NCBI RefSeq assembly: GCF_003813775.1
Contig: NZ_RPDH01000003.1
Span: 682,001-746,000, forward strand
Length of the DNA: 64,000 nucleotides
Direction of reading: 5' to 3'
Origin: Chitinophaga lutea
GTDB taxonomy: Bacteria > Bacteroidota > Bacteroidia > Chitinophagales > Chitinophagaceae
Shown here piece by piece: positions 1 through 64,000 of this stretch (positions within the stretch are counted from its first letter, which is position 1; each line of letters starts with the position of its first letter). Below the pieces are notes generated by a model. That model saw only the letters and a list, made by a program, of their open reading frames with translations. It made no database searches and was not told where the DNA came from. The position numbers and the translations under genes were made by a program.

Positions 1-492
1 ATGGGCGTGGTGATACTGAGCGGCAGCTTTAACCTCCGCGAGGTGGTGGAAGCGCAGCGGGGCATGTGGTTCATCGTTCCACAGTTTTTGGGGTTCGTGA
101 TATTTCTCATTGCGGGCATTGCGGAAACGCACCGCCTGCCCTTCGATATTCCCGAAGCGGAAAGTGAGCTGGTGGCCGGTTTTCATGCCGAATATTCCGG
201 GATGAAATTCGGGATGTTTTTCATCGGCGAGTACCTCGGCGTTACGCTCATTTCGTCGATGCTGGTGACGCTGTATTTCGGCGGCTGGCTGGGCCCCGCG
301 TTTCTGCCGGGCGTGGTATGGTTCGTGCTGAAAACCTTCGTGTTCATCGCGCTGTTCATCCTGCTGCGCGCCTCCATGCCGAGGCCGCGCTACGACCAGC
401 TGATGGAATACGGATGGAAAGTATTGTTCCCGCTGTCGCTCCTGAACCTGCTGGTCACGGCGGCGATCGTACTGAGTATGAAATCTGCATAG
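1..492 (+). CDS. nuoH: NADH-quinone oxidoreductase subunit H, C-terminal part (5' end outside window)
   Basis: This is the last 163 residues of the membrane subunit of complex I that lines the quinone site where the peripheral arm meets the membrane arm. The strongly conserved acidic loop is visible around residues 39-57 of this fragment ([19 protein letters not shown]), followed by hydrophobic segments typical of NuoH. The family is usually about 330-350 residues, so roughly half the gene lies upstream; the ATG at base 1 is an internal Met. It is followed 34 bp later by nuoI, as expected in a nuo operon. Confidence 0.95.
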
Positions 493-526
493 GCAGCTGT
501 TATAAAGTCATAGAAAAACACGCATT

Positions 527-1042
527 ATGTTCAGTTTAATCAGAAGCATGTGGCTGGTATTCCTTCACGCTTTTCACAAAAGGGAAACCTTCCAGTACCC
601 GGAAGAAAAAGCGCCATTGCCGGCCCGCTGGCGCGGCCGCATCGTGCTTACCCGCGACCCTGATGGCGGGGAGCGCTGCGTGGGATGCTACCTCTGCGCG
701 GCGGCCTGCCCGGTAGACTGCATCTCGCTGCAGGCAGCCGAAGCGCCGGACGGAAGAAGGTACCCCAGCTTTTTCCGCATCAATTTTTCCCGCTGCATAT
801 TCTGCGGTTTTTGTGAAGAAGCCTGTCCTACTTACGCCATCCAGCTCATACCCGATTTCGAAATGGCCGAATACGACCGCCAGAACCTCGTGTATGAGAA
901 GGAAGCGCTGCTGATCAACAGCGAGGGGAAATACCCCGGTTATAATTATTACAAGGTGGCCGGTATGTCTATCGCCGGGAAAGACAAGGGCGACGCGCAG
1001 AAAGAAGAACCGCCGGTAGACATCAAAAGCCTCCTGCCTTAA
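527..1042 (+). CDS. nuoI: NADH-quinone oxidoreductase subunit I (two 4Fe-4S clusters)
   Basis: This 171-residue ferredoxin-like subunit carries electrons through two 4Fe-4S clusters (N6a/N6b) towards quinone in complex I. Both binding motifs are complete: C51-x2-C54-x2-C57-x3-C61-P and C90-x2-C93-x2-C96-x3-C100-P. The N-terminal hydrophobic stretch fits its position at the membrane junction. It sits between nuoH and nuoJ, with an 11-bp gap before nuoJ, so it is translated from the same mRNA. Length and motifs match the family. Confidence 0.97.
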
Positions 1043-1053
1043 AACGCCGCATT

Positions 1054-1584
1054 ATGGGACCTGCATTCTATATCGCCGCCGGTGTGGCCATATTTTCCAC
1101 CATCATGGTGATCACGCGCTACAATATCATGCACGCGCTGCTGTACCTCATCGTATCGCTGCTGAGCGTGGCTGTGATATTTTTCCTGTACGGCGCGCCG
1201 TTCATGGCCGCGCTGGAAGTGATCATCTATGCCGGCGCTATCATGGTGCTGATGATATTTTTTGTGATGATGCTCAATCTCGGCCCGCAGACCGCGGGAG
1301 ACGAGCGGCACTGGCTGAGCCCGCGCATATGGATCGGCCCGGCCGTGCTTTGCGCGGTGCTGCTCATAGAGCTGGGTTACCTCATCCTGCAGCCGCCGGT
1401 ATTGCCGGCGGGTGAGATCGTGATGGTGGACCCGAAAGCCGTGGGGAAAAGCCTGTTCGGGCCCTATGTGCTGGCCGTTGAACTGGCCGGCATGCTGCTG
1501 ATGGCGGGCATCGTAGGTGCTTATCACCTCGGCCGGCAGAAGAAAAAAATCACCCATCGATTCCTTGAAAGAACCGCACAATGA
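1054..1584 (+). CDS. nuoJ: NADH-quinone oxidoreductase subunit J
   Basis: This 176-residue membrane subunit of complex I has about five transmembrane helices. The conserved segment around residues 50-75 ([19 protein letters not shown]), which contains the pi-bulge helix of NuoJ, is clear. The C-terminal tail is basic and short. Its stop codon overlaps the nuoK start (ATGA at 1581-1584), indicating translational coupling. Operon order and length both support the call. Confidence 0.95.
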
Positions 1585-1886
1585 TAATATCCACTACAGC
1601 AGGCCTGGTGCTTGCAGGCATATTGTTCGTATTGGGACTGGTGAGCATGCTCATCCGGCGCAACATCATTTTTATGCTGGTGTCTGTCGAAATCATGCTC
1701 AATGCGGCGGGCCTGGCATTCATCGTGGCCGCCTCACGCTGGGGGCAGCCGGAAGGGCAGGTGATGTTCATGTTTATCCTCGCCATGGCGGCGGCGGAAG
1801 TGTCGGTGGGCCTGGCATTGATATTACAGCTCTATCATCAGCTCAAAACGCTCGACAGTGACGAAGCCAGTAAAATGAACGGATAA
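1581..1886 (+). CDS. nuoK: NADH-quinone oxidoreductase subunit K
   Basis: This protein of 101 residues is the usual size for the three-helix, MrpC-like subunit of complex I. The conserved [13 protein letters not shown] region holds the glutamate needed for proton transfer, and a second conserved glutamate lies in the third helix ([12 protein letters not shown]). Its start overlaps the nuoJ stop by 4 bp, and nuoL follows 15 bp after its stop. Confidence 0.97.
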
Positions 1887-1901
1887 CTTAAATGTAATGT
1901 T

Positions 1902-3764
1902 ATGAACTGGATTTACCTGGTACCGGCCATGCCCTTTCTGGGCGCCCTGTTACTGGTGCTGCTTTCCAGGAAGATCGGGAAGGCAGGCGTAGCCGCCATC
2001 GGTTGCGGCAGCATCGGCATCGCTGCGCTGGTCACCATCCTGGCCGGTATTGAGTTTATCGGCAGCGGCACGCAGCAGTTCAACCTGCCCCTGTGGAACT
2101 GGCTGACCGTGGGCACCTTCCAGATCGGCATCACCCTGCACCTCGATGCGTTGTCGCTGGCGTTCATTTTTGTCATCACATTCGTCGGTTTCCTCATCCA
2201 TATTTATTCCACCGGCTATATGGCGGACGACCCGGACTTCGCCCGTTTCTTCGCCTGTATGAACCTCTTCGTGGGCGCGATGCTGATGCTCGTGCTGGCC
2301 GATAACCTGCTGCTGCTGTACTTCGGCTGGGAAGGCGTGGGCCTGTGCAGTTACCTGCTCATCGGTTTCTGGTATAAAGACCCCGCCAACGGCGCGGCCG
2401 CACGGAAGGCGTTTATCGTTACCCGTGTGGGCGACACCGCCATGGCCATCGCGTTATTCCTGCTGGTGCAGCACACCGGCAGCCTCCAGCTCACCGACAT
2501 ATTGTCCAAAGCGCCCTCGCTCTGGAGCACCGGCGATGCCACGGTAGTGACCATCGCCTTTTTACTGCTCGGCGGCGCCGTGGGCAAAAGCGCGCAACTG
2601 CCGCTGCAAACCTGGCTGCCCGACGCCATGGCCGGTCCTACGCCGGTGAGCGCGCTCATCCATGCCGCTACCATGGTAACGGCGGGTGTATACCTCATTG
2701 CCCGCACGAATATCCTGTTTACGCTCTCGCCCGCGGCGCAGGCCACCGTAGCCATCGTGGGTGGTGTGACGCTGATACTGGCGGGCGTCAGCGCGTTTGT
2801 GCAGACCGATATCAAAAGAGTGCTGGCGTATTCCACCATCAGCCAGATCGGGTATATGTTCCTCGCATTGGGCGTGGGCGCGTGGTCGGCCGCCATCTTC
2901 CATTTCATCACCCACGCGTTTTTCAAAGCCCTGTTATTCCTCGGAGCAGGCGCCATCATCGTGGCGCTGCATCATGAGCAGGACATGTTTAAAATGGGCG
3001 GCCTGCGGAAAAGCCTGCCCGGCGTGTTCTGGGTGTTCCTCATCGGCTCCGCTTCCCTGGCCGCCGTTCCTTTCGTAACGGCGGGCTTTTACAGCAAAGA
3101 CCAGATCGTATGGCTGGCCGGTACTGCCGCACAGGGAAATGCCGGGTACTGGATAGTATCGGTGGTGGGGGCTTTCATCACGGCCATGTATACGGCGCGC
3201 ATGGTATTGCTGGTATTCTTCGGCAAAGAAAAAACGCATGTGCACCATCATCCAGGATGGAATATGATGGTGCCGTTATACATCCTCGCCGCTTTGTCTA
3301 CGCTGGCCGGTTTTATCGAACTGCCGCATACACTGGGGCATGTGACCCTGCTCAGCGATTTCCTTTCGCCCGTGCTGCCCGCCGTAGTCACGGAGCACGG
3401 CAGCGTGGCGATGGAATGGGGCTCGCAGGCCGTTGCGGCTTTGCTGTCGTTCACCGGCATTTACATCGTATGGCGCACGCTGACCGTTCCTTTCCCGAAA
3501 GAAGTCAAAACATTCCTGAAAAACGGCTGGGGCTTCGACGTGGCGTACGACGTACTGTTTGTGCAGCCGTTCGTACAGCTGGCGCGCCTCAACCGCAAAG
3601 ACGCGATCGATAAACTGTACACGGGCCTGGCGGCGGCAATGCGGTATTTCCACCGCATGATGTCCGCCACACAGAGCGGCATTCTGCGCTGGTATATCAT
3701 GGGCATTGTGATGGGCGCGGTCCTGATCCTTTCCGTGATCATCTGGCGGCAATACACTGTTTAA
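1902..3764 (+). CDS. nuoL: NADH-quinone oxidoreductase subunit L (distal antiporter-like proton pump)
   Basis: This 620-residue antiporter-like subunit is one of three that pump protons in the membrane arm. The key residues are visible: E144 in FGWEGVG and K229 in VGKSAQLPLQTWLPDAM, with the conserved GPTPVSALIHAATMVTAGVY stretch next to it. The last ~100 residues form the extended region containing the long lateral helix seen in NuoL. Length and order after nuoK are standard. The ATG at 1902 sits 15 bp downstream of the nuoK stop. Confidence 0.97.
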   Translation: MNWIYLVPAMPFLGALLLVLLSRKIGKAGVAAIGCGSIGIAALVTILAGIEFIGSGTQQFNLPLWNWLTVGTFQIGITLHLDALSLAFIFVITFVGFLIHIYSTGYMADDPDFARFFACMNLFVGAMLMLVLADNLLLLYFGWEGVGLCSYLLIGFWYKDPANGAAARKAFIVTRVGDTAMAIALFLLVQHTGSLQLTDILSKAPSLWSTGDATVVTIAFLLLGGAVGKSAQLPLQTWLPDAMAGPTPVSALIHAATMVTAGVYLIARTNILFTLSPAAQATVAIVGGVTLILAGVSAFVQTDIKRVLAYSTISQIGYMFLALGVGAWSAAIFHFITHAFFKALLFLGAGAIIVALHHEQDMFKMGGLRKSLPGVFWVFLIGSASLAAVPFVTAGFYSKDQIVWLAGTAAQGNAGYWIVSVVGAFITAMYTARMVLLVFFGKEKTHVHHHPGWNMMVPLYILAALSTLAGFIELPHTLGHVTLLSDFLSPVLPAVVTEHGSVAMEWGSQAVAALLSFTGIYIVWRTLTVPFPKEVKTFLKNGWGFDVAYDVLFVQPFVQLARLNRKDAIDKLYTGLAAAMRYFHRMMSATQSGILRWYIMGIVMGAVLILSVIIWRQYTV

Positions 3765-3781
3765 TTTTAAACCGTTTACGC

Positions 3782-5251
3782 ATGATCCTCTTTCTCTTCA
3801 TTCTCATTCCGGTTGTTGGCGCATTCGCAGCCTGGCTGTCAGCGGCCGCCCATAAAATGCTGCCGCGGTGGATCGCGTTGATGGTGATGGTGTTCGACCT
3901 GGCACTGGCAGCGGGGTACTGGTTACAGACGGCTGGCAGCGACGGCTGGTACGTCACCTTTGTACAGCCCTGGATGCCGCGCTTCGGCATCAGCTTCTCT
4001 CTGGCCATGGACGGGCTCAGCCTGCTGATGGTGGTGCTCACGTTTTTCCTTGGTGTATTGTCCGTGCTGGTGTCGTGGAACGAAATCAAAGAACGTGCGG
4101 GTTTCTTCTATTTCAACCTGTTGTTTGTGCTGGCAGGCATTACCGGTGTGTTCCTGACGATGGACCTCTTCCTGTTTTATTTCTTCTGGGAAGTGATGCT
4201 GATACCCATGTATTTCCTCATCGGCATCTGGGGCCACAGCAACCGGCTGTATGCCGCGCTGAAGTTTTTCATATTCACACAGGCCGGCGGCCTGCTGATG
4301 CTGCTCGCCATATTGGGATTATATTTCGTGCATGGCCAGAACACCGGCACGTTCACGTTCAGTTATTTCGAATTGCTCAACACCCCGATGTCGCAGGAAA
4401 TGGGGCGCTGGCTGATGTTGGGTTTCCTCATCGCCTTCATCGTAAAACTGCCGGCTTTCCCGTTCCATACCTGGCTGCCGGATGCGCATACCGAAGCGCC
4501 TACCGCAGGTTCGGTGGTGCTGGCGGGCCTGCTCCTGAAAACGGGTGCTTACGGTATTCTCCGCTTTGTATTGCCCCTCTTCCCCGAAGCCTCGCAGTTT
4601 TTTGCACCATGGATCATGCTGCTGGGCGCCATCGGCATTTTGTACGGCGGCAAACTCGCCTATGCGCAAACGGACTTTAAACGCCTCGTGGCCTATACCA
4701 GTGTAAGCCACATGGGTTTTGTGCTGGTGGGCGCTTTTGCTTTCAATGAACTGGCCTACCAGGGCGTGGTGATGCAGATGATCACCCACGGCATCAGCAC
4801 GGGCGCTTTGTTCATGATCGCCGGTTCGCTGTACGACCGCCTGCATACCCGCGAGCTCGAAAAAATGGGCGGCCTCTGGCCGGCCCTGCCGGGCATGGGC
4901 GTGGTGGCGATGATATTCGTCATGGCTTCGCTGGGCCTGCCGGGCCTCGGTAATTTTATCGCCGAGTTCCTGATACTGGCCGGCAGCTGGCAGTCGCACC
5001 CCTGGATCACCATCGCCGCCACCATCGGGCTGGTAGTGGCTACCGTATATTCCCTGCGCATCATGCAGAAAGTGTTTTTCGGCGTGTCGTTGCGCGAATA
5101 CCGGCTGCCCGATCTGAGTTTCCGGGAAGTGATCATGTTCGTACCGCTGGTGATCGTGATCATCTGGCTGGGCGTGTATCCGCAGCCCGTGATCAACACC
5201 GCCAAACCTGCCGCCGTGCCGGCGGTAGCCGTTCATCATCCGTTAAAATAA
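3782..5251 (+). CDS. nuoM: NADH-quinone oxidoreductase subunit M (antiporter-like proton pump)
   Basis: This second antiporter-like subunit has 489 residues. The conserved glutamate (E137, FFWEVMLIPMYFLIG) and lysine (K222, VKLPAFPFHTWLPDAHTEAP) of the proton channel are present. About 14 hydrophobic segments can be read. It lies 17 bp after nuoL and only 6 bp before nuoN, in the normal operon order. Confidence 0.97.
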   Translation: MILFLFILIPVVGAFAAWLSAAAHKMLPRWIALMVMVFDLALAAGYWLQTAGSDGWYVTFVQPWMPRFGISFSLAMDGLSLLMVVLTFFLGVLSVLVSWNEIKERAGFFYFNLLFVLAGITGVFLTMDLFLFYFFWEVMLIPMYFLIGIWGHSNRLYAALKFFIFTQAGGLLMLLAILGLYFVHGQNTGTFTFSYFELLNTPMSQEMGRWLMLGFLIAFIVKLPAFPFHTWLPDAHTEAPTAGSVVLAGLLLKTGAYGILRFVLPLFPEASQFFAPWIMLLGAIGILYGGKLAYAQTDFKRLVAYTSVSHMGFVLVGAFAFNELAYQGVVMQMITHGISTGALFMIAGSLYDRLHTRELEKMGGLWPALPGMGVVAMIFVMASLGLPGLGNFIAEFLILAGSWQSHPWITIAATIGLVVATVYSLRIMQKVFFGVSLREYRLPDLSFREVIMFVPLVIVIIWLGVYPQPVINTAKPAAVPAVAVHHPLK

Positions 5252-5257
5252 CAAGCT

Positions 5258-6685
5258 ATGTCTGCCACCGACTTTTTAAGCATACTACCGTTACTGATCA
5301 TCAGCGCATCCGCTGTTATCGCCATGTTGCTGGTGGCCATCAAAAGAAACCACCGGGTGATGCACGCCTTTACCGTGCTGGCTTTTATACTGGCGTTCGG
5401 CGCGCTGTTCCTCCATCCCGGGCAACTGCCGTATGTGATAGCGCCGCTTTTCGTGGTGGACGCGTTCGCCCTGTTCAATACGGGACTGATACTGGTAGCC
5501 GGTTTGAGCGTACTGTTTTTATCCTATAGTTATTTCGAGCAGCGCGAAGAGCGCAAGGAAGAATATTACATCCTCCTGTTGCTGGCGACGGTAGGGGGGA
5601 TCGTGCTGGTGGTGAGCCAGCATTTTATTTCGCTGTTCCTCGGTCTGGAAACGATGAGCATCAGCCTGTACGGGCTGATTGCCTACCTGCGGGCCCGCGA
5701 GCGGTCCGATGAGGCCGGTATCAAATACCTGCTGCTGGCCGCGCTCTCTTCTGCCTTCCTGTTATTCGGCATGGCGCTCGTGTATGCGGAAAGCGGGCGG
5801 ATGGATTTCACCGGCATCGGCCGGTACCTGGCCACGGCAGGCAGTGTGCCGGTGGGTGTGGTGGCCGGTTTCGGGCTCATGCTGATCGGTGTCGGATTTA
5901 AACTTGGCATCGTTCCCTTTCATATGTGGACGCCGGACATTTACGAAGGCGCTCCGCTGCCGGTGGCCGCTTATATCGCCACCGTGTCCAAAGGCAGCAT
6001 GCTGGTGCTGCTCATGCGTTTTTACCGCGATATAGACGGGTACGAATACACGATACTCTGGTGGGTAATTGCCATCATCGCCATGGCGAGCATGTTTGCC
6101 GGTAACTGGCTCGCCTTGCTGCAGCAGAATGTAAAGCGCCTGCTGGCCTATTCTTCCATCGCGCATATGGGATACATCCTCATCGCGTTCCTGGCGGGGC
6201 AGGCGGCAGGGCAGGAGGCTGTGATGTTTTACCTCGTGGCGTATGTGATCACCAGCATCGGTGCTTTTGGCGTGCTGGCGCTGCTGTCGGATAAAGTGCG
6301 GGATGCGGAAGACCTGGAAGATTTCCGTGGCCTGTTCTGGCGGCAGCCCTGGCTGGCGGCCATCTTTACGGGCATGATGTTGTCGCTCGCCGGCATCCCC
6401 CTCACCGCCGGCTTCATCGGGAAATTTTACATCGTCGCGGCCGGCGTCGACGCCGGGTTGTGGCTGCTCCTGGTACTGCTCGTCATTAACAGCGTAATTG
6501 GTCTGTTCTATTATATCCGCATTGTGGCGATGATGTTTCAGCCACTCGACGCTCCGCAGCGGAAACCTCTACCTTTCTTCGGGATTTTTGCGTTAACCGG
6601 GCTGATGCTGCTTTTGCTCTGGCTGGGGATTTATCCCTCGTCGCTCATCGCGGTTATCCGGGATATGGTGCTGACGATGGGATAA
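5258..6685 (+). CDS. nuoN: NADH-quinone oxidoreductase subunit N (antiporter-like proton pump, last gene of the operon)
   Basis: This is the third antiporter-like subunit, 475 residues. The functional glutamate E131 (LGLETMSISLYGL) and lysine K215 (GFKLGIVPFHMWTPDIYEGAP) are both seen. It ends the nuo operon. The next 129 bp before the tricorn-like protease contain no obvious terminator hairpin, so some read-through is possible. Confidence 0.96.
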   Translation: MSATDFLSILPLLIISASAVIAMLLVAIKRNHRVMHAFTVLAFILAFGALFLHPGQLPYVIAPLFVVDAFALFNTGLILVAGLSVLFLSYSYFEQREERKEEYYILLLLATVGGIVLVVSQHFISLFLGLETMSISLYGLIAYLRARERSDEAGIKYLLLAALSSAFLLFGMALVYAESGRMDFTGIGRYLATAGSVPVGVVAGFGLMLIGVGFKLGIVPFHMWTPDIYEGAPLPVAAYIATVSKGSMLVLLMRFYRDIDGYEYTILWWVIAIIAMASMFAGNWLALLQQNVKRLLAYSSIAHMGYILIAFLAGQAAGQEAVMFYLVAYVITSIGAFGVLALLSDKVRDAEDLEDFRGLFWRQPWLAAIFTGMMLSLAGIPLTAGFIGKFYIVAAGVDAGLWLLLVLLVINSVIGLFYYIRIVAMMFQPLDAPQRKPLPFFGIFALTGLMLLLLWLGIYPSSLIAVIRDMVLTMG

Positions 6686-6814
6686 GCCGTAGATGCATAT
6701 GGATTTATTTTTAACTGATCAGGCCGCTTATACAGATTTCCGGCCCGGATTCCCCCGTTTTGCCCTATTTTGCAACATTGCCACTTTTGGTTGCACAAAA
6801 CCCAATAACCGCTT

Positions 6815-9800
6815 ATGATGCATCAATTATTAGGCCTTACCGCAGGCGCCTGCATGGCCCTCGGTCCTATATCCGTACAGGCCCAACCCGAAACTAAATT
6901 GCTGAGGAACCCGGCCGTGAGCGAAAAGCACATCGCTTTTATGTACGCCGGCGACATCTGGCTGGCGAACCGCGACGGCTCGCAGCCGCTGCGCCTCACC
7001 GTTCACCCGGGCGTCGAACAGGACCCGTATTTTTCGCCCGATGGGAAATGGATTGCTTTTACGGGCAACTACGACGGTAACACCGACGTTTATATGATCT
7101 CCGTGGAAGGCGGCGACCCGCAGCGCCTCACCTGGCACCCGTCCCGCGATGTGCTGAGAGGCTGGGTAGACAACGATCATATCCTCTTCGCCTCCGGCGC
7201 ACTATCGCCCACCGGCCGCACCCTGCAGCTGTTCAGTGTCAGCACCAAAGGCGAATTGCCGGTGGTGCATGCGAAAATACCGGAAGCTACACAGGGCGCC
7301 GTTTCACCCGACGGAAAATACACCGCTTACATCAAGAACCCAGACCCCACGGAAGGAGCCACGGTGTACCGTCCCTTCAAACGCTACCGCGGCGGGTACA
7401 TGCCCAAAATATGGATATTCAATAACAGCACCCACCAGATCGAAGAAATCCCCGCGGCCAACTCGAACAACATAAGACCGGTATGGATAGGGAAAAGCGT
7501 GTATTTCCTGAGCGACCGCAATCATACCATGAACATCTTCCGGTATGATACGGATAGCAAACAGGTAACGCAGGTCACGAAATATAAAACCGACGACGTG
7601 AAGACGCTTACCGGCGACGGTAAAACGCTGGCGTTCGAACAGGCGGCCACCATCCACCTGCTGAACCCGGCCACGGCCGCGGTAACGGACTTGCAGGTGA
7701 GCATCCGCGCGGACATTCCTTCCAAACGCCCGCGGTACGAAAAGATCCAGAATTTCGAGCGCGTCAACCTGTCGCCTACCGGCGTAAGGCTGCTGGTGCA
7801 GGGCAGGGGGGAAATCTTCTCCATCCCGAAAGAAAAAGGCGATGTGCGGAATATCTCCAGCTCGCCGGGCACACACGAAAGGGAACCGGGATGGTCGCCC
7901 GACGGGAAATGGATCTCTTACCTGTCCGATAAAGATGGTAACTATAAACTGATCCTCCGCGATCAGAAAGCGGAAAAGGAGCCCATCGAAATCGAACTGG
8001 GTAAAACGGTGTATTACTTCGGCCTCACCTGGTCGCCGGACAGCAAAAAGATCGCTTTCAGCGATGCGCATTTCAACCTGTATTACGTCGACGTACAAAC
8101 GAAGAAAGTCGTGCACGTCGACACCAACAGCAACGGGTCGATTCCTTCCGGCAACACCAACGTGTTCGCACCGGTATGGTCGCCGGATTCCAAATGGATA
8201 TCCTACATCAAACTCCAGGAGAACAGCTTCGACGCCGTGTATCTCTATAGCCTGGAAAGCGGCAAAAGCACGGCCGTGACGGACGGGATGGGCGATGCCG
8301 GCAATCCCACTTTCAGCGCGGACGGCAAATACCTCTTCTTCGCAGGCAGCACCAACAGCGGCATGGCGCTCAGCGGCCTGCACATGCAGACCTACGGGAA
8401 GCAGATGGCGTTCAACATCTACGCCGTGATGCTGGATAAAAACACCCCCACGATCTTCACACCGGAAAGCGATGAAGAAACGGTGAAAGGCGCGGAACCG
8501 GAAAAGAAAAAAGACACCAGCAAGCCGGCTGCGGCCCCTGCCACCGCACGGATCGACGTAGACGGCATCCAGCAGCGCATCATCGCCCTGCCGTTGCCCG
8601 CGGGTAACTACCGCGCGCTGAACGGCCAGGTGAAAGACAAACTGTTTTACATGATGGACGGCGAACTAAAGTATTATGACCTGAAAGAACGTAAAAATGA
8701 AACCTTCGCCAAAGCCAACATGTATATCGTAAGCGCGGATGCGAAGAAAATACTGCTCCTGTCGTCCGGCGCCTACAACATTGTGCCCGCAGACCGCAAG
8801 CCGAACCCCGGCGACGGCAAAGTGGACGTATCCAACGTGAGTGTGTACATCGATCCGGTGGCCGAGTGGAACCAGATTTTCGATGAAGTGTACAAGATCG
8901 AAAAGGATTTCTTCTACGTGAAAAACATGCACGGGGTAGACTGGGATGCGAACAAAAAGAAATATGCCGCGTTGCTGCCGCACGTGAGCAATCGTGCCGA
9001 TCTGAACTACCTGCTCAACGAGATGATGAGTGAAATGGTAGTGGGCCACAACTATGTGGGCATGGGCGATATCCCTTCCGGCCCGAACGTGGCCACCGGT
9101 ATGCTGGGTGCCGACTTTGAGATGCACCAGAACCGCTACCGCCTCTCGAAAATCTACAGCACGCTGGCCTGGAACCCGCAGCTGAAAGCGCCGCTGGCCG
9201 TACCCGGACTGAACATCAAAGAAGGTGATTACATCCTGGCTGTGAACGGCCGCCCCCTCACGGCGAAGGAGAATATTCATGCCCTGCTGCAGCATACCGT
9301 AGGCCGCCAGATCGTGCTGAAAGTCAACAGCCAGCCTTCCGAATCGGGCGCCCGCGAAGTAGTGGTGGAGCCGATCGATGGCCCCGCAGAATACGAACTG
9401 CGTAAAACCGACTGGATTGAAGGTAACCGTAAAAAAGTAGACCAGCTCAGCAACGGCAAAATCGCTTACGTGTACATGCTGAATACGGGCATGGAAGGGT
9501 ATACCTCCTTCAACCGCTACTTCTACGCACAAACCGACAAACAGGCCCTGCTGCTCGATGAGCGTTTTAACGGCGGCGGTTCCGTGGCGGATTATGTGAT
9601 CGACATCCTCGACCGTGAAGTGCTCAGCTACTGGGGCGTGCGCAACGGCCGCAGCTTCACTACGCCCGGCAACGGCATCTATGGTCCCAAAGCCATGCTC
9701 ATCAACGAATACGCAGGTTCCGGCGGCGATATGATGCCCTGGATGTTTCAGCAGAAGAAACTGGGCAAGCTGATCGGCAAACGCACCATGGGCATCCTGG

Positions 9801-10060
9801 TGGGCATCAGCGGCTATCCCACGTTGATGGACGGCGGTTATGTGACTTCCCCGAGCTTCGGTATTTACGATACGAAAGGTAACTGGATCATCGAGAATGA
9901 AGGCACGCATGCCGACATAGATGTGGAGCAAACGCCCGCAGACGTCATCGCCGGCCGCGACCCGCAGCTGGAAAGAGGGGTGCAGGTACTGCTGGAAGAA
10001 CTGAAAACGAAAAGTGTGAAACCGGTGCCGAAACCGGCTGATCCCGTAAGAATAAAATAG
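6815..10060 (+). CDS. Tricorn-like S41-family protease with N-terminal beta-propeller and PDZ domain
   Basis: A 1081-residue secreted or periplasmic protein with a signal peptide (about residues 1-23, ending VQAQ). The first ~550 residues hold repeated WD40/TolB-like blades recognisable as W-S-P/D-S/G-K-W/K-I motifs (for example WSPDGKWISY). A low-complexity EPEKKKDTSKPAAAP linker follows, then a tricorn C1 region, a PDZ-like segment (PGLNIKEGDYILAVNGRPL) and an S41 catalytic domain with GSGGD around S969. Tricorn proteases degrade peptides; the substrate here is unknown. A hairpin terminator follows at 10163. The ATG at 6815 is preferred because it begins the signal peptide. Confidence 0.85.
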   Translation: MMHQLLGLTAGACMALGPISVQAQPETKLLRNPAVSEKHIAFMYAGDIWLANRDGSQPLRLTVHPGVEQDPYFSPDGKWIAFTGNYDGNTDVYMISVEGGDPQRLTWHPSRDVLRGWVDNDHILFASGALSPTGRTLQLFSVSTKGELPVVHAKIPEATQGAVSPDGKYTAYIKNPDPTEGATVYRPFKRYRGGYMPKIWIFNNSTHQIEEIPAANSNNIRPVWIGKSVYFLSDRNHTMNIFRYDTDSKQVTQVTKYKTDDVKTLTGDGKTLAFEQAATIHLLNPATAAVTDLQVSIRADIPSKRPRYEKIQNFERVNLSPTGVRLLVQGRGEIFSIPKEKGDVRNISSSPGTHEREPGWSPDGKWISYLSDKDGNYKLILRDQKAEKEPIEIELGKTVYYFGLTWSPDSKKIAFSDAHFNLYYVDVQTKKVVHVDTNSNGSIPSGNTNVFAPVWSPDSKWISYIKLQENSFDAVYLYSLESGKSTAVTDGMGDAGNPTFSADGKYLFFAGSTNSGMALSGLHMQTYGKQMAFNIYAVMLDKNTPTIFTPESDEETVKGAEPEKKKDTSKPAAAPATARIDVDGIQQRIIALPLPAGNYRALNGQVKDKLFYMMDGELKYYDLKERKNETFAKANMYIVSADAKKILLLSSGAYNIVPADRKPNPGDGKVDVSNVSVYIDPVAEWNQIFDEVYKIEKDFFYVKNMHGVDWDANKKKYAALLPHVSNRADLNYLLNEMMSEMVVGHNYVGMGDIPSGPNVATGMLGADFEMHQNRYRLSKIYSTLAWNPQLKAPLAVPGLNIKEGDYILAVNGRPLTAKENIHALLQHTVGRQIVLKVNSQPSESGAREVVVEPIDGPAEYELRKTDWIEGNRKKVDQLSNGKIAYVYMLNTGMEGYTSFNRYFYAQTDKQALLLDERFNGGGSVADYVIDILDREVLSYWGVRNGRSFTTPGNGIYGPKAMLINEYAGSGGDMMPWMFQQKKLGKLIGKRTMGILVGISGYPTLMDGGYVTSPSFGIYDTKGNWIIENEGTHADIDVEQTPADVIAGRDPQLERGVQVLLEELKTKSVKPVPKPADPVRIK

Positions 10061-10162
10061 ACGGTGCTTTCTCCCGCTGTATTATGCAACGGTACAAGCG
10101 GCCGTAGAAAACATTGCATTCCGCTGCATATGGGTGAATATATCCGGCGGTCGGAAATCAAT

Positions 10163-10197
10163 AAAAAAGGGCGCCCTGATGACCAGGACGCCCTTTT
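10163..10197. terminator. Bidirectional intrinsic terminator between the tricorn-like gene and the SusD/SusC pair
   Basis: A GC-rich hairpin (GGGCGCCCTG ... CAGGACGCCC) is flanked by an A-run on the left and TTTT on the right. It can therefore end transcription of both the plus-strand protease gene and the converging minus-strand susD. Confidence 0.7.
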
Positions 10198-10219
10198 ACG
10201 TTTGTATCGAATCGTTGTG

Positions 10220-10270
10220 TTATAATTCATTGCTCCAGTTCGGGTCCGGTAGCCTTTCCCGGATGGAAAT
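10220..10270 (-). pseudogene. Vestige of a duplicated SusD C-terminus
   Basis: Read on the minus strand, this segment encodes ISIRERLPDPNWSNEL followed by a stop. The real SusD C-terminus just upstream (10278 onwards) reads IPIQERLLNPN...NPNWNDGL followed by a stop. The nucleotide sequences also align across the surrounding bases (GGATGGAAATCGTTGT versus the equivalent inside susD). It looks like a short tandem duplication of the gene's 3' end, shortened by several codons, left between the susD stop and the terminator. Confidence 0.6.
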
Positions 10271-10277
10271 CGTTGTA

Positions 10278-12035
10278 TTATAAACCATCGTTCCAGTTCG
10301 GGTTCTGTGTGAGGTTCGGGTTCAGCAGCCTTTCCTGGATGGGAATAGGTTGGAGATAATCCCGTGTTTCATCGAACACTTTGGTGATGTTGCGGTTGAT
10401 GATCACATTACCGCCGGCCGCGCCGTTTTCCAGGTCGATTTCGGTGCCCAGCTTGAAGTACTGCACGCCGCTTACTGCGGGCGAAGGTTTGGTGCCTTCA
10501 TAGATATGCACGTCGATTTTGCCGTTGCGGTCGAGGTCGTACTGGCCGATACCGGGGAAATACATGCCTTTGAACTGGCGGAGCATGGCTTTGCCTTCTT
10601 TCCAGCGCATCAGGTCGTTCCAGCGGTAGCTTTCCATTACCAGCTCAACCCTTCTTTCGCGGCGGATTTCCAGGATAACGCCTTTATTGGCGCCGGAGAG
10701 GTTGGGGTATTGCGCTGCCAGGTATGGATCCGGGGTGGCATTGGCGGCGGCCAGGTTCATGTTCGGCATGCCCACGCGGTCGCGGAGCGGCTTGATGGTT
10801 TTATCCAGGTCGGCCTGTGTGATCGCACCCAGTTCCGCTTTGGCTTCCGCCAGGTTCAGCAGCACCTCGGCGTACCTGAACACGGGCATGGAGTTGATGG
10901 AACGGTTGAAGGAGTCGAAAGACAGGTCGGTCACGAATTTGATCAGCTGGTAACCGGTTACGCTCGCCCCGAAGTCCGGCGGCAGTTTGTTGGTGGTGCC
11001 GATGCGGGAATAACCCGGTGTACGGATGGTCTGCGAAAGGCGCGGGTCGCGGTTCTGGGTTTCGTTGTAGAACGTGATGGTGTCGTAACGGCTGATGTCC
11101 GTAAATCGGCTGCCGTCTGCCATCAGGTAACTGTTCACCAGTTGCTTTTCCAGGCCTGGTTTGCCGTAGGAAGACGTGATCGTGTAGTAGTTCACGTTAT
11201 GCCATACCTGCAGTTCGTTGCTGAAGTTGCGGGCGAGGATGATCTCGTCTTTGATCGGCGCGATGGACGCGAACAATTCGAGGTACGCTTTCGAAGGCGT
11301 GGAAGTGTAAATCTTGTATTTGCCGCTGGCGATCAGGGCTTCGGATGCTTCCACGGATTTCTGCAGCAGCGCTTCCCAGCCGGGGAGGTTCATTTCAGGA
11401 TGGTATTTCCGGAAAGTGCCCTCGAAAAGGCAGATACGGCTCTTTAACGCAAGGGCGGTGAATTTGGTCACCATTTCCGTGCTGGGTACCTCGTTGTCGA
11501 TTTTTGCGATGGCATAGTCGATGTCGGCCAGGATGGAATCCACGATCAGCGTCCGTTTGTCCCTGGCTTTCTTCAGTGCGGCCTCGTCTTTCTGCTGCAC
11601 GGTGGTGCTGTACCAGGGCACGTCCCCGAAGCGCTGCACCTTATCGAAATAAAAATAAGCCCGGAAGAATTTCGCCACCGCGGCAAATTTGGCGGCCTGC
11701 TGCTCAGGCATCACCCGGTTATAGTTTTCGAGGAAAAAATTGATCTTGCGCAGTTCTCCCCAGCTCCAGTTGCCGCCCGTCACGGGAACGGTGCGCTTGC
11801 CGGTGATGTTGTCGCCCATCGAGGATTTGACGATGTTGTCGATATCCTCGTTGTACACCCCTTCCGCGGAGGGAAAGGCGCTGTAGAAGGAATTGAGATA
11901 AACCCTCAGCTCTTTTTCGTTGTTGAAAAACTGGTCGGGTGCAATATCAGAAACCGGCTTGCGGTCCATGAACTTGCTGCAACCCGCGAACAGGCTGCCT
12001 CCGGCGAGTAATGCTATGGAAATATACTTTTTCAT
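10278..12035 (-). CDS. RagB/SusD-family nutrient-binding outer membrane lipoprotein
   Basis: This 585-residue surface lipoprotein should cap a SusC barrel and bind glycan or peptide ligands. A lipobox (LFAGC, acylated C19) follows a short signal peptide. The tetratricopeptide-like helical N-terminal region and the C-terminal SusD features (RRERRVELVMESYRWNDLMRWKEG, then PIPIQERLLNPN) are characteristic. The gene lies 19 bp downstream of its susC partner (12055-15318). The ligand cannot be told: no glycoside hydrolase or sulfatase is adjacent. Confidence 0.93.
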   Translation of the reverse strand: MKKYISIALLAGGSLFAGCSKFMDRKPVSDIAPDQFFNNEKELRVYLNSFYSAFPSAEGVYNEDIDNIVKSSMGDNITGKRTVPVTGGNWSWGELRKINFFLENYNRVMPEQQAAKFAAVAKFFRAYFYFDKVQRFGDVPWYSTTVQQKDEAALKKARDKRTLIVDSILADIDYAIAKIDNEVPSTEMVTKFTALALKSRICLFEGTFRKYHPEMNLPGWEALLQKSVEASEALIASGKYKIYTSTPSKAYLELFASIAPIKDEIILARNFSNELQVWHNVNYYTITSSYGKPGLEKQLVNSYLMADGSRFTDISRYDTITFYNETQNRDPRLSQTIRTPGYSRIGTTNKLPPDFGASVTGYQLIKFVTDLSFDSFNRSINSMPVFRYAEVLLNLAEAKAELGAITQADLDKTIKPLRDRVGMPNMNLAAANATPDPYLAAQYPNLSGANKGVILEIRRERRVELVMESYRWNDLMRWKEGKAMLRQFKGMYFPGIGQYDLDRNGKIDVHIYEGTKPSPAVSGVQYFKLGTEIDLENGAAGGNVIINRNITKVFDETRDYLQPIPIQERLLNPNLTQNPNWNDGL

Positions 12036-12054
12036 TTCAATTGCTGTTTAATGG

Positions 12055-15000
12055 TTAGAAAGACAGGTCCAGACCGGCGGAGTATGTTTTCGCAAATGGA
12101 TACACACGGCCGTTGGCGTCTGCCGCAGCCTGCTCGGGATCAATGTATTTGGTTTCCAGTTTGGTCCAGGTGGCCAGGTTGTCCCCACTCACGTAGAAGC
12201 GGCAACGGCTGAGGCGGAAGCGCTTCAGCAGGTTGTCGGGCAGCGAATAACCGATGGTGAGGTTTTTCAGACGGAGATAAGCGAGGTCCTGCATGTACTT
12301 GTCGTTCGTATTGGTGAGCGGGTTGTTCCCGTTGAGCGCGATATAACCGCGCAGGCGGGGGAAGTAGGCCGACTGGCCTTTTTCAGGGCTCCAGATCTTT
12401 TCTTCGAAATCGCGCGGCACGAAGGAATAATACGGGCGGCTGTAAGGGCCCCAGAATTTATCCGCGTTGGCGCCTGGGTACCAGTTCTTTTTGCCGATGC
12501 CCTGGAAGAAGAAAGATACGTCGAAGCCGTTCCAGCTCGCGCTGCCGGTAAAGCCATACGGGAAACGGATCTGGTTGTTGCCGAGATGCACGAGGTCGCC
12601 ATGATCGGCCACGGTGTTTTTACCCGGGGAAATCACGCCGTCGTTATTGAGGTCCTGGAATTTCAGGTCGCCTGCACGCAGCCTGTTCCATTCGCCGGCG
12701 GCGCCTACGATGTTGGAGCCTACCAGTTTCTGGTCAACTTTGGCAGACCATGCGGCGGCTTCTTCGTCGGAGTTGAAATAACCGGCGGTCATATAACCCC
12801 ACATATCGCCATAGCGCTGACCTACGTAGTAGTCGCTGAGCAGCTGGCTCGGGTTGTCGAATTTGGTGATCACGGTGGAGAAGTCGCTCAGGTTACCGCC
12901 CACGGTGTACACGAGCGGTTTGCCGGCAACCTGGAACTGGTTGGTATAGGTGATGTTCAGCTCAAAACCGCGGGTGCGGAGGTCGGCCGCGTTCTCTTTC
13001 GGTTCCGCGGTGCCGAATACGGCGGGCAGCGTCATGCCTTTGGTCAGCATGTCTTTCGTATCGCGGATGTAATAATCGAAGTTGACGTTCAGTTTGCTTT
13101 TGAACAGCGATACGTCTACGCCGTAGTTGATGGAGGCGGTTTTTTCCCAGGTAAGGTCCGGAGAAATGGCGCCGGGCGCGGTGAGGTATTCGAGTTTTTT
13201 TCCGGCGGCAATCCAGTCGAGCGTACCCCTGCTCAGTACGGGAATGTACGGGTAGGAGGAGGTGGTGATCTGGTTGCCCAGCGAGCCGTAGGAAGCGCGG
13301 AACTTCAGGTCGTTCACGGTCTTTTTCAGCGGCTCGAAGAACGCTTCTTCGCTCACGCGCCAGCCGGCGGATACGGAGGGGAAGAAACCGAAGCGCTGGC
13401 CTTTCGGGAAACGGGAAGTACCGTCGTAGCGGCCGTTGGCTTCAAAGAGATATTTGCCTTTATAGTCGTAGTTGGCGCGGGCAAAGAAACCCAGCAGGGC
13501 CCATTCGCTCTGCGCACCGCCCAGTACGTAGTTGCCGGAACCGAGGCTGATGTCGTTCAGGTCTTCGGACAGCAGGTCGCCGCGCTCGGACGTGATGCGT
13601 TTGAATTGTTTCAGCTCCTGGTTGTAGCCCGCCATGAACTTCACGTTGTGGCCGCTGAAATCTTTCGCGAATTCGCCGTAGGCGTTGGCCACGTGGTACA
13701 TGTCGTTATTGGTCTCTTCCCGCAGGAAGTCGGCGCGCGGCAGTTTGCTGATCACGCCCGGGTAGATGGAGTAGGGGGCGGCCGCCTGGCGGATGGTGGT
13801 GTTGGTCGCCGCATCGTTGTCCCTGGCAGGGTTGAGCGTAAACGTGTAGTTGGCGTACAGGTTCACATGTTTGCTCAGTTTGATGGTGGCACCCCAGGTG
13901 CTCATCAGTTCGTTCCAGCGCTCGATGCCTTTGGATTTGCCGTACAGCAGGTCCGCATAAATACCGTCGCCGATCTGGTAGTTGTTCAGTGCGGTGATGT
14001 AAGTGGCCGTACCGTCCGGGTTTTTAGGCACATAGGAGGGCAGTGCGTGTACGGTGATGGACACGAAGTTGCTGTTTACGCCCCATCCCGGGTAGGTGTA
14101 TTTGGCGATGCTGAATTGTGTGTTGTTGGTGAACGTCAGCCAGTCGGTGGCCCTTACGGTCAGTTTGGTGCGCAGGTTATAGGAGTTGTACTCGTCGCGG
14201 TTGATGCGCATCATCCCTTTGCGGTTGTACATACGGCCGGAGAGCATGAAGTCCACTTTCTCCGAACCGCCTGATACGCTGAGGCTATGCTCCATGGCGG
14301 GCTGTGCGTCGAAGAACATTTCTTTCCACCAGTCGGTATTGCCGTAATAAACGTACTGGTCGCGGCCGTTGCGGTTGGATACCACCACGGAAGGCAGCGA
14401 TTTGTCGGTCTGGCGTTTTTTCAGTTCTTCGTAATCTTCCGGTGTGTAACGCGTATAGGTGTTACCGGTAGATACGCGGAAAGCTTCGTCGTTCATCATG
14501 GCGGCGGTGTAACCATCGGTCATGAAGTCGGTGCTCACGGTGGAGCGGGCAGACGAGAAGTTATTGCCGTAATTCACGGTCAGCTTGCCTTTTTTGGCGG
14601 CTTTGGTGGTTACGAGGATAACGCCGAAAGCGGCGCGGGCGCCGTAGATGGCCGATGCGGCCGCATCCTTGAGGATGGTTACGGTCTCGATGTCGCGCGG
14701 GTTCACGTTGTTCATGGAGCCCGGTACGCCGTCGATCAGTACCAGCGGGGTGGCGCCGGAGCTGAGCGGGTTGTTGCCGCGGATGTTAAAGCGTCCGTTG
14801 GAGCCGGGGCGGCCGTCGGTGAAGGTGATGTTCAGGCCCGGCACGGCGCCCTGGAGCGCCTGGGTAACGTTGGCCACGGGGCGGCTTTCCAGTGTTTTGG
14901 CGTCTACCTGGGCGATGGCGCCGGTCAGGTTCACCTTCTTCTGGGTGCCGTAACCCACTACCACCAGTTCATTCAGATTCTGATTGCCTTCTTTCAGCTG

Positions 15001-15318
15001 CACCTTCAGATTGTTGCTGCCGGCTTTCAAAACCTGGTTATTTAATACATGGGGCTCAAATCCAATGAAAGAAAACGTAACAGTTAAAGGTGCGCCTACG
15101 GGTAATCCCTGCACGGTAAATACCCCCTTTGCATCACTGGCGGCGCCCTTTCTCTGACCGGCCGCGGTTTTCACTTCCACGGAAACGCCGGGGAGTAATT
15201 CTCCGGCTGCGCTGGTCACCACGCCGGTGAGCGTAGCATCCTGCTGTTGGGCCGTTGCCGCCGCGGGAAGCAGCATCAGCAGCCATAGCCAGACTTTAAA
15301 CGATTGTTTTGCGAACAT
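12055..15318 (-). CDS. SusC/RagA-family TonB-linked outer membrane transporter
   Basis: A 1087-residue TonB-dependent barrel that imports the ligand held by its SusD partner. In order it has a signal peptide (about residues 1-23), a carboxypeptidase-regulatory-like beta-sandwich (residues ~28-112), a TonB-box region (NELVVVGYGTQKK), the plug with the typical ILKDAAASAIYGARA-like motif, and a 22-strand barrel ending in a C-terminal aromatic residue (AGLDLSF). The pair is not preceded by an obvious sigma/anti-sigma pair; the nearest upstream locus is the divergent higBA. Confidence 0.95.
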   Translation of the reverse strand: MFAKQSFKVWLWLLMLLPAAATAQQQDATLTGVVTSAAGELLPGVSVEVKTAAGQRKGAASDAKGVFTVQGLPVGAPLTVTFSFIGFEPHVLNNQVLKAGSNNLKVQLKEGNQNLNELVVVGYGTQKKVNLTGAIAQVDAKTLESRPVANVTQALQGAVPGLNITFTDGRPGSNGRFNIRGNNPLSSGATPLVLIDGVPGSMNNVNPRDIETVTILKDAAASAIYGARAAFGVILVTTKAAKKGKLTVNYGNNFSSARSTVSTDFMTDGYTAAMMNDEAFRVSTGNTYTRYTPEDYEELKKRQTDKSLPSVVVSNRNGRDQYVYYGNTDWWKEMFFDAQPAMEHSLSVSGGSEKVDFMLSGRMYNRKGMMRINRDEYNSYNLRTKLTVRATDWLTFTNNTQFSIAKYTYPGWGVNSNFVSITVHALPSYVPKNPDGTATYITALNNYQIGDGIYADLLYGKSKGIERWNELMSTWGATIKLSKHVNLYANYTFTLNPARDNDAATNTTIRQAAAPYSIYPGVISKLPRADFLREETNNDMYHVANAYGEFAKDFSGHNVKFMAGYNQELKQFKRITSERGDLLSEDLNDISLGSGNYVLGGAQSEWALLGFFARANYDYKGKYLFEANGRYDGTSRFPKGQRFGFFPSVSAGWRVSEEAFFEPLKKTVNDLKFRASYGSLGNQITTSSYPYIPVLSRGTLDWIAAGKKLEYLTAPGAISPDLTWEKTASINYGVDVSLFKSKLNVNFDYYIRDTKDMLTKGMTLPAVFGTAEPKENAADLRTRGFELNITYTNQFQVAGKPLVYTVGGNLSDFSTVITKFDNPSQLLSDYYVGQRYGDMWGYMTAGYFNSDEEAAAWSAKVDQKLVGSNIVGAAGEWNRLRAGDLKFQDLNNDGVISPGKNTVADHGDLVHLGNNQIRFPYGFTGSASWNGFDVSFFFQGIGKKNWYPGANADKFWGPYSRPYYSFVPRDFEEKIWSPEKGQSAYFPRLRGYIALNGNNPLTNTNDKYMQDLAYLRLKNLTIGYSLPDNLLKRFRLSRCRFYVSGDNLATWTKLETKYIDPEQAAADANGRVYPFAKTYSAGLDLSF

Positions 15319-15855
15319 ACGATGTCGATTTTATAGGTGAACATGTTAAACCCGGAAATAGTAATCCCGTTCAGACCGGTAAGTCGGCCTGTCAGGTGTA
15401 GACGCTAATTCTCCTTTCAGAAATGCGCCCGCAAGATGAGAAGAAATGCAAAGGATTGCATTCCCTTGAAGGTTAAGTTACCTTTAAGCAATTGTTAAGA
15501 GAGTGAAACCTGCCTGTAAATGCGCTTTTACGTGTACCAATGTGACTCATGACATGCTGATATGGCTGAATAATACAATATCTGTTGCTTCCTACAGGGA
15601 TTCCGGCAATACCGGTCCTATGACTTTGGCTGATGTGGAACTCCTTTTATTCACTGTAGCGGCTTAAAAGTAAAAACAATTTTCTAGATTTTATAATAAA
15701 ATGAAAGTAAAACAAACGTTTTTGAAATGTTTGAAAAGGGGATTTGGCGGGATGCCTTATTTCCGGTAGATTCATCATAAGGTGCGCTCTGTACCTTTTT
15801 TTGATCTGGATGTATATATCTGCGGATGCCGGCGGGAAAAAAGTTTTGTAAAAAG
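15319..15855. other. Intergenic region between susC (minus) and higBA (plus)
   Basis: About 540 bp without a supported gene. It should contain the promoter of the minus-strand susCD pair, but I found no exact TAnnTTTG element on the minus strand and no plus-strand terminator that would suggest an antisense RNA here. The stretch is AT-richer than the coding DNA and has only short inverted repeats. Confidence 0.5.
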
Positions 15856-15870
15856 TTCGCGTTTTGCGAA
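15856..15870. promoter_or_regulatory. Inverted repeat, candidate HigA operator
   Basis: Perfect 5-bp arms TTCGC / GCGAA separated by 5 bp lie immediately upstream of the -7 element of the higBA locus. Antitoxins of this family usually bind palindromes in their own promoter, so this is the best operator candidate. The assignment is inference. Confidence 0.35.
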
Positions 15871-15877
15871 TTATTTA

Positions 15878-15885
15878 TAACTTTG
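15878..15885 (+). promoter_or_regulatory. Bacteroidota -7 element (TAACTTTG) for higBA
   Basis: An exact match to TAnnTTTG, 14 bp before the higB ATG, implying a very short leader. No good -33 TTG lies at the usual spacing. Confidence 0.45.
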
Positions 15886-15899
15886 AAAAGTCAGCATGT

Positions 15900-16233
15900 A
15901 TGAAGATACATTTGATCAGGAAGGAATCGATCGAAGGGTTTAAACGTATTTATCCTTCCGCCAGGGCGCCTTTCAGGGGCATGGCTGTCCATTGTTAAGA
16001 ACGCTTCCTGGGCATGCCCCGCCGATATCCTGAAAACATTCGGCTCGGCGGATCTGCTGGGCAACGGCAGTAGTCGCGTGGTATTTGATATTGGCGGCAA
16101 TAATTACCGCATGATCTGCCACTATGTTTTCGGAGAGCGGGAAATTCACCTTTTTATCTCATGGATCGGCACGCACAGCCAATACACCGCCCTTTGCAAA
16201 GAGGGGAGGCAGTACACCATTGCCGAATATTAA
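15900..16233 (+). pseudogene. higB: HigB-family mRNA-interferase toxin, frameshifted
   Basis: From the ATG at 15900 the frame reads MKIHLIRKESIEGFKRIYP...APFRG and then hits a stop at about 15996. Removing one base near 15976-15981 (for example one G of the GGGG run) joins it to an open frame that continues AWLSIVKNASWACPADI, then RVVFDIGGNNYRMICHYVF and FISWIGTHSQY to a TAA at 16231-16233. The corrected 110-residue product matches the HigB toxin family (RelE-like ribosome-dependent RNase) along its whole length. The antitoxin gene begins 7 bp later and is intact. The shift could be a real inactivation or an assembly error in a short G-run. Confidence 0.8.
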
Positions 16234-16240
16234 ATCAAAC

Positions 16241-16648
16241 ATGATGGAACCACTCAAGTACAAAGTGATCAAAACAATTGCACAATACCACCGGTATGCG
16301 GGCCTGCTGGAAAAGCTGGTGATGCTGAACAAAAAAAGCACCGCCGAGCGGGATGTGATGGAATTGTTGCAGGTGCTGATCGAGAAATACGACCGTGATC
16401 ACAACACTTTTACAGAAGCGGATCCTATTGAGTCGCTCCGTTTCCTGATGAAAGACCACAAAATGAAATCGGTAGACCTGGCCACCGCACTGGGCGTCAG
16501 TACCAGCCTGGTATCGGATATCCTGCACCGCCGGAGAGGGCTGTCCAAGGAAAACATCCGCAAACTGGCCGAGCAGTTCTCCGTCAGCCAGGAACTGTTC
16601 AACCGGCCTTATGCGCTGGCCGCGCCGGCGAAGGATTCAGCCAGGTGA
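16241..16648 (+). CDS. higA: HigA-like antitoxin with XRE-type helix-turn-helix
   Basis: This 135-residue protein has an N-terminal helical region and a C-terminal HTH (around residues 70-120: MKSVDLATALGVSTSLVSDILHRRRGLSKENIRKLAEQF), as in HigA partners of HigB toxins. It would neutralise HigB and repress the operon. The ATG at 16241 follows the higB stop by 7 bp and is preferred over the longer in-frame start at 16124, which would lie inside higB. The reading frame is complete although the toxin frame is broken. Confidence 0.85.
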   Translation: MMEPLKYKVIKTIAQYHRYAGLLEKLVMLNKKSTAERDVMELLQVLIEKYDRDHNTFTEADPIESLRFLMKDHKMKSVDLATALGVSTSLVSDILHRRRGLSKENIRKLAEQFSVSQELFNRPYALAAPAKDSAR

Positions 16649-16760
16649 CTTTTCCTTTACTGACGGGCGAAGGGGGTCACTAAATGGCCTTTTCGATTGC
16701 AGACGGGGAGGATACCACGAATGACCTTTTATTCCCAGTCAGTGCCAAAGCACACCACCC

Positions 16761-18026
16761 TTACTTCATCACCAGTTGCACCGTACTGTCCGACCGCTGC
16801 TCCAGCAATATCTTGCGGCCTTTGGTCAGTTCTTCCAGCAAACCGTTCTGGTAATGCCGGACGGTCAGCAGCTCGAGCCCTTCGTTATAGGAAATCTTGA
16901 AACCGCCGTGCAGGGCTTTAATGAGCAGTTCTATCTTTTCAGGATTGTTGTCGATGCAGCAGGAGAAGCTGATCGCGGCGTTCTGGGTGAGATTGATCTT
17001 GATTTTATTGGCATGGAATATCTCGTAGATATCGCTGATCTTATCCTCGGTGATGAAACCGAAGTCGCGCGACGTGATGGTGATCAGTACCTGGTTCCTT
17101 TTCAGCACGATGATCGGCGGTAACTTGCGGTTGTCCGCATCTTCGCGGATAACGGTGCCGGGCAGGTCCTTATTCAGGAAACACTTCACGTACAGCGGGA
17201 TCTGCTTGTTCTGCAGCGGTTTGATGGTTTTGGGATGGATCACCTGCGCGCCGTAGTAAGCCATTTCGATCACTTCATTGAAGGCTATTTCCGGGATATT
17301 GATCGTATTGGGGAAGATCTTCGGGTCGGCGTTTTTCAGGCCTTCCACGTCCTTCCAGATGGTCTGGCTTTCGGCGTTCAGCAGGTTGGCGAACACGGCG
17401 GCGGAGAAGTCGCTGCCCTCGCGGCCGAGGGTCACGCTCTCGTTCTGGTCGGTGCTGCCGATGAAGCCCTGGGCGATCACGATGTCGACCGCATTGAACA
17501 GCGGCAGCACTTTTTCGTTCACCTGTTTCTGCGTCACCTCCCAGTCGATATTAGCGTCGCGGAAGTTATCGTCGGTGCGGAACACGTCGCGCACATCAAG
17601 CCACACATTGGTGATGCCCGCCTGGTTGAAATAAGCGCTGACGATGGCGGTGCTGAGCAGTTCGCCCAGCCCCACGATCTGGTCGTAATAATAGTCGTAG
17701 GGGCGGATGGGCTTTTCTCCCAGCGTCCATTCGGCTTCCGTAAAGAATTGCTGCAGCTGGGTAAAGAGCGGGTGCTCTTTGGTGCCCAGGAGGGTTTCCG
17801 CCACGGCGAGGTGCTGCTGCTCCACGTTGTACAGCAGCTGGGAAGCGATTTCACGCTTGCGCATGAAGTAGTTCTGGGTCACCTTTTCCAGTTCGTTGGT
17901 GGTTTTGCCCATGGCGGAGATCACCACGAGCAATTTCTCGCCCGGATAAGACTGGATAATATTGCCTACCTGCTGAATGCGCTCAATAGTTTCTAAACTT
18001 GCGCCGCCAAATTTGAAAACCTTCAT
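16761..18026 (-). CDS. Aspartate kinase (monofunctional)
   Basis: This enzyme phosphorylates L-aspartate, the first step to lysine, threonine and methionine. The 421-residue protein begins MKVFKFGGASLE (family motif KFGG[TS]S), contains the substrate/ATP loop TLGREGSDFSAA, and ends with a region that looks like ACT domains (LITITSRDFGFITEDKISDIYEIF; NLTQNAAISFSCC). Homoserine dehydrogenase is not fused. It is divergent from fbp, with 142 bp between the two starts. No riboswitch-like leader was recognised. Confidence 0.9.
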   Translation of the reverse strand: MKVFKFGGASLETIERIQQVGNIIQSYPGEKLLVVISAMGKTTNELEKVTQNYFMRKREIASQLLYNVEQQHLAVAETLLGTKEHPLFTQLQQFFTEAEWTLGEKPIRPYDYYYDQIVGLGELLSTAIVSAYFNQAGITNVWLDVRDVFRTDDNFRDANIDWEVTQKQVNEKVLPLFNAVDIVIAQGFIGSTDQNESVTLGREGSDFSAAVFANLLNAESQTIWKDVEGLKNADPKIFPNTINIPEIAFNEVIEMAYYGAQVIHPKTIKPLQNKQIPLYVKCFLNKDLPGTVIREDADNRKLPPIIVLKRNQVLITITSRDFGFITEDKISDIYEIFHANKIKINLTQNAAISFSCCIDNNPEKIELLIKALHGGFKISYNEGLELLTVRHYQNGLLEELTKGRKILLEQRSDSTVQLVMK

Positions 18027-18075
18027 ACGGAGAATCGACTTCTGTTAAAAAATACTCGGCAAAGTACGGCAACTT

Positions 18076-18083
18076 TAGATTTG
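18076..18083 (+). promoter_or_regulatory. Bacteroidota -7 element (TAGATTTG), candidate fbp promoter
   Basis: An exact TAnnTTTG match lies 85 bp before the fbp start, in the divergent region between the aspartate kinase gene and fbp. No TTG at ideal -33 spacing was seen. Confidence 0.35.
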
Positions 18084-18168
18084 TTTAAAAATGAATTTAC
18101 CCGAAAATGACAATTTCCTTAAAATAACCCTGTTTAGCTTAATTTAGCCCACCTTAACCAACACGTAT

Positions 18169-19176
18169 ATGAAAATGAACCAACGGGTGATGACGCTGGA
18201 TGAATTTACCATCCAGGAATTGAGAAACTACCCCGGCGCTACCGGCCAGCTCTCCGGCCTGCTGCGCGATATCGGCCTCGCCGCCAAAAGAGTGAATGTG
18301 GAAGTGAACAAGGCAGGTATTGCCGACATCCTTGGCGAAGCGGGCAAAACGAATGTTCAGGGCGAATCCGTGAAAAAACTCGACGAGTTTGCGAACGACC
18401 AGCTCATCAACTCCCTCCGCACCAGCATCTACTGCTGTGGTGTGGCCTCCGAAGAGAATGAAGATTTTATTTCGTTCGACGACGACCTTTCCAGGAATTC
18501 CAAATATGTTGTGCTGATGGACCCGCTCGACGGTTCGGGCAATATCGACGTAAACGTGTCCATCGGCACCATTTTCTCCGTATACCGCCGCCTGTCGCCC
18601 AACGGCCAGTCGTGCACGCTGGAAGACTTCCTCCAGCCGGGCATCATGCAGATCGCCGCGGGGTATATCATCTACGGCTCCTCCACCATGCTGGTGTACG
18701 CCACCCGCAGAAGCGTGCAGGGATTCACCCTAGACCCCAGCATCGGGGAGTTCTGCCTCTCGCATCCCAATATGCGGGTGCCGGAGGAAAGCGACATCTT
18801 CTCCGTGAACATGGGTTATTATTATCTCTACGAACAGAACATACAAAGGGCGATCGATCTCTTTATGGCCCGGAATGCGGGCGATAAAGTGTACCGCCAC
18901 CGCTTCGTGGGCTGTATGGTATCCGAAATCCACCGCACGCTGGTGCAGGGCGGCGTGTTCATGTACCCCGCCTTCGGAAAATATACCAATGGCCGTTTGC
19001 GTTTATGTTATGAATGCAATCCCATGTCGTTCCTCATGGAAAAGGCAGGAGGGGCCGCCATTGCCGACGGGAGCCGCCGTTTGCTCGACATCAAGCCGGA
19101 CGAGCTGCATCAGCGCATACCGATCTTCATCGGTTCCAAAAAAATGGTGGAAGCCATCCAGCGGGAAATCAGCTGA
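18169..19176 (+). CDS. fbp: Class I fructose-1,6-bisphosphatase
   Basis: This enzyme hydrolyses fructose-1,6-bisphosphate to fructose-6-phosphate in gluconeogenesis. The 335-residue protein has the metal-binding motif DPLDGSGNID, the SEEN motif for the activating loop, and the C-terminal substrate segment PMSFLMEKAGGAAIADGSRRLLDI. Length is as expected for class I enzymes. An alternative start two codons later (18175) is possible. A CAP-domain gene follows 57 bp downstream. Confidence 0.95.
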   Translation: MKMNQRVMTLDEFTIQELRNYPGATGQLSGLLRDIGLAAKRVNVEVNKAGIADILGEAGKTNVQGESVKKLDEFANDQLINSLRTSIYCCGVASEENEDFISFDDDLSRNSKYVVLMDPLDGSGNIDVNVSIGTIFSVYRRLSPNGQSCTLEDFLQPGIMQIAAGYIIYGSSTMLVYATRRSVQGFTLDPSIGEFCLSHPNMRVPEESDIFSVNMGYYYLYEQNIQRAIDLFMARNAGDKVYRHRFVGCMVSEIHRTLVQGGVFMYPAFGKYTNGRLRLCYECNPMSFLMEKAGGAAIADGSRRLLDIKPDELHQRIPIFIGSKKMVEAIQREIS

Positions 19177-19233
19177 CTTTGGCGCGATATTGGATTATAC
19201 AATTTTCCGTATTAAAAAAACGTTTGTAGAAAC

Positions 19234-19764
19234 ATGTTTAACCAGCACTATTGTAAGATCCTTTTCCTTTCCGCCGCCGTATTAATGGGCACCCAGGCAT
19301 CGGCCTGCAGCAAAGCCGTATCGGGCGGCTCATCTTCCGCACCCGCCGCCACCGTTAAAAACACGGGCGACGTGGAAGAAGATATCCTCTATTATGTCAA
19401 CAAGTTCCGCAAAAGCAAAGGCCTGCCGGCACTCAAACTGAATGAAACCATCAGCGTGGAGGCGCGCAGCCACAGTAAAGCCATGGCCAATGGCCGCACC
19501 GGCTTCGGGCACAACGGTTTTGAAGACAGGATAGACGATATTTCCAAAAAACTCGGCCGTGTGAGCGGCGCCGCTGAAAACGTGGCCTATGGCAACCTCA
19601 GCGCCGAAGCCGTGGTGGACGGATGGATCAAAAGCCCCGGGCACCGCAAGAACATGCTGGGCAACTTTAACCTGATCGGCATAGGCACCGCCAGGGGAAA
19701 GGGCAACATCGTGTACTTCACCCAGATATTTATCAGCAAGCCGCAGACTACCGCTTCAAAATAA
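19234..19764 (+). CDS. CAP-domain (SCP/PR-1-like) exported protein, possible lipoprotein
   Basis: This 176-residue protein has an N-terminal hydrophobic signal and a cysteine at residue 25 (QASAC), compatible with lipidation. The CAP domain spans about residues 50-170, with the recognisable segments ILYYVNKFRKSKGLPALKLN, SHSKAMANGRTGFGHNGF, GAAENVAYG and GWIKSPGHRKNMLGNFNLIGIG. CAP proteins of this bacterial type are extracellular; their biochemical role is mostly unknown. It is followed by a strong terminator at 19791. Confidence 0.88.
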   Translation: MFNQHYCKILFLSAAVLMGTQASACSKAVSGGSSSAPAATVKNTGDVEEDILYYVNKFRKSKGLPALKLNETISVEARSHSKAMANGRTGFGHNGFEDRIDDISKKLGRVSGAAENVAYGNLSAEAVVDGWIKSPGHRKNMLGNFNLIGIGTARGKGNIVYFTQIFISKPQTTASK

Positions 19765-19790
19765 CTGCTTAACGACCTTTTAAATTCAGG

Positions 19791-19828
19791 AAAAGGGCGT
19801 CTCCGTTAAAAGAGACGCTCTTTTTTTA
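19791..19828 (+). terminator. Intrinsic terminator after the CAP-domain gene
   Basis: A 12-bp stem AAAGGGCGTCTC / GAGACGCTCTTT with an 8-nt loop and one G-U pair is followed by a run of T. Confidence 0.85.
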
Positions 19829-19851
19829 TGCTTTTTAGGTAATTTGGCCGC

Positions 19852-20616
19852 ATGGAAAAACGCAAGATCATTGAGGTGAAGGACCTGGTGAAACAGTATG
19901 GTGACTTCACCGCTGTGAAAGGGATTAGTTTTGATGTGTACGAAAACGAGGTGTTCGGCCTGCTGGGCCCTAACGGCGCCGGTAAATCGACCACCCTGGA
20001 AATCATAGAAACCCTGCGCCGGAAAACGGCCGGCACGGTGATCGTGGACGGCATGAACCTCGACGAGGAGCCCGAGGCGATCAAAAAGATCATCGGCGTG
20101 CAGCTGCAGACCTCCGGTTATTACCCGGGGCTGAACCTGCTGGAGCTGATCCGGCTCTTCGCCGGGCTGTATAACCAGCCGGTAGACGGGATGGCGCTGC
20201 TGAAGGAATTTAACCTGGAAGACAAAGCCACGGAGAAGTTCAAAGCCCTCTCCGGCGGCCAGAAACAGCGCTTCTCCATCGCCACCACGCTCATCAACAA
20301 ACCCCGCATCATTTTCCTGGACGAGCCCACCACGGGCCTCGACCCCCAGGCGCGGCGCAACCTGTGGACGCTCATCCAGCATGTGCGGGCGCAGGGCACC
20401 ACCGTGGTGATCACCACGCATTACATGGATGAAGCGGAGTTCCTGTGCGACCGTTGCGCGATCGTAGACAGTGGCCGCATCATTGCGCTGGACACCCCGG
20501 ACGCCCTGATCGACCAGCTGGTGGCCCGCGGTTTTGAAAGAAAAAAAGAAGTGAAGAAGGCGAATCTCGAAGACGTATTCATTCACCTGACAGGGAAAGA
20601 CCTGCGGGAAGAGTAA
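19852..20616 (+). CDS. ABC transporter ATP-binding protein (ABC-2/drug-efflux type), no adjacent permease
   Basis: A 254-residue ATPase with Walker A (LLGPNGAGKSTT), signature (LSGGQKQRFS), Walker B (IIFLDEPTTGLDP) and the H-loop (VVITTHYMDEAE). The C-terminal LEDVFIHLTGKDLREE is typical of CcmA/NatA-like ATPases that pair with ABC-2 permeases. The next gene, 16 bp downstream, is a DinB-family protein and not a permease, so the membrane partner must be encoded elsewhere. A truncated four-segment export gene is not visible on either side. Confidence 0.93.
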   Translation: MEKRKIIEVKDLVKQYGDFTAVKGISFDVYENEVFGLLGPNGAGKSTTLEIIETLRRKTAGTVIVDGMNLDEEPEAIKKIIGVQLQTSGYYPGLNLLELIRLFAGLYNQPVDGMALLKEFNLEDKATEKFKALSGGQKQRFSIATTLINKPRIIFLDEPTTGLDPQARRNLWTLIQHVRAQGTTVVITTHYMDEAEFLCDRCAIVDSGRIIALDTPDALIDQLVARGFERKKEVKKANLEDVFIHLTGKDLREE

Positions 20617-20632
20617 TATAAAACTGTTTGCC

Positions 20633-21163
20633 ATGGAAGATTTACGCTATCCTATCGGCCGTTTTCAGACGCCGGTACTGGTCAACGCCGAAATGCGGAA
20701 GAAGTTCATCAACGACATCCGCCACCTGCCCACGCTGATCGAACTGGCGGTGCAGCACCTCGACGCCCACCAGCTGCAAACGCCTTACCGGCCCGGAGGC
20801 TGGACGGTGGCGCAGGTAGTGCACCATCTGGCGGACTCCCACATCAACGGCTTCACCCGCGTGAAGCTGGCGCTGACGGAAAACAATCCCACCATCAAGC
20901 CGTACGACGAAACCGCCTGGGCCGAGTTGCCCGATGTGCAGCATGTGCCCATCAATGTGTCCATCACCCTGCTGCATGCGCTGCATACCCGCTGGGTGGC
21001 CGTGCTGGAGCACCTGGAGGCGAAGGACTGGGACCGTACCTTTTTCCATCCCGGCAATAACGCGCAGTACACGCTATCGAAACACCTCGCCAATTATTCC
21101 TGGCACGGCCTTCACCACCTCGCCCACATCGAAAGGCTCAAAGAAAGGGAAGGCTGGCTGTAA
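20633..21163 (+). CDS. YfiT/BstA-like DinB-family protein, putative bacillithiol transferase
   Basis: This 176-residue four-helix DinB-type protein opens with the family pattern LRYPIGRFQTP and has metal-binding histidines in WTVAQVVHHLADSHING and SWHGLHHLAHI. Members of this subgroup are metal-dependent S-transferases that couple bacillithiol to electrophiles. A bshB1 gene for bacillithiol synthesis is in the same window at 34800, which supports the assignment. It follows the ABC ATPase by 16 bp and precedes a Nudix gene by 42 bp, probably in one transcript. Confidence 0.82.
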   Translation: MEDLRYPIGRFQTPVLVNAEMRKKFINDIRHLPTLIELAVQHLDAHQLQTPYRPGGWTVAQVVHHLADSHINGFTRVKLALTENNPTIKPYDETAWAELPDVQHVPINVSITLLHALHTRWVAVLEHLEAKDWDRTFFHPGNNAQYTLSKHLANYSWHGLHHLAHIERLKEREGWL

Positions 21164-21205
21164 ACAGATCACCCGTGGCTCCGCCCATCAAACTTATCAG
21201 AATCA

Positions 21206-21772
21206 ATGGACTGGAAACTCGTCAACTCCGAATATCTCTACAAAGAACCCTGGTTAACCCTCCGCCGCGATATCTGCGAAACGCCGGCGGGTGTAACGGT
21301 GAACCCGTATTATGTACTGGAATACCCGGATTGGGTGTGCGTGATGGCCGTAACGGCCGACCACCAGGTGATACTCATCCGCCAGTACCGGCATGCCTTC
21401 GGCACGGTGCTGCTTGAAATCCCCGGCGGGGTGATAGACCCGGAAGACCCGGTGCCGCTGGATGCCGCGCGCCGCGAACTGCTGGAAGAAACGGGCTATG
21501 CGTTCGAGCAGTTTTACAGCCTCGGCGCCGTGTCACACAATCCCTCCACCAGCACCAATCTCACGCACATGTTCCTTGCCACCGGCGGCAAATACGTACA
21601 GGCGCAGCAGCTCGACGCCAACGAAGAAATTGAAGTGCTGCTGAAAGATGTGAACGAAGTTGAACAGATGCTGAAGGAGCACCAGTTTGTACAGGCCCTG
21701 CATGTGAGCTGTTTGCATTACGGGCTGGAGAAAATAAAGGAATTGCGGGCCGATATGAACAGGGGAGAGTGA
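21206..21772 (+). CDS. Nudix hydrolase (ADP-ribose pyrophosphatase-like)
   Basis: This 188-residue hydrolase of nucleoside diphosphates linked to another group X. The Nudix box is present around residues 73-97, with the catalytic helix AARRELLEETGY; the loop before it is two residues longer than the GX5EX7REUXEEXGU consensus. The preceding strand (VILIRQYRHAFGTVLLEIPGG) resembles ADP-ribose pyrophosphatases, but the substrate cannot be assigned. It is the last gene of a plus cluster and converges on folC. Confidence 0.88.
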   Translation: MDWKLVNSEYLYKEPWLTLRRDICETPAGVTVNPYYVLEYPDWVCVMAVTADHQVILIRQYRHAFGTVLLEIPGGVIDPEDPVPLDAARRELLEETGYAFEQFYSLGAVSHNPSTSTNLTHMFLATGGKYVQAQQLDANEEIEVLLKDVNEVEQMLKEHQFVQALHVSCLHYGLEKIKELRADMNRGE

Positions 21773-21867
21773 TAAATAGCCGCATTCACCGGGCGGCGTA
21801 GCGCCATTTTTCAACAATCCATATTGAAAGACGGGCGGGGTGCAACTTCCCTTGTCGGTGCAGCCCG

Positions 21868-23151
21868 TTACAGGGGCACTTCCCCCACGATAAACACGGA
21901 CCCGCATACCAGCACCATATCTTCCTTGTCCGCCTGCGCAAGCGCGGCGCGGTAGGCTTCCGGTACGTTTTCATAGGCTTTACCCTGCAAGCCCGCTTCA
22001 ACAGCGAGGGCGTACAGTTCCGTTTCCGGCAGCGCGCGGGGGATCTGCGCGCGGGTGAAATAGTATTGCGCATCCTTCGGCAATAACTGCAGGGCCGCCG
22101 GCACGTCTTTATCTTTCACGAACCCGGTCACGATGTGGAGGCGTTTGTATTCCACCAGCGACAATTGTTCCAGGATGGCCCGGATGCCGGCCTCATTGTG
22201 CCCCACATCCAGCACGGTATAGGGCGCCTGCTGCACCACCTGCCACCTTCCGCCCAGGCCCGTGAGCCCGCGCACGTTTGCGAGCGCTTCCGCGACATCG
22301 CCCGTTTTGAAGCCCGCCTGTTCCAGGATGCGCAGGGTAGACAGCACGCCGAGCAGGTTTTTTTCCTGGTAGTGGCCGGGCAGGTCGAGCCGGTAGGTGT
22401 GGGTGTCGCCGCTCAGTGTATGCGCCACCGTTATTTCCAGCGCATCCGGGTGCGATACGGATGAAAGCACCTGCCACTCCTGGTCTGCAAAGAAGATGGG
22501 AGAGAGGCGCTGGTCGGCCGCATCGAAAAACACGGGCGCGGCTTCGGGCTGGGTTTCGCTGATCACCACGGGCACGTCGGGTTTGATGATGCCGGCTTTT
22601 TCGAAGGCGATCTGCTGGAGCGTATCGCCCAGGATGTTCATGTGGTCGTAGCTGATGTTGGTGATCACCGACACGAGGGGCGTGATCACGTTGGTACTGT
22701 CGAGGCGGCCGCCCAGGCCGGTTTCGATGATGGCGATGTCTACTTTCTCATGCGCGAAATATTCGAAGGCCATGGCCACCGTCAGTTCGAAGAAAGACGG
22801 CTGGATGGTGTCGATTTTGGCGCGGAGGCGCTGTACGAATTCCACCACGGCTTCTTCGGAGATCATCTCGCCGTTGATCCGGATGCGTTCCCTGAAATCG
22901 TACAGGTGCGGGGAAGTGTAAAGACCGGTTTTATAACCCGCGTTCTGCAGCACGGCGCTGAGCATGTGACTGGTAGAGCCTTTGCCGTTGGTGCCGGCGA
23001 TGTGCACGGTGGGGAATTTGTTTTCGGGATGCTCCAGTATGGTGCAGAGCTCACGGATGTTGAGCAGGTCGTGTTTCAATGCGGCAGCGCCCTGCTTGCT
23101 GAACATGGGCAGCTGGCTATACAGATATTCGATGGTTTGCTGGTAGTTCAT
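21868..23151 (-). CDS. folC: Bifunctional dihydrofolate synthase / folylpolyglutamate synthase
   Basis: A 427-residue Mur-ligase-like enzyme that adds glutamate to dihydropteroate and folates. The P-loop HIAGTNGKGSTSHML, the YTSPHLYDFRERIRING segment, ETGLGGRLDSTN and the ISYDHMNILGDTLQQIAFEKAGIIK block are all present. It lies 9 bp downstream of the DUF5723 gene, in an order (tonB-like, DUF5723, folC) that suggests a three-gene minus operon. Confidence 0.95.
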   Translation of the reverse strand: MNYQQTIEYLYSQLPMFSKQGAAALKHDLLNIRELCTILEHPENKFPTVHIAGTNGKGSTSHMLSAVLQNAGYKTGLYTSPHLYDFRERIRINGEMISEEAVVEFVQRLRAKIDTIQPSFFELTVAMAFEYFAHEKVDIAIIETGLGGRLDSTNVITPLVSVITNISYDHMNILGDTLQQIAFEKAGIIKPDVPVVISETQPEAAPVFFDAADQRLSPIFFADQEWQVLSSVSHPDALEITVAHTLSGDTHTYRLDLPGHYQEKNLLGVLSTLRILEQAGFKTGDVAEALANVRGLTGLGGRWQVVQQAPYTVLDVGHNEAGIRAILEQLSLVEYKRLHIVTGFVKDKDVPAALQLLPKDAQYYFTRAQIPRALPETELYALAVEAGLQGKAYENVPEAYRAALAQADKEDMVLVCGSVFIVGEVPL

Positions 23152-23160
23152 GGTGCCTTG

Positions 23161-24639
23161 CTAAATATCAGGGCAGCCTACGTTGCTTTTGCGTCTGCGG
23201 AAAATGCCGTCGCCGCCCTTATCCCAGCTCCACTTCGAAAAACGGATCGGGATTACGCGCAAAGCTACGAATACATCCGCACGATTGATGCGGCTCTGGA
23301 AAAGTGTGTTGAAGAGGCTGGAGGAGCCGATCACCAGCGGGCCCGCCCGCAGCGCCACGCCCGCGTCTACCTGGCCGTACCGGTTCACGGACACGGGCAG
23401 GTAAGCGCCCAGGTGCCGCGTTTCATACCGGGGCGTCACCGTCATCCAGGTGAGGGCGCTGGTTTTATGATCGTCTTTGGTGCCGCCGGTCAGTGCAATG
23501 GTGGCGCTGGCGCTCACAAAAAAGCGGCCGTCGATATTATAGTCGCCCATCAGGTTCACCGCGGTGGGCAGGTTCATAAAATAGGTGCTGTCCGTGTCGA
23601 GCGGGGTGAAAGTATTGGCGATGCGGTTGGCATACTGCCGGATGCTTTCTTCCTTGCGTTTTCCCAGCATGTTGGCGGGGAAGTTCTGCGCCCGCATGTC
23701 GAGGTCGGCGCTGTAGAGCGATTTGTCGTACCGGATACCGCCGATATCCACTACCGATATGCCCAGGCGGGCTTTCCAGGTATCTGCGTCGGGGTTCCAG
23801 TCGCCGCCTTCATAAATACTGCCGAAACCGTCGTTGTCGGGCCGCCATTCATAGATCACCCCGATGTCTGCCCCGATGCCGGGGTTCTGAAAGGGGCTGT
23901 AGAGCGATTGCCAGCTGTCGCTGTTCGTGTCCAGTTCGGCGTTATAGGCATAATGCAGCGTGCCGCGGTTGATGTCGATGGTATTCTGGTTCTTGAGGAA
24001 GATCGCTCCGTCGCGCCCCACGGCGTATACGGATGCCTGGCCCGCTAGGTATTTCAGGGTGATGCCGGCTTTTATGCGGTGATCGCCCCGGTCCCGGATC
24101 ACCCTCGCGTAGGTAAGGCCGAATTCGTTCCACCAGTGGCCCATGCCGCCGCCATAACTGTCTGCTACGGTGCGGTTGTTATATTTCGGGTTCGGGTAGT
24201 CGATACCGAAGAAGTTGGCCGTAGCCGCTTCCACGCCACCGCCGGAAGCGGAGCCGCGCACGCGCCACACGAAAGCGACGGATTGTTTTTCGTCGATCGA
24301 ATACAGCCCGGAGGGCATCATGATATCCGCGCTGCCCCAGCCGTATTGTTTGCGGGTGGCATTGGTGTCGGGGAAATAATCACGCCAGCGGCGGAGGGAA
24401 TCGCCCGCCATCAGCGATGATTTTTCGAATTTGATGTAGGTATTGCCGGCCCGGGCATCGGCGCCAACGATGTTGACATCCCAGCGGTAACGGCTGCCGG
24501 CTGCGCTGGCGGGGTTGAAGGGCACGCCATGTATGCCGGCGTAATGGCTGGTGTGATATCCCGGAAAACTTTGCGCATGCGATGTAATGGCAGCGCTGAT
24601 TCCCGCTATTAACAGTAAAAGCCTCTTGCTGAAATACAT
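23161..24639 (-). CDS. DUF5723-family outer-membrane-associated protein
   Basis: This 492-residue protein has a signal peptide (about residues 1-22, ending SHAQ). The start of the mature protein (SFPGYHTSHYAGIHGVPFNPASAAGSRYRWDVN) matches the pattern of DUF5723 proteins, which are predicted beta-rich outer-membrane proteins of Bacteroidota. Aromatic-rich alternating strands continue throughout. No catalytic motif is visible and its function is unknown. It sits between the tonB-like gene and folC. Confidence 0.75.
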   Translation of the reverse strand: MYFSKRLLLLIAGISAAITSHAQSFPGYHTSHYAGIHGVPFNPASAAGSRYRWDVNIVGADARAGNTYIKFEKSSLMAGDSLRRWRDYFPDTNATRKQYGWGSADIMMPSGLYSIDEKQSVAFVWRVRGSASGGGVEAATANFFGIDYPNPKYNNRTVADSYGGGMGHWWNEFGLTYARVIRDRGDHRIKAGITLKYLAGQASVYAVGRDGAIFLKNQNTIDINRGTLHYAYNAELDTNSDSWQSLYSPFQNPGIGADIGVIYEWRPDNDGFGSIYEGGDWNPDADTWKARLGISVVDIGGIRYDKSLYSADLDMRAQNFPANMLGKRKEESIRQYANRIANTFTPLDTDSTYFMNLPTAVNLMGDYNIDGRFFVSASATIALTGGTKDDHKTSALTWMTVTPRYETRHLGAYLPVSVNRYGQVDAGVALRAGPLVIGSSSLFNTLFQSRINRADVFVALRVIPIRFSKWSWDKGGDGIFRRRKSNVGCPDI

Positions 24640-24693
24640 AGAATAGTCGGCAGATTAGTTTTAAATAACGGGAAAACCGGGAGAATATTCTCC

Positions 24694-25575
24694 TTACTGC
24701 GCTTTGAAGTAAAAACGGATAGGCCCGAACTGTTCTTCCGGCGCATCCGTGCTGGCGTTGTATTTGATCCTTTTCGCCGCTTCAATGGCAATCTGTATGG
24801 CTTTCGGATTGTTAATGGTTGAGTTTTTTAAGGTATAGGTCGCACTCACTACATTTCCTTCACGGTCTACTTTAATGTTGACGGCCACATAGCCGGTTTC
24901 GTTGCCATCCCAGCTCACGGCGGGCCTGTTCACGAGGTTCCGGCCCCTCAAACGGAAGTCGGACGCGCCCCTGCCGGCCCCGGGAGTGCCGGTATAGCCG
25001 GTGGCATTCGGGTCGCCGCCGATCACGCCGCGGTCGCCGGGCCTGCCGGTATTGCCTTCGCCGGTGGAATTATTGCTGCCGTTGGCGCTGTTGCCGCTGT
25101 TGGCATTATTGGAAGTGCCGCCGGTAAAAACCGCCTTGGGCCGTTGCGGGGCAACGGGTGCGGGAGGAGCTTCGGCCTTGGGTTTCCTCGGCGTTTTCTC
25201 CGTTTTGGTTTCTACGGTTTTGGCGATTTCTTTGGGTTTGGGCGCCGGTTTGGGCGGTGTTTTCACCTCGGGGGCCTCCTCTTCGTTCTGGGTGGCCAGC
25301 TCCTGGGTGTTGCCCTGCTCTTCGGCGGGAGCGGGCGTGTTTTGAGGAACGGACGGAGCCGGTTCGCTGGCGGCCGGCGGGTTGGGGTTGAGCGGCTGCT
25401 CATCGCCCATGCCGTCGTCGGACGTGCCCAGGTTCACTTCCATACCAAGGTCCTGGTCGGGAAGCGGTGGCGGCGCGGAAAAACTGACCATGAACAGGCC
25501 TACTAACAGTAACGCATGCACGGCGACGGTAATGCCCGCCGCTTTAAAATTTTTCTGCTGTTTTTGTTCCTCCAT
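24694..25575 (-). CDS. TonB-family energy transducer
   Basis: This 293-residue protein has a single N-terminal membrane helix (residues ~12-32), a long Pro/Lys/Glu-rich periplasmic spacer, an Asn/Gly/Ser-rich segment, and a C-terminal TonB-like domain (GYVAVNIKVDREGNVVSATY ... AIEAAKRIKYN). It would deliver proton-motive force to TonB-dependent receptors such as the SusC proteins in this window. The start at 25575 is preferred over the longer frame from 25677 because an exact -7 element (25584-25591, minus) lies directly upstream of it. Confidence 0.9.
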   Translation of the reverse strand: MEEQKQQKNFKAAGITVAVHALLLVGLFMVSFSAPPPLPDQDLGMEVNLGTSDDGMGDEQPLNPNPPAASEPAPSVPQNTPAPAEEQGNTQELATQNEEEAPEVKTPPKPAPKPKEIAKTVETKTEKTPRKPKAEAPPAPVAPQRPKAVFTGGTSNNANSGNSANGSNNSTGEGNTGRPGDRGVIGGDPNATGYTGTPGAGRGASDFRLRGRNLVNRPAVSWDGNETGYVAVNIKVDREGNVVSATYTLKNSTINNPKAIQIAIEAAKRIKYNASTDAPEEQFGPIRFYFKAQ

Positions 25576-25583
25576 CTTGATTC

Positions 25584-25591
25584 CAAAGTTA
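25584..25591 (-). promoter_or_regulatory. Bacteroidota -7 element (TAACTTTG on minus) for the tonB-like operon
   Basis: An exact TAnnTTTG match lies 8 bp before the ATG at 25575. Transcription would begin almost at the start codon, and the element excludes the longer ORF start at 25677. Confidence 0.45.
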
Positions 25592-25760
25592 ATATTTTTT
25601 AAATACCCCGTTCCTCGATTATATGAACGGCGCCCACGCGTCACTTTCCAGGGGCAAAAACTGCACCAAATGGCCAATGCGGTTGGTCACCGGCGTGCGT
25701 CACTGGTAATATTCCTTTTGGAAGTTGTGCGCAACCGGTATAGCTTGCAAATCCGGACTT

Positions 25761-27005
25761 ATGCTGAACAAAACCATTGCATTATACAAAAACGCCTATG
25801 GCGGTATTTCCAGCTCCGTATGGTGGCTGGCCGTCGTGTTGCTGATCAACCGCAGCGGCAACATGGTGATCCCCTTCTTAACGATCTACCTGACCTTCGA
25901 ATTGCATCTGCCGCTCGAACAGGCGGGCATCATCATGACCCTGTTCGGTGTGGGCGCCATCTGCGGCTCGCTGCTGGGGGGCAAACTGGCCGATACCATC
26001 GGTTTTTACCCCGTCCAGTTCTGGAGCCTCGTGCTGAACGGGGCGATGTTCCTCGTGCTGGGCCAGATGCGCACGTTCCCGGCCCTGGCCGTCACCATTT
26101 TTTTCCAGGGCATGATCGGCGAGTCGTTCCGCCCGGCCAATGCCGCTTCCATCTCTTATTACAGCGATCCGGCCACCCGCCTGCGTGCCTATTCCCTCAT
26201 CCGGCTGGCCACCAACCTCGGCTGGGCCGTGGGCCCGGCACTGGGTGGCATCCTGGCGGCCATCAGCTACAAGTGGCTGTTCTGGACCGACGGATTGGTG
26301 TGCATCGCGGCGGGCCTGCTGATGCGGGTGTTCCTGCCTCCGGTGAAGTTTGTGAAGAAAAAGGAAGAGAAGACCGCGGCGGTCAGAAAACTCGATTCGG
26401 CGTACCGCGACTGGAACTATCTCTTTTTTGTGTTCCTCGTGCTGCTGCACGCCATCTGCCTGTTCCAGATGTTCACGATCGTGGGCGTGTTCTTTAAAGA
26501 CCAGCTGCACATGAGCGAGCGCCTCATCGGTATCGCGCTGGGCGTCAACGGCCTGATGATCGCCGCCATGGAAATGATACTGGTGTACAAGCTGGAAAAC
26601 AAACGGCCCGACGTGTATTACATCGGCATCGGGGTGCTATTGATGGGCGCGGCCTACCTCGTGTTCAATGTCTTCCCGCCGGTGACGGCCGCCGCATTTA
26701 TCTATATCATATTCTTCTCCTTCGCGGAAATGACGAGCATGCCGTTCATGAACAATTTCTGGATACGCCGCAGCCAGGACCATAACCGCGGCCAGTACGC
26801 CGGGCTGTACATGGTGGCCTACAGCGCGTCGCATGTGATTGCGCCTACGCTGGGCGCATTCGTGGTGAAACACATGGGTTACACCGCCTGGTGGTACATT
26901 GTGGCGGGTATCTGTTTTGTGTCGTTCCTCGGTTTCAGGTGGTTATTCAGGCGTGTGCAAAGTCCTCTTCATAATTCCCCAGCATCCGTTCCATCGGCGG
27001 GTTAA
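25761..27005 (+). CDS. Major facilitator superfamily transporter
   Basis: A protein of 414 residues with about 12 transmembrane helices. The A-motif after helix 2 is visible (GGKLADTIGFYPV), and the region GQMRTFPALAVTIFFQG...RPANAASISYY matches drug/sugar-efflux-like MFS proteins. The ATG at 25761 (MLNKTIALYKNAYGG) is preferred over the upstream in-frame GTG/ATG at 25725, which adds a non-hydrophobic tail. The substrate is unknown. Its 3' end overlaps the convergent radical SAM gene by 59 bp. Confidence 0.87.
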   Translation: MLNKTIALYKNAYGGISSSVWWLAVVLLINRSGNMVIPFLTIYLTFELHLPLEQAGIIMTLFGVGAICGSLLGGKLADTIGFYPVQFWSLVLNGAMFLVLGQMRTFPALAVTIFFQGMIGESFRPANAASISYYSDPATRLRAYSLIRLATNLGWAVGPALGGILAAISYKWLFWTDGLVCIAAGLLMRVFLPPVKFVKKKEEKTAAVRKLDSAYRDWNYLFFVFLVLLHAICLFQMFTIVGVFFKDQLHMSERLIGIALGVNGLMIAAMEMILVYKLENKRPDVYYIGIGVLLMGAAYLVFNVFPPVTAAAFIYIIFFSFAEMTSMPFMNNFWIRRSQDHNRGQYAGLYMVAYSASHVIAPTLGAFVVKHMGYTAWWYIVAGICFVSFLGFRWLFRRVQSPLHNSPASVPSAG

Positions 27006-28242
27006 AATAACCGAATTTCAGATCGGGGAATTCCTCGCGCAGCAGCTCCAGCATCTGTTTCATGCCCAGGCAGTCGCCGGTTTCGGTAACGCCTACCTTG
27101 CCCAGGTACCAGTCCGGATCGATGTTGAAATTCCGCCACTGGATCATGCTCAGTCCGGTTTCTTTGATGAGCTGGCGCAGGGCTTCGTATTCCTCCACGC
27201 TGTCCGTCATGCCCGGGAACACGAAATAGTTGATGGACGCCCATCCGCCGTGCTCGCGCACCACTTTGATGCTTTCCACGATGTCTGCGAACGTGTAATT
27301 GTTCGGGCGGTAGTACGGTGTGTAGATGTGCTCGCGCACGGAGTTGAGGCTCACGCGGATGCTGTTGAGCCCCGCCTTGCACAATTCCCTGACGGCGTTG
27401 GGTTTGCTGCCGTTGGTGTTGATATTGATGCTTCCTTTGGAAGTGTGTTTGCGTATTTCGAGAATCGACTCGCGGATGGTTTCCCACATCAGCAGGGGCT
27501 CGCCTTCGCAACCCTGGCCGAAGCTCACGATGGGGAAGGGCGCCGTTTCGAGATGCGGCACGGTGAACTCCACGATCTCCGCGGCCGTGGGTTTGAACGT
27601 CAGCCTGTCCTGCGTGGATACGATCGTTTCATCTTCCGGCTGGAACGAAATGCAACCGATGCAATTGGCGTTGCAGGCGGGAGAAGAGGGCACGGGGCAC
27701 TCCCAGCGGCCCATGAAATAGTTCCGCGCGGCGGGGCAATGATAGGTGAGCGCGCAGTTATTGGCCAGGTGCTGTACGAGGCGGTTGTGCGGGTAGGCTT
27801 CCAGGAGGGTGGTGACACCGCTTTTCACTTTCGTGTCGCTGAAGCCGGCGCATTCCTGGCGGATGTCCTGCTCGATGCGGGTGGCCGGCACGTAAAACTT
27901 GTCGTTATGCCAGCCTGCGGCGGTGTAGCAGAACAGCGGGAGGGTGGGCGCATCGGGCGCGGTTTCGTACGCGGCGAGGTAAAAGCCGGTATGCGCGGGC
28001 GGAATGAAGGCCGCTACCGCCCATCCTTTTTCGCAAAGGCGCATTTCGCCCGTTTCCACATCGATACCGATGCCGCGGCGGCCGGGCAACTCGTACAGGT
28101 TGCCGCCTTCGGGCAGTTCTATCCATTCGTCGTCAGGGATCGGCAGGGCGTCCCAGCCGCTGCGGCCCGTCACGTAAAGCGACGTGTCTTCAAAGATGTT
28201 TCCCTGGCCGTCTGAATAGAGTATGTATGGAGATACGTTCAT
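26947..28242 (-). CDS. Uncharacterised radical SAM protein with long N-terminal domain
   Basis: A 431-residue protein with the radical SAM cluster motif C190-x3-C194-x2-C197 and the SAM-contacting SFGQGCEGEPLL segment. The N-terminal ~180 residues are not typical of the superfamily core and contain three extra cysteines (C163, C169, C182) near the cluster motif that could hold a second metal site. It is the last gene of a minus operon after an agmatinase-family gene and a small membrane protein, overlapping the latter by 4 bp (ATGA). The substrate is unknown. It lacks the C-terminal seven-cysteine SPASM region expected of an anaerobic sulfatase maturase. Confidence 0.85.
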   Translation of the reverse strand: MNVSPYILYSDGQGNIFEDTSLYVTGRSGWDALPIPDDEWIELPEGGNLYELPGRRGIGIDVETGEMRLCEKGWAVAAFIPPAHTGFYLAAYETAPDAPTLPLFCYTAAGWHNDKFYVPATRIEQDIRQECAGFSDTKVKSGVTTLLEAYPHNRLVQHLANNCALTYHCPAARNYFMGRWECPVPSSPACNANCIGCISFQPEDETIVSTQDRLTFKPTAAEIVEFTVPHLETAPFPIVSFGQGCEGEPLLMWETIRESILEIRKHTSKGSININTNGSKPNAVRELCKAGLNSIRVSLNSVREHIYTPYYRPNNYTFADIVESIKVVREHGGWASINYFVFPGMTDSVEEYEALRQLIKETGLSMIQWRNFNIDPDWYLGKVGVTETGDCLGMKQMLELLREEFPDLKFGYFNPPMERMLGNYEEDFAHA

Positions 28243-28826
28243 TGTATGCGTGTTTGGAAAAAGTTGTTCATCTCTGCGGCTTTGGTGGTGGAAATATCAT
28301 CCAGCACTTCCAGCTGCAGTATTTTATTGTTTTTAAAGTCGAGCGTCAGCAGGTCGTTCCGCAAAATTACGTTTTTCATTTCGTTCCAGCCGATGCGGCG
28401 CGTGCCGAACACGGTAGGCAGCGTAATGCCGGTGGTGTCGAACGTAACATATGAAGGTTGCAGGATCCTGTATTCGGCATAGCCGATATACCCCACGCCG
28501 AGGCCTGCCAGCAGCAGCGTGAACCCTACGATGGGCTGCATGTGCGATAAAAAGTACAGGCAGCCGCTGAGCATGGTGAATGCCTGCAGCATGCGCAGTA
28601 CGGTATTGGCTTCGGAAAACTTGCGCATCCGCCGCATCAGGAAGGGAAACGCAATACTGATCAGGCCCATGGCCACGAACAGGAACGCAATGAGCCAGTT
28701 GGGATCCTCCATTTTATACGTGCCGATCACGTTGAACAGGAAAAGTATCCCGATCATGCCATGCATGACCGGCTGCAAACGCAGGCGGGTCATAGCGTTG
28801 GGATGTAGTATCCGGAATTTGTACAT
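28239..28826 (-). CDS. Hypothetical membrane protein
   Basis: This 195-residue protein has about four hydrophobic segments in the first ~110 residues, then a soluble beta-rich tail (YVTFDTTGITLPTVFGTRRIGWNEMKNVILRNDLLTLDFKNNKILQLEV) that resembles a bacterial PH-like domain. I do not recognise a named family. It lies between the agmatinase-family gene (2-bp gap) and the radical SAM gene (4-bp overlap), so all three are likely co-translated. Confidence 0.75.
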   Translation of the reverse strand: MYKFRILHPNAMTRLRLQPVMHGMIGILFLFNVIGTYKMEDPNWLIAFLFVAMGLISIAFPFLMRRMRKFSEANTVLRMLQAFTMLSGCLYFLSHMQPIVGFTLLLAGLGVGYIGYAEYRILQPSYVTFDTTGITLPTVFGTRRIGWNEMKNVILRNDLLTLDFKNNKILQLEVLDDISTTKAAEMNNFFQTRIQ

Positions 28827-28828
28827 GA

Positions 28829-29863
28829 TTATTTCACCATCAGGTTACACAACTTAAAAAGCATGCGGGCGCCTACGTTGGCATCCCACTCATCCAGTCC
28901 TGCGCTTACTTCCACGAGATCGAAACCGATCAGCTTCCTGCCGCTTTCGAGTATCCTCCTGAACAGGTAAAACACCTGGGGGCCTTCGAGCCCTCCGGCC
29001 ACGGGTGTGCCGGTATGGGGGCACAGCTTGGGATCGAGGCCGTCAATATCGAAACTGATGTACACCTGTTGCGGTAATTGGGCGATGATGTCGTCGCAGA
29101 TGCTCTTCCACGATTCGCCTTCGAACGTCCTTTCTTTCATGTCCTGGTCGAAGAAGGTGGTCACCCGCCCGTTGCTGTCGCGGATGTAGGCCAGTTCTTC
29201 CTCGCAGTAGTCGCGCACGCCCACCTGTACGAGTTTGGTGATCTGCGGCACTTCCGCCAGCGCGTTGTACATGATGGAAGCGTGGGAGTATTTGAACCCT
29301 TCATAGCTGTTGCGGAGGTCCGCATGCGCATCGATCTGCAGGATGCCGTAATCGCCTTTATGCTCGCCGATGGCTTTGAAATAGCCCAGCGGCGTGCTGT
29401 GGTCGCCGCCCACGAGGCCCACCAGTTTGCCGCGTTGCAGCAGCTCGCTGGTTTGCTGGTACACCCATTCGTTCATTTTCTGGGTGCCGCGGTTCACATC
29501 GTCTACCGAGCGGCGGAGGAAATCGTTCTCGTTCACGTCGCCCCCTTCGGAGAGGAACTTCAGGTACAGTTCCGCTTCCTTGCGGAGGTAGTCGCTGCGC
29601 AACAGCAGCTGTTTGTCGCAATCCCGCATGTAAAATCCTTCGCGCCAGCCGTTTTTGACATCGGCATCATAAAGGTCCACCTGCAGCGAAGCTTTGAAAA
29701 TATGCTCCGGTCCCCGTGCCGTACCATGCGTGTACGACACCGTCACTTCCCAGGGCACCGGCAAGAGTACCAGGCGCGCGTCCTCCTCGCTGAAGGGAAG
29801 CCCAAAGATATTGTTGGACAATAACCCCGGCGAGTTGGGATCAAAATTCGAAAGATCAGCCAT
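28829..29863 (-). CDS. Agmatinase/arginase-family (ureohydrolase) enzyme
   Basis: A 344-residue member of the ureohydrolase fold. The Mn-binding motifs are present: GGDHS, DAHADLR and SFDIDGLDP. The family cleaves guanidino groups from agmatine, arginine or formiminoglutamate. The usual Bacteroidota annotation for this length is agmatinase-family protein, but the substrate cannot be fixed from sequence. It is the first gene of a minus operon with a -7 element at 29893-29900. Confidence 0.9.
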   Translation of the reverse strand: MADLSNFDPNSPGLLSNNIFGLPFSEEDARLVLLPVPWEVTVSYTHGTARGPEHIFKASLQVDLYDADVKNGWREGFYMRDCDKQLLLRSDYLRKEAELYLKFLSEGGDVNENDFLRRSVDDVNRGTQKMNEWVYQQTSELLQRGKLVGLVGGDHSTPLGYFKAIGEHKGDYGILQIDAHADLRNSYEGFKYSHASIMYNALAEVPQITKLVQVGVRDYCEEELAYIRDSNGRVTTFFDQDMKERTFEGESWKSICDDIIAQLPQQVYISFDIDGLDPKLCPHTGTPVAGGLEGPQVFYLFRRILESGRKLIGFDLVEVSAGLDEWDANVGARMLFKLCNLMVK

Positions 29864-29892
29864 GATGATTCAATACTTTGCTTATTTCGGCG

Positions 29893-29900
29893 CAAAGGTA
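29893..29900 (-). promoter_or_regulatory. Bacteroidota -7 element (TACCTTTG on minus) for the agmatinase operon
   Basis: An exact TAnnTTTG match 29 bp upstream of the start codon gives a short leader. No clear -33 TTG. Confidence 0.45.
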
Positions 29901-30036
29901 ACGGTAAAAATCGGAATCCGGGGCCCTGAAGCCGGGGGATGAAGATTTCCCCGCCACGGCTGTTGCGTCTGCCGGCCGTTCATGTAACAGGGGGGAAACC
30001 TGACGAATATCAGCCGTACCCATCCATTTTTTTGGC

Positions 30037-30044
30037 TACCTTTG
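30037..30044 (+). promoter_or_regulatory. Bacteroidota -7 element (TACCTTTG) for ccmEF
   Basis: An exact TAnnTTTG match 22 bp before the ccmE ATG. A matching minus element (29893) lies 137 bp away, so the intergenic region drives both directions. Confidence 0.45.
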
Positions 30045-30066
30045 TTAACTAAATAATCTGGTAAGG

Positions 30067-30468
30067 ATGAAGAAAACAAGTATCATTTTACTCGTCGTTA
30101 TAGCTGTTTGCGTAGCCGGGATGGTAATGATGGTGGGGGATTTCAGTACCTATGAAACGTTCGCTACCGCGCGTAAGAAAGAAGGGAAGAAGATTCACGT
30201 GATCGGCGCGCTGGATAAGGATAAAGCGGTTGTTTACGACCCTGCGAAAGATGCCAATTATTTCAGCTTTTTCATGAAAGATAAAAGTGGCGAAGTCACC
30301 AAAGTGGTATTCAACGGCACCCGCCCCACCGACTTCGAAAAATCCACCGAACTGGTACTGACGGGCAAAATGGTGGGAACGGAGTTCCATTGCGACAAAA
30401 TCCTCATGAAGTGCCCTTCCAAGTATAAAGACGAACAAACCGCCTACAGCGCGCAGAAAGAGATATAA
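30067..30468 (+). CDS. ccmE: Cytochrome c maturation protein CcmE, CxxxY variant
   Basis: This 133-residue heme chaperone is anchored by one N-terminal helix (residues 5-23) and followed by an OB-fold. It delivers heme to apocytochromes in System I. At the position of the classical heme-binding His-x3-Tyr, the sequence has C116-x3-Y120 (KCPSKY), as described for the variant CcmE of archaea and some bacteria. It is followed 32 bp later by ccmF. The variation should not be read as inactivation; it is a known alternative form. Confidence 0.85.
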   Translation: MKKTSIILLVVIAVCVAGMVMMVGDFSTYETFATARKKEGKKIHVIGALDKDKAVVYDPAKDANYFSFFMKDKSGEVTKVVFNGTRPTDFEKSTELVLTGKMVGTEFHCDKILMKCPSKYKDEQTAYSAQKEI

Positions 30469-30500
30469 GCTGATTTCACAACAACTTACGGAACATAATT

Positions 30501-32987
30501 TTGGAAAATATTAAATATGTAGGGGAGCATTTACTTCCCGGCCAGCTAGGGCATTTCTTCACCATCCTGGCATTTGTGGCCTCCCTCGTGGCCACGGTTG
30601 CGTTTTTCAGCAGCGTGCAGCAGAAAGAGGAGCTCAAAAAAGCGTCGTGGCTCAAAATGGCCCGCTGGGCGTTTTTTGTGCAGACCGCTTCGGTGATCGC
30701 CGTGTTCGGCATCCTGTATTACATCATCTCCAATCACCTGTTCGAATACAAATACGCCTGGCAGCACTCTTCCCGCGACCTGGAGGTGAAATACCTCCTG
30801 AGCTGCTTCTGGGAAGGGCAGGAGGGCAGTACGCTGCTCTGGAGCGTATGGCACAGCGTGCTCGGCTGCATCCTGATCTTTACCGCCAAAAAATGGGAAG
30901 CCCCCGTACTGGCGGTGATCTCGTTCGCACAGGCCTGCCTGGCCGCCATGCTGCTGGGGATTTACCTGTTCGACTACAAACTCGGCAGCACCCCCTTCAT
31001 CCTCATGCGGCAGGATATGCCCGATACGCCGGTGTTCCAGAACCCGAACTACCTGCAATTCCAGCAGTTCGTGGACGGTAACGGCCTCAACGCCCTGCTC
31101 AAGAACTACTGGATGGTGATCCACCCGCCGGTGCTGTTCCTGGGTTTCGCTTCCGTGATCGTTCCCTTCGCGTACGCCATTGCCGGCCTCTGGACGCGCA
31201 AGTACGGCGAATGGGTGAAACCCGCCCTGCCCTGGGCGCTGTTCGCCGCCATGATGCTCGGTACGGGCATCATGATGGGCGCCGCCTGGGCGTACGAATC
31301 GCTCACCTTCGGCGGCTACTGGGCCTGGGACCCCGTGGAAAACGCTTCCCTCGTGCCCTGGCTCACCCTCATCGCCGGCATACATACCCTGCTGGCCTAC
31401 CGCAGCTCCGGGCATGCGCTGCGCATCACCTTCTTTTTCTTTATCATTTCCTTCGTATTCATCCTGTATTCCACCTTCCTGACCAAAAGCGGCGTACTGG
31501 GGCAAACCTCCGTGCACTCGTTTACGGACATGGGGATGAGCGGCCAGCTGCTCGTGCTGCTGGGCCTGTTCACCATCCCCTCGTTCTGGCTGCTTATCAA
31601 AAGGAACAAAGAGATACCGAAAGTGGTGAAGGAAGAAAGCACCTACTCCCGCGAGTTCTGGATGTTCGTCGGTTCGCTGGTACTGCTGGTTTCCGGCCTG
31701 CAGATCACCTTTATCACCTCCATTCCGGTATGGAACAAGCTGCTCGACCTGTTCGGCCTGAAAAAGCTGTTCAACCTGCAGGATTTCGCACCGCCCACCG
31801 AACCGGTATTCTATTATAACCAGATCCAGATCTGGATCGCCATTATCGTAGGGCTGCTTACCGCCGTGGTGCAGTTCCTGAAGTATAAAGACACGCCCAA
31901 AGGCACCGTGATGAAAAAACTCGGCTGGCCCACGCTCATTTCCGTGGCGCTGACCGTGCTGATCGCCTGGGTGGGCCGCATCAACTATTCCAACTACGGC
32001 GCCGGCTTCCTGGTAGCGATCTACCTGATGCTGTTCGCCGCCATCTACGCCATCGTCGGCAACTCCGGGTACATCCTCACCGTGCTGAAAGGCAAGGCCA
32101 AAGCCGCCGGTGCTTCCGTAGCACATATCGGCTTCGGGCTGGTGCTGCTGGGCATCCTGATCTCGTCCGCGAAGATGGAGGTGCTGTCGGTAGACACGAT
32201 GGGCGTGCTCAACGGTTATTTCACCAAGGAAAGCGGCCAGAATTCCCGCGAAAACGTGATGCTGCCCAAGGGGCTGCCCGTGCAGATGGGGCCTTATTTC
32301 GTGACCTACCGCGGCGATTCCGTGTCGGCGGTGGACAAGTCCAAGACCCACTTCATCATGGACTACGAGAAAAAAGCCCGTCTGGAAGACGAGCCCACCG
32401 AACGTTTCACGCTGTACCCGGACGCGTTCCTGGAAGTGAAAGGGCAGGAGGGCATCACGCCGAACCCGGATTCCAAACATTATCTTACCAAAGACATATT
32501 CACCTACATCACCGCCGTGCCGCGGAAAGACGTGGTGACCGACAGCCTGCCGTACACCCCGCACACCATCGCGCAGGGCGATACGATCTACTTCTCCAAA
32601 GGCTTCATGGTGCTGACGGCGCTGAAAACCTCGCCGCAGCAGAAAAACTACAAGCCGGAGCCGGGCGATATTGCCGTGGGGGCGCAGCTGTATGTGCACA
32701 CGAAGAGCAACGGCGACTTCAACATGCAGCCCGTGTATTTCATCCGCGACAGCAGTTTCCAGAGCAACATCCCGGATACCCTGGCCCCGCTGTCGCTCGC
32801 GGTGCGTTTCACGAAGATCCTGCCGAACGAGAACAAGGTGGAGCTGGAAGTGAAGGAAACCCAGGCGCCGATGGATTACGTGGTGATGAAAGCCCTGGTA
32901 TTCCCGTATATCAACGTGTTGTGGATAGGCATCCTGGTGATGATCGTCGGTTTTGTGATGAGCATCCGTCAGCGCCTCCGCAGATAA
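30501..32987 (+). CDS. ccmF: Cytochrome c biogenesis protein CcmF/CcsA-like
   Basis: An 828-residue polytopic membrane protein of the heme-handling family that attaches heme to apocytochrome c. The tryptophan-rich WWD motif is clear (FGGYWAWDPVENASLVPW), as are conserved His and multiple helices. A large periplasmic domain occupies residues ~560-800 before the last helix. The first usable codon is TTG at 30501 (MENIKYVGEHLLPGQLG); no in-frame ATG lies near. It follows ccmE by 32 bp. No CcmA, B, C or H gene is in the window. Confidence 0.92.
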   Translation: MENIKYVGEHLLPGQLGHFFTILAFVASLVATVAFFSSVQQKEELKKASWLKMARWAFFVQTASVIAVFGILYYIISNHLFEYKYAWQHSSRDLEVKYLLSCFWEGQEGSTLLWSVWHSVLGCILIFTAKKWEAPVLAVISFAQACLAAMLLGIYLFDYKLGSTPFILMRQDMPDTPVFQNPNYLQFQQFVDGNGLNALLKNYWMVIHPPVLFLGFASVIVPFAYAIAGLWTRKYGEWVKPALPWALFAAMMLGTGIMMGAAWAYESLTFGGYWAWDPVENASLVPWLTLIAGIHTLLAYRSSGHALRITFFFFIISFVFILYSTFLTKSGVLGQTSVHSFTDMGMSGQLLVLLGLFTIPSFWLLIKRNKEIPKVVKEESTYSREFWMFVGSLVLLVSGLQITFITSIPVWNKLLDLFGLKKLFNLQDFAPPTEPVFYYNQIQIWIAIIVGLLTAVVQFLKYKDTPKGTVMKKLGWPTLISVALTVLIAWVGRINYSNYGAGFLVAIYLMLFAAIYAIVGNSGYILTVLKGKAKAAGASVAHIGFGLVLLGILISSAKMEVLSVDTMGVLNGYFTKESGQNSRENVMLPKGLPVQMGPYFVTYRGDSVSAVDKSKTHFIMDYEKKARLEDEPTERFTLYPDAFLEVKGQEGITPNPDSKHYLTKDIFTYITAVPRKDVVTDSLPYTPHTIAQGDTIYFSKGFMVLTALKTSPQQKNYKPEPGDIAVGAQLYVHTKSNGDFNMQPVYFIRDSSFQSNIPDTLAPLSLAVRFTKILPNENKVELEVKETQAPMDYVVMKALVFPYINVLWIGILVMIVGFVMSIRQRLRR

Positions 32988-33007
32988 GTTAAATAAAAAT
33001 AATATGG

Positions 33008-33035
33008 AAGGGCGGCCTGTTCGGGCCGCCCTTTT
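33008..33035 (+). terminator. Intrinsic terminator after ccmF
   Basis: A perfect 10-bp stem AAGGGCGGCC / GGCCGCCCTT with a 6-nt loop ends in TTTT. Confidence 0.85.
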
Positions 33036-33063
33036 GTTATATTGCAGGTAAATTTCCCCCTTG

Positions 33064-34059
33064 ATGCGCCGTATTTTCCGAATAATATTGATGGTACTGG
33101 TGCTTTTTAGCGTCCTGTACCTGCTGGGCCCACGGCCCGCCGCTCCGCAGCTGGGCGGCGCGCTGCCGCCGGTACCCGATGGAGCGGCTGCACTGAGCGG
33201 GTATGTGGCGCAGAAAGAAGCCGGTTTCCGGGTGCGGCCGAATAACGAGGCCCGTATCGTATGGGCCGATTCCCAGCACCGCAAAACGCCTTACAGCATC
33301 GTATACCTCCATGGTTTTTCCGCCAGCGCCAAGGAAGGCGACCCGGTGCACCAGGATTTCGCCCGGCAGTTCGGGTATAACCTGTACCTCAGCCGGCTCG
33401 ACGGCCACGGCCTCGATACCAGCGAAGCCCTCCTGGGCATGACCTCCGCCGGCCTCTGGCGCGACGCCAAAGAAGCGCTCGCCATCGGTAAAAAGCTGGG
33501 CAACAAGGTGATACTTGTAGGCACCTCCACCGGCGGCACGCTGGCCCTGCTGCTCGCCGCCGAGTTCCCGAAAGACGTGGCGGCCGTCGTCAACCTTTCC
33601 CCCAACATCGCCATCAACGAGGCCATGATCGGGCTGCTCGACGAGCCCTGGGGCATTTATATGGCCCGGCTGGTGAAAGGCAGCAAATACAACGAATACG
33701 TGCCCGAAAACCCGGAAAAAGCCCGGTACTGGTATACCAAATACCGCCTCGAAGCCGTTGTGGAACTGGAGAACCTGGTGGATCACACCATGCGCCCCAC
33801 GTTGTTCAAAAAGGTGCGCCAGCCCGTGCTCAACCTGTATTATTACAAAAATGAGAAGGAGCAGGACCCGACGGTCAAAGTATCCGCCATCCTCGATATG
33901 CACCGTGCCCTGGGTACGCCCGAAAAACTGAAGCGGGCGGTGGCCATTCCCAATGCCGGCGCTCATGTGATCGGCTCCAGCATTACGTCGGGCGATGTGC
34001 CGGGGGTGGAAGCCGCCATCACCGGATGGTGGAAGGAAATATCCGCAAATCGGAACTAA
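33064..34059 (+). CDS. Alpha/beta hydrolase, membrane-anchored or exported
   Basis: This 331-residue protein begins with a hydrophobic segment (residues 5-22, IFRIILMVLVLFSVLYLLG). It has the oxyanion loop YLHGFSAS, the nucleophile elbow VGTSTGG and a late histidine (GAHVIGS) consistent with a Ser-Asp-His triad. It resembles monoacylglycerol-lipase or esterase-type hydrolases; the substrate is unknown. The ATG at 33064 is preferred over the TTG one codon upstream. It is followed by a DUF4294 gene after 28 bp. Confidence 0.8.
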   Translation: MRRIFRIILMVLVLFSVLYLLGPRPAAPQLGGALPPVPDGAAALSGYVAQKEAGFRVRPNNEARIVWADSQHRKTPYSIVYLHGFSASAKEGDPVHQDFARQFGYNLYLSRLDGHGLDTSEALLGMTSAGLWRDAKEALAIGKKLGNKVILVGTSTGGTLALLLAAEFPKDVAAVVNLSPNIAINEAMIGLLDEPWGIYMARLVKGSKYNEYVPENPEKARYWYTKYRLEAVVELENLVDHTMRPTLFKKVRQPVLNLYYYKNEKEQDPTVKVSAILDMHRALGTPEKLKRAVAIPNAGAHVIGSSITSGDVPGVEAAITGWWKEISANRN

Positions 34060-34087
34060 TTCGTACCTTGGTTTTATTCAAACTCGT

Positions 34088-34687
34088 ATGTTTCGTTTTC
34101 TGACCATTGCCGTTTTAAGCCTGCTGTGCCTTCACTTTACCGCTGCCGCCCAGCAGCGCACGGGCGCAGATTCTGTGGCTGTCCGGGCAGTGATTTACGG
34201 AACGGACACCATCCCCTCCATCACCCTGTCTATCGTGGAAGTTGTGGACCGGCTGCCCAGGCGCCTGCGGAAAGAACGCGCCCGCTGGACGCGGTTGCGC
34301 AATGCTGTTTACGTGACCTATCCCTACGCCGTCACCGCCAGCCGCGTGCTGAAAGACGTGGGCCGGGAGCTGGACAAAATGCCCGATAAAAAACAGCGGA
34401 AGGCCTACCTCGCCACCAAGGAAAAAGAGCTCAAGGAACAGTTCGGCAATAAACTCGAAGACCTCTCCATTTACCAGGGCAAGGTGCTCATGAAGCTCAT
34501 CCACCGCGAAACCGGGGAAAACTGCTATGAGATCATCAAGGAACTGAGGGGCGGCTTTAACGCCCGCATGTACCAGACCGTGGCCTTTTTCTTCGGCGGT
34601 AACCTGAAGAGCGAATTCAACATCCAGGACGACAAGGATATCGAGCTGATCGTACAGGAGATCCAGCTGTATAACCGCTTCAATTAG
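34088..34687 (+). CDS. DUF4294-family exported protein
   Basis: A 199-residue protein with a signal peptide (about residues 1-21, ending AAAQ) and a basic, helical body (LPRRLRKERARWTRLRNAVYVTYPYA; LEDLSIYQGKVLMKLIHRETGENCYEIIKELRGGFNARMYQTVAFFF). This matches the DUF4294 pattern of Bacteroidota. Its function is unknown. The ATG at 34088 is chosen because it opens the signal peptide; longer in-frame extension to 33995 overlaps the hydrolase gene. Confidence 0.78.
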   Translation: MFRFLTIAVLSLLCLHFTAAAQQRTGADSVAVRAVIYGTDTIPSITLSIVEVVDRLPRRLRKERARWTRLRNAVYVTYPYAVTASRVLKDVGRELDKMPDKKQRKAYLATKEKELKEQFGNKLEDLSIYQGKVLMKLIHRETGENCYEIIKELRGGFNARMYQTVAFFFGGNLKSEFNIQDDKDIELIVQEIQLYNRFN

Positions 34688-34799
34688 ATGTTGCCCCTCC
34701 GATTTGGTACATCCCACCGTAACCCCGAACTTTGCCGGGCGAATCACGAATGATGCCGTTGCAAGGCCGTTCGCCTGTTTAAAAATTAATCACAAACGA

Positions 34800-35531
34800 A
34801 TGAAACTGGATATACTGGCCATTGCGGCCCATCCCGACGATGTGGAACTATCGTGCGCCGGCACCCTGATGGTACATGCGTTGCAGGGAATGAAGGTAGG
34901 CATTGCTGACCTGACACAGGGAGAACTGGGTACCCGCGGCACCCCCGAAGGCCGCCTCGTGGAAGCCGCCGACGCCTGCGCCCTGATGGGGCTCGACGTG
35001 CGGGTGAACCTCAAACTGGCCGACGGCTTTTTCCAGAACACGCGGGAAGACCAGCTGGCCGTTATCCGCGCCATCCGGCGGTTCCGGCCCGATATCGTGC
35101 TGGCCAACGCCATCGACGACCGGCACCCCGACCATGGCCGCGCCGCCAAACTGATCGCAGACAGCTGCTTCCTGGCGGGGCTGCGGAAAATCGAAACCCT
35201 GGGCGACGACGGAAAGCCGCAGCAGGCCTGGCGCCCCAAGCAGGTGTTCCACTTCCTGCAGGACCGTTACCATGAGCCCGATTTCGTGGTAGACATCACC
35301 CCGGTGATGGACAAGAAGATCGAAGCCATCAAATGCTTTAAAACGCAGTTCCTGGCCGCACAGGACCATGAGCCGCAGACATACATCTCTTCCCCCGAAT
35401 TCTTCGACAGCGTGCTCTACCGGGCTAAAATGCTGGGTAAAATGGTAGGCGTGCCCTATGCCGAAGGCTATACCTCCGCCAAAATGATCGGGGTAAGAAG
35501 CCTGAAAGACCTGATTAACGAGAATACCTGA
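34800..35531 (+). CDS. bshB1: Bacillithiol biosynthesis deacetylase BshB1
   Basis: A zinc-dependent GlcNAc-malate deacetylase of the LmbE family, 243 residues, second step of bacillithiol synthesis. The metal site motif AAHPDDVELSCAG and the second histidine region DDRHPDHGRAAKL are present, and the C-terminal YAEGYTSAKMIGVRSL matches BshB1. The ATG at 34800 is chosen because the 32 extra residues upstream do not resemble the family. The BstA-like transferase at 20633 is a likely user of the product. Confidence 0.93.
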   Translation: MKLDILAIAAHPDDVELSCAGTLMVHALQGMKVGIADLTQGELGTRGTPEGRLVEAADACALMGLDVRVNLKLADGFFQNTREDQLAVIRAIRRFRPDIVLANAIDDRHPDHGRAAKLIADSCFLAGLRKIETLGDDGKPQQAWRPKQVFHFLQDRYHEPDFVVDITPVMDKKIEAIKCFKTQFLAAQDHEPQTYISSPEFFDSVLYRAKMLGKMVGVPYAEGYTSAKMIGVRSLKDLINENT

Positions 35532-35536
35532 GTTTG

Positions 35537-35646
35537 AACGAAGCTTCAACGAAGCTTCCCTGGGAGATAAACGAAGGATCACCGAAAAGTTGATCCTTCG
35601 TTGGAGGTTCGTTGATCCTTCGTTGAAGGTTCGTTGATCACCCTGG
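35537..35646. repeat. 11-bp-period palindromic repeat array A
   Basis: Ten consecutive 11-bp units can be laid in register. The first half repeats AACGAAGCTTC (35537, 35548) and AACGAAGGATC (35570); the second half repeats GATCCTTCGTT (35592, 35614), GGAGGTTCGTT (35603) and GAAGGTTCGTT (35625), the inverted form. In the middle a 12-bp perfect stem (AACGAAGGATCA, 35570-35581, with TGATCCTTCGTT, 35591-35602) closes a 9-nt loop. It starts 6 bp after the bshB1 stop. Confidence 0.9.
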
Positions 35647-35677
35647 TGACCCCCTGCCGACGCGTTGTTCACCAGGG
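35641..35677. repeat. Inverted repeat with 9-bp arms
   Basis: CCCTGGTGA (35641-35649) and its perfect complement TCACCAGGG (35669-35677) flank 19 bp. It directly abuts array A. Confidence 0.7.
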
Positions 35678-35729
35678 GTCTGAAAACCGCCGTGGGAGGG
35701 CGTTGTAAGCGGAAGGTGTGGGGAGCGGG

Positions 35730-35759
35730 CATACATTTCCGGCCGGCCGGAAATGTATG
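35730..35759. repeat. 30-bp perfect loopless palindrome
   Basis: CATACATTTCCGGCC is followed immediately by its exact reverse complement, with no spacer. The symmetry is that of a site for a dimeric or tetrameric DNA-binding protein rather than of a transcription terminator. Confidence 0.85.
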
Positions 35760-35811
35760 AAATACAGTACAGCTAAGGGATTGACGAAGTTTTGCCCGGG
35801 TCTGCGGGCAT

Positions 35812-35848
35812 AAAAAAAGGCTGCATGAGCGATCATGCAGCCTTTTTA
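35812..35848. terminator. Bidirectional intrinsic terminator
   Basis: A perfect 15-bp stem AAAAAGGCTGCATGA / TCATGCAGCCTTTTT with a GCGA loop, flanked by A-runs and T-runs, can stop transcripts from bshB1 (plus) and from the small minus ORF at 36030-36149. Confidence 0.85.
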
Positions 35849-36029
35849 TGTATTAAAAAACGCGTTTTTAAAAGGGGAAAGCATCCCGGGTGATGCGCCA
35901 CTGCGATATCAGGCCAGTGGCAGCAAAACAAATCCAACCATTCTCCGGGGGAGAACAATTTTCAATTACGGTACAATGGAACCCGCTGCGGTCATGTCCG
36001 GCCCTTAGCTGCCGCATGAACCGCCGAAA
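35849..36029. other. Gene-poor sequence between the terminator and the small minus ORF
   Basis: About 180 bp in which I see no gene beyond the end of a 16-codon minus ORF (36005-36055, reported as a finding). Together with 35532-35848 it forms a ~500-bp non-coding island. Confidence 0.5.
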
Positions 36030-36149
36030 CTAGATGAATAAATCCTGCGTAGCATCGAATTCATCTTGTTTGTTGATGCTGTTTTTGATAAACGGAATCA
36101 AAGCAAGGCCAACCGTAAGAATCGCTAAAAGTACATTTCTCAGTTTCAT
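36030..36149 (-). CDS. Small hydrophobic peptide (39 residues)
   Basis: A short ORF with an N-terminal hydrophobic helix (LRNVLLAILTVGLALIPFI) and a polar tail (KNSINKQDEFDATQDLFI). It could be a small membrane or secreted peptide; no known family is recognised. Its stop codon is immediately followed, in another frame, by sequence encoding SFGGSCGS and a stop. The terminator at 35812 is correctly oriented to end its transcript. Confidence 0.45.
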   Translation of the reverse strand: MKLRNVLLAILTVGLALIPFIKNSINKQDEFDATQDLFI

Positions 36150-36439
36150 ATCCTGTCCTGTTTTTTACTTGCTACATATATAACTAAATAACGTGCCAAA
36201 AGGTTACGCGGAATCGTTAAAAAATTGTGTATTTCAGCAGTCAAAACACCAGCAAAATAAGGAGTTTCACGCTGGCAGCGGGTTTGCGGGAAGTGGTGTC
36301 TATAATAAATTGAAACAGTATAGAGTAAATTGATATCTAGTGTCGATAAATCTATTTGATTTATCCCTTTTTGATGATGAACTTTGCGGCGGCTTTACTA
36401 AACAGCTTAGCATTAAATCAATAAAAATCGAAATAGATC
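36150..36439. other. Intergenic region upstream of ahpC-like gene
   Basis: AT-rich, 290 bp. A near-match -7 element (GAACTTTG, about 36379-36386) could serve the peroxiredoxin gene. No RNA or ORF is supported. Confidence 0.4.
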
Positions 36440-36994
36440 ATGAAAAATGCAGTTTTATCCGTAGGGGCGCAATTCCCTGAGTTTGCAAAAAAGGCAGTTG
36501 TTTCAATCGAAAAAGGGAAAGAGTTTTATGAAATCTCTTCCGAAGAGATCAAAAACTCCGGCAAATGGATGGTGATGTTCTGGTGGCCCAAGGATTTTAC
36601 GTTTGTTTGTCCTACCGAAATTGCTGAATTCAACAAACACTACCAGGATTTCGCCGACCGCGACGCTATCCTGATCGGTGCTTCCACCGACTCTGAATTT
36701 GTGCACCTCGCCTGGAGGAAAGATCACGACGATCTCCGCGGCCTGCAGTTCCCCATGCTGGCAGACACTTCAAAAAGCCTCGCCGAAGAGCTCGGCATCC
36801 TGCAATCCGACGAAAAGATCGCTTACCGTGCTACTTTCGTGGTGGATCCCCAGGGTATCGTTCGCTGGACTTCCGTATATGACCTGAGCGTAGGCCGTAA
36901 CGTGAAGGAAGTTATCCGCGTGATCGACGCGCTGCAGACAGACGAGCTGTGCCCCTGCAACTGGCAGAAAGGCGAAGCGACCCTGAACGCATAA
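36440..36994 (+). CDS. ahpC: AhpC-like peroxiredoxin
   Basis: A 184-residue thiol peroxidase. The peroxidatic cysteine C57 is in FTFVCPTE. Two cysteines near the C-terminus (C171, C173 in LCPCNW) match the arrangement of the three-cysteine AhpC of mycobacteria, which is reduced by AhpD. The gene downstream is an AhpD-like protein, which supports the same electron path. A terminator-like hairpin lies between the two genes. Confidence 0.9.
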   Translation: MKNAVLSVGAQFPEFAKKAVVSIEKGKEFYEISSEEIKNSGKWMVMFWWPKDFTFVCPTEIAEFNKHYQDFADRDAILIGASTDSEFVHLAWRKDHDDLRGLQFPMLADTSKSLAEELGILQSDEKIAYRATFVVDPQGIVRWTSVYDLSVGRNVKEVIRVIDALQTDELCPCNWQKGEATLNA

Positions 36995-37010
36995 TGACAT
37001 TGAAGCAGGA

Positions 37011-37038
37011 GGGGCCTTTTCCGGCCCCTTTTGTTTTT
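37011..37038 (+). terminator. Intrinsic terminator or attenuator between ahpC- and ahpD-like genes
   Basis: Stem GGGGCC / GGCCCC with a 6-nt loop is followed by TTTTGTTTTT. Because the ahpD-like gene begins only 30 bp later, it could lower expression of that gene relative to ahpC. Confidence 0.75.
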
Positions 37039-37067
37039 ACCCCGTACACAACACAAAAAGATTCAAC

Positions 37068-37655
37068 ATGTTTGCAACGAATACACAGGAAACCGCCCAG
37101 CAGCTGCTGCAGGCGGTGGGGATGCCCACGCAGGACGTGCCCGGTAAACTGGCTGCGCTGGCCGCTACGGACGCCCGTTACCTGAAAGATCTGAAAATCA
37201 ACGTGACCAACGCCATCGACGCCGGTACCCTGACCAAAAAGGAAGCGTACCTGCTGGGCCTGGCGGTGGCCGTGAACGAGAAGCTGGCCGGCCTGCAGGG
37301 CGGTTTTGAGCAGCTGGCGCTGGCGGCGGGCGCTACCGACAAGGAAGTGGCCGACGTGGTGAGCTGCACCTCGCTGATGAACGCCAACAACGTGTATTAC
37401 CGTTTCCGCCACTTCGTGGGCAAGGAGTTTTACACCACGGCGCCGGCGGGTATCCGGATGAGCATTATGGCCAATCCGGCGATCGGGAAGGAGTTTTTCG
37501 AGCTGGTGAGCCTGGTGGTGTCTGCCCTGAACGGTTGTGAAATGTGCGTGAGCTCTCATGAGGAGGCGCTTTTAAAGCACGGCACCGAACAGCAGCGGAT
37601 CCTCGATGCGGTGAGGCTGGGCGCGGTGATCAGGAGCCTGGGGGTGCTGCTGTGA
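37068..37655 (+). CDS. ahpD: AhpD-like carboxymuconolactone decarboxylase-family alkylhydroperoxidase
   Basis: A 195-residue all-helical protein with the AhpD-type active site C157-x2-C160 and H164 (NGCEMCVSSHEE). In mycobacteria AhpD reduces AhpC. It follows the ahpC-like gene at 74 bp. Helical region ALAATDARYLKDLKINVTNAI is also characteristic. Assignment as AhpD rests on motif and neighbour; other CMD-family functions are possible. Confidence 0.87.
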   Translation: MFATNTQETAQQLLQAVGMPTQDVPGKLAALAATDARYLKDLKINVTNAIDAGTLTKKEAYLLGLAVAVNEKLAGLQGGFEQLALAAGATDKEVADVVSCTSLMNANNVYYRFRHFVGKEFYTTAPAGIRMSIMANPAIGKEFFELVSLVVSALNGCEMCVSSHEEALLKHGTEQQRILDAVRLGAVIRSLGVLL

Positions 37656-37770
37656 GTAGTGGAGTGTCCATAAAATTAGACATCAAATAAATTATGTGAA
37701 TAAAAACACTTCCCATAATTTGATAATTACGTAAAATAGTGCGACTTTTGCAGTCCAAAATTTTTAGAAC

Positions 37771-38010
37771 ATGGCAAGAGTATGTCAGGTGACAGGGAAA
37801 AAACCAATTACAGGTCATCATGTATCTTTTTCGAACATCAAGACAAAAAGAAGGTTTCTGCCCAATCTGCAAACCAAGCGTTTCTTTTTGGCTGAGGAAG
37901 ACCGTTGGATCACTTTGAAAGTGTCCGCCGATGGTCTGAGAACCATTAACAAACGTGGCCTGTATGCCGTAGTGAAAGAGCTGCGCGCTGAAGGTAACAA
38001 AGACATCTAA
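37771..38010 (+). CDS. rpmB: 50S ribosomal protein bL28
   Basis: A 79-residue ribosomal protein that begins [22 protein letters not shown] and continues with the typical basic, [15 protein letters not shown] segment. It starts the cluster rpmB-rpmG-DUF4295-ftsY, which is a common arrangement in Bacteroidota. Confidence 0.97.
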
Positions 38011-38041
38011 TTCGTTAAGGATCACTTAATAAGAATACAAA

Positions 38042-38224
38042 ATGGCAAAGAAAGGTAACAGGGTGCAGGTAATTCTGGAGTGCACGGAGCATAAAAATTC
38101 CGGCCAGCCGGGTACTTCCCGCTACATCAGCAACAAAAACAAAAAGAACACTCCGGAGCGTCTGGAGCTGAAAAAGTACAATCCTATCCTGAGAAAGGTG
38201 ACTGTACACAAAGAAATTAAATAA
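38042..38224 (+). CDS. rpmG: 50S ribosomal protein bL33
   Basis: A 60-residue protein: [18 protein letters not shown]...[25 protein letters not shown] matches bL33. It lacks the zinc-binding cysteine pairs of the C+ form; only one Cys is seen, so this is the zinc-free type. It is 31 bp downstream of rpmB. Confidence 0.96.
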
Positions 38225-38314
38225 GGTCAGTTAGTTGCGGGGCTGTTAATCGTTCAGGTTACGGTTAGCTCTGAATGATTGACACTTTACAATTAACGAT
38301 TAATTCTATACAAG

Positions 38315-38488
38315 ATGGCAAAACAGGCTTCTAAAAACGCGAAAGTAAAAGATACGAAAGCAGCCGCTGAGGCGAAAGTGTGGACGAAAGTGATCAGAGC
38401 TGTACGTTCTCCCAAATCAGGCGCTTATACCTTCAAGGAAGCAATCGTGCACAAAGACAAAGTGCAGGAGTACATGACCCAGAAGTAA
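38315..38488 (+). CDS. DUF4295-family small basic protein
   Basis: A 57-residue protein (MAKQASKNAKVKDTK ... KSGAYTFKEAIVHKDKVQEYMTQK), too short for usual ORF thresholds. DUF4295 is typically found directly after rpmG in Bacteroidota and is presumed ribosome-associated, but its role is not established. It is followed by a terminator at 38515. Confidence 0.9.
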   Translation: MAKQASKNAKVKDTKAAAEAKVWTKVIRAVRSPKSGAYTFKEAIVHKDKVQEYMTQK

Positions 38489-38514
38489 TTCGGCTTTACT
38501 AATCATACTGCAAT

Positions 38515-38545
38515 AAAGCTGTTCGCAATGCGGACGGCTTTTTGT
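38515..38545 (+). terminator. Intrinsic terminator after the DUF4295 gene
   Basis: AAAGCTGTTCGC pairs with GCGGACGGCTTT through several G-U pairs, followed by TTTTTG. Confidence 0.75.
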
Positions 38546-38989
38546 GTTTTGGAGAATGGCGGGAGTTTTACAGCTATCTGCCGGTTGCGCCGGGAAATAT
38601 TCGCGGGACGCCGTCCATTTGGGGCGGCATCCGGCATTTAAGGGTGGGTATAGGGTGGCAGGGCTTGGTGACTACCCAGGCAGCCCGCGGCTGCCGCCCC
38701 CCAAAGCATACACACCGATAGCCGGTTACGCCCCCACGTGCCCTTTGACTACCCGGCACCTGACCAGGGGTCGAAAAAACAGGGCCTACTCAATAGTGTG
38801 GCAGCGCAAAAGGAAAGCCAATATCATTTGAGCCAGTGAGCCCTGCCAGCGTCAATTACAGGCACTGTAAAGTGCCTGTTGTATCGAACCGCAGGGTCAG
38901 TGCAGCAAATCCTGTTTCCTCCCCGTAAAGTCCCCAGGCGCGGCGAAATCGGTCGAAATCCTTACTGTGTCTGTGTTTCAAGGGGGTTT
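38546..38989. other. Gene-free GC-rich stretch
   Basis: About 440 bp with no supported gene. It has short near-repeats (GACTACCC at about 38669 and again at 38747) and several small hairpins. No RNA family was recognised. It continues into array B. Confidence 0.5.
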
Positions 38990-39092
38990 AAGTACCTATG
39001 AAGTACCTGTTAAGTACCTATGGAGTACGTATAAGGTACCTTCTATACAGATAGCTCAAAGGTGCCTTATAGGTACTTAACAGGTACTTTAT
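38990..39092. repeat. 11-bp-period palindromic repeat array B
   Basis: AAGTACCTATG, AAGTACCTGTT, AAGTACCTATG, GAGTACGTATA and AGGTACCTTCT follow one another at exact 11-bp steps (38990, 39001, 39012, 39023, 39034). After a ~22-bp centre the inverted form appears as AGGTACTTAAC and AGGTACTTTAT (39071, 39082). The stretch 39001-39021 is perfectly complementary to 39069-39089, giving a 21-bp inverted repeat. The unit sequence is unrelated to array A, but the architecture is the same. Confidence 0.9.
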
Positions 39093-39207
39093 CCCTGCTC
39101 AAACCCAATGGTATCAAGGGATTGCGCGTATTCTGCATCGCGTTTGGCGGTTTGGCGGAGGCGATGGCAGGGGCGAATATTTTTACCCGTCAAATCCTGA
39201 ATAACGC

Positions 39208-39215
39208 TACATTTG
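39208..39215 (+). promoter_or_regulatory. Bacteroidota -7 element (TACATTTG), candidate ftsY promoter
   Basis: An exact TAnnTTTG match 68 bp before the ftsY start codon, after a terminator and array B, so ftsY probably has its own promoter here. Confidence 0.4.
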
Positions 39216-39283
39216 TAACCTGCTTCCGGAAACAGGCAGTTAACCGCCTCCGGATGGCTAAATCACATTGTAATTGACTTTGT

Positions 39284-40246
39284 ATGGGTTTTTTTAATAA
39301 GCTCTTTTCACGGGAAAAGAAGGAAAGTCTGGATCAGGGCCTTCAGAAAACAAAAGAAAGTTTCCTCTCCAAAATCGGCCGCGCCATCGCCGGTAAGTCC
39401 ACCGTAGACGCAGAAGTGCTGGACAACCTGGAAGAAGCGCTCGTATCCGCCGACGTGGGCGTAGACACCACGGTGCGGATCATCAGCAAAATCGAAGCAC
39501 GCGTTGCTAAAGATAAATATCTGAACACCAGTGAATTAAACCGGATACTGCAAGAAGAAGTGGCAGCCATTCTCGTGGATGCGCCAGACAGTGGTTTCCG
39601 CGATTTCGACGTACCGGCCGGTAAAAAGCCCTACGTGATCATGGTGGTAGGAGTGAACGGGGTGGGCAAAACCACTACCATCGGTAAACTGGCCTACAAC
39701 TTCAAAAAAGCCGGCAAATCGGTGCTGCTGGGCGCTGCGGATACCTTCCGGGCCGCCGCGGTAGATCAGCTGACCATCTGGAGCGAAAGGGTGGGCGTGC
39801 CCATCGTGAAGCAGCAAATGGGCTCTGACCCGGCTGCGGTGGCTTTCGACACCGTGCAAAGCGGGGTAGCCCGCGAAACCGATGTGATCATCATCGATAC
39901 GGCCGGCCGTCTTCATAACAAGCTCCACCTCATGGACGAGCTCACCAAAATCAAACGCGTCATGAACAAGGTCATCCCCGATGCCCCTCATGAGGTGCTG
40001 CTGGTGCTCGACGGCTCCACCGGCCAGAACGCGCTCGAACAGGCCCGCCAGTTCACCGCGGCTACGGAAGTGACCTCCCTGGCCATCACCAAACTCGATG
40101 GTACCGCCAAAGGCGGCGTGGTACTGGCGATCGCGAACCAGTTCAAAATACCGGTAAAATACATCGGTATCGGCGAAAAAATGGAAGATCTGCAGGTGTT
40201 TGACCGCGAAGAATTCGTGGATACACTGTTCAGCTTAAATGATTGA
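39284..40246 (+). CDS. ftsY: Signal recognition particle receptor FtsY
   Basis: A 320-residue SRP GTPase (NG domain only, with a short N-terminal region and no long acidic A domain). The P-loop GVNGVGKTTTIGK, the DTFRAAAVDQL segment, DTAGRLHN and TKLDGTAKGG are all present. It docks SRP-ribosome complexes to the membrane. A strong terminator follows at 40268. Confidence 0.97.
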   Translation: MGFFNKLFSREKKESLDQGLQKTKESFLSKIGRAIAGKSTVDAEVLDNLEEALVSADVGVDTTVRIISKIEARVAKDKYLNTSELNRILQEEVAAILVDAPDSGFRDFDVPAGKKPYVIMVVGVNGVGKTTTIGKLAYNFKKAGKSVLLGAADTFRAAAVDQLTIWSERVGVPIVKQQMGSDPAAVAFDTVQSGVARETDVIIIDTAGRLHNKLHLMDELTKIKRVMNKVIPDAPHEVLLVLDGSTGQNALEQARQFTAATEVTSLAITKLDGTAKGGVVLAIANQFKIPVKYIGIGEKMEDLQVFDREEFVDTLFSLND

Positions 40247-40267
40247 TTCTGAAGATACCATATTGAG

Positions 40268-40296
40268 AGCCGGAAGTTTTGCTTCCGGCTTTTTTG
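40268..40296 (+). terminator. Intrinsic terminator after ftsY
   Basis: AGCCGGAAG / CTTCCGGCT with a 5-nt loop, followed by TTTTTT. Confidence 0.88.
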
Positions 40297-40369
40297 ATGG
40301 CGATGCCCTGTTTCGCCTTTTTTAATATATTTAATGCAATTGTCTGTTAACCTTTAAAACCATTGTTTG

Positions 40370-41221
40370 ATGAAGAAAGAACAAATTCAACAACTATTTG
40401 CGCGATTTGAACAAGCCTGTTATGAGTATCGGGGCATTGAATGCGGAGTGCCCGGGAATTACAGGACATTCTCGGCTATTCCAAATGGGATAACTTTCTC
40501 AACGTACTGGAGAAAGCGAAGAAAGCTTGTATAACCTCTGGGGGTAAGGTTTCTGATCATTTTGCCGATATCGGGAAAATGATCGAACTCGCCAGGGGCG
40601 CACAACGGCAAATTGAAGACATGGCGCTGTCCCGTTATGCATGTTACCTGGTGGCCCAGAATGGCGATTCCGCAAAAGCAGAAATTGCTTTCGCGCAAAC
40701 CAATTTCGCAGTACAAACAAGAAAGCAGGAAATCATTGAGCAGCGACTGATGGATATTGCCAGAGTGGCTGCAAGAGAGAAGCTGTCCAAATCCGAGAAA
40801 AGTTGTCAGGTATCATTTATGAACGGGGAGTGGACGAACGCGGTTTTGCCCTGATCCGGAGCAAAGGGGACAAGCGCTTTTTGGTGGATTTAATACCACC
40901 GATATTAAAAAGAAGTTTAATGTTCCGGAAAGCAGCCCCCTGGCTGACTTTTTGCCTACCCTTACCAGCAAGGCCAAAGACTTTGCCACCGAGCTCACCA
41001 GTCACAACGTTATCGAAAAAGACCTTGGCGCCGAGGAGGAGATTTCCGATGAGCACGTTGATAACAATCTTGCTGTAAGAAAGATGTTGCAGGAAAGAGG
41101 GGTAAGACCGGAGCAATTGCCTCCCGAAGAGGATGTGAAAAAGGTACAACGGAAGCTGAATGTTGATGCCAAAAAAGTACCGGACAATGTTAGAAAATCC
41201 GGGAACAAGCGTCGGAAATAG
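40370..41221 (+). pseudogene. dinD: DinD-like DNA-damage-inducible protein gene with three single-base deletions
   Basis: The three frames read in order give a continuous DinD-like protein: MKKEQIQQLF...YRGIEC from 40370; SARELQDILGYSKWDNF ... LSRYACYLVAQNGDSAKAEIAFAQTNFAVQTRK in the next frame; LSGIIYERGVDERGFALIRSKGDK in the third; then NTTDIKKKFNVPESSPLADFLPTLTSKAKDFATELTSHNVIEKDL back in the first frame to the stop at 41219. One base is missing near 40445, one near 40801 and one near 40875; together they restore the original phase. A full-length product would be about 284 residues. DinD in E. coli is LexA-controlled and inhibits RecA; a DinD assignment here rests on similarity of the central region only. 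There are no premature stops in the corrected frame. The deletions may be assembly errors. Confidence 0.85.
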
Positions 41222-41354
41222 CGTCTGCTATTAGCTGCCTGGCACCAATACCGAACTATTTATCAACCTTTTACGCACGCTGTGCATCTATTGCAGCAAT
41301 TCCTTAAATTTGATGATAGTACCTTATTGTTTCACCCGAAAACAATTCGTTTTT

Positions 41355-42254
41355 ATGAAAATACAATCCATAGATCGAGTTGAGCACATTTCAGCGGAAG
41401 ACTTCAGGACACAATACTTCGAACCTCGCAAACCCTTGATCATTACAGGATTGTCCAAAGCCTGGCCTGCACGCGACAAATGGACCTGGGATTACTTCAA
41501 ATCCATCGTGGGCGATAAAACCGTAGGAGTTTACAATAACGAAAGGGCAGGGGCGAAAACCCTCGTCAACGGCGCAGACGATTACATCCGTTTCGGGGAC
41601 TATCTCGACATGATCCAGCAGGGGCCGGTCAAACTCCGGATCTTCCTGTTCAATATCTTCCAGCATGCCCCGCAGCTGGTTGACGATTTCACCTGGCCCG
41701 ACGAATTCGCCAAAGGGTTCCTCAAAAAATACCCGATGCTGTTCGTGGGCGGAGAGGGTTCCATAGCCCATATGCATTACGACATCGATCTCAGCCACAT
41801 CTTCCATACCCAGTTCGTTGGCCGTAAAAGGGTGCTGCTGCTGGAGAACAACCAGTCGAAGCTCATTTACCGTATGCCCCTCACCGTGGAGAGCGCGGCC
41901 AGTTTCGTGAACTGGAAAGAGCAGCTCGACGAAGCCAACTACCCCGCGCTCCAGTACGCACGGGGTTATTCCACCATCCTCGAGCACGGCGACACCATGT
42001 TCATGCCGGGCGGCTACTGGCACCATATGGAGTACCTGGACGGCGGCTTCGCCATGAGCCTGCGCGCCCTCGACCATACCCTCGCCGGCAAACTCAACGG
42101 CCTTTACCACATCGCCGGCCTGCGGAGCATGAACAACCTGATGATCAGGATGGCGCCGCAATGGTGGTATCACTACAAACGCAAAGTAGCCCGCCAGCGC
42201 GCGGAAAGGGCCATGAAACAGCTCGAAGTGGCAGGTAACGGCCGCCAGTATTGA
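41355..42254 (+). CDS. Cupin/JmjC-like 2-oxoglutarate oxygenase-family protein
   Basis: A 299-residue protein of the cupin_8/JmjC-like group. It starts with RKPLIITGLSKAWPARDKWTWDYF and has the metal-binding H-x-D motif in MHYDID and a downstream histidine region (GGYWHHMEYL). These suggest an Fe(II)/2-oxoglutarate hydroxylase; the substrate is unknown. The ATG at 41355 is preferred over 41310, because the upstream residues do not fit the family start. Confidence 0.85.
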   Translation: MKIQSIDRVEHISAEDFRTQYFEPRKPLIITGLSKAWPARDKWTWDYFKSIVGDKTVGVYNNERAGAKTLVNGADDYIRFGDYLDMIQQGPVKLRIFLFNIFQHAPQLVDDFTWPDEFAKGFLKKYPMLFVGGEGSIAHMHYDIDLSHIFHTQFVGRKRVLLLENNQSKLIYRMPLTVESAASFVNWKEQLDEANYPALQYARGYSTILEHGDTMFMPGGYWHHMEYLDGGFAMSLRALDHTLAGKLNGLYHIAGLRSMNNLMIRMAPQWWYHYKRKVARQRAERAMKQLEVAGNGRQY

Positions 42255-42294
42255 TTAATTATATGTTAATACACATATTTTCAATATAATTCGT

Positions 42295-42302
42295 TAACTT
42301 TG
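42295..42302 (+). promoter_or_regulatory. Bacteroidota -7 element (TAACTTTG), candidate rimO promoter
   Basis: An exact TAnnTTTG match about 128 bp before rimO in an AT-rich region. The leader would be about 120 nt. Confidence 0.45.
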
Positions 42303-42430
42303 CACCTTCTCAAGAGACTCCACAAAGACTCATAGTCACTCAACAACAGCTGCCTGCTGTAAATTCAAAGCGTGTCTGCGCGTCTTCGTGGCAAATTCCG
42401 GGCAACCGGGATCAACTTAAAAATTGCTAT

Positions 42431-43738
42431 TTGAAGACAAGAACTTTAAAGAAGGACAAGGTTAATATTATTACGCTGGGTTGTTCGAAGAACATGGTTG
42501 ATTCGGAGGTTTTAAGCGGCCAGCTGAAAGCCAACGACATCGATGTGGTGCATGAAAACGCCAAACGCGATCACAATATCGTGGTGGTGAACACCTGCGG
42601 TTTTATCGATAAGGCCAAAGAAGAATCCATCAATACCATCCTCGACCAGGTGGAGCTCAAGAACAGGGGCCGCCTCGACAAGGTGTTCGTGACCGGTTGC
42701 CTGAGTGAGCGCTACCGTGGTGACCTTGAGAAAGAAATACCCGGCGTGGACGCCTGGTTCGGTACCATGGAACTGCCCCTCATCCTCAAAAAATTCGATG
42801 CGGACTATAAGGCGGAACTCGTAGGTGAAAGGTTGCTCAGCACCCCTTCGCACTACGCCTATCTGAAAATCTCGGAAGGCTGTAACCGTACCTGCGCATT
42901 CTGCGCCATTCCCCTGATGCGCGGCCAGCACGTTTCCAAACCCATCGAGCAACTGGTGGCGGAAGCGGAGAAACTGGTGAAGAGCGGGGTGAAGGAAATC
43001 ATGCTGATCGCACAGGAACTGACCTATTATGGCCTGGACCTGTACAAACAGCGCCGCCTCGCCGACCTGCTCAATGCCCTGGCCGATGTGAAAGGCCTCG
43101 AATGGATTCGCCTGCACTATGCCTATCCCACCAAGTTTCCCCTCGAAATACTGGATGTGATGCGGGAGCGGGATAATATCTGCAAGTACCTCGACATGCC
43201 GCTGCAGCACATCGCGGACCCCATGCTCAAGGCCATGAAACGCCAGATCACCCGCCGCGAGATCTTCGACCTGGTGCAGACCATCCGCGAAAAAGTGCCC
43301 GGCATCTGCCTGCGTACCACCCTCATCGCCGGTTTCCCCGGTGAAACGGAAGAAGACGTGGAAGACGTGAAACGTTTCCTCGAAGAGGTACGGTTCGACA
43401 GGGTAGGCGTGTTCACCTACAGCCACGAGGAAAACACCTCGGCTTACGACCTGGAAGACAACATCCCGGCCGAAGAAAAAGAAAGGCGCGCGCAGGACAT
43501 CATGGAAACGCAGCAGGAAATTTCCCTGGAGAAGAACCAGGAGAAAGTTGGAAAAGTATTCAAAGTAATCGTTGATAAGAAAGAATCCGGCCGTTACCTG
43601 GGCCGTACGGAGTTCGATTCGGTGGAGGTGGATAATGAGGTGATCATTAACACAGACAGGAAGTTGAAACCCGGCGATTTTGTACAGGTTAAAATAACCA
43701 AGGCGTTCGACTATGACTTGGAAGGAGAGCTGGTTTAA
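42431..43738 (+). CDS. rimO: Ribosomal protein uS12 methylthiotransferase RimO
   Basis: A 435-residue radical SAM enzyme that adds a methylthio group to Asp of ribosomal protein S12. The N-terminal cluster cysteines C18 (TLGCSKN), C56 (NTCGF) and C90 (TGCLS) and the radical SAM motif C151-x3-C155-x2-C158 are all present. A C-terminal TRAM domain begins around residue 370. The start is TTG at 42431; the next in-frame Met would remove C18. A DEAD-box gene follows 62 bp downstream. Confidence 0.96.
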   Translation: MKTRTLKKDKVNIITLGCSKNMVDSEVLSGQLKANDIDVVHENAKRDHNIVVVNTCGFIDKAKEESINTILDQVELKNRGRLDKVFVTGCLSERYRGDLEKEIPGVDAWFGTMELPLILKKFDADYKAELVGERLLSTPSHYAYLKISEGCNRTCAFCAIPLMRGQHVSKPIEQLVAEAEKLVKSGVKEIMLIAQELTYYGLDLYKQRRLADLLNALADVKGLEWIRLHYAYPTKFPLEILDVMRERDNICKYLDMPLQHIADPMLKAMKRQITRREIFDLVQTIREKVPGICLRTTLIAGFPGETEEDVEDVKRFLEEVRFDRVGVFTYSHEENTSAYDLEDNIPAEEKERRAQDIMETQQEISLEKNQEKVGKVFKVIVDKKESGRYLGRTEFDSVEVDNEVIINTDRKLKPGDFVQVKITKAFDYDLEGELV

Positions 43739-43800
43739 AACAACCGGCAATTGATCACCCGGCCTGTTAAAAAAACAAGCGGGCCACCGAAAAAAATTAA

Positions 43801-45561
43801 ATGACAACATTCGAATCATTAGGACTTCAGGAGAATCTGCTGAAAGGCGTAACAGACCTCGGCTTTGTTTCCCCTACACCCATCCAGGAAAAAGCTATTC
43901 CGGTACTCCTCGGCGGAGACCGCGATTTTGTGGGCCTGGCACAAACCGGTACCGGTAAAACGGCGGCATTTGGTTTGCCGCTGCTGCATCAGCTCGATGT
44001 AAAATTGCGCCAGCCGCAGGCACTCATCCTGTGCCCCACGCGTGAGCTGTGCCTCCAGATTACCAACGACCTGAAAAATTTCTCCAAATACCTCGGCGAC
44101 GTGAGCATCGTAGCCGTGTACGGTGGTACTGCCATCGGCCTGCAGCTGCGTGAACTGAAACGCGGCGTGCACATCGTGGTAGCCACCCCGGGCCGCCTGC
44201 TCGACATCATCGAGCGCGGCGCCATCAACTTCGAAAAAGTACGCTATGCCGTGCTCGACGAAGCGGATGAAATGCTCAACATGGGTTTCCAGGAAGATAT
44301 CAACAGCATTCTTTCCAATACCCCCGAAGAAAAAACAACCTGGCTGTTTTCCGCCACCATGCCCGCGGAAGTTCGCCGCATCGCCCAGAAATACATGGAC
44401 GATCCCTTCGAACTGACCGTAGGCAGCAAAAACAGCGGTAACGTCAATATCGAGCACGAATATTATGTAGTGCGCCCCCGCGACAAGTACGCAGCGCTGA
44501 AACGCATCGTGGACTTCAACCCGGACATCTTCGGCATCATCTTCACCCGTACCAAGATCGAGTCTCAGGAAATCGCCGAAAGCCTCATCCGCGACGGTTA
44601 CAACGCCGACGCCCTGCACGGTGACCTCACCCAGCAGCAGCGCGACAAGGTGATGAAACGTTTCCGTGAAAAATCCATCCAGGTGCTGGTGGCTACAGAT
44701 GTGGCCGCACGCGGTATCGACGTGGATAACGTAACGCACGTGATCAACTACGACCTGCCCGACGACGTGGAGAACTACACCCACCGTTCAGGCCGTACCG
44801 CCCGCGCGGGCCGTTCCGGCGTATCCATCGCCATCATCGGCGGCCGCGACATCGGCAAGATCCGCCAGATAGAGCGTGTGCTCGGCGGCAAGAAATTCGT
44901 GAAGGCGGAAGTGCCGGACGGATTCGCCGTATGCGAAAAACAATTGTTCGCCCTCGTACATAAAGTGCATAACGTAGTGGTAAACGAAGAGCAGATAGAC
45001 CCCTATCTGACCCGCATATACGAAGAGTTTGCAGACCTGAGCAAGGAAGAACTGATCCGCCGCTTCGCCTCCCTCGAGTTCAACGAGTTCCTGGAATACT
45101 ACCAGGACGCTCCGGACCTGAACGTGAAGGAAGAGCGCCGCGGCAGCGAAGACTTCGGCCGCACCGCCCGCAACGGCAAATTCAGCCGCCTGTTCATCAA
45201 CCTGGGCTCTGTTGACAATTTCACCCGCGGCGACATGCTGCGCTTTATCTGCGACAATACCGGCCTGCGTGGCAACATGATCGGCCGTATCGACCTGAAA
45301 GGCGTTTATTCCTTCTTCGAAGTGGAAAACGACGTGGTGGAAAAAGTGCAGAACAGCTTCAAAAAAGTGGAATACAACGGCCGCTCCGTAAGGATCGAAA
45401 CCTCACAGGACGGTGACAAGCGCCGTACCGGTGGTGGTGGCGGCGGTCGCTCTTATGCCGACCGTCCCCGTAAAACCTGGACAGGCAGCGAAGACGGAGG
45501 GTTCCGTCCCCGCCGCGAGTTCTCCAAATCCGGTGGCGGTGGTTTCCGCGGAAAACGCTAA
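43801..45561 (+). CDS. deaD: DEAD-box ATP-dependent RNA helicase with DbpA-type RNA-binding domain
   Basis: A 586-residue helicase. It has the Q motif (PTPIQEKAIP), motif I (AQTGTGKTAAF), DEAD (VLDEADEML), SAT (FSATMP), and motifs V-VI (ATDVAARGID, HRSGRTARAG). A DbpA-like RNA-binding domain lies at about residues 455-530, and the tail is Gly/Arg-rich (GGGGGGRSYADR ... GGGGFRGKR). These fit DeaD/CsdA-type helicases of ribosome assembly or cold adaptation. A strong terminator follows. Confidence 0.94.
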   Translation: MTTFESLGLQENLLKGVTDLGFVSPTPIQEKAIPVLLGGDRDFVGLAQTGTGKTAAFGLPLLHQLDVKLRQPQALILCPTRELCLQITNDLKNFSKYLGDVSIVAVYGGTAIGLQLRELKRGVHIVVATPGRLLDIIERGAINFEKVRYAVLDEADEMLNMGFQEDINSILSNTPEEKTTWLFSATMPAEVRRIAQKYMDDPFELTVGSKNSGNVNIEHEYYVVRPRDKYAALKRIVDFNPDIFGIIFTRTKIESQEIAESLIRDGYNADALHGDLTQQQRDKVMKRFREKSIQVLVATDVAARGIDVDNVTHVINYDLPDDVENYTHRSGRTARAGRSGVSIAIIGGRDIGKIRQIERVLGGKKFVKAEVPDGFAVCEKQLFALVHKVHNVVVNEEQIDPYLTRIYEEFADLSKEELIRRFASLEFNEFLEYYQDAPDLNVKEERRGSEDFGRTARNGKFSRLFINLGSVDNFTRGDMLRFICDNTGLRGNMIGRIDLKGVYSFFEVENDVVEKVQNSFKKVEYNGRSVRIETSQDGDKRRTGGGGGGRSYADRPRKTWTGSEDGGFRPRREFSKSGGGGFRGKR

Positions 45562-45586
45562 GCACCGCTTCAGATATTATAATTTT

Positions 45587-45620
45587 AACCCGCAGACGAC
45601 AGTTTGCGGGTTATTTTTTT
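45587..45620 (+). terminator. Intrinsic terminator after the DEAD-box gene
   Basis: AACCCGCA / TTGCGGGTT stem followed by ATTTTTTTT. Confidence 0.85.
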
Positions 45621-45652
45621 TATCTTGAAAAAAATCACCAGCCCAAACAGGT

Positions 45653-47626
45653 ATGACCACAACCCGCCAAAAGCTAAAAAAGAGCATTCCACAGGATGAA
45701 GAGCCGTTCCGTACATTAAAGCCCGTAGAACCTTTTTCATTGTTCTCCGCCCGGGATATACAGCTGTTCCAGGAAGGGTCGCACGACCGTCTGTATGAAA
45801 AGTTCGGGTCGCACGGCCTTACCTACGAAGGGGTGGAGGGTACCTATTTCGCCGTTTGGGCGCCCAACGCGGCTTTTGTGTCGGTGATCGGCGACTTCAA
45901 CGGCTGGAACCAGTACAGTCATACCCTGTACCCCCGCTGGGACAAATCCGGTATCTGGGAAGGGTTTATTCCCCATCTCAAGGACCGGCAGCTGTATAAA
46001 TACTTTATCCGCTCCAATTCCGGGGAAGAGCTCCGCAAGGGCGACCCATTTGCCAACCATTGGGAGGTAAGGCCGAAAACGGCGTCCGTCACCACCCATC
46101 TCACCTACAAATGGAAAGATGCGGCCTGGATGAAGAAAAGAGCCGCCAAGAACAGCCTCCGCAGCCCGTTTTCAGTGTATGAAGTGCACCTGGGCTCGTG
46201 GCGCCGGCCGGACCCGGAGAATCACGAAGTCTTTTATTCCTACAAGGAGATAACAGCCATGCTGGTGCCCTATGTGAAAGAAATGGGGTTCACGCATGTG
46301 GAACTGATGCCCATCATGGAGCATCCCTTCGACGGGTCGTGGGGCTACCAGCTCACGGGGTTTTATGCCCCCACCGCCCGGTACGGTACGCCCCAGGAAT
46401 TCATGGCCATGGTGGACGCGTTCCATCACGCCGGCATCGGGGTGATACTCGACTGGGTGCCTTCCCACTTTCCTTACGACGACCATGGCCTCTACCGTTT
46501 CGACGGTTCGCACTGTTACGAATACGCCGATATGCGGAAAGGGTTTCACCCGGACTGGAACAGTTATGTGTTTAACTATGCCCGCAACGAGGTCAAATCC
46601 TTCCTGCTCAGCAACGCCCTGTTCTGGCTCGATAAATTCCATATCGACGGCCTGCGGGTGGATGCGGTGGCCTCCATGATCCATCTCGATTATTCGCGGA
46701 AGGCGGGCGCCTGGGAGCCCAATGCCCATGGCGGGAATGAAAACCTCGAAGCCATCGCTTTCCTCAAAGAGCTCAATACCACCATTTACAGCCGCTTCCC
46801 GGACGTGCAGACCATCGCGGAGGAATCGACCTCGTTCTACGGCGTGTCCCGCCCCGTATTCATGGGCGGCCTGGGTTTCGGGATGAAGTGGATGATGGGC
46901 TGGATGAACGATACGCTCGACTACTTCAAAAAGGATCCCCTCTTCCGCAAGTGGTACCAGAACCAGATCACTTTCAGCATCATGTACGCCTTCAGCGAAA
47001 ACTTCATGCTGCCGCTCAGCCACGATGAAGTGGTGCACGGCAAGAGCCCGCTGATCTATAAAATGCCCGGCGACGACTGGCAGCAGTTTGCCAACCTGCG
47101 GCTGATGTACAGCTACATGTTTACCCATCCCGGCACCAAGTTATTATTCATGGGAGGGGAGTTCGGCGATACGAAAGAATGGAATTATAAAACCGAGCTG
47201 GGCTGGCACCTGTTGCAGCATCCTACGCACCAGGGCCTGCAGGAATTCGTGAAGGCCGCTAATAAACTCTACACCGGCGAGCCCGCCCTGTATGCCACGC
47301 AGTTCGACGCCAACAGTTTTGAATGGGTGCACCTGGCGGACCACGACAACAGCATCATCGTGTACGCCCGCAAAGGGGAAAACGGTGAAGTGATACTCGT
47401 GGCGCTGAACATGACGCCCGTGGCCCATGAAGCCTATCCCATCGGCATCCCCTGGGACCTCAATTTCAAGGAGGTGCTCAACAGCGACGAAGCGCGCTTT
47501 TACGGCAGCGGCGTGGTCAATACCGGCATCCTCAAACCCGTAACGGGCCGCTTCGGCAAACCTTACGATCTCATCCTGCGGCTGCCGCCTTTAGGCGCGG
47601 CCATTTTCAAAAGCAGGAAAAAATAA
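45653..47626 (+). CDS. glgB: 1,4-alpha-glucan branching enzyme
   Basis: A 657-residue GH13 enzyme that makes alpha-1,6 branches in glycogen. An N-terminal CBM48-like domain (GTYFAVWAPNAAFVSVIGDFNGWN) is followed by the catalytic barrel with DWVPSHFP, DGLRVDAVASMI (nucleophile Asp), AEESTSF (acid/base) and LPLSHDEVVHG. No other glycogen genes are adjacent. A weak terminator-like hairpin follows. Confidence 0.96.
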   Translation: MTTTRQKLKKSIPQDEEPFRTLKPVEPFSLFSARDIQLFQEGSHDRLYEKFGSHGLTYEGVEGTYFAVWAPNAAFVSVIGDFNGWNQYSHTLYPRWDKSGIWEGFIPHLKDRQLYKYFIRSNSGEELRKGDPFANHWEVRPKTASVTTHLTYKWKDAAWMKKRAAKNSLRSPFSVYEVHLGSWRRPDPENHEVFYSYKEITAMLVPYVKEMGFTHVELMPIMEHPFDGSWGYQLTGFYAPTARYGTPQEFMAMVDAFHHAGIGVILDWVPSHFPYDDHGLYRFDGSHCYEYADMRKGFHPDWNSYVFNYARNEVKSFLLSNALFWLDKFHIDGLRVDAVASMIHLDYSRKAGAWEPNAHGGNENLEAIAFLKELNTTIYSRFPDVQTIAEESTSFYGVSRPVFMGGLGFGMKWMMGWMNDTLDYFKKDPLFRKWYQNQITFSIMYAFSENFMLPLSHDEVVHGKSPLIYKMPGDDWQQFANLRLMYSYMFTHPGTKLLFMGGEFGDTKEWNYKTELGWHLLQHPTHQGLQEFVKAANKLYTGEPALYATQFDANSFEWVHLADHDNSIIVYARKGENGEVILVALNMTPVAHEAYPIGIPWDLNFKEVLNSDEARFYGSGVVNTGILKPVTGRFGKPYDLILRLPPLGAAIFKSRKK

Positions 47627-47648
47627 ATTCCCATTAACAAAGCAATGC

Positions 47649-47673
47649 AACGGGCCCCGGCGAGGGCCCGTTT
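47649..47673 (+). terminator. Possible weak terminator after glgB
   Basis: ACGGGCCC pairs with GGGCCCGTT across a short loop, but only TTT follows. Confidence 0.4.
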
Positions 47674-47918
47674 CGCATGAAAGCCTTTCCCTGCAAAGCT
47701 TCGGCCCGGGCTTTGGAATGAAAATTGCAGATACAACCCCGGACCATATTTCACGGCATGAAAAAAATTCTAACGGCTGTTTAAACCTTCTCCGGTATTT
47801 CCCATCTAACCTGAACGGTGCAATAAGGACATGTGATTCTGCGTTTCAATTACCATTTGATCTGATTATTATTCCATAGTTGAAAAACGAGTAACTAATC
47901 TTAAAACCAGTCTTTATT

Positions 47919-48827
47919 ATGAAAAAAGTGTTCCGCAAGTGGGGCTTGCCCGTCGTGCTCCTGGGTGCCCTCTCCTTCATTATGTACGCCTGTACAAAAA
48001 ACAGTTCTGCCGAACCGGGCGAAGTGCCTGACGGCAAACAGCGCGTGAGCATCAAACTGACGGATGGGCCCGGCGTGTTCGACCAGGTGCTCATCGATAT
48101 CCGGAAAGTGGAAGTACTGATCGACACCTGTAAAAGCGACGACGATGACGACGACGACCGCTGGGACGACCGCGACCGTTGCGGCTGGTGGGAAGACAGA
48201 GGCCGTGGAAGAGATAAGGACGATGACTGCGACATATGGGATTCCCTCGCCGTTAAACCCGGTGTATACGATCTGCTGAAACTCCGTAACGGTGTAGATA
48301 CCAGTCTTGCCGCCGGCGTGATCGCCAAAGGCCGCATCAAGGCCATCCGTATCACCGTGGGCCCCAACAACTCTCTCGTAAAAGACAGCGTAAGTTATCC
48401 GCTCCGTTCCATCGGCGGACAGGTGAAAATACTGATCAAAGTAAGACATCACGAATGGGATGAAATTTCTCCCGATAACCTGCAACTGTGGCTCGATTTC
48501 GACATACAACGTTCCATCATCCAGGTAAGCCGTGGCAAGTTCATCCTCGTGCCGTTCATCCACGTGTGGACATTGAAAACCACCGGTTCCGTATCCGGCA
48601 GGATTCTGCCCACCGATGCTGAAGCAGTGGTGACGGTATACAACAGTCTTGATTCCATGTACGCATTACCGGGCCGCCAGGGCGAATTCAAAATCCGCGG
48701 TCTGAAAGTGGGCACGTACAGCCTGTATGTAAATGCCGGCAATGGTTACCGAGACACGACCATTACCAACATCAAGGTCGAACGCAACAAAGACACCAAA
48801 GTTCCTACGATTACTCTGAAGAAGTAA
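47919..48827 (+). CDS. DUF4382-family lipoprotein with Asp-rich insert
   Basis: A 302-residue protein with a lipobox-like signal (residues 1-25, IMYAC). The DUF4382 domain starts at VSIKLTDGPGVFDQVLIDIRKVEV. A 45-residue insert rich in Asp, Arg and Trp (residues ~70-107, with paired cysteines) interrupts it before the rest of the domain (VKPGVYDLLKLRNGVDTSLAAGVIAKGRIKAIRITVG). The last ~90 residues resemble a carboxypeptidase-regulatory or Ig-like fold (GSVSGRILPTDAEAVVTVYNSLDS). Function unknown. A palindromic hairpin follows. Confidence 0.85.
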   Translation: MKKVFRKWGLPVVLLGALSFIMYACTKNSSAEPGEVPDGKQRVSIKLTDGPGVFDQVLIDIRKVEVLIDTCKSDDDDDDDRWDDRDRCGWWEDRGRGRDKDDDCDIWDSLAVKPGVYDLLKLRNGVDTSLAAGVIAKGRIKAIRITVGPNNSLVKDSVSYPLRSIGGQVKILIKVRHHEWDEISPDNLQLWLDFDIQRSIIQVSRGKFILVPFIHVWTLKTTGSVSGRILPTDAEAVVTVYNSLDSMYALPGRQGEFKIRGLKVGTYSLYVNAGNGYRDTTITNIKVERNKDTKVPTITLKK

Positions 48828-48852
48828 TCTTGCAACCTGAAACAATACAAAC

Positions 48853-48878
48853 GGGGCCCCGATTTTACGGGGCCCCTT
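48853..48878 (+). terminator. Terminator-like hairpin after the DUF4382 gene
   Basis: GGGGCCCC (48853-48860) and GGGGCCCC (48869-48876) can pair as a perfect 8-bp stem with an 8-nt loop. The T-run is weak (TTCC). Confidence 0.55.
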
Positions 48879-48931
48879 CCATTGCGGAAAAAATTGTAAA
48901 TTGTGAATAACCATTAAATCCTTTAGTTCCT

Positions 48932-49510
48932 GTGAAAACACTCATCTCATTGATTCTCTGCTCATTTATTGCGCTTACTGCGGCCGCACAGTCCGGGGGT
49001 AACAGCGTGGACGCCAAAAAACGCAAACAGGGCCCCTGGGTGGAACAGGTGGAAGGCGTGCGCGGCGAGCCCGGTTATTCCTGGGAAGGCCGGTATGTCA
49101 ACGACCGGAAGGAGGGCGTCTGGAAAAAATACAACGCCAACGGCGATGTGATTGCGGAAGAAACATTTAAACACGGCGCACTGGATGGTTTGTGCAAGTA
49201 TTATTACCCCGACGGCAAAATCAGCGCAGTGGGCAACATGATAGCCGTGGACCTGGAAGGCCAGAAAGATACGGTGACGGTGGTAGACCCCGTTACCAGC
49301 GAGGAAAACCTCGTGGAAGTAACCCGCAAAGGCCATTCCGTGAAACACGGCGAATGGCGGGTGTATGATGAAGACGGCTCCATGATGCGCGAAACCTATG
49401 AGCGTGGTGAACTGAGCACTTCAGCCCCGGCCGGCAAGCCCCGCAACGCCGCCCCGCTGCCCCATGAACAACAAGCCCCCGGCGCTAAAAAGAAGAAAGG
49501 CAAAGGGTAA
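48932..49510 (+). CDS. MORN/YwqK-like repeat protein, exported
   Basis: A 192-residue protein with a signal peptide (about residues 1-19, ending AAAQ). MORN-like repeats of the YwqK type are seen (GRYVNDRKEGVWKKYNANGDVIAEETFKHGALDGLCKYYYPDGKISAVG; KHGEWRVYDEDGSMMRETYERGEL). The tail is Lys-rich. The first codon is GTG at 48932. YwqK-like proteins are often annotated as antitoxins, but many are simply surface or periplasmic proteins; no partner toxin is near. Confidence 0.82.
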   Translation: MKTLISLILCSFIALTAAAQSGGNSVDAKKRKQGPWVEQVEGVRGEPGYSWEGRYVNDRKEGVWKKYNANGDVIAEETFKHGALDGLCKYYYPDGKISAVGNMIAVDLEGQKDTVTVVDPVTSEENLVEVTRKGHSVKHGEWRVYDEDGSMMRETYERGELSTSAPAGKPRNAAPLPHEQQAPGAKKKKGKG

Positions 49511-49807
49511 GTTTTTTTCATTTATAACCGTTGCACAAGTATTATACACTGGTAACGAATACGATAAAACCCGTATAATACCAGGGTGAAACAAAAACCG
49601 GAAACGGCCCCAGCAACGTATATATCTTTTTAGCAAATTAGGACAGGATTCCTTACATTTAGATAGAGGCACTAAGCATATAGGAGGCATGAAAGGAGCC
49701 GCTGTTCAACCAAAACCAAGAATTCCCTGACCGTGACTGGAAAACCGTGTCTTTATTGTAAGAGTGGTCATCATATCAGTCCGTTTGTTTAAATAAACCT
49801 ATTCGTG
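49511..49807. other. Intergenic region before the histidine kinase gene
   Basis: Nearly 300 bp. It has a perfect 9-bp inverted repeat GTATTATAC (49539-49547) / GTATAATAC (49573-49581) and a very short ORF with a good ribosome-binding sequence (49688, 13 codons), which is not convincing as a gene. Confidence 0.45.
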
Positions 49808-51712
49808 ATGCCGAGTTTAATATCCCAAACATTCCGCGCCAGGCTACAGCACATTTACAAGTTGGGCATATTGCGTACCGCCAGTAAAGAAGAAGCCCGG
49901 AGGATCAGGGTGGTCAACATCGTCAGCTTTGCCACCGGCATACTGGTAACGGTATACGGCATCTCATTCTATTTGCTCGTACATTCCCTGCTCATCCTGG
50001 TTCCGGCCGTAGGCATATTCTGCCCGGCTTTTTTCAGCATGATATGGCTGAACTATAAAGGCTATTTCAACGCATCGCGGATCGGCCTGCTGGGCATCTT
50101 TATCGTCATCATCCTGTACTACGGCGCCATCCTGGGGCGTGTTACCGAAGTGCAGCTGCTGGCCGTTTTCCTCATGAGCGTGGCCCTGCTGATCTGGCGC
50201 CCGCAGGAGAAGCTGCAGCGCATTATCTGTGTATCGATGCCCATTATCTGCCTGGTGGTGCTCGAGTTCATTTATTATTTCCATCTCGTTGAACCGTTGC
50301 CGTTATCGGCCCAGACGCAGAACCTTTACCGCTGGATGGTGATGCCCGTGGTGCTCTTTTTGAATTATCTCGCCATCAGTTTATACCAGCGTAATATCAT
50401 GGACCTGCTGCGGACCCTTCGCAGCCGCAACACCGCCCTCCTCCGCAGCCGCAACGAAGTCATGAACCAGCGCATGGAGCTGGCGCGGTACAGCGGCGAA
50501 ATGGAAGACCTAGTGCATGAGCGCACGATTGCCCTGCAAACGGCCAACGACGCCAAAACGCAGTTCATCAGCGAACTGAGCCACGAAATTCGCACCCCCC
50601 TTAACACCATCATGGGCATCAGCGAGATGCTGAACGAAGCGCTCGGCCAGCCCGACCCGGAAGAGCGCATCCGCCAGATGGCCAAAAACCTCCACGCCAC
50701 CAGCCACAACATCCTCGAACTGGTGAACAGCGTGCTGGAGCTGGCCAAAATCGAAGCCGGCAAAACGGATGAAGTGAAGATGGGCGCATTTTCCCTGCGC
50801 GACTGGCTGCTCAATACCGTGAATATTTACCAGAGCATCGCCAGTAAAAAATCCGTGTTCATCCACCTCGAAATAGACAGCCGTTTCCCGGAAATGATCG
50901 TCAGCGACAAACTGATGCTGGGGCAGGTGATCAACAACATCCTGTCCAATTCCATCAAATTCACCCCCGCCGAAAAAAACATCCGCGTACGCTGTTTCCA
51001 TAACCTGCACAGCATGTTCATCCAGGTATGCGACGAAGGACGCGGCATTCCCTCAGAGCAGCTCGCCGCCATCTTCCAGCCGTTCGAACAGGGCGACCGG
51101 GATATGTACCGGCAGTTTGGCGGCAGCGGCCTCGGCCTGGCCATCGCCAAAAGAAAAGTGGAACTGATGGGCGGCAGCATACAGGTAAGCAGCCAGCAGG
51201 GCGAAGGCAGCAACTTCCTCATCGCATTGCCGCTGCAGATCAGCAGCGAGGCGCGGGTGCATACCGCCACCGAAATAGCGCCCCTGCCTTCGCATATTAA
51301 AATAGTGGTGATGGACGATAACGTGATCGACCATACGATCATGAAACACTTCCTGGCCAGGATCGGCATCACACAGGTGCGGTTCGCCATCAACGGCCTG
51401 GAAGGCATAGAGCTGGTGCGGGACATGCAGCCCGACGTGATTCTCATGGATCTGCACATGCCCGTGATGAGCGGGCGCGAAACGTTTTTTAACCTCCGGC
51501 AGGAAAAGCTGCTGAAACATATCCCCATCGTAGCCGTATCGTCCGATGCGTTTAAAGAGCAGGAGCAGGAGTATATTTCGATGGGCATGGACGGTTACAT
51601 CCGCAAGCCTGTGGAAATTAGCGTGTTGCATGGCGTGCTCGAAAAACTGCTGCTCGTCGATTCCCGTTCCGCCAATGCCGCTGCCCTGCCCAATCCCAGC
51701 CTGGCCGACTAA
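49808..51712 (+). CDS. Hybrid sensor histidine kinase/response regulator
   Basis: A 634-residue protein with about six N-terminal membrane helices (residues ~35-200), a coiled-coil linker, a HisKA domain with the phospho-acceptor His in ELSHEIRTPLN, an HATPase domain (NNILSNSIKFTP; DEGRGIP; GGSGLGLAIAKR) and a C-terminal receiver domain (VVMDDNVID ... ILMDLHMPVMSG). No separate DNA-binding output domain is attached. It may signal to the neighbouring SusCD locus, but this cannot be shown. The ATG at 49808 is preferred over the GTG one codon earlier. Confidence 0.94.
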   Translation: MPSLISQTFRARLQHIYKLGILRTASKEEARRIRVVNIVSFATGILVTVYGISFYLLVHSLLILVPAVGIFCPAFFSMIWLNYKGYFNASRIGLLGIFIVIILYYGAILGRVTEVQLLAVFLMSVALLIWRPQEKLQRIICVSMPIICLVVLEFIYYFHLVEPLPLSAQTQNLYRWMVMPVVLFLNYLAISLYQRNIMDLLRTLRSRNTALLRSRNEVMNQRMELARYSGEMEDLVHERTIALQTANDAKTQFISELSHEIRTPLNTIMGISEMLNEALGQPDPEERIRQMAKNLHATSHNILELVNSVLELAKIEAGKTDEVKMGAFSLRDWLLNTVNIYQSIASKKSVFIHLEIDSRFPEMIVSDKLMLGQVINNILSNSIKFTPAEKNIRVRCFHNLHSMFIQVCDEGRGIPSEQLAAIFQPFEQGDRDMYRQFGGSGLGLAIAKRKVELMGGSIQVSSQQGEGSNFLIALPLQISSEARVHTATEIAPLPSHIKIVVMDDNVIDHTIMKHFLARIGITQVRFAINGLEGIELVRDMQPDVILMDLHMPVMSGRETFFNLRQEKLLKHIPIVAVSSDAFKEQEQEYISMGMDGYIRKPVEISVLHGVLEKLLLVDSRSANAAALPNPSLAD

Positions 51713-51826
51713 AAATTAAAGAATCAATTCCTACAGTTGAGCCGGATAATATCACACTCCGGCGTGTCCCCCTGCGTCTCATTGCTGTATTGCGTGTTTA
51801 TTGCCGGATAAACCAAAATATAGCTT

Positions 51827-54800
51827 ATGAAACGAAAACTACTATTGTTTTTCCTGCTCATATGCGTGACGTCCCTGCACGCCCAGGAAAAGCCCCGATC
51901 CGGTCTGGTGACCGATGAAGCCGGCATGCCGCTGGAACGGGTGTCGGTGCAGATCAAAGGCTCCACAGGCGGCGGTTTCACCGATGCCGCCGGCGCCTTC
52001 AGGGTCCAGGCCAAAGACAACGACGTACTGGTGTTTTCCATGATAGGGTACAACCGCACCGAAGTGCCCGCCAGGAATGTGGGCGCCGGTTTTTCGCTGA
52101 AGCTCCCCAAAAGCGAAAGCCAGCTCACGGAAGTGGTGGTGGCCGCTTTGGGTGTGAACAGGCGGCGGAACCAGACGTCGTACGCCATCCAGCAGATCTC
52201 GGGAGAAGAGATCGCCCGGGTGCGCGCGCCCAACTTCATGCAGGGCCTCTCCGGCAAGATCGCCGGTCTGAGCATCCAGCAGAACAACGTGCTGGGCGGC
52301 TCCACCAACGTGCAGCTGCGTGGCATCCGCTCCATCACCAACGACAACACCGCGCTGTTCGTAATCGACGGCGTGCCTTACAACAACCAGAGCGGCGCCC
52401 GCCACACCAGCGGTTTGGGTAACAGCCTGCAACGCCTCGGCTTCGGCGGCTATGATTATGGCAGCGCCGCAGCAGATATCAACCCCGACGATATTGAAAG
52501 CATCAGCGTACTCAAAGGCGCCGCGGCCACCGCTCTGTACGGCTCGCAAGGCGCCAACGGCGTGGTGCTGGTTACGACAAAAAAAGGAAAAAGAGGCCTC
52601 GGCATTACCGTCAACACCGGTGTGGGCGTAGCAACGCTCGTTAAAAGCACTTTCCCCAAATACCAGAACGAATACGGCGCCGGTTATGAATCGCACTGGT
52701 TCAACCGCGACGTCAACGGCGACGGCACGCCAGACCGTGTAGCCCGCCTCGACGCCGACGCTTCGTTCGGCATGCCCTTCGATCCCAACCTGATGGTGTA
52801 CCAATGGGATGCGTTCGACAGCACGTCGCCTACTTACCGCAAAGCCCGCCCCTGGACCGCCGCCGCGCACGATGCCAGTCATTTCTTCCGACCCGGCGTA
52901 TCCACCAACTTCAGCGCCTTTGCGGACGGCGGTTCCGATAAGGGTACCTTCAAAGTCGGCTATACCCGCAACGACGACCGCGGCATCATCGAGAACAGCA
53001 AAATCACCAAAAACCTGGTGAACTTTTCCGGTACGCTCAACCTGTCTGACAAGATCACCGTCGGCGCCATGACCAACTATTCCCACATCGAAGGAAAGGG
53101 CCGTTATGGTACGGGATACGACGGCGATTACGGCCGTAACATCATGACTTCTTTCCGGCAGTGGTGGCAGACGAACGTCGATATCAAAGAGCAGCGCGCG
53201 GCGTATTTCCGCAACAAACGGAACGCCACCTGGAACTATCATTCCCCCAGCGATCTTACCCCGTACTACTGGAACAATCCGTACTGGAGCATTTACGAGA
53301 ACTACGAAACCGACGCCCGCAGCCGTTATTTCGGCAATGTGCACGTCAATTACAAGATCGCGCCCTGGCTGAACCTGCTGGCCCGCGCTTCGCTCGATAC
53401 GTATGACGAACTGCGGGAAGAGCGCGTCAATCTCGGCAGCACCGGTGTGTCTACCTACAAACGCACCAATGCTTCTTTCCTCGAAAACAACTACGATCTG
53501 TTGCTGAATATGGACAAGGATTTGACTGACAAACTGAATTTCAAAGCGCTGCTGGGCGGCAACATCCGCAAGCAGAAATCACAGACGATCTTCGCCGAAA
53601 CCAACGGGGGCCTGATTTCCGACCGGGTGTATTCCCTCACCAATTCCCTGAACGCACCCGAAACGCCGTATGAATACGTGGGCAGGCGCGAGGTGCAGGG
53701 CATCTTCAGCGGTGTGACGCTTTCCTGGAACGACATGATTACACTCGACGGGACTGTCCGGCGCGATGCTTCTTCCACGCTGCCCGACGGCAACAACGTG
53801 TATTATTATCCTTCCGGTTCGCTGGGCTTCACCTTCACGAAGCTGCTCTCGGACCTGCGCTGGTTCTCGCACGGCAAACTGCGTGCGAACGTAGCCCAGG
53901 TAGGCAGCGACGCGCCGATCGGCATCGTGAACGACGTGTACGTGGGTGAATCGCCTTTCGGCTCGCGGCCCCAATACCGCATTTCCACTTCGAAAAATAA
54001 CGGCTCCCTGAAGCCGGAACGTACCAACAGTATCGAAGCCGGCGTGGAGATGAGTTTCCTCAACAGCCGGATAGGCGTGGACCTCACGTATTACCGCACC
54101 CGCACCATCGACCAGATCATGCCGGTGAACGTTTCCCGCACCACGGGCTACAGTTACAAATACCTCAACGCCGGCACGGTGGAGAACAAAGGCTGGGAAG
54201 CCACGCTGAGCCTGGTGCCGGTGAAAACGCCCGACTTTGCCTGGAACGTACAGGCCAACTGGTCGAAGAACAATAACCTGGTGCTCGCGCTGTATGGCGA
54301 TGCGGAGAATTTCAGCATCGGCACCGGCTTCCAGGGGAATATCACGCTCAATGCCACCAAAGGCCGCCCGTACGGGATGATCCGCGGCCGCGATTTTATC
54401 TATACCAACGGCCAGCGTACCGTGGGCGACGACGGGCTGTACCTGCTCACGCCCAACCTGAACGCGGAAATCGGCGACCCCAACCCCGACTGGATCGGCG
54501 GCATCAATAACCACTTCCGCTACAAGAACCTGAGCTTCAGTTTCCTCGTGGACATGCGTAAAGGAGGCGATATTTTCAGTCTCGATATGTACTACGGCCT
54601 TTCCACCGGCCTCTATCCCGAAACCGCCGGTCTCAATGCGAAAGGCAAGCCCACGCGCAGCCCCGTGGATGAAGGCGGTGGTGTGATCCTGCCCGGCGTA
54701 ACGGCAGACGGCAAGCCCAACACCCAATATGTGGAGAACACCTACGAAGTGGCGTTCGGCACCAGCACCACTCCGCAGAAGGCGTTCGTGTACGACGGCA

Positions 54801-55042
54801 GTTACGTGAAGCTGCGCGAAATGGTGCTCACCTATTCGCTGCCGCAGCCGCTGCTCAGCCGCATGAAAGCGTTCAAGGGCGTCGACCTGTCGCTGATAGG
54901 CCGCAACCTCTGGATCATCCACAAAAACATCCCGTATGCCGACCCGGAAGACAACCTGGGCGCCGGCAACCTGCAGGGATACCAGGCCGCGGCGTATCCC
55001 ACGACCCGCACGGTTACCTTCAATCTTAAATTTAAATTCTAG
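51827..55042 (+). CDS. SusC/RagA-family TonB-linked outer membrane transporter
   Basis: A 1071-residue TonB-dependent transporter with a signal peptide (residues 1-19, ending LHAQ), a carboxypeptidase-regulatory-like domain (residues ~24-95), a TonB-box region TEVVVAALGVNRRR, a plug with VLKGAAATALYGSQGANGVVLVTTKKG, and the barrel ending KFKF. The partner SusD-like gene begins 3 bp after its stop. The nutrient is unknown: no degradative enzyme is in the immediate neighbourhood. Confidence 0.95.
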   Translation: MKRKLLLFFLLICVTSLHAQEKPRSGLVTDEAGMPLERVSVQIKGSTGGGFTDAAGAFRVQAKDNDVLVFSMIGYNRTEVPARNVGAGFSLKLPKSESQLTEVVVAALGVNRRRNQTSYAIQQISGEEIARVRAPNFMQGLSGKIAGLSIQQNNVLGGSTNVQLRGIRSITNDNTALFVIDGVPYNNQSGARHTSGLGNSLQRLGFGGYDYGSAAADINPDDIESISVLKGAAATALYGSQGANGVVLVTTKKGKRGLGITVNTGVGVATLVKSTFPKYQNEYGAGYESHWFNRDVNGDGTPDRVARLDADASFGMPFDPNLMVYQWDAFDSTSPTYRKARPWTAAAHDASHFFRPGVSTNFSAFADGGSDKGTFKVGYTRNDDRGIIENSKITKNLVNFSGTLNLSDKITVGAMTNYSHIEGKGRYGTGYDGDYGRNIMTSFRQWWQTNVDIKEQRAAYFRNKRNATWNYHSPSDLTPYYWNNPYWSIYENYETDARSRYFGNVHVNYKIAPWLNLLARASLDTYDELREERVNLGSTGVSTYKRTNASFLENNYDLLLNMDKDLTDKLNFKALLGGNIRKQKSQTIFAETNGGLISDRVYSLTNSLNAPETPYEYVGRREVQGIFSGVTLSWNDMITLDGTVRRDASSTLPDGNNVYYYPSGSLGFTFTKLLSDLRWFSHGKLRANVAQVGSDAPIGIVNDVYVGESPFGSRPQYRISTSKNNGSLKPERTNSIEAGVEMSFLNSRIGVDLTYYRTRTIDQIMPVNVSRTTGYSYKYLNAGTVENKGWEATLSLVPVKTPDFAWNVQANWSKNNNLVLALYGDAENFSIGTGFQGNITLNATKGRPYGMIRGRDFIYTNGQRTVGDDGLYLLTPNLNAEIGDPNPDWIGGINNHFRYKNLSFSFLVDMRKGGDIFSLDMYYGLSTGLYPETAGLNAKGKPTRSPVDEGGGVILPGVTADGKPNTQYVENTYEVAFGTSTTPQKAFVYDGSYVKLREMVLTYSLPQPLLSRMKAFKGVDLSLIGRNLWIIHKNIPYADPEDNLGAGNLQGYQAAAYPTTRTVTFNLKFKF

Positions 55043-55045
55043 CAG

Positions 55046-56461
55046 ATGAAGAAGTGTATATATATCCTGGCGCTGCTGGCCGCCGCATCCTGCACGCGCG
55101 ACCTGACAGACCTGAACAAAGACGTGAAGAACCCGACGGATGCGCCTTCGTACGCCCTTTTCACTTACGGGCAGAAGGAGCTGGTGGAGCTGCTCACCAC
55201 GTCGGACGTCAATACCAGCGGCTACCGGTTTGTGGTGCAGTACTGGCAGCAAACCACGTATGCCGACGAAAGCCGCTACAACTTTGACGAGCGGGAACTG
55301 AACAAACACTGGTGGGACGGTTTTTATACCGATGTGCTCGGCAACCTGGAGGCCGCGCGCGACCTCATCCCGAAATACACCGCCGACCCCGCCGCGCAAA
55401 AGAACCAGGCGGCGATGATCGACATCATGGAAGTGGCTGCCTGGCATTACGTGGTGACGACGTACGGCAACGTGCCGTATTCCGAAGCGCTCAACATCGA
55501 ATCCGCCTTCCCGAAATACGACGACGCCAACACCATCTACCTCGACCTCATCAAACGCCTCACCGACGCGTCTGCCGCGCTGAACACCGCCGCCGGCGGG
55601 TTTGGCGATGCCGATGTGCTGTACGGCAGCAACATCAACCGCTGGAAGAAACTGGCCAACACCCTCAAACTGAAGCTGGCCATGACGCTGGCGGATGCCG
55701 ATGCGGCGAAGGCCAAAACCTTTGCCGAAGAAGCCGCGCAGGCCGGCGTGATCGGCAGTGCGGCGGAAAGCGCGCTGTACCGTTTCCTCTCATCGCCCCC
55801 GAATAACAATCCCGTATGGACGGATGTGGTGCAGAGCGGGCGGAACGACTTCGTGGCCTGCAGAACCATCGTAGATAGCCTGAAAGCCAAAACGGATCCG
55901 CGCCTGCAGAAATACTTCACCCCGAACGTAGCCGGTGTGTATGTAGGCGGTGCGCCGGGTGTGCTGTCTGATTACGAAGACTTCTCGCACATCGGCCCCA
56001 TCATCGCCGCAGCGGACAATCCCGGAGTGCTCATCGATTACGCCGAAACCGAGTTTCTCCTCGCCGAAGCCGTAGCCCGCGGGTTTGCCGTGGGGGGCAC
56101 CGCAGAAGCGCATTACAACAAAGCCGTGGAAGCTTCCTTTATCGCCTGGGGCCTTACCGCCGGCGACGCGGCCGTGCATCTCGCCAAACCCGGCGTGAAA
56201 TATGTGGCCGCCGAGTGGAAAAAATACATCGGCGTACAGAAATGGATCGCCTTTGTGAACCGTGGGGTGGATGCGTGGCTCGAATGGAGAAGGCTCGATT
56301 ATCCGCAGCTGGAGGCAGCCCACGAGGCCGTGAGCGACATTCCGCTGCGCGTGAAATATTCTGTGGACGAACAGAACATCAACCGCAAGAACTACGAAAA
56401 GGGCTCGCACGACATCGGCGGCGATGAGGTGGAAACGAGGCTGTGGTTCGACAAATTCTGA
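55046..56461 (+). CDS. SusD/RagB-like nutrient-binding outer membrane lipoprotein (SusD-like_2 type)
   Basis: A 471-residue lipoprotein with a lipobox at AAASC (C16). The N-terminal region (LTDLNKDVKNPTDAPSYALFTYGQKELVELL) and WRRLDYPQLEAAHEAVSDIPLRVKY near the C-terminus are those of the shorter SusD-like_2 family. It starts 3 bp after the susC stop, so the two are translationally coupled. A strong terminator follows at 56508. Confidence 0.92.
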   Translation: MKKCIYILALLAAASCTRDLTDLNKDVKNPTDAPSYALFTYGQKELVELLTTSDVNTSGYRFVVQYWQQTTYADESRYNFDERELNKHWWDGFYTDVLGNLEAARDLIPKYTADPAAQKNQAAMIDIMEVAAWHYVVTTYGNVPYSEALNIESAFPKYDDANTIYLDLIKRLTDASAALNTAAGGFGDADVLYGSNINRWKKLANTLKLKLAMTLADADAAKAKTFAEEAAQAGVIGSAAESALYRFLSSPPNNNPVWTDVVQSGRNDFVACRTIVDSLKAKTDPRLQKYFTPNVAGVYVGGAPGVLSDYEDFSHIGPIIAAADNPGVLIDYAETEFLLAEAVARGFAVGGTAEAHYNKAVEASFIAWGLTAGDAAVHLAKPGVKYVAAEWKKYIGVQKWIAFVNRGVDAWLEWRRLDYPQLEAAHEAVSDIPLRVKYSVDEQNINRKNYEKGSHDIGGDEVETRLWFDKF

Positions 56462-56507
56462 GAATACCCTTTATCATAAGCGTTATTTAGATTTTGGATG
56501 ATAGAAA

Positions 56508-56537
56508 GGCCGGGAATTTTTATTCCCGGTTTTTTTG
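56508..56537 (+). terminator. Intrinsic terminator after the second SusCD pair
   Basis: CCGGGAAT / ATTCCCGG stem with a 4-nt loop, followed by TTTTTTT. Confidence 0.9.
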
Positions 56538-56689
56538 CGCCTGTCATGTTGGATGTATGCCCGGGCTAACATCCGGAATGCCGTTACCGTAGTGCCATAT
56601 ACATATTGCAGCATGAAGCGTGTTGCATCGAGCAGGTGCAAGGAGCCGGCAGCCGGCCCTTTTGTTACTAATTTGAGGTATTTTCTTTA

Positions 56690-56710
56690 AGTCTACTTGT
56701 TTTGTAGACT
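56690..56710. promoter_or_regulatory. 7-bp inverted repeat, candidate operator
   Basis: AGTCTAC and GTAGACT are separated by 7 bp and overlap the -33 region of the plus-strand promoter, so a bound regulator would block it. Confidence 0.45.
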
Positions 56711-56726
56711 AATTGTTTTACATTTA
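56697..56726 (+). promoter_or_regulatory. Candidate promoter for the sulfatase SusCD locus
   Basis: A TTG at 56697-56699 lies 19 bp before TACATTTA (56719-56726), which differs from TAnnTTTG only in the last base. Both elements and the spacing suit the Bacteroidota consensus. Transcription would start near 56733. Confidence 0.5.
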
Positions 56727-56786
56727 CACCCAATATCGTTTTTGCGGAGAGTGTCTGCGTGTGCCAATCATTATAACCGATCAACC

Positions 56787-56858
56787 ATGACACGATTACA
56801 TCTTTATTCAGCTACAGTATCTTCCATCAGCCGGTGTTGGCCGGCCGGGCAGTATTGA
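56787..56858 (+). CDS. Short leader ORF (23 residues)
   Basis: MTRLHLYSATVSSISRCWPA followed by GQY and a stop. It lies inside the proposed 5' leader of susC. It may be an uncharacterised leader peptide, but its coding status is unproven. Confidence 0.3.
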   Translation: MTRLHLYSATVSSISRCWPAGQY

Positions 56859-56997
56859 AACTTTTTCTTCTTAACATGCAACGCAATTTATGTGCTATTC
56901 AGACTTGCCCCGAAAAGCGGGCCTGGCTTGCCGTTCCGGTCCCTAGGCAAAAAACGTGATGCGGGATGCGTGGTGGAGTTACAGCTGTGCCGCGCAT

Positions 56998-57029
56998 AAA
57001 AAAAGCCAGGACTGTTACAGCAGCCTGGC
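56998..57029 (-). terminator. Minus-strand intrinsic terminator upstream of the third susC
   Basis: On the minus strand, GCCAGG-CTG pairs with CAG-CCTGGC (one bulged base, 6-nt loop) and is followed by TTTTTTT. On the plus strand the run is on the wrong side, so it only works on minus transcripts. No minus-strand gene lies between it and susC. Confidence 0.65.
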
Positions 57030-57105
57030 CAACGCATAAACAACGAGACCGGCGATCAACCTGCATCGGTGATTACTCACCGGATGCTTGTCTTATTATT
57101 TATAC
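56998..57105 (-). ncRNA. Predicted antisense RNA over the 5' UTR of the third susC gene
   Basis: The minus-strand -7 element at 57119-57112 would start transcription near 57105, and the minus-strand terminator at 57029-56998 would end it, giving about 108 nt fully complementary to the susC leader. Small cis-antisense RNAs of about this size over susC leaders repress polysaccharide loci in Bacteroides (DonS-type). This is inference from sequence only. Confidence 0.35.
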
Positions 57106-57111
57106 TTAAAG

Positions 57112-57119
57112 CAAATGTA
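57112..57119 (-). promoter_or_regulatory. Minus-strand -7 element (TACATTTG) abutting the susC start
   Basis: An exact TAnnTTTG match on the minus strand ending at the base before the susC ATG. No -33 TTG at ideal spacing is seen. Confidence 0.4.
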
Positions 57120-60100
57120 ATGAAAAAATTACTGGTGGCCGTGCTATGGGCCATCCTGGCGTCACCATTCCAGCTCTTATCCCAAACGCCCGTAAAACCT
57201 ATCATCAATTCTACTTTAAGCGGCCGGGTCACGGACCGTACTACAAAGGAACCGGTGCCCGGTGCGGCGGTCAAGATCAAAGGCACCACGCATGGCGTAT
57301 CGGCCGACGAGCACGGCAACTTCAATTTTGTAACGGGGCAGAAGTTCCCGTATATCCTCATCATCAGTTCCGTGGGGTACCAGCCGGTGGAACTGACGGT
57401 CAACGGCGGTCACGTGGAGATTCCGTTATCACCTGCGCAGACGCAGCTGAGCGATGTGGTGGTGGTAGGGTACGGCACCCAGAAAAAAAGCGATCTCACC
57501 GGCTCCGTGGCGTCGGTGCCGGCGCAGGCGCTCCGAAGCCAGGTCAGTTCGTTCGAGCGGGTGCTGCAGGGTTCCGTGGCCGGCGTGCAGGTCACACAAA
57601 GCTCCGGGCAGCCGGGCAGTTCCGTGAGCATCCGCATCCGCGGCGGCAACAGTATCACGGGCGGTAACGAGCCGCTGTATGTGATAGACGGGTTTCCGGT
57701 TTACAGCAACAACGCGCATGCGGACGCGGGCGTTACCAACGGGCCGTCGATCAACGCGCTGGCCAGCCTGAATCCCGGCGATATCGAATCGATCGACGTA
57801 TTGAAAGACGCTTCCGCTACCGCCATCTACGGCTCCCGCGGCGCCAACGGCGTGGTGATCATCACCACCCGAAAAGGGAAGGCGGGCCGGAATACCGTGA
57901 ACTACGACGGTTATTATGGTGTGCAGGAAGTGACCAACACCGTCGACGTGCTCACCGATGCCCGCGAATGGGCGCGGCTCAAGAACGAAGCCCGTGTGAA
58001 CGCCGGTAAAACGCCTTACTATACGGAGGCGCAGATCGCCGCATTGCCGCAGGGCACCGACTGGCAAAGGGCGGCGCTCAGAACCGCGCCGATGCAGAGC
58101 CACCAGCTGACCATTTCCGGTGGGGACGAAAAAACGAAGTACGCCATCTCCGGCAACTATTTTAAACAGGAGGGAGTATTGCTGAACACGGATTTCGAGC
58201 GGTATTCCGCCCGCCTCAACTTTGACCGTAACATCAACACGCGCTTTAAAACCGGCATCAGTTTTACGGCCAGCAGAACACGCGCGCAGGTGGCGGACAA
58301 CAGCATCGTAAGAGCGCTGCTGCTGATGCCGCCGGTGATACCGGTGTACGATGCGAAAGGCAGATACACCTACCAGAGCGAGTTTGAAACGCCGCTGGGT
58401 AACCCCGTGGCCACGCTCGTGCAGGAAACGAACAACACGAACACTTACCGCGTGCTGGGCAATGCGTACGGGGAATACAAGATACTGGAGAACCTCACGG
58501 CGCGGGTGTCTGTGGGGGCGGATATCATCCACAACAAACAGAATTATTTTATCCCGTCGTCCCTGTACAAGGGCGCCAATTCCACCGCCAACAGCGTGGC
58601 TACGGTGGGCACGAAGACGGCCGCTACCTGGCTGAATGAAAACACGCTGAACTATGTCAAACAGATCGGCAAGCGCCATTCGCTGAATATTCTGGCGGGT
58701 TTTACGCAGCAGGCTTTCCGCAGTGAAAGCGTAACGGCTTCGTCGGAAGGGTTTGTGACCGACCTGCTCAGGTACAACGACCTGGGCAGCGGCTCCGTTT
58801 TCCGCCAGCCGGGCTCCGGTTCCGCGGAATGGGCTTTGCAATCATTCCTGGGCAGGATCAACTATACCCTCGATGACAAATATCTCTTCACCGTCACCGG
58901 CCGTGCGGATGGTTCGTCCAGGTTCGGGAAGAACAACAAATGGGGTTATTTCCCTTCCGCGGCCTTCGGCTGGATCATCAGCAAGGAAAAGTTCATCCGG
59001 CTGCCGGATGCGGTGGATAACCTGAAATTCCGCATCAGCGCGGGGCTTACGGGCAACCAGGAAATCGGGCAGTACCAGTCGCTTTCCACACTGGCGAACA
59101 ACAACTACTTCTTTGGCGGCAACACCGTGGTGGGTTTTACGCCCAACCGCATCGGCAACCCCGACCTGAGCTGGGAAACCACCGCGCAATATGATGCGGG
59201 CATCGACCTGTCGCTTTTTCACAACCGCATCACCCTGGCCGTAGACGCGTATTACAAAAAGACCACCAACCTCTTGCTGAGCGTGCCCATTCCGTTTACC
59301 ACCGGGCAGAGCACGGCGTTGCAGAATTTCGGGTCGGCGTCGAACAGGGGGCTGGAGATCTCACTGAACACCGACAACATCCGTGGTGATTTCAGCTGGA
59401 ATACGGGCATCGTGTTTTCGATCAACCGCAACAAGATCATCAGCCTGGGCGATGGCGTGGGTTACATCATCTCCGGCCCCAGCATTGCGCAGACAGGCGA
59501 GCCGCTGGGCGCGTTCTACGGTTTCCGGACGAACGGGATCATCCAGGCGGGGGAAGACGTGAGCAAACTGCCCGTTTACCTCACCAAAAACAAACCAGGC
59601 GACCAGCTGTACCGCGACTTCAACGGCGACGGCGTGATCACCGAAACAGACGACCGCCGGGTGATCGGAAACGCGCAGCCCAAATTTCTTGGCGGCGTAA
59701 CGAACAATTTCGCGTATAAAGGCGTCGAATTGAATGTGTTTTTCCAGGGCTCGTATGGCAACCAGTTATTCAACCAGAACCGGCAGCAGCTTGAAATCCT
59801 CAGCGGCCAGCAGAACGTGGCCGTTTCGGCGCTCGACCGCTGGCGGCCGGAGAAACCCTCGAACGTTATTCCGCGGGCGTACGAAGACCCCGCTTCCGTG
59901 AACTCAGACCGGTTTGTGGAAGACGCATCGTATCTGCGCCTCAAAGCGCTCACGCTGGGTTACACGCTGCCGGGCTCCGTTACTTCCAAAGCCAGGCTCG
60001 GCGCGGTGAAGTTTTATTTCACCGCACAGAACGTTTTCACGTGGACGCAGTACAGCGGTTACGACCCGGAGGTGAGCAGGAATGAACAGAACACGCTGAC

Positions 60101-60170
60101 GCAGGGAATTGACAACGGGGTGTACCCGTATTCCAGGTCGTTCACCGGCGGGCTGAATGTTACTTTTTAG
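57120..60170 (+). CDS. SusC/RagA-family TonB-linked outer membrane transporter (sulfatase locus)
   Basis: A 1016-residue TonB-dependent transporter. A signal peptide (MKKLLVAVLWAILASPFQLLSQ), a carboxypeptidase-regulatory-like domain (residues ~30-105), a TonB-box region SDVVVVGYGTQKKSDLTG, a plug with VLKDASATAIYGSRGANGVVIITTRKG, and a barrel ending NVTF are read. The start at 57120 opens the signal peptide; a longer frame from GTG 57069 adds 17 residues. Two sulfatases follow its SusD partner, so the cargo is probably a sulfated glycan. Confidence 0.95.
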   Translation: MKKLLVAVLWAILASPFQLLSQTPVKPIINSTLSGRVTDRTTKEPVPGAAVKIKGTTHGVSADEHGNFNFVTGQKFPYILIISSVGYQPVELTVNGGHVEIPLSPAQTQLSDVVVVGYGTQKKSDLTGSVASVPAQALRSQVSSFERVLQGSVAGVQVTQSSGQPGSSVSIRIRGGNSITGGNEPLYVIDGFPVYSNNAHADAGVTNGPSINALASLNPGDIESIDVLKDASATAIYGSRGANGVVIITTRKGKAGRNTVNYDGYYGVQEVTNTVDVLTDAREWARLKNEARVNAGKTPYYTEAQIAALPQGTDWQRAALRTAPMQSHQLTISGGDEKTKYAISGNYFKQEGVLLNTDFERYSARLNFDRNINTRFKTGISFTASRTRAQVADNSIVRALLLMPPVIPVYDAKGRYTYQSEFETPLGNPVATLVQETNNTNTYRVLGNAYGEYKILENLTARVSVGADIIHNKQNYFIPSSLYKGANSTANSVATVGTKTAATWLNENTLNYVKQIGKRHSLNILAGFTQQAFRSESVTASSEGFVTDLLRYNDLGSGSVFRQPGSGSAEWALQSFLGRINYTLDDKYLFTVTGRADGSSRFGKNNKWGYFPSAAFGWIISKEKFIRLPDAVDNLKFRISAGLTGNQEIGQYQSLSTLANNNYFFGGNTVVGFTPNRIGNPDLSWETTAQYDAGIDLSLFHNRITLAVDAYYKKTTNLLLSVPIPFTTGQSTALQNFGSASNRGLEISLNTDNIRGDFSWNTGIVFSINRNKIISLGDGVGYIISGPSIAQTGEPLGAFYGFRTNGIIQAGEDVSKLPVYLTKNKPGDQLYRDFNGDGVITETDDRRVIGNAQPKFLGGVTNNFAYKGVELNVFFQGSYGNQLFNQNRQQLEILSGQQNVAVSALDRWRPEKPSNVIPRAYEDPASVNSDRFVEDASYLRLKALTLGYTLPGSVTSKARLGAVKFYFTAQNVFTWTQYSGYDPEVSRNEQNTLTQGIDNGVYPYSRSFTGGLNVTF

Positions 60171-60327
60171 CGACCTGACGAAGATGTTGCGGGGTAGATG
60201 GCGGGCACTGATCCAAGCCAAAGGCGGGTACCGCCCGCGATAAACATCCGTCACCGTTGAAAATTACTTTGATGAAAACCATGATGAAATATTACTGACG
60301 CAGGGGGCATCTCCAAAATCATTTGCG

Positions 60328-61755
60328 ATGAAAAAATATCTCTTACTATATACGTTCGCAGTTGCGTTGAGCGGCTGCGCCAAACTCACTGAAGCGCCGG
60401 ATTCGATACTGGTCACGGACCAGTTTTACCGCACGCAGGAAGACGCCATCGCCGCAGTGAACAGCGTGTACAACGGCGCGCTGAACAACGGTGGGATTAC
60501 CATGTACAACCGCCTGTTCAACCTTGGTTTTGAAATACAGACAGACGATGTGATCGCCGGGCAGCGGGTCACCAATATCGATGTGCGGGCGATGTCGTCG
60601 CTCACGCATTCCACTTCGAACGACCGGGTGAGTGAACTATGGCGCGAGCATTACGTGGCCATCAACAGCGCCAATATCGCCATCGACCGTATTCCCAACA
60701 TCGAGATGGACTCGGAGCTGCGGGCGCGGCTGGTCAACGAGGCAAAATTCCTGCGGGGATTGTTGTACTTTAACCTGGTGCGGCTGTGGGGCGAGGTGCC
60801 GCTGGTGCTGCACGAAGTGTCGTCGCTTTCCAAAGAAAGCCTGTACGTGAGCCGTGCGCCGGTGGAAGACGTGTACCGGCAGGTGATTGCCGACCTCACC
60901 GATGCGCAGGGGCTGCCGCCGGCGTATAACAGCGCCAATGCGGGCAGGGCAACGGGCGGTGCGGCAAAGGCTGTGCTCGCGAAAGTATACCTTACCAGGA
61001 AGGAGTGGGGAAAGGCGGCCGCCAAAGCGCAGGAAGTGATCGGCGGGCCGTACGGGTACGATCTCTTCACCAATTTCTCCGACGTGTTTAACGTGGCCAC
61101 CAAAAACGGTAAAGAGCATATCTTCTCCGCCCAGTGCAAAGGCGGTAACGGGCAGGGCAACCGCCTGGCTTCTTCCTGCACGCCGGTGGGCATTCCCGGC
61201 GTGGCCGCGGCCGGTACCGACGAGCCGGCCAAAGGTACCTATGAATTGTATGCCGCTAACGATAAGCGGCGGGACGTGACGTTTTTCACGAAACTGGTGA
61301 GCCCTACCAATGGGCAAACCTATACCTTCCCGCCCAGGTTTTACAAATACTTCGACCCGGGCACCATCACCAATCCCACGGAATCCAATCAGAACGTACC
61401 GGTCATCCGCTTTGCGGAGGTGCTGCTGATTTACGCGGAGGCGGTGAACGAAGAAAGCGGGCCTACCACGGCTGCTTACGACGCCATCAACCGGGTGCGC
61501 GCAAGGGCGGGGCTGGCGCCACTGGCTTCCCTGTCGCAGCCCGGTTTCCGCAAGGCCGTATACGACGAGCGCCGCCTCGAACTGATGTTCGAGTTCCAGC
61601 GCTGGTTCGACCTGGTGCGTACCGGCAGGCTGATCGAAGCGCTGAACGCCGCCGGCAAAACCAACGTACAGGAAAAACATTACCTGCTGCCGGTGCCGCA
61701 GCGGGAAAGGGACGTCAACCCGAAACTCTCACAAAATAAAGGATGGGGATCATGA
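60328..61755 (+). CDS. RagB/SusD-family nutrient-binding outer membrane lipoprotein (sulfatase locus)
   Basis: A 475-residue lipoprotein with lipobox ALSGC (C17). Typical SusD features are seen: LTEAPDSILVTDQFYRTQEDAIAAVNSVYNG near the start, and YDERRLELMFEFQRWFDLVRTGRLIEAL and LLPVPQRERDVNP near the end. It starts 157 bp after its susC partner, a wider gap than for the other two pairs (19 and 3 bp). Its stop overlaps the sulfatase ATG by 4 bp. Confidence 0.94.
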   Translation: MKKYLLLYTFAVALSGCAKLTEAPDSILVTDQFYRTQEDAIAAVNSVYNGALNNGGITMYNRLFNLGFEIQTDDVIAGQRVTNIDVRAMSSLTHSTSNDRVSELWREHYVAINSANIAIDRIPNIEMDSELRARLVNEAKFLRGLLYFNLVRLWGEVPLVLHEVSSLSKESLYVSRAPVEDVYRQVIADLTDAQGLPPAYNSANAGRATGGAAKAVLAKVYLTRKEWGKAAAKAQEVIGGPYGYDLFTNFSDVFNVATKNGKEHIFSAQCKGGNGQGNRLASSCTPVGIPGVAAAGTDEPAKGTYELYAANDKRRDVTFFTKLVSPTNGQTYTFPPRFYKYFDPGTITNPTESNQNVPVIRFAEVLLIYAEAVNEESGPTTAAYDAINRVRARAGLAPLASLSQPGFRKAVYDERRLELMFEFQRWFDLVRTGRLIEALNAAGKTNVQEKHYLLPVPQRERDVNPKLSQNKGWGS

Positions 61756-63116
61756 AACACTACCAAATCATCTGCCTGCTGCTGATGGCATGTTTGCCGC
61801 TACAGGCGCAGCAAAAGAACAACCTGCCCAATATCGTGCTGATACTGGCCGACGATATGGGCAAAGAATGCCTCGGCGCTTACGGCGGCACGTACAACAC
61901 GCCGAACCTCGACCGCCTTGCCAAGGAGGGGTTGCAGTTCAATTACGGGTTTTCCCAGCCGCTGTGTACGCCCAGTCGTGTACAGATCATGACGGGTAAA
62001 TACAATTACCGCAACTACGTGGAGTTCGGTTACCTCGACCCGCTGCAGAAAACATTCGCCCACCTGGTGAAACAGGCCGGTTACAAAACGGCGATCGCCG
62101 GCAAATGGCAGCTAGGTAACAACAACAAACTGCCTGCGCATTTCGGGTTCGACCAGTATTGCCTCTGGCAGCTGACGTACGGCCGCGCGAAAGGGGAGCG
62201 TTACGCCAAACCCCTCGTTGAACAGGACGGGCGCATCCTGCCTGTGACGGACGATGATTACGGTCCGGATATTTTCACCAATTACCTGCTGCAGTTCATC
62301 GAGCAGAACAAAAACAACCGCTTCCTGGCCTATTACCCCATGGCGCTGGTGCATGATCCCTTCCTGCCCACGCCGGACAGCAAAAGCTGGGAAACCGATG
62401 TCGCCGGCCGGCATAAAAAAGACACGGCGAATTTCCGCGACATGGTGGCCTATGCCGACAAAGAGGTGGGGCGTATCATCGACAAACTCAAACAGCTCGG
62501 CCTCTACGAGAACACCATCATCATCTTCACCGGCGATAACGGCACCGGCCGGCCGATTGTGACGCCGCTGAAAGACGGCACTACCGTGAGAGGAGGGAAG
62601 GGCCTCACCCTGAGCCGCGGCCATCACGTACCGCTCATCGCTAACTGGGGCAACGGCCGTAACCGGAAACACGTCACCGACGACCTGGTGGATTTCACCG
62701 ACGTGCTCGCCACCATCGCCGAAGCCACGGGCCAGCAGGTGCCCGCCGCCTGGGAAACCGACGGGGTGAGTTTCCTGCCGCAGATCAAAGGAGAGAAGGG
62801 GCATCCCCGCAAATGGATATTCTCCCATTACAGCCCGCTCCATAATGCCGGCGAGAACAAACATGCCAATGAATTTTTCCGCAACCACCGTTTTAAACTT
62901 TACCGCGACGGAAGGCTCTATGATCTGGAGCGTGATCCGGAAGAGACGGCGCCGTTACCGGAAGGAAGCGGGGGAGCAGAGGCGGAAGCGGTGAGAAAAA
63001 CATTTACCGCAGAGTTCGCCAAACTGCCCGCCTGGAAACCCGGCGACCCCGGCAAACCGAAGGTGATACTGCCCGGCCTCGAACCACATAAAATTCAAAT
63101 CGCCAAAGAAGATTAA
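61752..63116 (+). CDS. Formylglycine-type sulfatase
   Basis: A 454-residue exported sulfatase. The signal peptide covers residues ~1-19. The signature L-C72-TPSR-VQIMTGKYNYR, in which C72 is converted to formylglycine, and the metal-binding ILADDMG and FTGDNGTGR segments are present. It hydrolyses sulfate esters, presumably of the imported glycan. The ATG at 61752 (ATGA overlap with the SusD stop) is preferred over 61743. A maturation enzyme (FGE or anSME) is not in the window. Confidence 0.94.
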   Translation: MKHYQIICLLLMACLPLQAQQKNNLPNIVLILADDMGKECLGAYGGTYNTPNLDRLAKEGLQFNYGFSQPLCTPSRVQIMTGKYNYRNYVEFGYLDPLQKTFAHLVKQAGYKTAIAGKWQLGNNNKLPAHFGFDQYCLWQLTYGRAKGERYAKPLVEQDGRILPVTDDDYGPDIFTNYLLQFIEQNKNNRFLAYYPMALVHDPFLPTPDSKSWETDVAGRHKKDTANFRDMVAYADKEVGRIIDKLKQLGLYENTIIIFTGDNGTGRPIVTPLKDGTTVRGGKGLTLSRGHHVPLIANWGNGRNRKHVTDDLVDFTDVLATIAEATGQQVPAAWETDGVSFLPQIKGEKGHPRKWIFSHYSPLHNAGENKHANEFFRNHRFKLYRDGRLYDLERDPEETAPLPEGSGGAEAEAVRKTFTAEFAKLPAWKPGDPGKPKVILPGLEPHKIQIAKED

Positions 63117-63118
63117 CG

Positions 63119-64000
63119 ATGTATAAAAATCTTTTCACGCTGCTGTTACTCGCAGCTTCCATCACCGCCTCCGCGCAGCAGAAGCCGAACGTGCTGTTCA
63201 TCGCGGTAGACGACCTCAACGACTGGATAGGCGCCTACGGCGGTTATCCCGGTGTTAAAACACCCAACCTCGACCGCCTGGCGAAGAAAGGCGAGCTCTT
63301 TACCCGCGCGTATTGTTCCGCGCCAGCCTGTAACCCGTCGCGCGCCAGCCTGCTCACGGGCGTCCGGCCGTCGACCTCCGGGGTATATCACAACGACCAG
63401 CCCTGGCGCCCCGCTTTACCGAACGCCGTTACCCTGCCCCAGTATTTCACCGCCAACGGGTACGAAGTAGCCGGCATCGGGAAGATCTTTCACGACGTCT
63501 ATAACGATGCCGCCTCCTGGCCGGTGTATCACAAAGTGCAGAAATCCCCCGAACCGCCCGGCGCACCCGTGGTAGGAAAAGGTCACTTCGACTGGAGCCC
63601 CGTCAAGGCGAAGGATGAAGACATGGGCGATTACAAGAACGTGGACCGTGCCATCGCATTTTTAGGGCAGCAAAGGCAGAAGCCGTTTTTCCTGGCCGTG
63701 GGCTTCACCCGTCCGCACCTGCCCTGGTATGTGCCGCAGCAGTACTTCGACCAGTACCCGATTAACAGCATACAGCTGCCGAAAGTGACCGCCAACGACC
63801 TGCAGGACGTGCCCGCAGCGGGCGTCGCCATCGCCAAACCCGGCGGCGACCATGCTTTTATCCAAAAGAGCGGCCAATGGAAAAACGCCATCCAGGGCTA
63901 CCTGGCGAGCATTACGTTTACCGACGGGCAGATCGGCCGTTTGCTCGATGCGCTTGACAAAAGCCCGTATAAAGGCAATACGATCATCGTACTGTTCGGC
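63119..64000 (+). CDS. Sulfatase, iduronate-2-sulfatase-like (3' end outside window)
   Basis: The first 294 residues of a second exported sulfatase, starting 2 bp after the previous stop. It has a signal peptide (residues 1-19), VLFIAVDDLNDWIGAYGGYPGVKTPNLDRLA, and the formylglycine signature A-C71-NPSR-ASLLTGVRPSTSG. The VDDLNDW opening and GFTRPHLPWYVPQQYFD are typical of the iduronate-2-sulfatase-like group. Active-site residues further on are beyond the window. Paralogous with the preceding gene but not a close duplicate. Confidence 0.92.
   Translation, partial: MYKNLFTLLLLAASITASAQQKPNVLFIAVDDLNDWIGAYGGYPGVKTPNLDRLAKKGELFTRAYCSAPACNPSRASLLTGVRPSTSGVYHNDQPWRPALPNAVTLPQYFTANGYEVAGIGKIFHDVYNDAASWPVYHKVQKSPEPPGAPVVGKGHFDWSPVKAKDEDMGDYKNVDRAIAFLGQQRQKPFFLAVGFTRPHLPWYVPQQYFDQYPINSIQLPKVTANDLQDVPAAGVAIAKPGGDHAFIQKSGQWKNAIQGYLASITFTDGQIGRLLDALDKSPYKGNTIIVLFG

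Follow-up and report, generated by a model that had tools for sequence, protein, structure and literature searches.

The 64,000-nucleotide stretch of Chitinophaga DNA analyzed here (the window) contains, by our own gene calls, an intergenic region upstream of an ftsY-like gene, whose product we take to be FtsY, and within that region lies an array of direct 11-bp units followed by a run of the same unit in inverted form (array B). The nearest named relatives of the source genome are likewise Chitinophaga. The GTAC cores of the five direct units lie at 38992, 39003, 39014, 39025, and 39036, in exact 11-bp steps. A repeat search recovered the array as a 22-nt copy family with spacings of 11, 11, and 11, and Tandem Repeats Finder reported positions 38990-39041 with both period 11 (score 62) and period 22 (score 69). 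The long inverted arms (38984-39041 and 39049-39106) are 74% complementary and include a perfect 21-bp reverse-complementary pair. Folding of the array B strand gave z = -7.06, with 0 of 200 shuffles as good. The window's other strong period-11/22 row in Tandem Repeats Finder is array A (35589-35639), whose unit is unrelated in sequence to that of array B. An earlier note had described array B in just these terms, as exact 11-bp steps followed by the inverted form with a perfect pair, set in a gene-free stretch and built of a unit unlike that of array A, and each of these points was borne out. A CRISPR array was considered and rejected for this locus, as it consists of 11-bp units devoid of unique spacers rather than 24- to 48-bp repeats with unique spacers. 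Both arrays have the short word ACCAGGGGTC(T)GAAAA in their vicinity (38763-38785 and 35666-35690).

Table 1. Features of the window around arrays A and B
Feature	Position	Strand	Basis or remark
Array B, five direct 11-bp units (consensus TTAAGTACCTA; GTAC core)	38988..39042	+	Core positions, repeat search, Tandem Repeats Finder
Array B inverted run, about three units	39061..39094	-	39069-39089 pairs perfectly with 39001-39021
B element, approximate extent, used as query	38984..39106	.	Four more genome copies and one in congener G032
Array A, family A member	35535..35662	.	25 sites found with array A as query
Intergenic region containing array B, 795 bp	38489..39283	.	Own gene calls
Gene downstream of array B, 320 aa	39284..40246	+	ftsY-like

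Period 11 in the genome and among relatives

Regions were counted for each period by 33-bp lag identity over a threshold. The main scan covered 1.6 Mb of the 6.6-Mb genome (C3 1-800 kb, C2 1-400 kb and 780-1020 kb, and C1 1-160 kb), the C2 780-1020 kb block being chosen for its known B copies. With the threshold set at a lag identity of ≥0.75, period 11 accounted for 16 regions and period 22 for 9, and none of the remaining periods between 5 and 30 exceeded 2; raising it to ≥0.80 left 11, 4, and 0, respectively. Another scan, over periods 5-25 in 400 kb each of C3 and C2 plus the window (864 kb in total), at ≥0.70 yielded 7 regions at period 11, 6 at period 22, and at most 2 elsewhere. The possibility that arrays A and B are the only ones in the genome, which would have told against the earlier note, is thus set aside, and its proposal that architecture rather than sequence is the common factor stands: period 11/22 is prominent genome-wide and recurs with unrelated units.

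Among congeners, 400 kb of G012 gave 4 regions at period 11, 2 at period 22, and no more than 1 elsewhere (≥0.70). In 400 kb of G032 there was no period-11 array, and the one period-22 region there resembles the terminal part of a coding sequence; G032 nevertheless carries one B-type element outside those 400 kb. The 22 named near relatives (451 kb) had 6 regions each at periods 11 and 22, together with 9 at period 7 and 7 at period 8, and 58 further relatives (1.01 Mb) had 37 at period 7, 22 at period 8, 8 at period 11, and 9 at period 22. Period-11 dominance is therefore a property of the source genome and G012; it does not extend to the whole family and is not universal within the genus. 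Arrays of periods 7 and 8 are favored in other genera (L109-L166; e.g., L154 1113-1338, L134 5462-5676, and L124 8956-9165), and some of these have an inverted counterpart nearby, as though phased or slipped repeats formed a second, parallel class there. Two Flavihumibacter species have in common an orthologous five-unit period-11 array (L112 9000 and L115 8292), which is presumably followed downstream by ribosomal-protein genes. The number of units is 4 or 5 in 43 of 48 period-11 arrays, but period-7 (51/66) and period-8 (42/43) arrays cluster likewise under the same rule, and this length was rejected as a signal.

Dispersed copies, orthologous sites, and a leader module

Copies with the same unit share homology that is sharply bounded over 110 to 280 bp, and we therefore regard them as dispersed MITE/REP-like elements. 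Two B copies share 122 bp at 90%; the bounded homology measures ~120 to 130 bp in D and H, 110 to 160 bp in G, and 250 to 280 bp in a subfamily of A, and copies differ by one whole 11-bp unit. Across the whole genome, five unit types account for 55 distinct sites (A, 25; C, 11; D, 7; G, 7; B, 5), a count obtained with one-copy queries that misses some sites (e.g., type A at C3 84899) and excludes C and D matches of ≤36 bp and two A matches with E > 0.1. A few more sites come from unit types H, I, J, and K and from an r176-like type, and the units differ completely between types. All 24 array rows of the source genome (23 regions) are intergenic by our gene calls, and 9 of the 24 lie between convergent genes, compared with 90 of 717 intergenic regions of >60 bp. 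An inverted run of the unit was present within 130 bp in 19 of these 24 rows and in 31 of 48 rows overall, versus ~20 to 21% with shuffled units, and some arrays show little or no inverted run. Of the 46 neighboring proteins, 30 were scanned against Pfam; 26 of these were assigned a family, and they are enzymes, transporters, regulators, and other proteins unrelated to one another. No transposase was found among the 30. The best reading of these data is that array B belongs to a dispersed, non-coding Chitinophaga repeat superfamily of ~110 to 280 bp, with 4 to 5 direct 11-bp units, to which the elements in most cases add a shorter inverted run of their own unit.

When used as a query against 60 genomes of the genus (E ≤ 0.001), the B element matched three: its own genome, G032, with a true B-type element at another place, and G002, with a 29-bp match and no array. 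The whole 795-bp region, searched in 79 genomes, matched at the ftsY-like gene only in G012, over 117 bp that do not include array B. For 5 of the 24 rows, both flanking genes could be located in 400 kb of G012. At 2 of these 5 orthologous intergenic sites, G012 also has an 11-bp array, built of a different unit (ACGAACCTTCA versus GATGGGATATG and ATACGCCACCT versus TCTCCTTCGCT), and at the first of the two the flank that immediately adjoins the array is recognizably alike in both species. The expectation that the step is kept while the unit changes between relatives thus holds at two sites, and at the other three (H and the window's arrays A and B) G012 has no array. Two such coincidences in five sites look unlikely by chance, because arrays occur in 23 of 446 intergenic regions of ≥150 bp; as both sites are convergent, a setting in which arrays are commoner, we grade this as moderate evidence.

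The flank common to both species at the first of these sites led to a ~50-bp module, the leader. A sequence-only model of it, searched against the source genome with 150 of 1,227 initial candidates scored, gave at least 28 matches at E ≤ 1 and 17 at E ≤ 1e-3, the latter representing 15 distinct sites. Thirteen of these 15 have an 11/22 array within 260 bp downstream (L345 and L350 do not), and an array lies on the upstream side in 1 of the 17 matches (L354). With the 6 seed sites set apart, 7 of 9 non-seed sites have an array, as against 2% of random intergenic windows at that score (P about 4e-11). The unit types that follow the leader number at least seven (A, C, G, H, J, K, and r176-like), and the leader also adjoins arrays in Chitinophaga sp. 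YR627 and G012. No leader is detectable in families B and D or in most A copies, and in the window neither array has one nearby, the best match there (E = 0.096) being kilobases away. It is conceivable, if improbable, that the leader directs a system by which short 11-bp arrays are written or renewed, and that it stays in place as the entire array behind it gives way to one with a new unit, always at one per turn, the agent being a slippage- or telomerase-like polymerase or phased DNA-binding recombinases with shifting specificity.

Several further observations concern the flanks. At G000 C1 1872309-1872652 (L356, L358, L360, L361, and L365), about five leader-like tandem units of ~77 bp each precede an 11-bp array. 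In G012, at C8 157494 and C1 1186689 (L333 and L336), the leader is followed by long arrays of period 11 whose unit is of the CCTATATCCTA type, and these arrays adjoin r176-type elements. When flanks were compared between families, one case was clear: families I and D (C2 945853 and C3 332001) share a 33-bp flank, identical at 28 of 33 positions, beside different units, and this flank is better conserved than the adjoining unit. A k-mer count over 21 unit types recovered no single universal flank motif; the motif GCTGGT..GGGTTTC adjoins several arrays but was rejected as diagnostic, since many of its listed matches have no array.

Comparison with known repeat systems

A search of the open-licence literature recovered no description of 11-bp arrays in Chitinophaga. 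Prokaryotic MITEs and small dispersed repeats include RUP, NEMIS, ERIC, Bcr1, and RU (PMC3733652). The Chitinophaga elements resemble them in size (~100 to 300 bp), in being non-coding and intergenic, in their many copies, and in their inverted symmetry; they are indeed short, non-coding, and dispersed in intergenic DNA. Unlike MITEs, they have as their body an 11-bp phased array whose unit varies between subfamilies; no target duplication was found for them at the A, D, and G ends, and no partner transposase among the 30 neighbor proteins or in the genome-wide search for PF01797. As to terminal inverted repeats, 19 of the 24 arrays have inverted runs of their unit, which show no defined termini, and an inverted end motif is visible by eye in some B copies. 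The ends of the homology, where the true ends are uncertain, showed no excess of shared words indicative of target-site duplication in A (16 copies), D (5), or G (7). REP elements, dispersed intergenic palindromic repeats with RAYT transposases, are also treated in PMC3733652. The Chitinophaga elements are similarly dispersed, intergenic, and palindromic, but they are longer and made of 11-bp units. The genome-wide search for PF01797 (the RAYT-type Y1 transposase), the only transposase family searched at that scale, gave 0 matches at E ≤ 0.1, compared with matches in 8 of 14 control genomes, and a RAYT partner was accordingly rejected.

The cyanobacterial STRRs are intergenic direct repeats of fixed unit length. 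Heptamer repeats (TAACTGA repeats and long simple sequence repeats [LSSRs]) are intergenic, have a fixed unit, and occur sporadically, including in some Bacteroidetes (PMC4679880). The Chitinophaga arrays agree with both in being intergenic, in repeating directly a unit of fixed length, and in their sporadic distribution, and the favoring of one unit length genome-wide that marks the STRR/LSSR class was found in the source genome and not in the 400 kb of G032. They differ in their period of 11, their 4 to 5 imperfect units, their inverted run, their bounded dispersed copies, and their leader; birth in place of the STRR/LSSR type is contradicted by the bounded copies with shared flanks and by the leader. 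Finally, parC of plasmid R1 consists of clusters of 11-bp direct repeats bound by multimeric ParR, according to PMC9426499. It has 11-bp direct repeats in common with the arrays, and protein binding is known for the R1 case; in contrast to its one plasmid site beside partition genes, the arrays occupy dozens of chromosomal sites, and no parM/parR operon was found beside them among the 30 of 46 neighbor proteins scanned. The arrays are best read as a variant of the dispersed small repeats.

Conservation within the unit and the basis of the 11-bp pitch

Alignment of 22 family A copies revealed 40 invariant columns, mostly in ACGAA/TTCGT cores. In the other half of the unit, variation consists mostly of G/C and A/T swaps, the spacer pattern being SSWWS in 114 of 154 cases and SSWSS in 32. 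Swaps make up 62% of the differences in family A, versus 27.5% in all of the orthologous DNA of two species and 29.8% in its non-coding part by our gene calls. Across 28 families or single arrays, 33 of 60 unit positions with a second base seen at least twice are swaps (p = 4e-5); positions with a single deviating unit show 25 of 87, the neutral share, with no excess. This across-family count includes both orthologous Flavihumibacter arrays and leaves out four doubtful rows of 48 (C2a 134298, L105 4561, L161 454, and L089 4006), as well as C3 657453, which is the inverted run of another array. Over whole elements the signal is uneven: the share of between-copy columns that are swaps is 19/47 in r176, 13/41 in C, 9/23 in G, and just 5/36 in D. 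Since the copies are related, the events in these counts are not independent. Base-specific contacts are made in the major groove, and contacts that sense only base-pair class or shape are made in the minor groove. As a base-pair class is kept half a turn away from an invariant core in an 11-bp unit, we infer a protein reading one face of the DNA, and the unit pattern fits a protein reading duplex DNA turn by turn better than it fits an RNA hairpin or intrinsic curvature.

Were the arrays transcribed, their long hairpins might serve as terminators, mRNA stabilizers, or small RNAs, and the folding of array B, the commonness of inverted runs, and the preference for convergent regions are all in keeping with such a role, array A folding less well (z = -3.23). 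Selection on RNA pairing would favor steps from G-C through G-U to A-U and leave covariation. The consensus hairpin of family A nevertheless has no covariation support in its 22 copies (covariation term, +0.12), arm words covary in some arm pairs only, 4 to 6 of the 22 copies break pairs at most of the variable hairpin positions, and G/C and A/T swaps dominate rather than G-U steps; the arrays with little or no inverted run also speak against it. Rfam searches at gathering score found nothing in the window, and a scan of 15 loci (E ≤ 1) gave 15 matches, all below that score. We therefore regard a structured RNA as improbable. The lack of covariation, its restriction to some arm pairs, and the dominance of swaps likewise tell against hairpin templating as the driver, which had been suggested together with slippage. 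Another account holds that selection acts on a bend in the helix, which a unit of any kind would produce when repeated at every turn; it is consistent with a period near the helical repeat and with units of any sequence. In wedge-model predictions, however, the bend of 27 real units was not above that of shuffled ones (mean percentile, 0.42; 10 of 27 above 0.5; the five rows dropped from the swap count and the ortholog L115 were left out), and we give intrinsic curvature very little credence.

The main rival is a purely mutational origin, in which DNA synthesis slips in 11-nt steps and folds back to give short arrays whose ends are inverted, and the arrays are copied and drift, with no binding function. 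The slippage that the earlier note invoked is supported to the extent that turnover in 11-bp steps is seen in copies differing by whole units, and the periods of 7 and 8 in other genera look as if the step were lineage-specific. A heptamer preference linked to the polymerase has been proposed before, as reported in PMC4679880. Against this, many arrays are bounded copies of each other rather than independent births, the invariant cores of 22 diverged copies with class-only variation elsewhere point to constraint, and the leader association also speaks against it. On balance, we consider a mutational origin alone rather unlikely.

We instead favor, at about even odds (roughly 0.5) for the explanation as a whole, a superfamily of phased protein-binding sites. 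In this view, a DNA-binding protein bound along one face of B-DNA, at one site in every helical turn, would hold the pitch at 11 bp. It would recognize individual bases in part of the unit, putatively through the major groove, and base-pair class only in the remainder, by way of the minor groove or of DNA shape. A separate variant of the protein would serve each unit type; turnover of units would proceed through 11-bp slippage or through exchange between copies, and a putative mobilizing enzyme, perhaps the DNA-binding protein itself, would spread the copies. The protein, the mobilizing enzyme, and a benefit to the cell are what we infer here. Periods of 7, 8, and 11 recall arrays bound by ribbon-helix-helix proteins (omega, MetJ, and ParR). 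This protein-binding explanation draws on the period 11/22 bias, the bounded dispersal, the intergenic location, the varied units on one architecture, the different units at two orthologous sites, the leader across at least seven types, and the half-unit pattern of family A. It is weakened by the uneven swap signal, the lack of a singleton excess, the 400 kb of G032 devoid of a period-11 array, and the patchy leader; in addition, no protein of that kind, transposase, or target duplication was found among the 30 neighbor proteins, in the genome-wide PF01797 search, or at the A, D, and G ends.

In these elements, pitch and layout are kept and sequence is not, such that grouping repeats by sequence would split or miss the class. 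The recurrence of approximately one unit per helix turn (11 bp) across differing sequences suggests that something reads the arrays turn by turn. Should the pitch be maintained by a protein, a single genome would provide a natural collection of phased sites with many different binding specificities; should a polymerase maintain it, the arrays are a direct handle on the origin of fixed repeat lengths (7, 8, and 11 in this family). Either answer would make testable the old question of why a bacterial lineage favors one repeat length.
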